Shown piece after piece: positions 1 through 38,987 of a DNA stretch of 38,987 bases; positions within the stretch are counted from its first letter, which is position 1; the number at the start of each line of letters is the position of its first letter. The DNA is from Caldifarciminota bacterium (GTDB taxonomy: Bacteria; Hydrothermota; Hydrothermia; B15-G9; WFZT01), in the NCBI GenBank assembly GCA_015489415.1, contig WFZT01000200.1:1-38987 (forward strand), given 5' to 3'. The translations under genes and the position numbers were made by a program. Below the pieces are notes generated by a model. The model made no database searches. It saw only the letters and a program-made list of their open reading frames with translations, and was not told the DNA's origin.

Positions 1-231
1 CTTTTTGCTGTTTTATCGTTATTTATTAAAAAAGTATTCAAAATTAGGTTCAAATTAGGCGAAAAGCCGGCATTATGGAAGGCATAGGCACGGCATTATG
101 GCTTATATCCAACAAATTTTTATTTAAAAATGGTATTTTTAGAACAGTCTTTGTCAAAAGTTGAAATCTCAGCATAGTAACCGTTAAATTTCTGTAATTC
201 AGTTAAGGTCATAAAAAGGAGGTTTGTTACA
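1..231. other. Left-edge intergenic region upstream of the first gene
   Basis: No convincing coding sequence is seen here. The stretch is AT-rich and carries two small tandem-like repeats: an 11-bp copy of CGGCATTATGG at 68-78 and 91-101, and AAATTAGG at 41-48 and 52-59. It ends in a strong Shine-Dalgarno sequence (AAGGAGGT, 216-223) that serves the gene starting at 232. The promoter of that gene must lie here, but no convincing -35/-10 pair was found. Confidence 0.5.
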
Positions 232-1155
232 ATGATCAGCGTTAAAAAGTGGTCGGTCGTAATGGTTCTGTTCATGATAACAGGGCAATTGCACGGAGAT
301 ATAAAGCTCCGCAAAATCGAGATCGTCTCACTGGGCACTCTTTTTAACATCACTGAGAAGGTGACATGGTATATGAAGGACTCCAGATTTTGCGAGAAGT
401 CGGATAAGGAACTCCTTTTTAGCACTTCTACATCGTCCAAAATATTCGATTTGAAGAAAAAGAGAGTTTACGAAGTTGATTATGATGATAAGACTTACAG
501 CATACACTCTCTCGAAGATTATGAAAAATCAGACCTCACTTCTTTAGATAATGTTTTTTACGACGATGAATTCGAAGACTACGATATAGAATACTTTTTC
601 ATGGACATCTCACCGCTGGATTTTACGCGCAACATAGGCGGATATGAGACAAAGGGCATTCTTATAACTTTCAACATTCGACTTAAAAACCCGTTCAAAA
701 ATTCTCATGTCGATGCTCTTGGCTCACTGGTATTATGGGGAGCCAGGCTCCCTGAAAACGATCCAATGGCAAAAATTTTCAATTTCTATTATGGAAATAT
801 CGAGACGGATAGTTCCGAACAGCAACTTTTGCTTCATACAGCTGGTGCTAAATTGATAAGAAGGGATCCTAATTATGCAAAATTGGAGCGGAAAGCGAAC
901 AGGATAATGAAAGAGCTGTGGGGAGACACCACAAACGTGTATCCTCTTGGTATTGAGATAGTGGGGAGGATAGGGGATCCTACAGATGCATCATCAACGG
1001 TTCTCCCGGTCGTTGTGACGTCCTATGTGGCCAGCGTGTCAGAGACTTCGATAGATGATGATGTTTTCAAAGTTCCCGATGGATTTTCAATTGAAACTGA
1101 AGAGGATAGCGACAGCACATTTTTCTTCCCATTTGAGCCTAAAGGAAACGATTGA
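232..1155 (+). CDS. Secreted DUF4412-like (LolA-fold-like) protein
   Basis: A 307-aa protein of unknown role. The first ~22 residues form a signal peptide (basic MISVKKW, hydrophobic core, small residues before GD), so export to the periplasm or outer membrane is likely. The start is fixed by AAGGAGGT 8 nt before the ATG. The layout resembles DUF4412/lipoprotein-sorting-like proteins: an early segment where a protein-state readout is followed by KRVYEVDYDDKTYS, then a GYETKG segment, and late in the protein a VTSYVASVSETSIDDD segment running into an FKVPDGF motif, like the VTSI...FEVPAGY ending of that family. There is no lipobox Cys. The C-terminus is acidic and Phe-rich. It is monocistronic, with a terminator right after it. 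The family call is from remembered motif style only. Confidence 0.5.
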   Translation: MISVKKWSVVMVLFMITGQLHGDIKLRKIEIVSLGTLFNITEKVTWYMKDSRFCEKSDKELLFSTSTSSKIFDLKKKRVYEVDYDDKTYSIHSLEDYEKSDLTSLDNVFYDDEFEDYDIEYFFMDISPLDFTRNIGGYETKGILITFNIRLKNPFKNSHVDALGSLVLWGARLPENDPMAKIFNFYYGNIETDSSEQQLLLHTAGAKLIRRDPNYAKLERKANRIMKELWGDTTNVYPLGIEIVGRIGDPTDASSTVLPVVVTSYVASVSETSIDDDVFKVPDGFSIETEEDSDSTFFFPFEPKGND

Positions 1156-1183
1156 TAGCGAATGGATTGAAATTCCGAAATTC

Positions 1184-1211
1184 GGGGCGCCGAAAGGCGC
1201 CCCATTTTTTT
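1184..1211 (+). terminator. Rho-independent terminator of the secreted-protein gene
   Basis: A perfect 8-bp GC stem (GGGGCGCC 1184-1191 pairing with GGCGCCCC 1196-1203) is closed by a GAAA tetraloop and followed by A and seven T residues (1205-1211). It lies 29 bases after the stop codon of the upstream gene. Confidence 0.9.
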
Positions 1212-1212
1212 A

Positions 1213-1271
1213 TGATAACAGTTCGGGCAAAGGGTTATAATTCATAACCAGCTACAAAAAGGGGGTTATCA
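1213..1271 (+). promoter_or_regulatory. Promoter with clustered GTTAT half-sites before the M20 peptidase gene
   Basis: A perfect TATAAT -10 box lies at 1236-1241, just after a terminator and about 30 bases before the start codon. The -35 region (around 1213-1218) matches poorly. The -10 box sits inside the inverted repeat GGTTAT (1233-1238), 5-nt spacer, ATAACC (1244-1249). An outer pair TGATAAC (1213-1219) and GTTATCA (1265-1271) is also inverted. This arrangement could be a repressor or activator site, or could help the leader RNA fold over the ribosome-binding site GGGGG (1261-1265). The promoter is reasonably supported. The operator role is inference. Confidence 0.45.
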
Positions 1272-2377
1272 TGAGCGAGATAAGAGAAGAGATTTTAAAT
1301 CTCGTAATGGATCTTGTGAGGATAAAAAGCACAGCGGACAGGCCAGAGGAGCTCAAGAAGGTCATCGATTACGCCGAGAATTACCTCAAGGGCACTCCGC
1401 TGAAGATCACACGCTATGAACGAAACGGGAAGCACTCTCTCGTCGCCACTTTTAGGGATACGAAGGAACCGGATGTCATGTTTGTTGGCCACATGGATGT
1501 GGTTGAGGCCGAGGACTGGCAATTTGAGCCCAAAATTGAAGGGGATCGCATCTTCGGGCGTGGTGTCATCGACATGAAAGGCCCGGACGCCGCCATGCTC
1601 GCCCTTTTCAAAAAACTTGCAGAATTGGATAAGCAGCCTGATATCGGGCTTATGCTCACGACGGATGAGGAGGTTGGAAGCGAAAACGGGGTTGAGTATC
1701 TTCTCAAAGAGGAAGGTTGGGGCGCCAGATTTGCGGTGATACCTGACGGAGGCGGCGCTCTCAACATCGTGTATCGCGGCAAGGGCGTTGTGCATCTCAG
1801 GGCAAAGGCGAAAGGGAAGGCTTATCACGGCTCAATGCCGTGGATGGGCGAGAACGCTATCGACAAAATCATATCGTTTTACAACGAGCTTAAGGGCCAT
1901 TTTCCAAAGGAGCCGTGCGGCGACCCTATCCACTGGCACAACACGATAAATCTTGGCCGCATAAGCGGCGGCAAAGTGGTCAATCAGATACCTGATCACG
2001 CAGAAGCTGACATCGATATCCGATTTGTGAAGCCGTGGACATCGAAAAAGATGTTTGATTTTGTGAAAGAGATCGCCGACAAATATTCCGTCGAACTTGA
2101 ATTGATCTCGCGTGGCGAACCTGTTGAGACCGATCCCGATCATCCTTATGTTCAGGCCTTCAAGCGTGCGGCCGAGTCTGTTCTGGGGCGCAATGTCGAG
2201 CTCGTGGTGGAATACGGTGCCACGGACGGCAGGTTCTTCGCCGAGAAAGACATCCCGAACATCGTCACATGTGCTGAAGGAGGCGGTGCCCACTCAAAAG
2301 ACGAATGGGCTCGAATATCCTCATACGGCGAACTTTTCGACACGATGATGAAATTCCTTGAGGAGATCGGGAAATGA
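1271..2377 (+). CDS. M20-family metallopeptidase (ArgE/DapE/ACY1 type)
   Basis: A 368-aa cytoplasmic zinc hydrolase that would cleave an N-acyl or peptide amide bond; the substrate cannot be told from sequence. All metal and catalytic residues of the family are visible: H74 with D76 in VGHMD, D101 in GVIDMKGP, the E133-E134 pair in TTDEEVG, D159 in VIPDGGG, and H341 in GGGAHSKDEW. The dimerisation (lid) domain lies roughly at residues 170-280. Length and layout match DapE/ArgE relatives. The start is supported by AAAAAGGGGG 5 nt upstream. It overlaps the subtilase gene by ATGA, so the two are translationally coupled. Specific names such as argE, dapE or ygeY are not justified: there is no arginine or lysine biosynthesis context, and the YgeY signature is not seen. 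Confidence 0.9.
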   Translation: MSEIREEILNLVMDLVRIKSTADRPEELKKVIDYAENYLKGTPLKITRYERNGKHSLVATFRDTKEPDVMFVGHMDVVEAEDWQFEPKIEGDRIFGRGVIDMKGPDAAMLALFKKLAELDKQPDIGLMLTTDEEVGSENGVEYLLKEEGWGARFAVIPDGGGALNIVYRGKGVVHLRAKAKGKAYHGSMPWMGENAIDKIISFYNELKGHFPKEPCGDPIHWHNTINLGRISGGKVVNQIPDHAEADIDIRFVKPWTSKKMFDFVKEIADKYSVELELISRGEPVETDPDHPYVQAFKRAAESVLGRNVELVVEYGATDGRFFAEKDIPNIVTCAEGGGAHSKDEWARISSYGELFDTMMKFLEEIGK

Positions 2378-5004
2378 TAACTTCCCTCATCTTCTTTTTG
2401 ATATCGAGTGGGGTGTCAATCCCGCCATCGTTCCAGAAAACGCTGTCAGAGACATCAGACTCCATGGTATCGACATGGTTTTTTGAAGCCTCCATGCGCC
2501 CGATAGATCTCTACCGCGCGGAGCTGACCGGTGCACGCCTGAGAGCAACTTCACACTGGCTCGGAGCGGTTTCGATGCTCATGCCGCCCGATAATGTGAC
2601 CCATGTCGCCGAAATCTTGAACGCCACAGGTGTCTCGCATGTCATGTCCTTGAAGGCCCAATTCGATGAACGGGAATATGTGCCGAAAAATATGCCGCTC
2701 TACGATCCAAACGACTACGGTTCATCCTACGATCAGGTTTCAACCATAAACGCTGTGTCCATGCACAAGAACGGATTTGTCGGCGAGGGAGTTGTAATCG
2801 GCGTGTTCGACACAGGTTTTGACTCCACGCATCCGGCAATATCCCATCTGTGGAGCGGCAACCGCATAGTCGCTCATTACGATTTCGCATCCGGCGATCA
2901 CATAGCCTCAATTTATGGCGAAATACCACTGCCCTATTCCGAGGACATAAAGTTTGTCAATTCGATGGATGTGGCGGGAGCGGATAGCTTCTTTTTGATC
3001 GCTTACAGCATGGCCACAGAAAATGACCTTGCAGCGTTCCCCTATATCAAAAATAAGTGGCGTATCGGTGTGACGATAGGCCAGACCGAGCTTGGACATG
3101 CGTTCTGGAACCCGTTACCCCCTGTGGTTAGGGACTCCTTTGCCATAAGCCCATCGATAAGTTACCAGAGCGGCCTGATTTATCTGGCATATCAGGCGAA
3201 GGAGATTAACTACGATTTCAACATCAAATTCGTAAAGTTCGACACGCTTGGGCACATCTATGTCGGTCCGTTGAGGATAAGCAACACCGCTGAAGCCGAG
3301 CTTTTGCCGCAGATATCCGTTAAAGGTGACACCGTGTGGATATTCTGGGCCACAACGCATTCGGTAAATGTGGCTGTATCGACGAATGGGGGCTCAACAT
3401 TCGAGACAACAAGGAGTTTTGAGGTTGCGGAAAGCGGTCAGGTGGGCGGAAGTGACCTCGTTTCGTATGGGGACAGTCCGATCTTCATAGTGTCCATCAA
3501 CAACCGCATCCTGTTCGCAACGCCAGATTCACTGCTGAATTTGAGCGTTCAGGGCGTGCTCCCCTCGGCCATATCGACCGACAGCCTAATTCATCTCGTG
3601 TATGTCGAGGGCGACACCATCAAATACATTGAGATAAACTCGCTTCAGGCGGGCGCTCCCATAACGGTGGCCCAGGGATTTAGCGGGATTAAGCCTGCCG
3701 TATGGGACGACAACGGCGAAATAAAGGCGGTTTACACAGAAAAGAACGGCGATCTGGTGTCAGCCTCATTATCGGACGGCCATGTCGATACCCTTGCGAA
3801 CACGCTTACTGATTTCGTTTCATCAAACGGAAACTTTATGGCATGGCGTCAGAGAGGCGACCCTGACATATATCCGCAGAACTACATACGACACAGCGGG
3901 ACATCGCAGTATCACGGCACCAAAGTGCTTTCTGTGATAGGTGGCTTTTATCAAAGCCGCCTGATCGGGGTTGCTCCGGGGGCCAAATTCATCCTCGCAA
4001 GGACTGAGAAAACCACGACCTCAAACGGGGTGAATTTCGAGAACCAGATAGAAGAGGATTTCTGGATCGAGGCTCTCGAATGGGCTGCTGCTCACGGCGT
4101 TAACATCGTTTCCAGCTCATTGGGATACGCTGATTGGTATCGTCGCTCGGACATGGATGGACGCACCGCCCCGATATCGCGTGCTGCAAGCAAGGCTTTG
4201 CAACACAACATTCTGGTGGTAAATGCTATGGGCAATGTCCGACATCAATCTTTTCCTGATCCGCAGCAGGGAGACACAACGCTTGTGGCACCGGCAGATG
4301 CGGAGGGCATCATTGCGGTCGGTTCTTATGAGGTCGATTCTGTAACAGGCGAGCTTTTGCCCCCGTCAGGCGCACTTGGCCCGACGGCCGATGGGAGAAT
4401 TAAGCCAGAGGTGATAGCGCCATACTGGGTGTTCACAGCCGCTGACCGTTATCTCGACAACGACACAACATTTGTGACTTATTTCCTGTATTCGGCCGGC
4501 ACATCCTACGGCACTGCACTGGTGTCAGGCGGAGCTGCTCTGGTCTGGCAGGCACATCCGGACTGGACTGCCGCACAGGTAAGAGAGGCCATCCTCGAAA
4601 ACGCAAAACCCGTTGAGATACCGGATTATCCAGACGCTCCAATTCCGAACAACATAGTTGGATGGGGACTGATAGATGTTGCCGGTGCAGCTGGAGTCGG
4701 AGAACCGGGCCAGGATGTGACCAAAAAGGACAAAGTCCTCACGCCGTATCCAAGTCCTGCCAGATACGGACAACCCATTGTGTTGAGATTCAACCTGTTC
4801 CATGCATCAGACATATCGTTCTATGTTTATACCCTCAACGGAGAGATGTTGAAAAATATAGAGATTCCTGGGAAAAGCTACGGCTACAATGAATTTACAT
4901 GGGATGGGCTGGACGACAAAGGGAACCCGCTGCCGCCCGGACTTTACATCCTCGTGATGGTGACCAACAATTCCGTTTCCACAACAAAGTTCGCTGTGAG
5001 GTGA
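2374..5004 (+). CDS. Secreted S8 subtilisin-like protease with large insertion and FlgD-like C-terminal domain
   Basis: An 876-aa exported serine protease. It begins with a short signal peptide (ITSLIFFLISSGVS). The catalytic triad is D146 (GVFDTGFDSTHP), H514 (HGTKVLSVIGG) and S711 (AGTSYGTALVSGG); the oxyanion Asn is N621 (NAMGN). The gap from Asp to His is about 370 residues instead of the usual 30-60. The insert (about 170-500) is beta-rich with sialidase/BNR-like phrases such as VAVSTNGGSTFE, suggesting a beta-propeller. Residues ~795-876 form a FlgD-like Ig domain ending YILVMVTNN...FAVR, the type used as a sorting or anchoring tail in FCB-group and candidate-phylum secretomes. An AGGAG precedes the ATG, which overlaps the M20 gene. 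An extracellular peptide-degrading role with the M20 enzyme acting downstream is inference. Confidence 0.88.
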   Translation: MITSLIFFLISSGVSIPPSFQKTLSETSDSMVSTWFFEASMRPIDLYRAELTGARLRATSHWLGAVSMLMPPDNVTHVAEILNATGVSHVMSLKAQFDEREYVPKNMPLYDPNDYGSSYDQVSTINAVSMHKNGFVGEGVVIGVFDTGFDSTHPAISHLWSGNRIVAHYDFASGDHIASIYGEIPLPYSEDIKFVNSMDVAGADSFFLIAYSMATENDLAAFPYIKNKWRIGVTIGQTELGHAFWNPLPPVVRDSFAISPSISYQSGLIYLAYQAKEINYDFNIKFVKFDTLGHIYVGPLRISNTAEAELLPQISVKGDTVWIFWATTHSVNVAVSTNGGSTFETTRSFEVAESGQVGGSDLVSYGDSPIFIVSINNRILFATPDSLLNLSVQGVLPSAISTDSLIHLVYVEGDTIKYIEINSLQAGAPITVAQGFSGIKPAVWDDNGEIKAVYTEKNGDLVSASLSDGHVDTLANTLTDFVSSNGNFMAWRQRGDPDIYPQNYIRHSGTSQYHGTKVLSVIGGFYQSRLIGVAPGAKFILARTEKTTTSNGVNFENQIEEDFWIEALEWAAAHGVNIVSSSLGYADWYRRSDMDGRTAPISRAASKALQHNILVVNAMGNVRHQSFPDPQQGDTTLVAPADAEGIIAVGSYEVDSVTGELLPPSGALGPTADGRIKPEVIAPYWVFTAADRYLDNDTTFVTYFLYSAGTSYGTALVSGGAALVWQAHPDWTAAQVREAILENAKPVEIPDYPDAPIPNNIVGWGLIDVAGAAGVGEPGQDVTKKDKVLTPYPSPARYGQPIVLRFNLFHASDISFYVYTLNGEMLKNIEIPGKSYGYNEFTWDGLDDKGNPLPPGLYILVMVTNNSVSTTKFAVR

Positions 5005-5012
5005 AAAGAGAT

Positions 5013-5044
5013 AAAAAAACGGGCGGGCGCTTCGCGCCCGCCCG
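5013..5044 (-). terminator. Rho-independent terminator of rocA
   Basis: An 11-bp GC stem (5020-5030 with 5034-5044) has a TTC loop. Read on the minus strand it is followed by seven T residues (A5013-5019 on plus), and it lies about 20 bases after the rocA stop. On the plus strand the hairpin lies just after the subtilase stop but lacks a T-run, so it may act only weakly for that gene. Confidence 0.88.
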
Positions 5045-5065
5045 GAAAACCCTCCACAGTCCGTT

Positions 5066-6631
5066 TTAGAATTTATATCTCTCCGATACCGATTTGGCCT
5101 GCAGGAAGAGCAAGAGGTAATCCCTTCCGCCAGCCTTAGAATCCGTGCCAGACATGTTAAATCCGCCGAACGGATGCACATCCACAAGCGCGCCCGTGCA
5201 TTTTCTGTTAATGTAGAGGTTTCCGACATGGAATTCCTCTTTGGCCTTCTTGATCTTAGCAGGATTTAGCGTGTAAGCCGACCCGGTCAGGCCATACACA
5301 GTGTTGTTCGCTATGCGGATGGCGTCGTCGAAATCTTTTGCTTTGATGACCGAGAGAACAGGGCCGAAGATCTCCTCCTGAGCAATTCGGGCGTCCTCAG
5401 GCACATCTTTAAAAATGGTTGGTTTGATGTAGAAGCCGTTGCCTTCAGCCCTCTCTCCGCCAAGGACAAGCTTACCCTCGCCTTTGCCGATCTCTATGTA
5501 AGTCATGATCTTCCTAACAGCAGCCTCGTTTATGACAGGGCCGACGGGGTAGTTTTCATCGGCCGGCCCGACTTTCAGTTTGCTGGCTGCCTCGATGACT
5601 GCATCGACAAACTTGTCGTAGATCGATTCCACGACGATAAGCCTTGACAGGGCGGAGCATTTCTGCCCCTGAAAGCCGTAAGCGCCTGCCAGGACAGCTT
5701 TTATTGCGTCGTCCCACAGCATACCAAGCTCGTCGTCGATGATCGTTGCATCCTTACCACCCATCTCCGCAATGACCCGTTTCAGCCATATCTGACCGGG
5801 CTGCACTTTGGCGGCCGTCTCGTAGATGTGAATTCCGACCTCTTTCGAGCCTGTGAAAGCAACCATCCTCGTCTTCGGATGTTTTACAAGCGCATCTCCG
5901 ATCGAACCGCCGGGCCCTGTAACGAGGTTGAGCACACCGTCAGGTATGCCTGCCTCAATCATCAGCTCCACGAATTTGGTTGCGACGGCGGGCGCATCGC
6001 TGGCAGGTTTCAACACCACTGTGTTGCCTGTGACAAGCGCGGCAACTGTCATGCCTGTGAGTATTGCGAGCGGGAAGTTCCATGGCGGGATAACCACCAC
6101 GGGCCCAAGCGGGATGTAAAAATACTCGTTGTGCTCCGTCGGAATGGCGGTCAACGGCTGCGGCTGAGCGTAGCGCAGCATCTCCCTCGAATAGAACTCC
6201 AAATAGTCAATAGCTTCGGCCACATCGCCATCCGCTTCAGCCCAGTTTTTGCCAACTTCGTAAACCATCCATGCGGAAAACTCGTGTTTGCGGCGACGCA
6301 TCAGCTCAGCAGCACGAAGCAGTATCGCCGCCCTTTCCTCAGGCGCAATGCGTTTCCAGTAGTCGAAGTGGCGGTATGCTACCTCAACGGCCTCATTGGC
6401 CTGCTCAACAGTGGCGCGCTGGAAAACGCCGACCACTTCGTCCTTGTTGGATGGATTGATGGACTTGAATGTCTCACCGGAAGCCGACTCTACCCACTTG
6501 CCGTCGATGAACATCTTGTAAGTCTTGCCGAATTCGGAATACACCTTCTCAAGTGCTTTGCGCATAGCCTCTGCGTTCTCAGGCTTGCTAAAATCTGTGA
6601 ATGGCTCATTTTTAAATGGTGTGAGAGCCAT
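5066..6631 (-). CDS. rocA: 1-pyrroline-5-carboxylate dehydrogenase
   Basis: A 521-aa aldehyde dehydrogenase expected to oxidise glutamate-5-semialdehyde (the open form of P5C) to glutamate with NAD, the last step of proline and arginine breakdown (EC 1.2.1.88). Catalytic C325 is in GFQGQKCSALSR and general base E289 in VIAEMGGKDAT. The N-terminal region with FIDGKWVES and SINPSNKDEVVG, and the later EEIFGPVLSVIK, GNLYINRKCTGA and HPFGGFNMSGTDSKAGG, are characteristic of the RocA/P5CDH group over other ALDHs. Length fits the family (about 515-540). The start has a strong AAAAGGAGGG 8 nt upstream. No proline dehydrogenase lies next to it here. It is transcribed away from the molybdenum hydroxylase gene and ends in a good terminator. 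Confidence 0.92.
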   Translation of the reverse strand: MALTPFKNEPFTDFSKPENAEAMRKALEKVYSEFGKTYKMFIDGKWVESASGETFKSINPSNKDEVVGVFQRATVEQANEAVEVAYRHFDYWKRIAPEERAAILLRAAELMRRRKHEFSAWMVYEVGKNWAEADGDVAEAIDYLEFYSREMLRYAQPQPLTAIPTEHNEYFYIPLGPVVVIPPWNFPLAILTGMTVAALVTGNTVVLKPASDAPAVATKFVELMIEAGIPDGVLNLVTGPGGSIGDALVKHPKTRMVAFTGSKEVGIHIYETAAKVQPGQIWLKRVIAEMGGKDATIIDDELGMLWDDAIKAVLAGAYGFQGQKCSALSRLIVVESIYDKFVDAVIEAASKLKVGPADENYPVGPVINEAAVRKIMTYIEIGKGEGKLVLGGERAEGNGFYIKPTIFKDVPEDARIAQEEIFGPVLSVIKAKDFDDAIRIANNTVYGLTGSAYTLNPAKIKKAKEEFHVGNLYINRKCTGALVDVHPFGGFNMSGTDSKAGGRDYLLLFLQAKSVSERYKF

Positions 6632-6886
6632 GATAAATCCCTCCTTTTGAATGGATTATTTTTTCGATGATATGCAGCAAGGTCGGTGGGGCATATAACA
6701 AACTCAATCCGATTTTTTCTCCGTTATATCTCACATAATTAGCCATTTTCCTGTCACTTAGATTGATTAACGTCTTAATCAGCCACATCCAGAGACCATA
6801 ATTTTGTAACATCAAAGATTTGAATTCAAGCGTAATATCTCCCCATCGGCTTTGAAAACACAACTTTTGTGCTTAATATTTTAGCC
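6632..6886. other. Divergent intergenic region between rocA and the molybdenum hydroxylase gene
   Basis: About 255 bases separate two divergent starts, so promoters in both directions are expected here. The rocA Shine-Dalgarno lies at 6640-6646 (minus strand). A 10-bp palindrome, TTGAATTCAA, lies at 6820-6829. No convincing -35/-10 pair could be assigned in either direction, and no RNA gene was recognised. Confidence 0.4.
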
Positions 6887-9028
6887 ATGAATATCAGCAA
6901 ACCCGTTAAGAGGATAGACAACGACGAAAAAGTATCGGGTCGGGCAAGATTTATAGCAGACATCAAAATGGAAGGCATGTTGTATGCCCGAACCCTGAGA
7001 TCCACTGTGCCGAGAGGCAAAATCCTCTCCATAAAAATCCCCAAACTCCCGGAAGGTTATTTCATAGTCGATAAGCGAGATGTGCCTGCAAACAACAGAG
7101 TCAGGATACTCGAAACCGATATGCCGTTTTTTGCGGATGAGATGGTCAATTACATCGGAGAGCCCATCCTGCTCGTTGTCGGCCCGGATAGAGCGACCGT
7201 GACGCATATCCTCGAGGAAATCGAGGTTGAATATGAGGAAATTCCGCCAATTCTGAGCATCGAGGAGGCTCAGGCCGGCGAAAAGCCTCCCATCTTCGGA
7301 GACGATAACCTTTTCGCTGACTTCTACTTCGATAAAGGCGATCCGGATGCAGTCTTCGAGAAAGCGGCTCGCATCGTCGAAGGCAAATATCGAACCGGCT
7401 ATCAGGAGCACATATACCTTGAAACTCAGGGAATGATCGGGATTTACAGGGATGGGAAACTGACGATCTACGGCTCGATGCAGTGTCCTTACTATGTCAA
7501 AAACGCACTTATCTACGCCACAGGATGGGATGGTGACAGGATACAAGTTGTGCAGACAACAACAGGTGGCGCTTTTGGAGGCAAAGAGGATTTTCCATCG
7601 CTGATCGCCGGTCACGCCGCTTTCGCAGCCATCAAAGCTGGCGGACGCCCTGTGCAGATCATGTATGACAGGGTCGAAGACATAATAGCCACAACAAAAC
7701 GTCATCCATCGCTCGTCCGACATCGCACCGCACTGGACGAGAACGGAAATATCATCGGAATGGATGTTGATATCATTTTAGACGCAGGCGCCTACGCCAC
7801 GCTCTCAGCAGTGGTGCTTCAGAGGGCGATGTTCGTCGCGACCTCGGTTTACAATGTCCCCAACCTCAGGGTCAGGGGCCGGGCTTACGCCACGAACCAT
7901 GTTCCGTCCTCGGCGTTCAGGGGGTTCGGCGGGCCTCAGGGTGTGTTTGCCGCCGAGATGCAGATTCACAATGTCGCAGAGGAGCTCGGCATCAACCCGC
8001 TGGACTACAAAAAGCGGTTCTTCGTGAAAAAAGGCGACACGACGGCCACCGGCGGTCTGCTGCGGAGACATGTTCCTCTCAACGAGATAGCCGACGCACT
8101 GGACAGCATGTCAGATTTCAGGCGGAAATATGAGCTTTACTCACGCAAGAAGACCAATTCCGATGTGTGGCGTGGAATCGGCATATCGTTCTTTCCTCAC
8201 GGATGTGGATTTACGGGCAAGGGCGAGGAGATCATTCGGGGCACAGCGTCCCTGAAAAGGTATGCTGACGGCAGGGTCGAAATACTCGTCTCGAATGTGG
8301 AGATGGGACAGGGCGCCCAGACGACGCTCAGGAAAATAGTTGCAGAGACGCTCGGCATCCCCTACGATGAAGTGATTTACGAAAATCCTGACACTGACCG
8401 CGTCCCGGACTCGGGGCCCACAGTAGCGTCAAGGACGGTGGTCATTGTCGGCGGATTGCTGGAACAGGCCGCACGAGAACTGAAAGAGCGATGGGACGAA
8501 AAAGGCGAAGTCATTGTGACAAAAACATATCGCCACCCATCCTATATCCAGTGGGATCAGGACAAACTACATGGTGACGCATATCCGGAATACTCATGGG
8601 GCGGCAATGTCGTCGAGGTCGAAGTTGATCCGATAACTTTCGAGATCAAGGTCGTTGGCGTGTGGGGCGCTTACGACATCGGCACGCCAATCGATGAGCG
8701 CATCATTCAGGGCCAGATCGAAGGCGGGGTCAAGCAGGCGCTCGGATACGCCACTATCGAGGTCATGGAGACGAAAAACGGCAGGATCTTACAGGCGAGC
8801 CTCACCGATTACATCGTCCCGACGGCAAAGGATTTCCCCAGAGTGGTCTTCAAACTCATCCCATCGCCTTACGAATACGGGCCATACGGGGCAAAATGTG
8901 CGGGCGAGGTTCCATTCATAGGCCCGGCACCTGCGCTCGCAGCAGCGGTTCAGCAGGCTGTCGGGTTTAAAGTCGATAGGATTCCCGTCAGACCTGAGTG
9001 GCTCCTCGAACGATATTTGAAAAAATAA
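6887..9028 (+). CDS. Xanthine-dehydrogenase-family molybdopterin-binding (large) subunit
   Basis: A 713-aa catalytic subunit of a molybdenum hydroxylase, the kind that hydroxylates N-heterocycles or aldehydes with water as oxygen source. Visible family signatures are the opening KPVKRIDNDEKVSGRARF, GGAFGGKEDF (Mo-cofactor loop), SSAFRGFGGPQ, VSNVEMGQGAQTTL, and GAKCAGEVP near the C-terminus, whose E674 matches the catalytic Glu. The ATG at 6887 is preferred over the in-frame GTG at 6869 because homologues start at this motif; neither has a visible Shine-Dalgarno. No FAD-binding or 2Fe-2S subunit is encoded nearby, so the partners must be elsewhere. Substrate unknown. An SsnA homologue 3.5 kb downstream recalls the E. 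coli xdhD-ssnA neighbourhood. Confidence 0.88.
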   Translation: MNISKPVKRIDNDEKVSGRARFIADIKMEGMLYARTLRSTVPRGKILSIKIPKLPEGYFIVDKRDVPANNRVRILETDMPFFADEMVNYIGEPILLVVGPDRATVTHILEEIEVEYEEIPPILSIEEAQAGEKPPIFGDDNLFADFYFDKGDPDAVFEKAARIVEGKYRTGYQEHIYLETQGMIGIYRDGKLTIYGSMQCPYYVKNALIYATGWDGDRIQVVQTTTGGAFGGKEDFPSLIAGHAAFAAIKAGGRPVQIMYDRVEDIIATTKRHPSLVRHRTALDENGNIIGMDVDIILDAGAYATLSAVVLQRAMFVATSVYNVPNLRVRGRAYATNHVPSSAFRGFGGPQGVFAAEMQIHNVAEELGINPLDYKKRFFVKKGDTTATGGLLRRHVPLNEIADALDSMSDFRRKYELYSRKKTNSDVWRGIGISFFPHGCGFTGKGEEIIRGTASLKRYADGRVEILVSNVEMGQGAQTTLRKIVAETLGIPYDEVIYENPDTDRVPDSGPTVASRTVVIVGGLLEQAARELKERWDEKGEVIVTKTYRHPSYIQWDQDKLHGDAYPEYSWGGNVVEVEVDPITFEIKVVGVWGAYDIGTPIDERIIQGQIEGGVKQALGYATIEVMETKNGRILQASLTDYIVPTAKDFPRVVFKLIPSPYEYGPYGAKCAGEVPFIGPAPALAAAVQQAVGFKVDRIPVRPEWLLERYLKK

Positions 9029-9055
9029 CGGTCTAATACGGCTAATTCTGAGGGG

Positions 9056-9084
9056 TTGCGCAATCCTGATTATCTCGTTATCTT
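9056..9084 (+). promoter_or_regulatory. Possible promoter of dnaG-rpoD
   Basis: TTGCGC (9056-9061) and TATCTT (9079-9084) are 17 bp apart in the 83-bp gap before dnaG. The match to the consensus is weak, and the call rests mostly on spacing and location. Confidence 0.25.
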
Positions 9085-9111
9085 TGTCTCACTTTTATCC
9101 ACAAATCCATC

Positions 9112-10791
9112 ATGGACAGAGAATTTATTGAAAAAGTCAGGGAATCAATCGACATCGTTGATGTAATCAGCGATTATGTCGAGCTCAAAAAGACTGGACG
9201 GCAGTATAGAGGGCTCTGTCCGTTTCACAAGGAAAAAACGCCATCGTTTTATGTCGATCCGGATAAGGGGGTTTATCACTGCTTCGGCTGCGGCGCATCC
9301 GGCAATGTGTTCCGCTTCCTCATGGACATCGAAAAAATCACTTTCCGGGAGGCGGTGCTGCAGCTTGCAAGAAGGGCCGGCATCGAGCCGCCGAAAGAAA
9401 AGGAGCAAGGGACGCTCGAGCGCCCGTTGAAGCTGATGGAGCTGGCAGCTGATTTTTATCACAAAAACCTGTTCATGCCGCAAGGCCGCAATGCGCTTGG
9501 GTATCTGAAAAAGCGAGGGATATCGGTTGAGACAGCGGTCAAATTCAAGCTCGGCTACGCCCTACCCGACGGTAGAAGCTTTATGAAGACGGCGCTTGAT
9601 AACGGCTACACGGAGGAGGAGCTCATATCGGCGGGACTTGCGACGGAACGGGAAGGCCGGGTTTTCGACACATTCAGAGACAGGCTGATATTCCCGATCA
9701 GGAGCGTGGGTGGCACAATTATAGCGTTTGGCGGTAGGGCGCTGAGCGATAAAGCCATGCCGAAATACCTGAATTCGCCGGATACACCGTTTTTCAAGAA
9801 AGGAGAGACGCTTTACGGGCTTTATGAAGTCAAGGGCAACATTCGGGACAAAAATGTGGCGATCGTGGTCGAAGGATACATGGACTTTTTGATGCTCTAT
9901 CAGGCGGGTTTGAGGTATGGCATTGCGCCTCTCGGGACGGCTCTGACCGAAAATCAGGCGAGAATTATCGGCAGGTATGCGAAACGGGTTTATCTCCTTT
10001 ACGACGGCGACGAAGCCGGTCAGAAAGCGGCACAAAGGGCACTACCAATTTTGTTGAGCGCTGGGTTGAAACCGAAGGTGTCGTTTCTGCCAGAAGGCGA
10101 GGATCCTGCAAGCCTGATAGCCGCCGGGAGAAGGGATGTCGTGATAGATGCGCTGAGGAACGGGGTCGATATCATCGATTTCTATCTGCCGGAAGACAAA
10201 GTTGACGAGCTGGACAGCGATGCGTTGACAGAACTCATAGAACAGGTTTTGAAAACGGTATCGGTTGCATCGGATTCCATTTACCAGAATGTGCTTTTGA
10301 AGAAGTTAGCGGAAAAGGCTGGACTTGACATAAAGGTTCTTATCGGAAAAATAAATATCTTAAAATCGACATCAAAATCTATCGTTTCGGGGTCGGGTAG
10401 GAGGGGTTATCGGAAACCTTTAATTCCGAGCGCAGAACTCAGAAATGTGCTCTGGGCATTCAAAGACAAGCGGGTTAAGGAATTGATTTTTCAGTTAGAT
10501 GAAAATTGTTTTGAGGATGAATATGCGGTTGAACTTTTCAGAGCTCTAATTGATGGAAAGACCATCGATGATATATTGTCGTTTGGGGAAGACGAACTCC
10601 GGGCTTTTGTAGTCAGAGCCTGGGAGGACATGGAGACGGAGCAACTCGATGATGATGGGCTGAAAATCATCGAGAGATTTGTAAAGGACAGAATAAGCCG
10701 AAAAATGGTTGAGGAGATCGGGGTGGATGGCACAATCGATCAGACCCTCAACCGGCTTATTGAGTTGAAAAAGGAGGGATCAATAAGATGA
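9112..10791 (+). CDS. dnaG: DNA primase
   Basis: A 559-aa DnaG that makes RNA primers at the replication fork. The N-terminal zinc finger is complete: C36-x2-H39-x17-C57-x2-C60 ([12 protein letters not shown]...[12 protein letters not shown]). The catalytic core (about 120-250) and TOPRIM domain follow, with E254 in VVEGYMD and D298/D300 in [11 protein letters not shown] as the metal ligands. The region after about 430 should bind the replicative helicase; it is short and poorly conserved, as usual. No Shine-Dalgarno is visible before the ATG, but the start matches homologues exactly ([19 protein letters not shown]). It overlaps rpoD by ATGA, as in many bacteria where primase and the primary sigma factor share an operon. 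Confidence 0.97.
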
Positions 10792-12509
10792 AAAAAGAAG
10801 ATAAAAACCCCAAAGGCACCTCTAAAAACAAAAACGAAATGAGCAGGAAGGAAGCAATCTTCCAAAAGATAATTTTAAAGGCGCGAGAAGCCAAAAAAAT
10901 ATCTTATCAGGACATCAGGAGGGAACTGCCCGAAGAACTCTATTCAGAAAATGTCATAGACGAGCTAATGAACATACTTGCCGAAAACAACATCGAGGTT
11001 TACGACGAGATCGAGCGCAAAAATAAAATCATGAAAGAGGCCGCAGAAGAGGAAGACACTTACATCATCATCTCGGACGACCCGGCAAAAACATATCTCA
11101 AGCAGATTTCAAACCTCAACCTTCTGACCAAAGAGCAGGAAGTTCAGTATTCCAAACAGCTTGACGACGCCCGCATCGCTATACTCAGAAAGATCTTCAG
11201 GACCAAATACGGTCTCAACAGGCTGCTCCACTTCATCAAATTGACAGAAGATGGCGTAATGCAAGTGGAGGAACTCGTTCAGGTCGATTCGCAATACTGG
11301 ACATCGAGGCAGAAAAACAGGAAGGAGAAAGCGCGTGCGCACAAGGCGTTTGAATTCATAAAAGTTCGGGTCGAGGCGCTGCATCCTTACTGGGACAGGC
11401 TGGACGATTTGACATCCGAAGAACGCAAGACTTACAGGGACAAAGTCAAGGTGATCGTCCGCAAGATAGAAAACCTGAAGCCGCAGTTTCGCAAAGTAAT
11501 GGAGATAGTCAAAGGGTTTGAGGAGGAAGTGCGCCGTCTCGAGGGACTGTGGGAAAAATACGATCAGAAGAAAAAGGGTTACGAGGAGATGCTGATGAAA
11601 AACGCCGAGAGGGGCGAGGATGACTTTGAGGATCCGCGCCTGGCGATTGTGGAGTCTGAGCTTTACGAGTTGAAAGAGGAGATCGACAGGATTGAGGATA
11701 AGCTCGGAATGAATCTAACAAAAGCCCGTGAGATAGCGAAGCAGATCGAGGAGTATCGCAAACAGCTTGAGGACGCAAAGGCCAAGATGGTTGAAGGCAA
11801 TGTTAGACTTGTAATCGGAATTGCCAAACGGTTTATGAACCGCGGGCTTGAATTCATCGACCTGATACAGGAAGGCAACGCCGGTCTAATCAAGGCTGTC
11901 GAGAAGTTCGATTACAGAAAAGGTTACAAATTTTCAACTTACGCCACATGGTGGATCCGCCAGTCGATAACACGCGCAATAGCCGACCAATCGCGCACCA
12001 TACGCGTGCCAATCCACATGATCGAGACGATAACCAAGGTCTCACGCGCCACGAGGGCACTCATGCAGGAGCTGGGTCGTGAGCCAACCATCAAAGAGAT
12101 CTCAGAGTATCTCGAAATGCCGATCGAGAAGGTGAAGCAGGCGCTTCATGCGGCCAGAGAGCCGATCTCAATAGACAAACCGATCGGCAAGGATCAAGAC
12201 AGCTTTATCGGCGACTTCATCATCGACCACATGCAGAAGACACCGTTTGAATACGCAAGGGAAACTCTACTGCGCGAGAAGATCGAGGAGGTTCTCTCCA
12301 CATTGACGCCGCGCGAGAGGAAAGTCATAGAGTATAGATTTGGCCTCAACGACCAGCAGCCCAAAACGCTTGAGGAGGTTGGCAGGATATTCAATGTCAC
12401 GAGGGAGCGCATCCGTCAGATAGAGGCCAAAGCACTCAAAAAGCTGAAACAACCAAACCGTGCAAGCAAACTGCGCATGTTCATTGAAGCACCTGACAAA
12501 CACATGTAA
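10788..12509 (+). CDS. rpoD: Primary RNA polymerase sigma factor (sigma-70)
   Basis: A 573-aa primary sigma factor. A lysine-rich region-1.1-like N-terminus is followed by region 1.2 ([21 protein letters not shown], about 100-140) and a long charged, coiled-coil-like non-conserved segment (about 150-335). Then come region 2 ([45 protein letters not shown]), region 3, and region 4 with its helix-turn-helix ([20 protein letters not shown]). AAGGAGGG lies 9 nt before the ATG, which overlaps the dnaG stop. A strong terminator follows. The segment between regions 1.2 and 2.1 marks a primary, not an alternative, sigma factor. Confidence 0.97.
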
Positions 12510-12530
12510 TATGAGGGCGGAAGACAGATT

Positions 12531-12556
12531 CGGGCGGCCTTCGGCCGCCCGTTTTT
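12531..12556 (+). terminator. Rho-independent terminator of dnaG-rpoD
   Basis: A 9-bp GC stem (12531-12539 with 12543-12551) with a TTC loop is followed by five T residues. It lies 22 bases after rpoD. Only 22 bases remain before ssnA, so ssnA must rely on read-through or on a promoter inside the rpoD end. Confidence 0.9.
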
Positions 12557-12578
12557 AATTCTGACAGGGAGAACTGAC

Positions 12579-13868
12579 ATGGATTTCGTAATCGGACATG
12601 GTGTTATAACCGATGGGGCTGGTTTCATGCTCCATGATGGAGCAATTCACATATCCGACGGCGTCATAAAGAAAATCGATACCACCGAGCGCCTGAGATC
12701 GGTATCAGAGACATTTTACGATCTCGGAGGGCGGCTCGTCCTGCCCGGACTTACTAATTTCCATCATCACCTCTACTCTGCACTCGCAGCCGGCATATCC
12801 CCAGCAGGCCCAACTGACACCTTCGTGCAGATACTCGAAAACCTGTGGTGGAAACTCGACATGGCACTCGACGAGGAAACAATTTACTTCTCGGCACTTC
12901 AAGGGGTTATGGATTCCGTGGCACACGGCGTGACCACCATATTCGACCACCATGCATCGATGAACTTTATTAGGGGCAGCCTCGACATAATCGCCGATGT
13001 GTTTCGCAAGGCGGGCATAAATGGATTGCTATGCTTCGAGATGTCCGACCGCGCAGGAAATGAGACCATAAACGACCAGCTTCAGGAAAACATCGAATTC
13101 TGGGAAAAACATCGCAACGACAGGAACATAAAGGGTATTCTTGGCCTGCATGCGAACTTCACGCTTTCGGAGAAAACGATGGAATACATCTCGAAAGAGA
13201 AGCCCGAAGAAATGGGCGTCCACATCCACTGCGGCGAGGATAGATATGATTTCGACTACTGCCAAAAGCTTGGGTATGCGGGGCCGGTGGACAGGCTCGA
13301 TAAGTGGAATCTGTTGAACGAAAAAACGATACTCGCACATGCAATACACTTAAGCGACAGGGATTACGAGCTTATCAGGGACAAAAAGCCTGTGGTGGTC
13401 TCCAACCCGGAATCAAACGCCAACAATCAGGTAGGCGTCATGGACAGAAAGAAAATTCAAGAATTCGTCCTCGGAACTGACGGTATGAGCGGCGATATGG
13501 TGCAAACATTGAGGTCGCTTTACCTTCTGGGCAGAGGCCACCTTGAGGATTTCACAGGGCTGAGAGAATTGTTCTTCGACAGGGCTCGCTCTTTCCTGCA
13601 GCGCTTCTTCCCCGAAAAAGGCGGCTTAAACGAAGGAGCAACGGCGGACATCGCTGTGCTCGATTACACTCCGGTTACCCCTATCAACCTCGATAACCTC
13701 ATCGGACACCTGATATTCGGTGCGAAAAACGCACACGCCTTCATGACAATCGCCAATGGCGAAATCGTCTATCACAACGGCGAATTCAGTTTCGTGGATG
13801 CTGACAAAGCGAGAAAAGATATCAAGAAGGCTGCTCGTAAGCTGTGGGATAGGTTCAGAGAGGCCTGA
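12579..13868 (+). CDS. ssnA: SsnA-type amidohydrolase / aminohydrolase
   Basis: A 429-aa metal-dependent hydrolase of the amidohydrolase superfamily (chlorohydrolase/guanine-deaminase-like branch). The metal motif is H62-H63-H64 in TNFHHHLYSALAAGI; further ligands are in VHIHCGED (H215, H217, E220), LAHAIHLS (H254/H257) and GTDGMSGD (D301). The early LPGLTNFHHHLYSA phrase, TTIFDHHAS and SNPESNANNQVGV are close to the SsnA family, known from selenium-dependent molybdenum hydroxylase loci; the substrate is unproven. AGGGAG lies 7 nt before the ATG. The last 14 codons lie inside a 91-bp repeat whose second copy is 1.8 kb downstream. It may be linked to the molybdenum hydroxylase gene upstream. 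Confidence 0.8.
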   Translation: MDFVIGHGVITDGAGFMLHDGAIHISDGVIKKIDTTERLRSVSETFYDLGGRLVLPGLTNFHHHLYSALAAGISPAGPTDTFVQILENLWWKLDMALDEETIYFSALQGVMDSVAHGVTTIFDHHASMNFIRGSLDIIADVFRKAGINGLLCFEMSDRAGNETINDQLQENIEFWEKHRNDRNIKGILGLHANFTLSEKTMEYISKEKPEEMGVHIHCGEDRYDFDYCQKLGYAGPVDRLDKWNLLNEKTILAHAIHLSDRDYELIRDKKPVVVSNPESNANNQVGVMDRKKIQEFVLGTDGMSGDMVQTLRSLYLLGRGHLEDFTGLRELFFDRARSFLQRFFPEKGGLNEGATADIAVLDYTPVTPINLDNLIGHLIFGAKNAHAFMTIANGEIVYHNGEFSFVDADKARKDIKKAARKLWDRFREA

Positions 13869-13917
13869 AGTCAAGACTCATAACGGCTCTGAGGAAGAAC
13901 TTATCAACACCATCGCT
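13827..13917. repeat. 91-bp direct repeat, left copy (ssnA 3' end plus beyond)
   Basis: This segment matches 15635-15725 with 5 mismatches (13832, 13835, 13873, 13893, 13909) and no gaps. It holds the true last codons of ssnA. On the minus strand it also holds a spare copy of the last ~20 codons of the Wzi-like gene, ending MSLDFRPL and stop. Together with the right copy it brackets the ATPase gene. Confidence 0.95.
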
Positions 13918-15634
13918 TACTTAAATTCGATAGCGCGTTTCACAAAATTCATTTTGCAACAATTCATTTTGAGATCCCCCCTGTAATCCCTTCCTGTCCT
14001 CCGTCCAGAAGCCCACCTTTGTTGAAAATTTGGGGCTTTAAGGCTATCATCTGCAATGCAATTGAGCGTCGTCACCTCGAGTAGATGCGTTGTCTTAGCC
14101 TGGATGAGGATGATTGGTTAGGTTAAACTGATAGTCCTATGGAGATGCAAATGCTTGAAGAGGCCAAAAATTTTGTCAGAAATAACAGGATAACGAAAGA
14201 GGAAATATGGGAAAACATTTCTCTAAACAACAGAAAACTCCCTCACAGATTTCTATTTGAGAAGCTAAGAAAGTATGTCAGGGATTTTCTGAGTAATAGA
14301 GCTATTGAACCGAGAATGGTGGGGATCGCCGGGATTAGAGGCGTGGGCAAAACCACCCTTTTATGGCAAATAGGTGACTTTGTGAAGGCCAACTTTAAAG
14401 ATGTAGATGTTTTTTTTCTAAGCATGGACATCGCAAGCGACTATGGTTTTAAAAGTAAAACAATCATAGAAGCTTTAAAAGAAGTTATAACTCCACAAAA
14501 GAAAACTGTTCTGCTGTTCGATGAAATACAATATATGGAGAATTGGGCTCTTATGCTGAAAATAATCTATGATAAGTTTAAACACTGCTTCATTACAGCC
14601 ACTGGAAGCTCATCTTTACTAATCCATTCCACTGTGGATCTATCAACAAGGTGGAATCTGGAATCCCTTTATCCTCTTAGTTTTACAGAGTTTATAATGA
14701 TAAAATCGTGGCTTAAAAATCGTGGAGGGAAAGGGATACTACCTCAAAAAGGACTTAGTGAGAAACTGAAAGATGCCCTATTCGCGTCGGAAGGTGCTGA
14801 GGGAGTAGCTTCAAAATTAAACAAAGTTGAAAACGAAATTCAGGAATATTTCTTGAAAATCGAAAAAGCAAAAAGAACCATGAGATGGCGAAATTGGGGA
14901 GGTTATCTTAAAGAATACATTTTCTACCACAATATACCGAGATTACTGTTGATCGACGAGAAACACACCATCCTCCTCAGAGTTTTCGATCTGCTTCATA
15001 GAGTGTTATATCAGGATTTGAGGGAATTTTACGAACATAACGAAATTAGAAAAATCTGGAGGCTTTTGAGATACATAGCCTTTTCGGATGAGATCAACAG
15101 GGAAAAACTATCTAAAGAATGGGGCATTAGCAAAGAAAAAATAGATAACATCGTTGATAGTCTGGTAAAATCCGAGTTACTTATGAAATTTCCTGCCTAC
15201 GGAGGGATCAAAACGAGGCTAAAAAGGGAAAAGTTGTTCTTTGCATCTCCAACAATGAGATACGCAATTATCAATATATCTTCCCCTACGGAGAAATTTT
15301 ATTCCAAACTTTATGAAGACATTACCGCACTGTATTTGAAGAAAATCTTTAACGGGTTGGTTTTGTATGGCGGGACGGCAGGCGACAGATCACCTGATTT
15401 CATAATAGAAATCGACGATAAAATCCTTCCAATTGATGTCGGAACGAGCAAGAATGATGTATCTCAGCTGAATTCAGTGAAAAATAAAAGATATGGATTA
15501 CTTATAAATCTCAATTCGGATAAGGTTCAAATAAACAACGATAATGTGATAATCCCTCTCAAGTGGTTCCTTCTTGTCGCCTGACCAGGTTGATGCTTGA
15601 AAGGAGAATTTGTCTACGGCAACTTCTTCTTTTC
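13918..15634. mobile_element. Inserted segment carrying an AAA ATPase gene, flanked by 91-bp direct repeats
   Basis: The 1717 bp between the two repeat copies consist of 221 bp of non-coding DNA, one AT-rich ATPase gene and 50 bp of tail. Removing the insert plus one repeat copy would join ssnA and the Wzi-like gene as directly convergent genes with overlapping ends, which is the likely ancestral layout. There is no transposase or integrase and no terminal inverted repeat is obvious. The leader holds a short repeat, AATTCATTTTG at 13946-13956 and 13961-13971. The repeat structure is directly seen; the label as a mobile unit is inference. Confidence 0.65.
14139..15584 (+). CDS. Archaeal-type AAA ATPase with DUF4143-like C-terminal domain
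   Basis: A 481-aa P-loop ATPase of unknown role. Walker A is GIRGVGKTT (65-73, K71), Walker B is VLLFDEIQ (D128, E129), and a sensor-like TATGSSS follows at 153-159, then a TRWNLESLYPLSFTEF segment typical of the AAA_14/DUF4143 family. The middle holds a charged, coiled-coil-like insert and a winged-helix-like region. The C-terminus (SPDFII...LPIDVGTSK) looks like a PD-(D/E)xK nuclease fold, but the usual E-x-K is D-V-G, so nuclease activity is doubtful. Such ATPases are common in archaea and thermophiles and often patchily distributed. Starts at 14139, 14145 and 14151 are possible; GGAG at 14141-14144 favours 14151. The gene is much AT-richer than ssnA and is bracketed by direct repeats. Confidence 0.85.
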   Translation: MEMQMLEEAKNFVRNNRITKEEIWENISLNNRKLPHRFLFEKLRKYVRDFLSNRAIEPRMVGIAGIRGVGKTTLLWQIGDFVKANFKDVDVFFLSMDIASDYGFKSKTIIEALKEVITPQKKTVLLFDEIQYMENWALMLKIIYDKFKHCFITATGSSSLLIHSTVDLSTRWNLESLYPLSFTEFIMIKSWLKNRGGKGILPQKGLSEKLKDALFASEGAEGVASKLNKVENEIQEYFLKIEKAKRTMRWRNWGGYLKEYIFYHNIPRLLLIDEKHTILLRVFDLLHRVLYQDLREFYEHNEIRKIWRLLRYIAFSDEINREKLSKEWGISKEKIDNIVDSLVKSELLMKFPAYGGIKTRLKREKLFFASPTMRYAIINISSPTEKFYSKLYEDITALYLKKIFNGLVLYGGTAGDRSPDFIIEIDDKILPIDVGTSKNDVSQLNSVKNKRYGLLINLNSDKVQINNDNVIIPLKWFLLVA

Positions 15635-15725
15635 AAGGCCGCCCGTAAGCTGTGGGATAGGTTCAGAGAGGCCTGAAGTCCAGACTCATAACGGCTCTGA
15701 CGAAGAACTTATCAACCCCATCGCT
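15635..15725. repeat. 91-bp direct repeat, right copy (Wzi-like gene 3' end plus ssnA-end remnant)
   Basis: This is the second copy of 13827-13917, offset 1808 bp and about 95% identical. It holds the true minus-strand 3' end of the Wzi-like gene. On the plus strand it holds a remnant of the ssnA end (KAARKLWDRFREA and stop) with two silent Ala codon changes. Of the five differences, four are synonymous in the gene concerned, and one changes Val to Leu in the Wzi-like frame. Confidence 0.95.
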
Positions 15726-16886
15726 GTGAGCGTAATTCACGACATAGGAGGGAATAAGCTTGAGGTTTAAGGAAATACCCTGAAACACCCTGTAACCTTC
15801 AACGCCGAGGCCAAGCTCAAACCTCTGTTCAACGACACCCGTGAGGAAATTATCAGGAGGCCATTGCCCCACAGGTGGATACTCGTGAAGCGAGCCCTCC
15901 CCCTTAAAGGTAACGGCAGCCATCGTCCAGAACTTTCCGTTTTTTAACTCAAGGTAAAACCTTTCAAAATCCGCCCCAAGCGAGTCGCCGATGGGCCTAT
16001 CGTGGAAAAGATAATTTGTAAAATGGCCTTTGTGGATATATGTCCATCTCGTAGCGCCTCGATACTGAGCCTTTATCAAAGATTTCCCAAGGCTTAAGTT
16101 TAGCTCAATTCCCCAAGCAAGTTTACCTTTCTCGCCACGCACTGAAATGTAGGGATAATCGTCTATAAGGAGCTCGCCAACGATGTCCCAATTTCGGCCG
16201 GTGTATCCTGCCCACAGATCCCAGAAGACATTCGACTCGCGGTCAAAAGGAATCTCGTTGAAAACCTGATAAGTGTAGTAGAGCGTGAGAGGATTCAGAT
16301 AATACGGGACAGGCATCTGATTTTTGCCCCCGTATATGACAGATTCAGCCCATCCAAGGCGCAACCCTCTGTTTTTGCCGGGTTTAACTTCAAACCCATG
16401 AAACGACAGATACCTGTTAGCGGAATCCATCGGATCAAGCATACCCGTTCCGAAAACAAGCTCAGCATTCCACAACTTCTCGATGGATGCGCGGATAAAT
16501 CCCATGTCCAGATATGTTCCGTTTGATGAGAAAATGAGCCCCATAGGGCCAATTTTGATGCTATCGCGACCGAACTTGACCGTTAAATCGAGCCATTTGC
16601 TCGAATGGTGATAACTCACGAACCCCTTCTTAAATCCGCCTGCGAGCACGCTGTACCACAATTTATCCGGATATTCAGGGAAACCAGCCGTTTTGATGTA
16701 TGGCTGGAACCCAGCCGTCCATTTGCCATCTGAATAGAAAAGACCAAAAGTTGCCTCTCCACCAGCAGCCGTATCCCCTTTCAAGAAAACAACACCGCCG
16801 TAGATGTTCGGGGTACCGACTTTCAGGTTTAAAGGGTTAACATTTAGGGCTTGTGCGACGAGGATGTATTTAAGAAAAACTATCAC
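15663..16886 (-). CDS. Wzi-like capsule-assembly outer-membrane barrel protein
   Basis: A 407-aa predicted outer-membrane beta-barrel, likely involved in surface anchoring or assembly of the polysaccharide made by the neighbouring locus. A short hydrophobic N-terminus (IVFLKYILVAQA) acts as a signal peptide. The rest is alternating beta-strand sequence with a terminal aromatic-containing strand (AVMSLDFRPL). Family-like features are NRYLSFHGFEV, the GWAESVIYGGK segment, PYYLNPLTLYYTYQ, and DRPIGDSLGADFERFYLEL, the last close to the HPLGP...FYLEL pattern of Wzi homologues. The start is GTG at 16886, overlapping the dehydratase stop (GTGA), so the two are coupled. The 3' end lies in the right 91-bp repeat and originally overlapped the end of ssnA. 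Confidence 0.75.
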   Translation of the reverse strand: MIVFLKYILVAQALNVNPLNLKVGTPNIYGGVVFLKGDTAAGGEATFGLFYSDGKWTAGFQPYIKTAGFPEYPDKLWYSVLAGGFKKGFVSYHHSSKWLDLTVKFGRDSIKIGPMGLIFSSNGTYLDMGFIRASIEKLWNAELVFGTGMLDPMDSANRYLSFHGFEVKPGKNRGLRLGWAESVIYGGKNQMPVPYYLNPLTLYYTYQVFNEIPFDRESNVFWDLWAGYTGRNWDIVGELLIDDYPYISVRGEKGKLAWGIELNLSLGKSLIKAQYRGATRWTYIHKGHFTNYLFHDRPIGDSLGADFERFYLELKNGKFWTMAAVTFKGEGSLHEYPPVGQWPPDNFLTGVVEQRFELGLGVEGYRVFQGISLNLKLIPSYVVNYAHSDGVDKFFVRAVMSLDFRPL

Positions 16887-18889
16887 CTTATTCTCCTGTA
16901 TCCTGTATGTCTCTTCTTTCTGGTGTGTTTCGGTTCTTCTCTAATTTGTGGCCTGGAACTCTCGAATTCCCTGTTTGGTTTGTAAGAAGGGATAATCTCC
17001 ATCATGTGATAGATAATTTCATCCCTTCTCATTCCGTTTGCGAGCTCATGTAAATAAAAAACCCTATCCATAAGTTCCTCGGGCGACATCTTCTGGCTAA
17101 GCCTTGCCTTAAATATCTTATGGTGTTTTGTAGCCTCTGTGCCTTCCTCGGCCGTCAACAACTCCTCAAAAAGTTTTTCGCCCGGCCTGATGCCTGTGAA
17201 AACAATCGGTATATCGACATCCGGTTTGTAGCCCATCAATGTTATCATCTCGCGGGCGATATCGACGATTTTGACAGGCTCACCCATATCAAGGACAAAC
17301 ACTTCTCCACCTTCACCCATAGCACTTGCCTGAAGAACGAGCAAAACGGCTTCAGGGATAGTCATGAAATACCTCTTCATATCGGGATGCGTCACGGTCA
17401 CAGGGCCTCCACGCTGTATCTGCTCCTTGAAGATGGGCACTACACTGCCACGACTGCCAAGCACATTTCCAAACCGAACCGCTATGAACTTTGTGTCCCC
17501 CATCTCGTTCAGGGCAAGTATTATCATCTCCCCAATTCGCTTGGATGCCCCCATTGCGCTGGTGGGGTTAACCGCCTTGTCAGTGGAGATAAAAACGAAC
17601 TTTTCAACACCTGCGTTTATGGCCGCCATCCCAACATTGTATGTCCCTATGATGTTCGTCTTCACCCCTTCCTCCGGGAAAGCCTCTATCATGGGAACAT
17701 GTTTGTAAGCGGCTGCATGGAATACCACATCGGGCTTGTGTTCCATAAAAACCGCCATCGTCTTCTCCCGATCCCTGACATCCGCGAGAACAGGCACAAA
17801 CTTAACATGGGGAAAACGGTATTTAAGCCTTCTGTGCGTGTCGAAAAGGCGTGTTTCATCCAGCTCAAACAGGATAACTTTTGAAGGATCAAATCTGGCC
17901 ACCTGACGACATAATTCCTCGCCTATCGACCCCGAAGCTCCCGTAACCAAAACTACCTTGCCCTTAAGAAATTTGTTAACGATATCCATCTCAATGGATA
18001 TCTGATCCCTTCCGAGCAAATCGGCCACAGAAATATCTCTAACATCCCTCATGTTCACCGTGCCATTCACAAGCTCGGCAATCGAAGGCAATATCTTTAT
18101 GTCGGTAACGCCAGCCTCTCTTGAAAGGTTTACGAATTCCCTGACATCCTTACCAGAAGCTGAAGGTATGGCAATTATCACAGTGTCAACATCCAGATTC
18201 TCTATGGTCTTTTTGATTTTATCTCTTCCACCTATAATCCTTATTCCGTGCAGCAAAGTATTCCATTTAGAGGGGTTATCGTCAATGATCCCAACCACCT
18301 TGAAATTTTTACCATCTTTGATGAGACTGCGAACCAGTTGTTCGCCGGCGTTACCAGCTCCGATCACCAGTATTTTTTTATGGTTACCGTTTCCATTTCG
18401 TCTGAATGCCTGAAAAGATCGGAAAGTATAGGCACTCAGCCTTTTGGAAAATCGCGCCAGCCCTATCAGCGCCAAAGACAGGAGAAAATCTATGATAAAA
18501 ACGCTTCTTGGTATAGGGGTAAGCATAAATGACCTTGTGGCAATGAAATCGTAACCCGTGTAAAATGCCATAGTGGCAAAAACATTTGCAACTGCTATCT
18601 GAAGCGCGTCTCCGATACTGGCGAACGACCACGAGATGTTGTATAGCCGAAACATCCAGTAGATGGGTAATTTTGTAACCACAGCCGTCATGTATATGAT
18701 GCCAAGTATCTGAATGTAGGAGGATAACGAGGCTGGATCATCTTCAAATCTCAACAGGAAGGCCAGATAGATGGACAATAGCAGACTTATGACATCCGTC
18801 ACAATGAAAAAAACATGCCTTGACCATGGGTATCTTCTTATATGCCATAGCAATTCTCTAATTCCACGGCCCAACTTAAAACCTTTCAT
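16883..18889 (-). CDS. Membrane-bound nucleotide-sugar 4,6-dehydratase (FlaA1/CapD/WbpM/PglF type)
   Basis: A 668-aa enzyme expected to convert a UDP-HexNAc (usually UDP-GlcNAc) to the 4-keto-6-deoxy sugar. About four membrane helices (about 15-140) precede a first Rossmann domain (VIGAGNAGEQLV) and the catalytic SDR domain with TGASGSIGEE (~316-325). The active site is M446-x3-K450 in SAMGASKR, with Met in place of Tyr as is normal for the large WbpM/PglF group. The C-terminal tail is basic. The ATG at 18889 is chosen over an upstream TTG at 18913 because AAGGAGGT lies 7 nt before it. With the DegT aminotransferase upstream it would give a UDP-4-amino-4,6-dideoxy sugar. It leads a two-gene unit with the Wzi-like gene after a 420-bp gap. 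Confidence 0.9.
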   Translation of the reverse strand: MKGFKLGRGIRELLWHIRRYPWSRHVFFIVTDVISLLLSIYLAFLLRFEDDPASLSSYIQILGIIYMTAVVTKLPIYWMFRLYNISWSFASIGDALQIAVANVFATMAFYTGYDFIATRSFMLTPIPRSVFIIDFLLSLALIGLARFSKRLSAYTFRSFQAFRRNGNGNHKKILVIGAGNAGEQLVRSLIKDGKNFKVVGIIDDNPSKWNTLLHGIRIIGGRDKIKKTIENLDVDTVIIAIPSASGKDVREFVNLSREAGVTDIKILPSIAELVNGTVNMRDVRDISVADLLGRDQISIEMDIVNKFLKGKVVLVTGASGSIGEELCRQVARFDPSKVILFELDETRLFDTHRRLKYRFPHVKFVPVLADVRDREKTMAVFMEHKPDVVFHAAAYKHVPMIEAFPEEGVKTNIIGTYNVGMAAINAGVEKFVFISTDKAVNPTSAMGASKRIGEMIILALNEMGDTKFIAVRFGNVLGSRGSVVPIFKEQIQRGGPVTVTHPDMKRYFMTIPEAVLLVLQASAMGEGGEVFVLDMGEPVKIVDIAREMITLMGYKPDVDIPIVFTGIRPGEKLFEELLTAEEGTEATKHHKIFKARLSQKMSPEELMDRVFYLHELANGMRRDEIIYHMMEIIPSYKPNREFESSRPQIREEPKHTRKKRHTGYRRIR

Positions 18890-18896
18890 GCAAACC

Positions 18897-18904
18897 ACCT
18901 CCTT
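18897..18904 (-). promoter_or_regulatory. Shine-Dalgarno deciding the dehydratase start
   Basis: AAGGAGGT on the minus strand lies 7 nt before the ATG at 18889 and overlaps the codons that would follow the alternative TTG start at 18913. It shows that the shorter protein is made. Confidence 0.8.
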
Positions 18905-19108
18905 TTCACACAAAGCCGTAATGCTAAGGCTCTTTTAGCTCAATCTTTCGCACATTTCTGTCATTGCATGGTAGTGAAGCACAAAATAACAGAGCAACCA
19001 ATTCCAATTACAAATTTATATCCGAGAGCAAATTTAAATATTCCAAGAATCTATTTCTCAATTGGATGGAAATTATAAAACATCATAAAAATAGTTCCAA
19101 TGTTCTAA

Positions 19109-19231
19109 GCTGCTCTCAACCAAGCTCAACGGCTTAAATAGGTGGAAAAAGCAGCAGATAAAGCTGAAGGAGGGAACTCTGAGCTATTTTATGGGGGCAA
19201 AGCTTTCAGAGAGATAATGGATGTGGCTTAA
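19109..19231 (+). pseudogene. Possible decayed ORF remnant
   Basis: On the plus strand one frame reads about 10 codons (AALNQAQRLK), a TAG, then 29 codons starting VEKAADKAEGGNSELF and ending REIMDVA before TAA. The composition is protein-like (balanced charge, helix-like), unlike the surrounding AT-rich spacer, but it has no intact start. It may be the tail of a lost gene. The family is not recognised. Confidence 0.3.
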
Positions 19232-19309
19232 AACCATAAAACACATTTAATTAAATCTATAATAAAATCTTTGAGCTATAACAATCTTTCATACATAAAG
19301 AAACCACCT

Positions 19310-20494
19310 TTAAATTTTCGACTTAATGAGCCCCTCCCCAAGCTTTTCTCTAACATAATAAATCTCATCCCGCGTCAGGTTATTAAAAAATGGTATCGCA
19401 ATGGTTCTGGAAGAAATATTTTCTGTTATCGGGAAATCCCCTTCCTTGTAGCCAAACATCTCCCTGTAAAACTTCTGGAGATGTATAGGGGTAAAATATG
19501 GTCTTGAAGAAACCCCATGAGAGCTAAGGTATTCCATCAATTTGTCCCTATCTACATGTTTTTTGACCTTAATAACAAAAACAAACCATGAAACCTTAGA
19601 CCAATCTGCAACATAGGGGAGCTCAATCTCCTCAATGTCGCTTAACGCCTCAAAATACATCTCTGCCACTTTTTGCCGTTTTTTAAGGACCTCTTCAAGC
19701 CTCAGCATCTGTGCATAACCAAGAGCTGCAGAGAGCTCATCCATGCGGTAATTGTATCCAAGCCGCACATGCTCCAGCCAAACCGGATTGTCACCCCGCC
19801 CTTGATTTATGAGACTTCTCGCGAGACGCTCAACCTCTGTAGAATTTGTCACGATAATGCCGCCTTCTCCCGTAGTTATTTGTTTGTTTGGATAAAATGC
19901 AAATACTCCGCCAATACCAAGCGTCCCAACTTTTACCCATCTGTCCAATTTTTTGCTGAAATATTCGGCTCCGATTGCTTCACAAGAGTCCTCGATGATC
20001 GGAAGGTTGTATTTTTCGGACAATTCAAGCAAGGGGTCCATATCGACAGGGTGCCCAAAAATATGAACCGGCAAAAGCGCCCGAAGGACAGCGCCCGTTT
20101 CTTTGTTCCTCAAATGCTGCCCATCAAACTCGTAATTAGTTTCAATAAATTCAACAGCCCTTCTTGCATCAATGTTAAGGGTTTTCGGATCTATATCCAC
20201 AAAAACAGGCTTAGCTCTTTCGAAAAGAATAACATTTGAAGATGCTATGAAGCTGAAAGGTGAAGTTATGACTTCATCTCCTTCTCGGACACCAGCAATT
20301 TTCACAAGTACATGCAGGCCAGCAGTTCCGCTTGAGACGGCAACAGCGTGCTTAACCCCAAAGTATTTAACAAACTCACTCTCGAAAGCTTTAGTCTTTG
20401 GCCCCATTGAGAGATATGGGGTATCGAGAACTTCACACACTATCTTCTTTTCAAGCTCTGTGATATCCGGTCTGGAAAGTGGAATTTGTTTCAT
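19310..20494 (-). CDS. DegT/DnrJ/EryC1/StrS-family PLP aminotransferase
   Basis: A 394-aa sugar aminotransferase that would put an amino group on a nucleotide-linked 4-keto (or 3-keto) sugar using glutamate or glutamine. The PLP lysine is K204 in FAFYPNKQITTGEGG. Other family marks are VSSGTAGLHV, the ITSPFSF segment, IIEDSCEAIGAEY with the PLP-contacting Asp, LGYNYRMDELSAALG and SRPYFTPIH. Length is normal. It resembles the PglE/ArnB-like group that follows 4,6-dehydratases, and such a dehydratase lies just downstream. The ATG overlaps the stop of the initiating transferase gene by ATGA. It is the last gene of the long operon before the 420-bp gap. Confidence 0.92.
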   Translation of the reverse strand: MKQIPLSRPDITELEKKIVCEVLDTPYLSMGPKTKAFESEFVKYFGVKHAVAVSSGTAGLHVLVKIAGVREGDEVITSPFSFIASSNVILFERAKPVFVDIDPKTLNIDARRAVEFIETNYEFDGQHLRNKETGAVLRALLPVHIFGHPVDMDPLLELSEKYNLPIIEDSCEAIGAEYFSKKLDRWVKVGTLGIGGVFAFYPNKQITTGEGGIIVTNSTEVERLARSLINQGRGDNPVWLEHVRLGYNYRMDELSAALGYAQMLRLEEVLKKRQKVAEMYFEALSDIEEIELPYVADWSKVSWFVFVIKVKKHVDRDKLMEYLSSHGVSSRPYFTPIHLQKFYREMFGYKEGDFPITENISSRTIAIPFFNNLTRDEIYYVREKLGEGLIKSKI

Positions 20495-21492
20495 GATTTT
20501 TCTCCAATTGTTTCAAGGTTTGCTGACATGAGTGTAACAGAAACAAACTTCAATTTGAACAAAATGAAGTACGCAGCAATTGCCGAGGAAACCCAGAAAA
20601 CAATCCAATAACCATCGGGAAGAGAATATGTAATAAGTCCGACGACTATTCCCAACCCTGCCAGCAAGTACATCAGGAAAACTGTGACAAGATAATTGCC
20701 TGTCCTTTTGTATATCTGGTCATATATGTGGCTCCTGTCTCCGTGGAAAGGGTGTAACCCATTTCGAACCCTTCTAATCACAGCTATTGTCGAATCAACA
20801 ATAAAAACTGAAAGTAACCCGAGTATAGTAAAAAATAATCTCCATGAAAACGCGAATTTCAATAGCTCCATACTCATGTAGAAAAATGTAAATCCTATAA
20901 AATAGCTCCCTGCATCTCCAAGAAATATTTTTGCTGGATGAAAGTTAAAAATCAGGAAACCAAGAAGTGCTCCGATAACAACAAGAGTAAACTGAGGTAA
21001 CCACGGATGACCGAGACTGTGCGCCAACCATAGAAATCCGCTACTTACAATTATGCTGATTCCAGCCAACAACCCGTCCATTCCATCCATCCAATTAACT
21101 GAATTTATGGTGCCCATAAAAAAAAGATATACCAAGGTAATTGAAACAACCATGGGGGCAAGTATCACATAACCATCTACCAGTACATACACTATAAGGA
21201 TAAAAGACTCAAGGAAAAATCTAATTTTAGAAGGGAGGTTATTTATATCATCGATTAAACCGATACAGCTCAACAAAGCTGCAAATCCCCAAAATAACCA
21301 TGATAACTCCAGATTTATAAAAAAACTTACCAGCAAAACAGTAACGAAAATAGCAATCCCGCCGAGATAAGGTATAGGCTTGCCATGTATCTTAAGTTCA
21401 CCAGGACGATCAACAATGGACAGTTTTAAAGCCAATTTTTTTGCAAGCAATGTAAAAATTACAGCAACTGTTGCACTTACGATTATAATCAT
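20491..21492 (-). CDS. Polyprenyl-phosphate HexNAc-1-phosphate transferase (WecA/TagO/MraY superfamily)
   Basis: A 333-aa integral membrane enzyme with about 10-11 helices. It is expected to start glycan assembly by moving a HexNAc-1-phosphate from UDP-sugar to undecaprenyl phosphate. Signature motifs are all present: PYLGGIAIF, GLIDDINNLPSKIR, NSVNWMDGMDGLLAG, AKIFLGDAGS, and the cytoplasmic HPFHGDRSHIYDQ loop (HxxH-like in the WecA/WbpL branch). Its position in a Wzx/Wzy locus with no other initiating transferase makes it the likely priming enzyme. The start is ATG at 21492, 4 bp after the acyltransferase stop. The donor sugar cannot be read from sequence. Confidence 0.92.
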   Translation of the reverse strand: MIIIVSATVAVIFTLLAKKLALKLSIVDRPGELKIHGKPIPYLGGIAIFVTVLLVSFFINLELSWLFWGFAALLSCIGLIDDINNLPSKIRFFLESFILIVYVLVDGYVILAPMVVSITLVYLFFMGTINSVNWMDGMDGLLAGISIIVSSGFLWLAHSLGHPWLPQFTLVVIGALLGFLIFNFHPAKIFLGDAGSYFIGFTFFYMSMELLKFAFSWRLFFTILGLLSVFIVDSTIAVIRRVRNGLHPFHGDRSHIYDQIYKRTGNYLVTVFLMYLLAGLGIVVGLITYSLPDGYWIVFWVSSAIAAYFILFKLKFVSVTLMSANLETIGEKS

Positions 21493-21496
21493 AAAA

Positions 21497-22381
21497 TTAC
21501 CCGTATCTTTTGCTCAACATCTCACATTTTCTTCTAATCTCTTCCTGCTTTAGCAATGGACTCAATTTATTGCAAAGAATGTTACCACATCTATAGATAA
21601 TTTCACGAAATGGGAAAAGAATATTCACTAAGCTTCTGACATCATCTCGATAAACAACATTTAACTTACAATAAGCTTTTCTAAACTTAAATTTTTTTAT
21701 AAGCCACTCATGTATATGCGTTTCATGACCTATTGATCTTGTGCCATCATGAACATATAGAAAATTTCTTTCATTTAGGTAATATCTATTCATTTCAAAA
21801 ATGAGAGAATAAGATGGATAAAACTTGAGGTAATCAGGATGGAGTTTGATAACATTATATGAAACCACATTTCCTTTGATAACCGTTTGTGCATAAGCAA
21901 TAGGCTCTCCAGACTCTTTTAGTGTAACGAGCCAGAAATCTTTGTTAGGATTCATTAAATCCTTCGAAATATTCTTTTGGTATGTATCGGAATCGACCAC
22001 ATTTGCATAATTTTTCTTATATCTCTTAAAGGCATTTACATAAATCTCATATAATTTAAGCATAAAATCTTCTGTGTATCTCTTTGAATGGGAAAGAAGC
22101 TCAGTTCTACAATTTCGTAATCCTCGCTTGATTTCAGAGCGAATTTTAGCTTTATAAGATTTAAGAGATACATCCTCTCTTTCATCCTTCAAAACATACC
22201 AGAAAGGATATTCAATTGAGCTATCAAAATCTGAAGCCCATCTAACCATGTAAGCTTGGGTCAATTTTATCATTTTCTTGGCTTGTTTCTCACTGAGAGC
22301 TATATTTTCATGAGGAGCAACATCAGGCAACAATACTCCATGGTATTTATACCATTTTATTCCCCAAAACTCATATTTCAT
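21497..22381 (-). CDS. FemAB/GNAT-like acyltransferase
   Basis: A 294-aa soluble protein with features of the GNAT/FemAB fold: a central acceptor-like stretch (DFWLVTLKESGEPIAYAQ), YNVIKLHPDYLKFYPSYSL where the beta4-beta5 region and cofactor loop should be, and a conserved-looking YVHDGTRSIGHETHIHEWL near the end. FemAB relatives in polysaccharide and peptidoglycan loci transfer amino acids or acyl groups to amines. The donor here is unknown. It lies directly next to the priming transferase and overlaps the preceding glycosyltransferase gene by ATGA. The fold call is moderate; the exact function is inference. Confidence 0.55.
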   Translation of the reverse strand: MKYEFWGIKWYKYHGVLLPDVAPHENIALSEKQAKKMIKLTQAYMVRWASDFDSSIEYPFWYVLKDEREDVSLKSYKAKIRSEIKRGLRNCRTELLSHSKRYTEDFMLKLYEIYVNAFKRYKKNYANVVDSDTYQKNISKDLMNPNKDFWLVTLKESGEPIAYAQTVIKGNVVSYNVIKLHPDYLKFYPSYSLIFEMNRYYLNERNFLYVHDGTRSIGHETHIHEWLIKKFKFRKAYCKLNVVYRDDVRSLVNILFPFREIIYRCGNILCNKLSPLLKQEEIRRKCEMLSKRYG

Positions 22382-23604
22382 AAAATTCTTTCGAAAAGTT
22401 TTAAATATCTGTTGGCCAACTTTTCATAAGTGTGATTCTCAAGCACATATTTTCTGCCATTTTCCCCAAGTCTTTTCCTTTCTTCAGGAGACATGCGATA
22501 AAGTTTCAAAATTCCATCGGCAATAGCCTTAGGATTTTCAGCCTCAACCGTAACACCAGCGTTCGCTTCATCAACAGGCTTGTTCCCCGAGTTTATGGAA
22601 TATACAATTGGTTTTCCCAATATCATGTAATCAAATAACTTATTTGGTGACACACCGTATTTGAAAATTTTCTCCTTTTTTAACCCTATATAACAAACAT
22701 CAACATAATTTTCCAATAGTGTAAATAATTGTTCTTTCGGATGGTAACGGATAAATGTGACATTTTTGATACCTAATTGGTCAACCACTTTCTCCAACTC
22801 TCTTTTCTTCATGCCTTTTCCAATGATAAGGAAATGTATTTTGTCCATGTTTTCTAATAGTTTGGCGGCATATATAAACTTATCCAACGCATTCGCATCC
22901 CCAATTGTTCCAGCATATGCAACGATAAATTTGTCCTTGGGTATTCGGTCTTCAACATCCTTGTCCAGCTTTGTAGAATATCTTATATCTTTGAGGTTAA
23001 TGCCGTTGGGGATGTAAACAAATTTTTTGCAATCTAATCCAGCTTTTTTCATGTGTTCACATGCTTTGGGCAAAACGGAAACGACAACATCGGCCTTTCT
23101 ATAAGCAAATTTCTCAAAAAATTCCATGGATTTAATCACTGGATGATATTTCGAATAATTTCCAATTTCAATTAGAGTCAAAGGCCATATATCTTTAACT
23201 TCATAAACAAGTTTTGCTCCAAATTTCCTTGCCCATTTGTATCCTGAAATGACAGGATACGGAGCCATTGGGGAAACTATTATTATATCAGGTTTATCAA
23301 GATATACCACGGGCAAAAGAAAATAGGTTTTAAAAGTGAATTGAAGCCATTTTAAGGCCCTCTTTTTGTCGTGAGCATGCTCATATTTTAACACCTTTAC
23401 CCATAAGTAATTAATACCATCTATATTCTCCAATTTAAATTCATTTTTTAAGTTAGGAGGACTATAGAAAAGATGCGAATACGAAGCGGTAATTATAGCG
23501 ACATTATGGCCTGACTCAACAAATTTCTTTCCTAAGTAATAATGCCTATACTCCATGCCGTGATAGGGTGATCCGGCATATTCATTTATTATCCAGATGT
23601 TCAT
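22378..23604 (-). CDS. GT4-family glycosyltransferase (WbuB-like)
   Basis: A 408-aa retaining glycosyltransferase with a GT-B fold. The N-terminal opening MNIWIINEYAGSPYHGMEYR and YEVKDIWPLTLIE resemble WbuB-type enzymes that act on GlcNAc-type lipid-linked acceptors. The C-terminal donor domain has VAYAGTIGDANALDKFI, FLIIGKGMKKRELE and GVSPNKLFDYMILGKPI, the last matching the EX7E-type region in which the first Glu is replaced. It is flanked by ATGA overlaps on both sides, so it is translated within one operon. Donor and acceptor sugars are not predictable. Confidence 0.85.
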   Translation of the reverse strand: MNIWIINEYAGSPYHGMEYRHYYLGKKFVESGHNVAIITASYSHLFYSPPNLKNEFKLENIDGINYLWVKVLKYEHAHDKKRALKWLQFTFKTYFLLPVVYLDKPDIIIVSPMAPYPVISGYKWARKFGAKLVYEVKDIWPLTLIEIGNYSKYHPVIKSMEFFEKFAYRKADVVVSVLPKACEHMKKAGLDCKKFVYIPNGINLKDIRYSTKLDKDVEDRIPKDKFIVAYAGTIGDANALDKFIYAAKLLENMDKIHFLIIGKGMKKRELEKVVDQLGIKNVTFIRYHPKEQLFTLLENYVDVCYIGLKKEKIFKYGVSPNKLFDYMILGKPIVYSINSGNKPVDEANAGVTVEAENPKAIADGILKLYRMSPEERKRLGENGRKYVLENHTYEKLANRYLKLFERIL

Positions 23605-24410
23605 ACTTTATTCAATTCCCGGATAGCATCTTTATAACCGATAAATTCGTATCCATAGGTTTCCAATTTATAGATTAACCATTCATACCATCTTTTTACA
23701 GACGAATATGCGTATGAAAATAGTCTATCATGGAACAAAATCGTAAGAAATTGTAATTTCTGTTTCTGTATTTTGTTTAAAATTTTTTCTGTTTGTTGTT
23801 TGGACATTTCAAAAGTTATCTTGGAAAAATGTCCTTTATATCCCTCAAAAATGTAGCCATCCATTATATGAAGCGGGAATTCCCATAAAGAATCCACTTT
23901 ATATGGATCAGCCAATTTATAAACAGTAGAATCGAACAGATATCCTGCCTGTGACAAATATCTCAGGGTATCATCATTGAGTCTCAAATAATGCATTCTA
24001 ACGCCGAAACTATCGCAATTACAAATACTTTTAAAAGTTTCATACTCCCTTTTAATACCATTGTAATTTTTGTAACATATTCCATGCACACCAACATCAA
24101 ATCCATTCTTTCTTATCTTTTTAATCCAATATTTAGCATTTTTTAGTGAATAGCTAAGCCCTTTCCCATTATTAACGCCTACAAAAAAAGTGGAAGGGAT
24201 ATTGTGTTCTTTATCGAATTTCATCAGCTCATCGATATAATTCCACTTATTCTTGATTAATTCAACTATCCTTGCTTTTATCTCCTTTGGACCTATACTT
24301 CCTATTGTATATTCGACAAACATCCTAATTATGGCCTTCATAAGCACTCCGTCTTTCCAATGTTCCCATGCTGTAATATGGTCAACATCGTGGGAAACAA
24401 TAACTTTCAT
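23601..24410 (-). CDS. Polysaccharide-deacetylase-like (NodB/CE4-fold) protein
   Basis: A 269-aa protein with the layout of the NodB-like barrel: VSHDVDH at 5-11 (motif 1 Asp/His), STFFVGV, FDVGVHGICY (motif 2), FGVRMHYLR (motif 3), YLFDSTV, WEFPLHIMD (motif 4) and LTILFHD (motif 5). The motif set is like the WalW-type putative deacetylases of surface-glycan loci. No signal peptide is present, so it would act in the cytoplasm, perhaps on a lipid-linked or nucleotide-linked sugar. Removing an N-acetyl group would expose an amine for later acylation, which fits the amide-forming enzymes nearby. It overlaps the gene on each side by ATGA. Confidence 0.75.
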   Translation of the reverse strand: MKVIVSHDVDHITAWEHWKDGVLMKAIIRMFVEYTIGSIGPKEIKARIVELIKNKWNYIDELMKFDKEHNIPSTFFVGVNNGKGLSYSLKNAKYWIKKIRKNGFDVGVHGICYKNYNGIKREYETFKSICNCDSFGVRMHYLRLNDDTLRYLSQAGYLFDSTVYKLADPYKVDSLWEFPLHIMDGYIFEGYKGHFSKITFEMSKQQTEKILNKIQKQKLQFLTILFHDRLFSYAYSSVKRWYEWLIYKLETYGYEFIGYKDAIRELNKV

Positions 24411-25531
24411 GGTAAGTTTAGCACTTTTTTATAGGCACGCAAAAGCCTTTTTTCCTGTTCTTCCCAATTAAATCTCTCAAGGAAGGCTTTTCTCCCCCTA
24501 AGCCCCATCTCTTTACGCACATCAGGATTTTCGTAGAGGTAATCTATAGCGTCAGCTACTTCTTTAGGATTTGTCGGATCCACAAATATGCAACAACCAA
24601 TAGGTTCAAATGTATTTCGCAAAAGCTTGAGATCTGACATTATGATGGGTAACCCTGCTGCCATATATTCGAATACTTTGGTATTCCCCTCGCCTGTAAA
24701 AAATAAATGAGCAGGTATAGGTTGATAAAGTAAAACACCAACATCAAAAGAACTGTACATTTTTGCCAGGTCGTGAAATGGAATCCTTTTATATATTCTA
24801 ACAACATCACCCAAACACTTAAATTTATTCTCTATATCAATTGCACCAATAACATGGAATTCTATTTTTGCCAGATACTTCGTTAACTTAAGGGCATGTA
24901 GTATGATTTTAGACCCCCTTTCTTTATTAAGATTACCAGTATGCACAAACTTTACCCTGTTGTTCAAAGAATTTCTTTTTTTTTCCAAAACATTAAACAT
25001 TGAAATGGACGGCATATTTGTTACCATAATGGTTTTAGATTTAGGAAATTTTTTAAATATTAAACTATCAACTACAATTATAGAATCAAAAAATGCAGAA
25101 AACACCCTTTCCATAAAATCCCACACATCAGCCAACAATCTATAACCAAAGCTTTGAGAATGATTTAAAACGACGTATTTGTAATTTTCGTGGACATCAT
25201 AAATTACCTTTTTACCCAAAATCTTCAAAATAATCCCGACAGGGATCAAATCAGGATCATGGAAATGAAAAACATGAGGTTTTTCTTCAACTAACACCTT
25301 ATGTAGCAATTTCCAGAATTCCGGTGTTAACAACCGCTTTTTTGAAGTAAAGGTATAAAATTTAACAAAATCCTTTACTCCTATTTGATCGATATCGTCA
25401 GAATACCTTGCTAATATACATATTTCCAAATCTTTTAGTTTTGAAAGAGAGGTTATTTCCTTTATCAATCTACTGTCAGAAGCTTTGTGAACATTGGACA
25501 GGAAACAGACCTTAAATTTCTTCATAGTCAT
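24407..25531 (-). CDS. GT4-family glycosyltransferase
   Basis: A 374-aa GT-B glycosyltransferase. The N-terminal half carries FHFHDPDLIPVGIILK and VIYDVHENYKYV, which are typical of GT4 enzymes with the DxD-like HDPD segment. The C-terminal half has FVHTGNLNKERGSKII, FHVIGAI, and TKVFEYMAAGLPIIMSD, which is the EX7E-type donor-binding motif. The start ATG at 25531 overlaps the stop of the upstream PLP-enzyme gene; a second ATG lies two codons in. Which linkage it forms is unknown. Confidence 0.86.
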   Translation of the reverse strand: MTMKKFKVCFLSNVHKASDSRLIKEITSLSKLKDLEICILARYSDDIDQIGVKDFVKFYTFTSKKRLLTPEFWKLLHKVLVEEKPHVFHFHDPDLIPVGIILKILGKKVIYDVHENYKYVVLNHSQSFGYRLLADVWDFMERVFSAFFDSIIVVDSLIFKKFPKSKTIMVTNMPSISMFNVLEKKRNSLNNRVKFVHTGNLNKERGSKIILHALKLTKYLAKIEFHVIGAIDIENKFKCLGDVVRIYKRIPFHDLAKMYSSFDVGVLLYQPIPAHLFFTGEGNTKVFEYMAAGLPIIMSDLKLLRNTFEPIGCCIFVDPTNPKEVADAIDYLYENPDVRKEMGLRGRKAFLERFNWEEQEKRLLRAYKKVLNLP

Positions 25532-26637
25532 TGGTGTATAACCATACGTACTGGAAAGTTAATTAGGCCCCAAAGATTAGGACGCAAACTCTCAAAAGGA
25601 TCATGAAATTTACTGTACGGGTTTTTGATTGGTATGTTAAAAACATCCAGCATTTTATCAATATTTCTGACATATATAGGTATAAACGGGGAGATGGAGA
25701 CATTTTCAGTATCTATAACTTTGATTTTCTTGGTTTTACTAAACCATTCAAAAACTCTCTTGAGCCCACTATAATTTTGTCTTCTTATTGCTTCGATGTT
25801 TTTTAGCCGTCTCAGATGATAGAGGGCCGTCGCCAATGACAATTTAGATATTTCCATATCTAAATCTACCTCATAAAAGATGCGCCCTTTACAAAACGAA
25901 AATTCGTATTGTAAATCTCTTTTTTTGATTCCATGTGAATAATTAGATATTTCCCGTATTTTATTTTTTATAAATAAAGCCGCAATCTGTCCTTCTAAAT
26001 CTATGCCTGAATTATTTAATCGTATAGATATTATTCCCTTTGTGAGCAGAATCCCTCCCATATAGCCGGGTATATTTTTTTTGTTAAAGCTAAAAATGAT
26101 ACTATCTGCCTGAGAATAACAATTTTTGCTCTTTGTGGATAAGTTCTGAGCTTCGTCAAGTACTATATGAATACCTGGCAGGATAGACCTAATATTCTCG
26201 AGTATATCACATTTTCCATTCTGAGCTCCAAATATGGAAGCAATTAACACAATCCCAGCATTTTGTTTAAACGAATTTAATTTTTTAACTAGATCTACCT
26301 CATCTATAGAAAAATCTGTATTGGTTCTATATGTTTGAATTTTCCATCCTGATTTATTTAAAGCTATTTCTACAACGTTACAAATATAATCTGGTATAAG
26401 TGCTATATTACGATGAGGAGTTTTTTTTAATACTTCCTTTCCAAGAAGATATAGGGCAGCTCTTCCGGAAACTGTAAAGTGAAAATCAAAATCTTCAATA
26501 TCATTCAATAATTTCTTCACTGTTTCTACAAATGCGTTTTTAAGAGTTTTTTTTGGATATCTAAGAAGATCAGTTACTCCCACTAATTCTCTTAGAGAGA
26601 ATTTCAAAAGTTCTCTTCCACTGTATGAAACCTTCAT
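25528..26637 (-). CDS. Divergent DegT-like PLP-dependent enzyme
   Basis: A 369-aa fold-type-I PLP protein. The phosphate-binding TVSGRAALYLL, the VLDEAQNLS with the pyridine-contacting Asp, and the candidate Schiff-base lysine in FSFNKKNIPGYMGG are visible, in the order seen in DegT-family sugar aminotransferases. It is much diverged from the canonical DegT gene at the end of the locus. A longer reading frame opens at 26748, but the ATG at 26637 is chosen because it overlaps the upstream ATP-grasp stop (ATGA) like the other genes here. Beside two ATP-grasp genes, it may supply an amino sugar or amine substrate for them (inference). Confidence 0.68.
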   Translation of the reverse strand: MKVSYSGRELLKFSLRELVGVTDLLRYPKKTLKNAFVETVKKLLNDIEDFDFHFTVSGRAALYLLGKEVLKKTPHRNIALIPDYICNVVEIALNKSGWKIQTYRTNTDFSIDEVDLVKKLNSFKQNAGIVLIASIFGAQNGKCDILENIRSILPGIHIVLDEAQNLSTKSKNCYSQADSIIFSFNKKNIPGYMGGILLTKGIISIRLNNSGIDLEGQIAALFIKNKIREISNYSHGIKKRDLQYEFSFCKGRIFYEVDLDMEISKLSLATALYHLRRLKNIEAIRRQNYSGLKRVFEWFSKTKKIKVIDTENVSISPFIPIYVRNIDKMLDVFNIPIKNPYSKFHDPFESLRPNLWGLINFPVRMVIHQ

Positions 26638-27758
26638 AATCTGTTCTGTATTTTCTGAAAAATGTAATATAGTGCGTATCTGAGAGCTATATTCACAGGT
26701 GGAATATGTATCGAGTTTGAAGACAACAAATATCTTAAAACTTTCCAATTGAATTTTAACAAACGAAAAACAGAATAAAATGTGTTAATCCAGTATCGAG
26801 TGTAAACAGGAGACAAATTTGATGACATAGATAAGTATCGATGCAACAGTAAAAACCCGGTATTCATCTCAAACAACAGATGCTGCATCCAAAATCTTGG
26901 ATTTAATTCAATCATTTTATATGTCATGGATTTTTTGTCGAAAACAAACTCTAATTCAAACGGGCCAATGTAATCCATGGAATCTAACACTTTTTTGGTA
27001 ATACCGGTCAAACTATCGATTATATTTTGATTTTCTACCAATTCAACAACATCTCCATTACCGGTGGGATCCGGATGAGACAATACCTTTCTGGTTACAA
27101 GGTATTTATGATTACCATTAGGCTCATGCCATCCGACAACAGAAACATTATGCTCGGGAGCTATATCCAGAAGTTCTTGATAGCACCAATCTCTTTTAGA
27201 GAATCCTTTATCCTGTAAAAAACTCAAATAATTTTCGAATTCTCTTTTCCCTCGGATTATTTTTACCCTCGGCAATTTTTTACCTTTATCCCATGACTTT
27301 CTCATCCTGAAAATAAAAATATCGCCAAACCGATCGAATGGATTCTCGCTGCCCGAGATATAATCCGGTATCAATTTCCCCATGCTTATATCTTTCAAGA
27401 ATTCATAAAACCGGACTTTATCAGTTGCTATCTCGGGATCATTTCTGCTATACCCCCAAAAGACAATGTTAGGAAAATCTCGAATAAGATTATGTATCAC
27501 TTCGTGAAATTTTTCATCTGTCACCATAAAATAGAGCCTGCGATACTTTTGCGAAATGCCACTAAAAAAAGGAAAGATATCTTGTAATCGGGATACATCG
27601 GCTATTCTCTTTTGAGGCAACAAATCGATCAAGGAAAATTGGCTCCTTCTTTCTTTAATAAAATATACATCTCCTTTCCAACCTATTTTACTCAAGCCAC
27701 AAAAAATACTGTAAGCATTTATATATGTTCCCCCAATTACAACAGCTTCTTTAGGCAT
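26634..27758 (-). CDS. ATP-grasp ligase (carbamoyl-phosphate-synthase-like subgroup)
   Basis: A 374-aa ATP-grasp protein. It begins with a pre-ATP-grasp Rossmann-like domain (EAVVIGGTYINAYSIFCGL), followed by DKVRFYEFLKD at the domain entry, RMRKSWDKGKKLPRVKII with ATP-contacting basic residues, and FELEFVFDKKSMTYKMIELNPRFWMQH, which holds the Glu/Asn metal-binding pattern (E...ELNPR). Enzymes of this group join a carboxylate to an amine via an acyl phosphate. Substrate unknown. It follows the next ATP-grasp gene with no gap and overlaps the PLP gene. The C-terminal part is amphipathic and could touch the membrane. Confidence 0.8.
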   Translation of the reverse strand: MPKEAVVIGGTYINAYSIFCGLSKIGWKGDVYFIKERRSQFSLIDLLPQKRIADVSRLQDIFPFFSGISQKYRRLYFMVTDEKFHEVIHNLIRDFPNIVFWGYSRNDPEIATDKVRFYEFLKDISMGKLIPDYISGSENPFDRFGDIFIFRMRKSWDKGKKLPRVKIIRGKREFENYLSFLQDKGFSKRDWCYQELLDIAPEHNVSVVGWHEPNGNHKYLVTRKVLSHPDPTGNGDVVELVENQNIIDSLTGITKKVLDSMDYIGPFELEFVFDKKSMTYKMIELNPRFWMQHLLFEMNTGFLLLHRYLSMSSNLSPVYTRYWINTFYSVFRLLKFNWKVLRYLLSSNSIHIPPVNIALRYALYYIFQKIQNRL

Positions 27759-28889
27759 TTATTTTCCAAGCTTCTCAGGCAATAGATGGTTGACGACATA
27801 TTCTACTCTAAGATTACACAAATGATTTTTGCAGAATTCGCCTTCTTCAAAAATCCACCTGCCTTTTTCATAATCGTAAATATATCTACCAAATTTGCCA
27901 TTCACTTTAAGGTATTCTGCCGGTTTACTTGCACCAAAAACCGTTTGCATCTCACTGACAAGCAATTTATTGTCTTTGGTTCTAAATATATCAAATGACA
28001 TACTGGTTATGCCAAATTTATCTGTAATACCCCTAACCATATTTAAAATTTCTTTGGGTGGGTCGAGCCAACTCCATCTACCAGAACCACTGTGGAAATC
28101 TCCAACTTTTTCTTTCCTATATCCAACATACGAATATCCCACTCTGGCAATCCTCCACTCTTCAAAATCAGATAAATATTCCTGTATTAGTATACTATGG
28201 AATTGAACATCATGTGGATACCACCTACGTGGTTTTAATCCCTTTCTGAATATCTTTTTGACAAGCTTAATGCCTTTCTTTCTCTCTCTAATAACCCACA
28301 CTCCACTCGCAGAGGCTCCAGTATTCAACTTTATAACAAACGGTAAGGGAGATTTTTTTACAAAATTCAAAGCTTCGTCAAAATTATAAAACACCCATGT
28401 TTTAGGATGAGGTATATTATTTGCCTCCAACCAATAGGATAATCTATCTTTAAATTCATAGTACCATAACTCAGAATAGGTGGGATATATTACTTTATTC
28501 ATAATTTTTTCTAATACGAATGCTCTATCATCAAACATTTTTCTCCATGGGGTAAAAGCCGCTGTTGGCCATATGAGGAAAGCATCACATTTACTATTTT
28601 TCACAATATCAACCCAATTGTGAGTAGAAATATCTATAACTTTGTAAGATACACTTAATTCTTCACATGCAGCGATACAATGTTTATGAGAATGAAAGAA
28701 CTCTTTAATTATACATAGCTTATATTTACTATTTGAAAAATTATGCTCTGTTAAGTGTGCATATGGATTTTTTGTAAAGGCAGTGTATATATCATAATTC
28801 AATAAGGAAATTTTTTTTCGTATAATGCTACGAACAGATTTGGGAACTAACGGCTTAATTGTTGCCATTTTGTCTAATTTATTTATCAT
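27759..28889 (-). CDS. RimK-like ATP-grasp ligase
   Basis: A 376-aa ATP-grasp protein of a different subgroup from its neighbour. A preATP domain (CIIKEFFHSHKHCIAACEEL) leads to FKDRLSYWLEANNIPHPKTW, then PFVIKLNTGASASGVWVI (ATP-binding lysine and Gly-rich loop), ILIQEYLSDFEEWRIARVG, and SFDIFRTKDNKLLVSEMQTVFG, which contains the D and E-x-Q metal ligands (usual E-x-N replaced by E-x-Q). It resembles RimK/hydrolysing-amide-forming ligases of surface-glycan loci. The start is ATG at 28889, 2 bp after the asparagine-synthetase-like gene. The amine and acid substrates are unknown. Confidence 0.78.
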   Translation of the reverse strand: MINKLDKMATIKPLVPKSVRSIIRKKISLLNYDIYTAFTKNPYAHLTEHNFSNSKYKLCIIKEFFHSHKHCIAACEELSVSYKVIDISTHNWVDIVKNSKCDAFLIWPTAAFTPWRKMFDDRAFVLEKIMNKVIYPTYSELWYYEFKDRLSYWLEANNIPHPKTWVFYNFDEALNFVKKSPLPFVIKLNTGASASGVWVIRERKKGIKLVKKIFRKGLKPRRWYPHDVQFHSILIQEYLSDFEEWRIARVGYSYVGYRKEKVGDFHSGSGRWSWLDPPKEILNMVRGITDKFGITSMSFDIFRTKDNKLLVSEMQTVFGASKPAEYLKVNGKFGRYIYDYEKGRWIFEEGEFCKNHLCNLRVEYVVNHLLPEKLGK

Positions 28890-28891
28890 GG

Positions 28892-30706
28892 CTAATCTAT
28901 CCTAAAGTTTATTTTATCGCTAAATGAATAAAATAAATAGCCTACATTCATAATAGTTGCTTGTTGCTGCGACTTGTCGTAGAATGCAAAATGCCAATTG
29001 AACTTACCCCCGAAATTCTCAAGTAAAAATTCCACAACGTTATTGATTAAACGACTTCTATATTTAAGTTTTATAAATTCGATATAATTACCCTCATAAA
29101 AATTTAAGTACTTTTGAATAAACTTCCTTTTTACCAGAAATAAATCTATGGGTAAGTACCCTTTAAGAAAACAACATACTCTATGCCTAAAAGGAATTCT
29201 TTCAAAGGAGAAACCATAATGTGATTTAATCCTGGCTAATTCTGGAGCCAATTTTCTTATTAGTGCAGCTTCAAACTCTCCGTTAACTCCAATAAAAGGG
29301 GTAGCCATATAACCTAATCTTACGGTAGGGGCATCGATAAACGGTGTCATATAATAGACTAATTGATTGTGAGCATTGTTATTTACTCCATCCCCATCAG
29401 GCATCCTTACTTCGCTGTAGTATCTTCTAATTGTGTAAAAATCTATTTTGTTCTTTAATTCAATACCAAGTCTATTAGATATTTTTCTTATCATCCTTAT
29501 GTAACTCTCAACAAATTCATCCTTATCTTTAATAAATGAAGGTGTATATGGATAGTATTCATATCTGAGAAACCATTTATATGCATTGGTTCGTATATTA
29601 AATGATGGAGGGAAACAATAATAATTTCTAAGAACCTCTCCCCCTAAACCATTAAGAGAGAACTTATCATCCATAAGGGTAGTTTTTTTATAACTACTTG
29701 TATATACCTCGCTGAAGGCCCCCATATTGAAAGAGGAACGGCCATCAAAATAATATAAATTATCATCTAAGATATCCTGTATAGTTGATTCATCCATATC
29801 CAGAATTTGTTTCGTAGGAATGATTTTAATATCCTCGTTGATTAATCGAGCTATCTCTTTAGCATAATAATAATCTTCGGTATGTACTCCTTCTGTTAAA
29901 TGGGTTTGCAATCTTAATGGGGAATTTGTCACACTTTTAAAAAGAGCAAGTATTAATCTACTATCAAATCCACTCGAGATACCAAGCTCAGGTTTATAAT
30001 TCTCAGCAAAATCTACAAAATATTTAAAATAATTTTTCAGATTTTCTGCGACATAATCAACACATTTATCAAAGCCCGATGAACAAAATTTTATATTATC
30101 CAACTTTTTAGGACAAACTTTCACTTTAATCCCATCGCTTTCAAAAAGATATATATTTTCAGGGACGAGTTGCATAATTTCATTAAACAATGTATCCGGA
30201 CCTACAATGAAACCAGTTGTAAGTTTTTCAACAAAAGCTAACTCGTTAATACTTAATTTCCCCTTATGACCACCTATTAAGGCCAAAAAAGAATTAGAAA
30301 TCAACTTATTAGTAACATCAAAAAATACTCGCTGGACAAACAATGGATCTATGATAAAAGTGAGATATTTCTTGTCATTGTCCCAATACAAAATCACATA
30401 CTGTCCAATTAACTGCTCACAATTCAATGAAGAAGTGTTTAAATCTTTTAGAAGTTTTCTTAAATTCTCGTCTAAAGAGGAAGATTTTCTATAAATCCAT
30501 GTGCCATTTGATATTAAACAATCACCCTTTTCGTTGCAGAAAAAATCACTTTCATTTGTTAATTGTTTTGGGAAAAGGTTAACATGCCAGTGTCCAAATT
30601 TAAATTTATGCTCATTAAAAAAACCTTTCTTTAGAAAGATTTCTCTTGCGGATTTTAAATCTATATTATTTTTTGATTGATCTTTGTATATTAGGAACGA
30701 GCCCAT
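28892..30706 (-). CDS. Asparagine-synthetase-like amidotransferase without Cys2 (first of two)
   Basis: A 604-aa protein with an N-terminal Ntn/glutaminase-like domain (about 1-205) and a C-terminal ATP-pyrophosphatase domain with the PP-loop SSGFDSRL (244-251, a variant of SGGxDS). The sequence starts MGSFL, so the catalytic Cys2 needed for glutamine hydrolysis is missing. The enzyme should still adenylate a carboxylate, then use ammonia or another amine, as beta-lactam-synthetase-type relatives do. AGGAGG lies close to the ATG and overlaps the stop of the polymerase gene. AsnB relatives in O-antigen loci (for example WbpS, WbtH) make uronamides. The role here is inference. Confidence 0.85.
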   Translation of the reverse strand: MGSFLIYKDQSKNNIDLKSAREIFLKKGFFNEHKFKFGHWHVNLFPKQLTNESDFFCNEKGDCLISNGTWIYRKSSSLDENLRKLLKDLNTSSLNCEQLIGQYVILYWDNDKKYLTFIIDPLFVQRVFFDVTNKLISNSFLALIGGHKGKLSINELAFVEKLTTGFIVGPDTLFNEIMQLVPENIYLFESDGIKVKVCPKKLDNIKFCSSGFDKCVDYVAENLKNYFKYFVDFAENYKPELGISSGFDSRLILALFKSVTNSPLRLQTHLTEGVHTEDYYYAKEIARLINEDIKIIPTKQILDMDESTIQDILDDNLYYFDGRSSFNMGAFSEVYTSSYKKTTLMDDKFSLNGLGGEVLRNYYCFPPSFNIRTNAYKWFLRYEYYPYTPSFIKDKDEFVESYIRMIRKISNRLGIELKNKIDFYTIRRYYSEVRMPDGDGVNNNAHNQLVYYMTPFIDAPTVRLGYMATPFIGVNGEFEAALIRKLAPELARIKSHYGFSFERIPFRHRVCCFLKGYLPIDLFLVKRKFIQKYLNFYEGNYIEFIKLKYRSRLINNVVEFLLENFGGKFNWHFAFYDKSQQQATIMNVGYLFYSFSDKINFRID

Positions 30707-30716
30707 AGAATACCTC

Positions 30717-31982
30717 CTATGCTACTTTAGCCAATTCATGGTTTGCCTGAGTAGATTTTAACAAATGGACATAAAGTATTATACTTGTTAACAATACCCT
30801 TGAGTAAAAACTTTTATACAAAGGAGCACCAAAACCTATTATTAAAATTGATAGTACTAAGGATAAAAATAATTCTGCCTTATATTTTATCTCGCTATTT
30901 GATTTATATTGCGGACTTCTTATTAGATATAGCAGTTTCAGAAAAATTATAATGTATATAGCCTCATACAGTATGAACCCAATAACTCCATTATCTGCCA
31001 GAATCTCTATAAGGTCCGAATGAGAATATTTACCTTCATAGTGATAAAAAGCAAAGTTATTTAGCCCAACTCCAACTATTGGGCTCTTAAAAAATAATTC
31101 CAATCCTAATTTATACATGTAGAATCTTCCTCCTACATGTTCCAAATTATAACCAACATCTCCTTGATATAACCTCAAAAATCTATGGCCCAAAGAGGTT
31201 TCACCAAAATTTGGAACAATAAAACGATAAGAAACCCAAAATATAAAACTATACAATAAAAGCATAAACAATTGCTTACTTAAAGATATACTAAAATGTC
31301 TCGGGACTATAAAAATAAACCAAACAGCCAACAAAACCATGACAGCAATAAAAGATTTACGGGAACCTGTAGCTGTAAGTAATAGGAAAAACAATAAAAC
31401 TATTAACAAAATTATAAAATTTTTAAAGAATTTATTGGTTGGCCTGAAGTAACTTAGCATTACACCTATGGCATATACCGTTAAAAATCCCAAACCGTTA
31501 GGATTCAAAAAACTGCCTCTATATCTATGATAAGAGTCAAATAAGAATCTCCAATTATTTGTTTCTAATATAATCCACACCAATTGCAAAAATGCTGTTA
31601 ATACAAAAGCCGCAAATATCCAATCAACATTTCTCGTATCCATTGCTAAAAAATATAAGATCCATACAAAAATAACCAAATATAATGTTGAGTTGATAAC
31701 CATCCTGAACAACCTTAAGTCTTCAGCCCAAAAGTAGCCTGTGAAAAAAGCCCACAAAAACCAAATAGTGTATAACCAAAGTTCTACAGGAGCGTTTTTG
31801 ATAAGATAATAAATATTTTTTTTCTTTATTAAAAAAGTAAGAGAAACAATAAAGACCAACGGGATACCAACCATTTTAAATTGACCTGCTTTATGCAAGA
31901 AGCTATTACTCATCATAAAAAAAATAGCATAGAGAATATCCAATCTTTTGCCAATTTTAAATTCCTTTGTATAAGTATCCAT
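30717..31982 (-). CDS. O-antigen polymerase/ligase-family membrane protein (Wzy/WaaL type)
   Basis: A 421-aa polytopic protein with about 10-12 predicted membrane helices. The O-antigen-ligase/Wzy_C family region is recognisable: LTATGSRKSFIAVMVLL followed by a large periplasmic loop with GGRFYMYKLGLELFF, PIVGVGLNNFAFYH and HSDLIEILADNGVIGF, the standard H-x-x-x-x-x-L-x-E-x-G-x-x-G-like core. In a Wzx-containing locus it most likely acts as the Wzy polymerase of lipid-linked repeat units. A TTG at 32000 would add six residues, but the ATG at 31982 is preferred; neither has a clear Shine-Dalgarno. It could instead be the ligase joining glycan to a lipid acceptor. Confidence 0.85.
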   Translation of the reverse strand: MDTYTKEFKIGKRLDILYAIFFMMSNSFLHKAGQFKMVGIPLVFIVSLTFLIKKKNIYYLIKNAPVELWLYTIWFLWAFFTGYFWAEDLRLFRMVINSTLYLVIFVWILYFLAMDTRNVDWIFAAFVLTAFLQLVWIILETNNWRFLFDSYHRYRGSFLNPNGLGFLTVYAIGVMLSYFRPTNKFFKNFIILLIVLLFFLLLTATGSRKSFIAVMVLLAVWFIFIVPRHFSISLSKQLFMLLLYSFIFWVSYRFIVPNFGETSLGHRFLRLYQGDVGYNLEHVGGRFYMYKLGLELFFKSPIVGVGLNNFAFYHYEGKYSHSDLIEILADNGVIGFILYEAIYIIIFLKLLYLIRSPQYKSNSEIKYKAELFLSLVLSILIIGFGAPLYKSFYSRVLLTSIILYVHLLKSTQANHELAKVA

Positions 31983-32003
31983 AATAATTTTCTGAAGCAA
32001 TAT

Positions 32004-33674
32004 TTAATTAAGGTAATCAAACCATCTTTCTAAACATTCTACTACATAATGTGGTAAAGTTTCGATAAATTCAGGTCCCAAAATTTCTGACAATACTCTT
32101 TTCTCTTTGATTCGACCAGGCTTTTCCTCATCATATACACGCTGAATATGTCCTTTTTGCTTTAAAAACAGAATCTTCCTTTTTCTCCACACTTTCTCTA
32201 TAAAACTTGAAGCTATATATAAATTTTCCAATAATGTATATTTAAACTTTTTTGTTCCCTCTTTAGGTTCTAACTTAAAAGGGAAAAATATTCCCATAAT
32301 ACTCCTTCTTGTTGGAATATAGCAACATTTGCTGTCAAGATTAAACAAAACATTAGAATGAATATTTTCCATCTCCTTATACCAATAGGGAATAGTCCTT
32401 GCGAGCTTAACCGATTGATTAGTAAGAAAAGGGAACCAAAGCTTAATGAAAATGGACCCTATATGCAAATTCGCGATCCCAAATCTTTCAAAATATCTAA
32501 GATATATTTCATCGATAATTTTATCCATTCTAAGATGCATGTTCACATCTATTTGGGACCTCAAATAGCCAATGACTTCTTTGGTATCAATGCTACTTTT
32601 TCTTCTTATAAACATATATTTCAACATAGTGTAAAGTTCTTTCTCTCCAATGCCATTCCTTTTTAATTTGCTACGTGGATAAACATATCTGGTCCAGAAA
32701 TCTTTATAAATTTCTCCTGGAAAGCCACTTATAAGAATATCATAATTTTCTCCCTTATACAAATTGTTTCTATAAATACTTGAAATAAACCTACAATCTG
32801 TTAACCCAGTTACGATGAAATATGCTATTTCCTTAATATCAATGTTTTTTTCAAAATTACTATCTGGTGGTGGAAAATACTTCAAAGTCGGCATACACTT
32901 TTCTTTGAACATATAAGAAAATTTCTTATCATAAGGATCTCTATTGCTAACATACAAATCTAATTGGGGAATGGTATTGTACCCAATAAAAGAGGTAATT
33001 CTGCTATCACTTCCGCCTGACAAATCGGATAAGAATAAATCAAATTTTTGGGATAAATATAAATAACCTCTTTTCATTATCTCAATTAGTTGAATTGATA
33101 CATCTTTTACATCTGCACTTGTATCCTCAAAGTCGGAATCGAGCTGATAGGTATATATGTAATATTTTCCGTAATTATTAACTGTAAATACTTCTTCTGC
33201 GGCCAGAGCTTTAATCCCATCATAAACAGTGTTATGCGGGGTAGTTCTACCACTAACAATCCAAAATTTTATCTCATCAAGGTTAGGAGAAGCTTTTAAA
33301 ATTTTGGCAATTTCATAAGATATGGAGGATAAAAATATTTTTCCGTTTTTATAACTATAGTATAAAGGGTACAAGCCTGATAAATCGCTTATAATTTTTA
33401 TTTCCACCGGGGTTACAAAAATCAATGTAAACATCCCATCAATGTCAAGTGCCTTTCTGGGGTTATAATAGATCTCGAAAAGAGTGCTCTTCCCTGTAAA
33501 GCCATATATATCCCCTAACATATATAAATTAATCTTATCATGATTGAGATAACCAACCTTATTAGAATAATAAATTATGTATTGGTTCCATGTTTCACTA
33601 TTCATTTTTATCCTGTCTGCAAACAAAGGCTTAATATCTTTGGGTAATATGCTAAAATATGTAAAAAACTTCAT
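32004..33674 (-). CDS. Asparagine-synthetase-like amidotransferase without Cys2 (second of two)
   Basis: A 556-aa relative of the gene at 28892 but only distantly similar. The PP-loop is intact (LSGGSDSR, 218-225). The N-terminal part keeps the Ntn-like domain layout (DIDGMFTLIFVTP, SDLSGLYPLYYSY) but begins MKFFTY, so it also lacks Cys2 and a glutaminase site. It should activate a carboxyl group with ATP and accept ammonia or an amine from elsewhere. It overlaps the downstream-lying glycosyltransferase gene (34900 side) by ATGA and precedes the polymerase by 3 bp or more. Two such paralogues in one glycan locus is unusual. Confidence 0.83.
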   Translation of the reverse strand: MKFFTYFSILPKDIKPLFADRIKMNSETWNQYIIYYSNKVGYLNHDKINLYMLGDIYGFTGKSTLFEIYYNPRKALDIDGMFTLIFVTPVEIKIISDLSGLYPLYYSYKNGKIFLSSISYEIAKILKASPNLDEIKFWIVSGRTTPHNTVYDGIKALAAEEVFTVNNYGKYYIYTYQLDSDFEDTSADVKDVSIQLIEIMKRGYLYLSQKFDLFLSDLSGGSDSRITSFIGYNTIPQLDLYVSNRDPYDKKFSYMFKEKCMPTLKYFPPPDSNFEKNIDIKEIAYFIVTGLTDCRFISSIYRNNLYKGENYDILISGFPGEIYKDFWTRYVYPRSKLKRNGIGEKELYTMLKYMFIRRKSSIDTKEVIGYLRSQIDVNMHLRMDKIIDEIYLRYFERFGIANLHIGSIFIKLWFPFLTNQSVKLARTIPYWYKEMENIHSNVLFNLDSKCCYIPTRRSIMGIFFPFKLEPKEGTKKFKYTLLENLYIASSFIEKVWRKRKILFLKQKGHIQRVYDEEKPGRIKEKRVLSEILGPEFIETLPHYVVECLERWFDYLN

Positions 33675-34900
33675 GATAAAATCTCATATAATTCACACAT
33701 TCTCTGGGCATGTCTCTTCCAGGTGAATTTCTCTGATATTATTTTTTGGGAATTTTCTGAAAAAAACTTCCCTCTTCTTCCACTTAAAAGAAACTTCAAT
33801 GAATCAACAAGAGCTTTCACATTTTTAGGTTCAATCAAAAAGCCATTAACTCCATCTTTAACAACTTCCGGAATACCCCCAACTTTCGAGGCAATAATCG
33901 GCAATCCAACAGCCATTGCTTCCAATACAACATTAGGTAACCCCTCATAGTAAGTAGGAAAAACAAAGATGTCTGCGGCACTCATCCATCCGGGTATTTC
34001 ATCGTGCTTTTTAGAACCAACCATAAAAACCACATTCTCCAACCCATATTTTTTTATCTTGCTTTTTAAACTCAAAAAATCCTCGCCATCTCCAACAAAT
34101 ATCAAGCGTATATCATTTGTATGATTATATAAAATTTTAAATGCTTCCAAGGTTTCAAAAACACCTTTGTTAGAACTTATATTGCTTACATGTAAAAGAA
34201 CTGTATGTCTGTCCGATATTCTTAACTTCTCCCTTATTTTTTTCCTATCTGATATGGAAAATTTAAATTTTTTAATGTCCACTCCATTATACACAACTTC
34301 AATATCTCTTTTAGGTTGTGCAATACCTAAAGTTGCTCTTTTCAACGCCTCACTGACAGTTACAATCAAATCAGCATTTTGTATAGAGTACCTTACCTCA
34401 TTGTAAACCATTCTGTTATACATTGGATATCTATTGATATCACTTCCCCTGAAAGAACATATAACCGGTTTACCAAATCTTTTACCAATCTTAATAGCAG
34501 CCCAACAATCCGGAACAGCAGTGTGGGCATGCAAAATATCCGGTAGAAATTCTGAATTATGGATAAACTTGTTTAGACTATACCCAAGGGAGAATGCCAT
34601 TGTGTGTGTCTCAATCCCTAAAGTCCAATATTCCTTTTTAATGATTTTAGTTGGAGGGAGGAAATATCTCAAATAATGGGTTTTTATTTCGTCTATTTCT
34701 ATCCCATCATGTTCTAATAAATATTTATTCCACCGGGGAAAAAATTTAACCAGCCACCGAGGAACAAACGGCCTTGGAGCAACAACGCTGATGTTATATT
34801 TACAAAAATCCTTAATACTCTTAACATGTTGAAATATAAATATTCCCCATGTAGGATTTTTTTCATCGGGAAACATGTGGGATATTTCAAGTATGTTCAT
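33671..34900 (-). CDS. GT4-family glycosyltransferase
   Basis: A 409-aa retaining glycosyltransferase of the GT-B fold. N-terminal signs are ISHMFPDEKNPTWGIFI (early Gly-rich acceptor loop) and LHAHTAVPDCWAAIKIG and PVICSFRGSDINRYP. The donor domain has YNGVDIKKFKF, LLHVSNISSNKGVFETLEAF, IFVGDGEDF, and FVFPTYYEGLPNVVLEAMAV with the full EX7E motif, followed by GLPIIASKVGGIPE. Genes on both sides overlap it by ATGA. The family also includes enzymes adding mannose, galactose or rhamnose-type sugars; the substrate is not predictable here. Confidence 0.9.
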   Translation of the reverse strand: MNILEISHMFPDEKNPTWGIFIFQHVKSIKDFCKYNISVVAPRPFVPRWLVKFFPRWNKYLLEHDGIEIDEIKTHYLRYFLPPTKIIKKEYWTLGIETHTMAFSLGYSLNKFIHNSEFLPDILHAHTAVPDCWAAIKIGKRFGKPVICSFRGSDINRYPMYNRMVYNEVRYSIQNADLIVTVSEALKRATLGIAQPKRDIEVVYNGVDIKKFKFSISDRKKIREKLRISDRHTVLLHVSNISSNKGVFETLEAFKILYNHTNDIRLIFVGDGEDFLSLKSKIKKYGLENVVFMVGSKKHDEIPGWMSAADIFVFPTYYEGLPNVVLEAMAVGLPIIASKVGGIPEVVKDGVNGFLIEPKNVKALVDSLKFLLSGRRGKFFSENSQKIISEKFTWKRHAQRMCELYEILS

Positions 34901-36156
34901 CGTTGTTTCAATATATTTTTCAGATGTCCATCCAGGGATTTAATTAACTTAGGCCATGAATATTCATTCCTTCCCTCAAAAGTAAAGTTAATACCACTAT
35001 TACAACATACATCTTCTATGAAATTAGCTATTTTCTTAATCTCTTCCCCCGTGAACGCCGTCCCGGCATTTGATACCTCTAACACTTTCCTTGCATCACT
35101 CCCAGGAGGAGCAATAAGCAAAATAGGGACCTTTAACCCCAAAAGTTCAAAAATCTTACCGGTTACAATTCCTCGGTCTGCAAGTGATGCCGTTGGATAA
35201 ACAGATGTAATTACAACTCCTAAACAGGAGTTCAATAACGCATTATATAACTCTTTTTTGTTAACTACACCTTTAACTTCCACCAAGTTCCTCACACCTT
35301 CTCTATCTGCTTCATTTAAAACATGAGAAGCGTTATTTCCAAAATAATAAAATTTAATGTTATTACAACTACTTCTACCCTTCAGGATATTCAGAGCACG
35401 AATGATAGGTGTTATTGACCTCTTCGGGAGGTGAAAGGAACCCGCATATATTATGTGCCTGTCGCGACTACTACGGGAATTAGGCAGATTGTCAAAATCA
35501 TCGGGATCAAATCCGTTAAAAAGTACCTTGAGTTTTTCAGAAATAAATGGGTATTCTTGCATCATTAAATTTTTACAACTTTCCGATACTGTCAGCACTA
35601 AAGAAGCATTTTTTATAACTAATTTTTCAACGGCCCTATCAAATTTCAAATATTTTGAAGAAATCCTATGTGGATTAAACACCCAAAGATCCCTATAATC
35701 GACTACATAAGGTATATTTTCCCTGCGTGCAAAAAAATATACTACAAGAAAGGATAAAAACGGAGGGCCACTCACAAGTATTACATTATATTTCTTTTTT
35801 TTTATCTCCTTATGTAATGTATATGATAAATTTAAGTACCACCCTATATAAATGTCATTGTATATGAACCTCCTATACATACCGGAGATCAATCTTTTTA
35901 TCGTTGTATTTTCTATAGAGCTCCTCAAACTCGGAGTCAAAAACTTTAAAAAATGGTCCGTATAAATTAGATTAAAATCTCTTATCTCTCTAAAATTCCC
36001 AAGATCATATCTTGATAAATTAGGATTAGGTGTAATAACCGTAACATCCCATCCCAGCTGTCCAAGATATTTCGCAATGTTTTTCAATCTGTTGCCAGCA
36101 ACAAAACTAAAAGGTGGGAAATGTCTTGTAACAACTAAAATTCTCGGAGATCTCAT
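34897..36156 (-). CDS. GT4-family glycosyltransferase
   Basis: A 419-aa GT-B glycosyltransferase. It opens ILVVTRHFPPFSFVAGNRL, the standard acceptor loop, followed by PYVVDYRDLWVFNP. The donor half has VLFNGFDPDDFDN, IIYAGSFHLPKR, FYYFGNNASH and GIVTGKIFELLGLKVPILL, where the EX7E first Glu is present as KIFELLGLK. A TTG at 36171 would extend it by five residues, but the ATG at 36156, eight bases after the flippase stop, is preferred. Paired with the neighbouring GT4 gene it probably acts in sequence on the growing lipid-linked oligosaccharide. Confidence 0.88.
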   Translation of the reverse strand: MRSPRILVVTRHFPPFSFVAGNRLKNIAKYLGQLGWDVTVITPNPNLSRYDLGNFREIRDFNLIYTDHFLKFLTPSLRSSIENTTIKRLISGMYRRFIYNDIYIGWYLNLSYTLHKEIKKKKYNVILVSGPPFLSFLVVYFFARRENIPYVVDYRDLWVFNPHRISSKYLKFDRAVEKLVIKNASLVLTVSESCKNLMMQEYPFISEKLKVLFNGFDPDDFDNLPNSRSSRDRHIIYAGSFHLPKRSITPIIRALNILKGRSSCNNIKFYYFGNNASHVLNEADREGVRNLVEVKGVVNKKELYNALLNSCLGVVITSVYPTASLADRGIVTGKIFELLGLKVPILLIAPPGSDARKVLEVSNAGTAFTGEEIKKIANFIEDVCCNSGINFTFEGRNEYSWPKLIKSLDGHLKNILKQR

Positions 36157-36163
36157 CACCAGC

Positions 36164-37630
36164 CTATCCAATATTTAACCATTTGATTTTGCTTATATAA
36201 GGTAATTCCATTAACCATCCCACTCTGTAATAAATCCATAAAAGGGAAATACCAAATACAACCGAAACAATAACAAATCTGACAATAAGCGCTTGTTTAG
36301 TTATAAAGTAAAAGACTATAAAAGCCAGCGCAAATACTGCAAGAGAGGCAAGAAATACCATCGCCATTTTTTTCCATGGAAATAAAATTCTACTTGAAAC
36401 ATTTAAAGATTTACTTACCCAATATACATAGTAAGGAATAGCTATAAGATAAGTCGTCAAAATTGTAACAATTGCTGCCCACAAAGCACCATATTGTTTT
36501 ACCAATAACCATGAAAAAAACGCGTTGATAGGTAAAGTCAGAAGAGGTTGTCCCAATATAGGCCAGGTTTTTCCGACGGATCTCAGAATCGCCCCGAATG
36601 TCAGCGTTCTTGCAGGAAGTAATAACAGGTAAACCCTAAACACTGAAGCACTGTCAGCATATTTATATCCATAAAGGATTATCATTATATCCTTTGCCTC
36701 GAGCATAAAAAAAAACATCAATGGAATTAATATAAGTCCGCTTTTGAACATGGCTCTATGTATAAGCTCTACCATTTGCTTAACTCTATTCTCTTTGTAT
36801 AGCCTTGCATAATCAACTAAAAGAACAGAAGTAACTGAACCAGTTACAATAGATATAAAAGGGATATCCATTGCGCCGTTAATATAAGTGGCAAAAATTG
36901 AAGGTGAAGTTAATGTAGAAACAACTAATTTATCAATATCCTTACTAAATCTACCCACTATCCTCGATAATCCTACGGGGAAACTGTAAAAAAGCTGATT
37001 TTTCATACCGTGAGCAGTTATTGATAAACTTCCCTCCTTACAAACGCTGTACATAACCATAATCGCAGCAGATGAGACCATTACACCAGCCAAAACACGA
37101 GAAGCTACAGCAGAAAAAACATTTTTTTTCAGCAAAACAATAAAAATAACAAACATAAGAATAAAAATCCTACTAATTAAATTGAATATAGCAACCACTT
37201 CTGCCCTATCACAAGAAAGAACAGCTGCACTAAACGCACTCGCAGGAAACATAAATATTCCGTATACAGAAAGCGTCTTCAAGGTACTTTTCAAAGCTGG
37301 ATTGTGAAATTTATCAGAAAAAATATCTGCCCCTATGGAAAAAGTGAAAAATGCAAACAACAATCCTCCCACAAACAGCATAAACAAATTTTCCGTCAAA
37401 ACCTTTCTCTTGTTGTCTTCAACTGGTAAAAAATAGAATAATGCAGTTGGTAACGCCATTGACAAAAATGGGAAAAGTAAGTTATAAACGAAGAAGGTTT
37501 GCCTATAAGTGGAGTAATCTTCTTTGTTAAAAACTCTCGCCAGAAACATTGCAAAGAAAAGCGTAACCAACGTAGTCAAAATATTACCCGATGAAAGAAC
37601 GACAACTTTTGAAGTTCTGGATTTTAGCAT
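36164..37630 (-). CDS. wzx: Lipid-linked oligosaccharide flippase (Wzx-like, MOP superfamily)
   Basis: A 488-aa membrane protein with about 12-14 helices. The opening SKVVVLSSGNILTTLVTLFFA followed by ARVFNKEDYSTYRQ is the typical start of MOP-superfamily polysaccharide flippases. Near the middle PSIFATYINGAMDIPFIS and FSKDIDKLVVSTLTS correspond to the family's second repeat. It should move undecaprenyl-pyrophosphate-linked repeat units to the periplasmic side. It lies one base after the epimerase stop with no obvious Shine-Dalgarno and overlaps nothing downstream once the later ATG is used for the GT4 gene. Confidence 0.88.
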   Translation of the reverse strand: MLKSRTSKVVVLSSGNILTTLVTLFFAMFLARVFNKEDYSTYRQTFFVYNLLFPFLSMALPTALFYFLPVEDNKRKVLTENLFMLFVGGLLFAFFTFSIGADIFSDKFHNPALKSTLKTLSVYGIFMFPASAFSAAVLSCDRAEVVAIFNLISRIFILMFVIFIVLLKKNVFSAVASRVLAGVMVSSAAIMVMYSVCKEGSLSITAHGMKNQLFYSFPVGLSRIVGRFSKDIDKLVVSTLTSPSIFATYINGAMDIPFISIVTGSVTSVLLVDYARLYKENRVKQMVELIHRAMFKSGLILIPLMFFFMLEAKDIMIILYGYKYADSASVFRVYLLLLPARTLTFGAILRSVGKTWPILGQPLLTLPINAFFSWLLVKQYGALWAAIVTILTTYLIAIPYYVYWVSKSLNVSSRILFPWKKMAMVFLASLAVFALAFIVFYFITKQALIVRFVIVSVVFGISLLWIYYRVGWLMELPYISKIKWLNIG

Positions 37631-37631
37631 T

Positions 37632-38603
37632 TTAAATTTCTAATTCACTCAGAAAATCGCGATTTGACTTTGCCCATAGTATTGAATTTTTCAATCCTTC
37701 CGAAATTGATTTTTGGGGCTCCCAGTGAAGAAGTTTCTTCGCTTTCTCAATATCTGCCCAGCTGGACTTAAGATCAACCTTTAGAAAATTACCATAAATC
37801 ACCTTAGGCCTTTTTCCCAGTTCTTTGCCAATTATTTCAAGAATGCGATTTAAGCTTGTAGGATTCCTCCCGCCCCCAAGATTGATGATTTCGTAGCCAA
37901 GAGGTTTCAAAGCCTTAATGGTTCCCTCTGCTATATCATCCACATAAGTGAAATCACGGCTTTGTGTGCCATCACCATAAATCTGGACGGGCTTATCTTC
38001 CATTGTCCACTTGATAAATCTAAAGATACTCATATCCGGCCGTCCTGCGGGGCCGTAAACGGTGAAATAGCGAAGCACTGTAACATCAATTCCGTACAAA
38101 TAGTGGTATGTGTAGCATAAAACTTCAGCTGCTTTTTTGGAGGCCGCATACGGTGATATAGGCCGGTTAACTGGCAAATCCTCTTTGAACGGCATCGGCT
38201 GGCCAGCATAAAGGGATGATGTGGAGGCAAGCACAAATTTAGGCACATCAAAATCTTTTACAAGTTCAAGCAAATTCAATGTTCCCATTACATTGGTGGT
38301 ATAGTAAATGTATGGATTTTCGATGGAGTATCTAACACCGGCACGGGCAGCTAAGTTGATAATTGCACTAAATTTATTGGACTCGAAAAGTTCTTTTAGA
38401 GCATCTCTGTCTTCAATGTCAATTTTATAAAATTTAAAATTCTTGTGAGGCAACAGCTGATTCAAACGCCATTCCTTAAGCCTGACATCGTAGTAGTCAT
38501 TCATGTTGTCAACACCAACAACTTCAAAACCCTTCTCAAGCAGTTTTTCTGAGGTTTTCCATCCTATAAATCCTGCCGCTCCAGTAACAAGTATTTTTTT
38601 CAC
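37632..38603 (-). CDS. NAD-dependent nucleotide-sugar epimerase (UDP-glucuronate 4-epimerase-like)
   Basis: A 323-aa extended short-chain dehydrogenase. The NAD motif is VTGAAGFIG at the N-terminus and the catalytic pair is Y152-x3-K156 in SPYAASKKA. The substrate-side phrases NMNDYYDVRLKEWRL, ARAGVRYSIENP, FTVYGPAGRPDMSIFRF and QSRDFTYVDDIAEG are close to the UDP-glucuronate 4-epimerase (LpsL/CapI) group, so it probably makes UDP-galacturonate or a related uronic acid. The start is GTG at 38603: AGAGGAG lies 7 nt before it, and the upstream TTG at 38627 would overlap the HepT gene. A uronic acid product would supply a carboxyl group for the amide-forming enzymes. Confidence 0.88.
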   Translation of the reverse strand: MKKILVTGAAGFIGWKTSEKLLEKGFEVVGVDNMNDYYDVRLKEWRLNQLLPHKNFKFYKIDIEDRDALKELFESNKFSAIINLAARAGVRYSIENPYIYYTTNVMGTLNLLELVKDFDVPKFVLASTSSLYAGQPMPFKEDLPVNRPISPYAASKKAAEVLCYTYHYLYGIDVTVLRYFTVYGPAGRPDMSIFRFIKWTMEDKPVQIYGDGTQSRDFTYVDDIAEGTIKALKPLGYEIINLGGGRNPTSLNRILEIIGKELGKRPKVIYGNFLKVDLKSSWADIEKAKKLLHWEPQKSISEGLKNSILWAKSNRDFLSELEI

Positions 38604-38607
38604 GATG

Positions 38608-38987
38608 TTACTCCTCTGGTTTGTCAATTTTTAAAAAATTTATTATAAGCGAAACAAATTCACGGAAGTCATTCAAATTATTCAGGTTGTCATAAACCTT
38701 CCTCATGTCTATATATAAATACTCGTGAACAATAATGTTCCTGAATGACACCACCTTTGAAAACCTCTCACCATACTCCTCCGGGATGACCCCATGTGTA
38801 ACCAGAACTCTTATTGCATCCTGATAGCTGTCAGGACTTCTCCATCCTCGCTCAGCAATTATACGGTTTGCTATATCAATCATAGTTTCTATTGCTATTT
38901 GGAACTCTCTCAATATTGCATCCTGTATTTCCCAATCTTTCAGGAATTCTTCAAAAGGGATATCCTGTTTACTTTTCAGACGGCTGA
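38608..38987 (-). CDS. hepT: HepT-like (DUF86/HEPN) toxin, cut by the window edge
   Basis: At least 125 codons of a HEPN-domain protein. The frame stays open to the right edge of the window (reading IPFEEFLKDWEIQDAILREF before the region that starts with TTG at 38913), so the true start lies outside. The RNase motif R-x4-H is present as FRNIIVHEY, and RIIAERGWRSPDSYQDAI and HGVIPEEYGERF are typical of DUF86. HepT toxins pair with an MntA nucleotidyltransferase antitoxin, which should lie just beyond the edge. It may be the first visible gene of the long minus-strand operon, 4 bases before the epimerase start. Confidence 0.85.
   Translation of the reverse strand, partial: SRLKSKQDIPFEEFLKDWEIQDAILREFQIAIETMIDIANRIIAERGWRSPDSYQDAIRVLVTHGVIPEEYGERFSKVVSFRNIIVHEYLYIDMRKVYDNLNNLNDFREFVSLIINFLKIDKPEE
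38611..38617 (-). promoter_or_regulatory. Shine-Dalgarno deciding the epimerase start
   Basis: AGAGGAG on the minus strand lies 7 nt before the GTG at 38603 and overlaps the final codons of the HepT-like gene. It supports GTG initiation and coupling to that gene. Confidence 0.7.

Follow-up and report, generated by a model that had tools for sequence, protein, structure and literature searches.

A direct repeat of a convergent gene junction brackets an AAA_14-DUF4143 ATPase gene, and locus-specific brackets recur across the family

In a 38,987-bp contig (WFZT01000200.1 of assembly GCA_015489415.1, from a Caldifarciminota bacterium), referred to here as the window, a solitary ATPase gene lies between two direct copies of a 91-bp sequence, each containing the overlapping 3′ ends of the two convergent genes that flank the insert. 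Direct repeats specific to a single locus also bracket other AAA_14-DUF4143 genes, about ten times more commonly than they bracket ordinary genes, and this association is well supported by the observed counts. The explanation we favour, though with no better than even confidence, is an insertion coupled to a long target duplication of variable length, without integrase or transposase.

The duplicated gene junction

The two copies of the repeat, at 13,827–13,917 and 15,635–15,725, are spaced 1,808 bp apart and align over 91 bp with 5 mismatches (repeat positions 6, 9, 47, 67 and 83) and 0 gaps (95% identity); repeat finding reproduced exactly the coordinates given in the initial annotation. No longer, gapped extension was found by self-BLAST, and repeat finding returned no inverted pairs of at least 20 bp in 12,000–17,600. 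The genome assembly contains the 91-mer at these two positions only, and a chance origin is excluded by its BLAST E value in the genome (4e-35).

To the left is the gene of an ssnA-like aminohydrolase (12,579–13,868, plus strand, 429 aa; Amidohydro_1), the final 42 bp of which lie inside the left repeat copy; its top NCBIfam model is SsnA (419.6 bits, under the model's cut-off of 444). Facing it on the minus strand is a gene of 407 aa of the Wzi-like or outer-membrane β-barrel type (15,663–16,886), with its final 63 bp inside the right copy. Its 3′ end is in the repeat as had been claimed; the assignment to Wzi is a weak one, the Pfam match being below cut-off (E = 0.027). The ssnA stop codon maps to repeat positions 40–42 and the Wzi-like stop codon, on the other strand, to positions 29–31, which gives the two genes a 14-bp overlap. 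Because of this overlap, an insert can spare both genes only if the junction is duplicated. Both genes are intact: ssnA uses the end in the left copy and the Wzi-like gene the end in the right copy, and each copy also has a spare end of the other gene. The locus supports the original reading of an insertion that duplicated a convergent junction.

Between the copies are 1,717 bp with one gene, comprising a left spacer (13,918–14,138), the ATPase gene (14,139–15,584, plus strand, 481 aa) and a right spacer of 50 bp (15,585–15,634). At the end of the right spacer, an inverted repeat, CTTGAAAGGAGAA ... TTCTTCTTTTCAAG, was recognized by eye (15,596–15,637), its last 3 bases falling inside the right 91-bp copy. 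The ATPase gene is the only open reading frame of size in the insert, in agreement with the earlier statement that no integrase is present, and there is no transposase either.

Beyond the insert, a long minus-strand cluster (16,883–38,627), as judged from translations only, includes sugar epimerase/dehydratase, aminotransferase, glycosyltransferase and flippase-like genes, as well as two asparagine-synthase-like genes (28,892–30,706 and 32,004–33,674), and is probably involved in surface polysaccharide synthesis.

The ATPase and its family

The window ATPase is composed of an AAA_14 domain (Pfam E = 7.7e-25, 87.8 bits against a cut-off of 27) with Walker A (GIRGVGKTT) and Walker B (LLFDE) motifs, a helical/winged-helix middle and a DUF4143-like C terminus of the PD-(D/E)XK type, which scores 27.7 bits for DUF4143, just below the Pfam cut-off of 28.1. 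It aligns over its full length with 47 family members besides two close relatives, and all seven of the listed PADLOC PDC-S01 models match it, as judged by E value (best 5.3e-29) rather than by PADLOC cut-offs. By these sequence criteria, it is classed as a divergent AAA_14-DUF4143 protein and a relative of PDC-S01. Asp420 of the PD-(D/E)XK-like motif is invariant in 50 sequences. In all four close members the E/D of the motif is kept, the usual Lys is replaced by Gly, and a Lys is found three residues on; nuclease activity of the window ATPase is therefore uncertain.

A structure model built from 3 sequences was too weak (pLDDT 50.6); with 50 family sequences, AlphaFold2 gave a confident one (pLDDT 91.7). 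A PDB fold search places it nearest to the solved folds of ORC/Cdc6, RuvB and STAND-type AAA+ proteins, a general similarity only, and no solved structure matching the ATPase by sequence was found. Peptide-pattern searches of GTDB contigs for wider relatives gave nothing beyond one distant clostridial gene.

According to PMC12988326, PDC-S01 ranks fourth in frequency among prokaryotic defences and consists of an ATPase joined to a member of the PD-(D/E)XK group, and validation is still pending for most such defence candidates; no anti-phage validation of PDC-S01 itself was found there. Bracketing long repeats are not mentioned in the DUF4143 and PDC-S01 literature within our coverage, which takes in few subscription papers, and the titles and abstracts of the COG1373 literature hold nothing on mobility of such genes. 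The association between bracketing repeats and AAA_14-DUF4143 genes is provisionally new.

Over the promoters of many AAA_14-DUF4143 genes is a palindrome of their own (for example, TCCACAAAAGTTGAACTATTGTGGA), different in each lineage. Such palindromes lie at 2,820–2,890 of locus L151 and upstream of the ATPase in L153, L146, L138, L154, L165 and L176, and are possible autoregulation sites. Two or three adjacent genes of the family are found at L258, L266 and L271, which suggests insertion hot spots.

The locus in a second species

The same arrangement is present in another species of the order (G007), which has ~90% nucleotide identity to the window over 7.5 kb, identical gene order, the ATPase at the same site and matching repeat ends. 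Identity between the two species is 84% in the left spacer (206 aligned bases, with gaps) and 90% in the right spacer. The dN/dS values between them are 0.10 for the ATPase, 0.08 for ssnA and 0.14 for the Wzi-like gene, and purifying selection acts on the ATPase as it does on the genes beside it. At two variable positions of the repeat, 18 and 71, the copies agree within a genome, and at none do they agree by side; this small number of sites suggests gene conversion between the copies since the two species separated.

The window comes from a fragmented metagenome-assembled genome with 8% reported contamination, and the repeat might for that reason be an assembly or binning artefact, as the initial annotation had allowed. 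However, the independent assembly of G007 has the identical structure at 90% nucleotide identity, and bracketed ATPases are likewise seen in a genome assembled as one contig of 3.26 Mb (L268) and on a complete plasmid. We reject an artefact as exceedingly improbable because two species have the structure in common. The contig itself (G000:C200) may be misbinned, given the contamination and the placement of its relatives: its close relative, G007, is of another family, and three genomes of the same genus are without close relatives of ssnA or the ATPase.

A search for the uninterrupted, single-copy ssnA/Wzi junction that had been proposed as a check found none among 10 genomes of the order. Only in G007 are ssnA and the Wzi-like gene side by side, and there the ATPase and both repeats are present. 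Relatives of the two genes in other members of the order are distant or in other contexts, and in G009 ssnA and the ATPase are on separate contigs with other neighbours.

Brackets across the family

AAA_14-DUF4143 loci from the phylum were surveyed in two batches, the DNA before each gene being compared with the DNA after it. Direct repeats were found at 15 of 53 loci in the first batch (1.5-kb flanks; this batch includes the window locus with its two closest relatives) and direct-repeat brackets at 22 of 39 in the second. With 700-bp flanks, 32 of all 92 loci had direct brackets of at least 35 bits, 25 of at least 50 bits and 17 of at least 80 bits, against 4, 0 and 0 for inverted repeats at the same loci. 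Left flanks compared with right flanks of different loci in the same genome gave 5 matches of at least 35 bits in 176 comparisons (4 of at least 50 bits, 0 of at least 80), and flanks from different genomes gave 0 in 300. Ordinary genes were rarely bracketed: 6 of 297 genes of 250–650 aa, from genomes matched to both batches, reached 35 bits (3 reached 50 bits and 0 reached 80), as did 2 of 260 other genes. Of the 297 genes, 42 have gaps of at least 60 bp on both sides, and 3 of these 42 reached 35 bits (0 reached 80). Fisher tests against the 260-gene controls, a set overlapping the 297-gene set, gave p = 8e-19 to 4e-11. Direct, locus-specific brackets are therefore far commoner at AAA_14-DUF4143 genes; merging orthologous loci left 23 strong brackets (at least 50 bits). 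The suggestion that similar ATPases elsewhere would lie between other long repeats is clearly borne out over the 92 loci.

The bracketing repeats vary in length from about 40 to 460 bp, many are intergenic or within promoters, and the right copy begins no more than 60 bp from the stop codon in roughly half of the strong brackets. Dispersed repeats are rejected as a general cause because of the direct/inverted and cross-locus controls; they are present in the repeat-rich families f23 and f28, and probably account for certain brackets (L274, L181 and L137). Other genes near such ATPases are also bracketed, at a lower rate, by repeats of up to 179 bp at 96% identity (L158, 944–2,524; L141, 2,905–3,879; L168, 554–1,189; L182, 554–1,366).

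On plasmids, 1 of 16 loci is strongly bracketed and one more weakly. A complete Glaesserella plasmid carries an 88-bp bracket (87.5% identity), with the right copy 25 bp past the stop codon; the repeat was found nowhere else in PLSDB, and no empty site for this insertion was found among plasmids. The pattern therefore reaches beyond the phylum, while being less frequent in this small 16-locus sample.

Empty sites and the moving unit

At locus L151 (G003), the ATPase gene lies between 48-bp repeats containing its palindromic promoter. On another contig of the window's assembly (G000:C174), the L151 flanks, at 91% and 94% identity, join over a single 45-bp copy without the ATPase, and this is a precise single-copy empty site of L151. 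The repeat copies in G003 are 85% identical, whereas the flanks of G003 and G000 are 91–94% identical; because the copies diverge more than the species do, the G000 state may result from loss of the ATPase by recombination between the repeats, rather than represent the state before insertion. No empty sites were found for L265 and L274, the flanks of which are non-contiguous in relatives.

In a CRISPR locus (L140), the gene order, with names read from the proteins, is cas3–cas4–ATPase–(last ~450 bp of cas4)–nucleotidyltransferase, and at L147 the cas4–nucleotidyltransferase junction, named in the same way, is uninterrupted. HEPN-like genes also lie alongside at these loci, and the two species have rearranged versions.

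The ATPase genes of L271a and L274, from different genera and contexts, are 93% identical in DNA, and the shared stretch reaches no further than 54 bp upstream and 25 bp downstream of the gene, which points to the gene with little else as the moving unit. At L151, L153/L150 and L265, the right repeat copy consists of the promoter region of the ATPase itself, in one case together with the first ~95 bp of the gene. Located between the ATPase and the right repeat of L150 (G005) are ~900 bp (3,081–3,976) with two small minus-strand open reading frames, toxin–antitoxin-like by size, which are absent in G007.

Origin of the brackets

Insertion coupled to target duplication is favoured because of the direct orientation, locus specificity and variable length of the repeats, the intact host genes and the single-copy empty site. 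At the window locus, the ATPase gene with its upstream region and ~50 bp past its stop codon would have entered where the 3′ ends of ssnA and the Wzi-like gene overlap, at a time before the window's species and G007 diverged, and duplication of the 91-bp target stretch would have left both host genes whole. The recurrent pattern would be one of family genes inserted singly, without integrase or transposase, between locus-specific direct repeats of variable length. A likely route is a break with strands cut far apart or with resected ends, at which the gene would be captured and the ends filled in; the cuts might be made by the ATPase-nuclease itself or by host repair. Afterwards, the repeats would recombine, through gene conversion at the window locus, as two sites suggest, and perhaps through clean loss at the empty site. 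We infer that duplication and insertion were one event, as we infer the origin of the ends and the role of the protein. Several observations weigh against the coupling. Brackets that duplicate a promoter (L151, L153/L150 and L265) fit tandem duplication and deletion better, some genes with wide intergenic gaps on both sides are bracketed too (if never at 80 bits or more), and strong brackets are scarce on plasmids. Repeat length is inconstant, some genomes have dispersed repeats, and the divergence of the L151 copies makes G000 possibly a loss. A bolder proposal, that PDC-S01-type ATPase-nucleases are single-gene mobile elements whose protein makes two distant nicks and whose own gene is captured at repair, leaving target duplications that are long and variable, with no transposase, integrase or terminal repeats involved, is distinctly unlikely.

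The exact gene-level duplication, the intact host genes and the missing recombinase could also be accounted for by Campbell-type homologous integration, in which a molecule, circular or transferred, has the ATPase next to a copy of the junction, recombines with the host junction through host RecA and so duplicates the shared 91 bp. The conversion-like sites of the repeat suggest that the copies do recombine, and brackets that include the ATPase start (L153/L150) fit homology-driven events; but a donor with the ATPase already at that junction is needed, anew for each locus-specific bracket, and we consider this unlikely. Unlikely to much the same degree is a duplication separate from the insertion, either an earlier local tandem duplication or a tandem duplication of the upstream region and ATPase followed by loss of most of the second copy. 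Right copies that are the ATPase's own promoter speak for it, and L140 and L147 resemble a rearranged tandem array. The window repeat, however, is the host junction and ends 221 bp before the ATPase; given that the host genes overlap and that the repeat is their junction, no ATPase can have been there before a duplication, and a prior duplication demands a second event exactly between the copies.

The site at gene 3′ ends, a repeat length within the range of att sites and an insert free of recombinase would suit a cis-mobilisable element, either the remnant of an integrase-type element or its satellite, whose attL and attR lie at gene 3′ ends and which is mobilised by an integrase encoded elsewhere. 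This we regard as very unlikely, as the one-gene insert has no integrase remnant, related brackets have no common core (the cross-locus comparisons above) and many are intergenic or in promoters. As a family-wide account, integrase-type integration is unlikely and largely refuted because there is no integrase and no core shared between insertions. The related idea in the initial annotation, of a segment that arrives with a junction copy of its own in the manner of integrases, is not supported: there is no sign of an attP-like copy, and related ATPases lie between different, locus-specific repeats without a common att core.

Significance

AAA_14-DUF4143 ATPases are among the commonest prokaryotic accessory genes and are a leading unvalidated defence candidate, and the bracketing suggests an undescribed way for such genes to enter, and leave, genomes. 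Recombination between the repeats predicts easy, clean gene loss, which would explain a patchy distribution. Because the physical trace is repeatable (direct repeats specific to the locus, one precise empty site and overlapping host genes left intact), the movement is testable, insertions and losses can be dated and counted, and the part of the nuclease domain versus that of host repair becomes a question that can be asked. If self-insertion is true, a major candidate defence family owes its spread to it.

Comparison with known systems

The window ATPase resembles PDC-S01, a PADLOC candidate single-gene defence, in domain order, P-loop, DE Walker B, C-terminal PD-(D/E)XK-like motif and solitary gene; unlike typical PDC-S01, with which it is ~20–25% identical, it is slightly longer, has a DUF4143 score just below cut-off and has Gly in place of the motif Lys. 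Like insertion sequences and casposons, the insert is bracketed by direct target repeats, and one related locus has a single-copy empty site, but transposase and terminal inverted repeats are absent. Target duplications of insertion sequences are roughly 2–15 bp, and those of the family are about 40–460 bp; the 91-bp repeat is, as first described, far longer than such a duplication. Integrative and cis-mobilisable elements with att sites likewise preserve gene 3′ ends through a duplicated end; here, in contrast, there is no integrase, a single gene is inserted, both convergent ends are duplicated and no common core is found. Long target duplications of variable length are also made by non-LTR retrotransposons through target-primed insertion, but the window insert is without reverse transcriptase, and the similarity is one of outcome alone.
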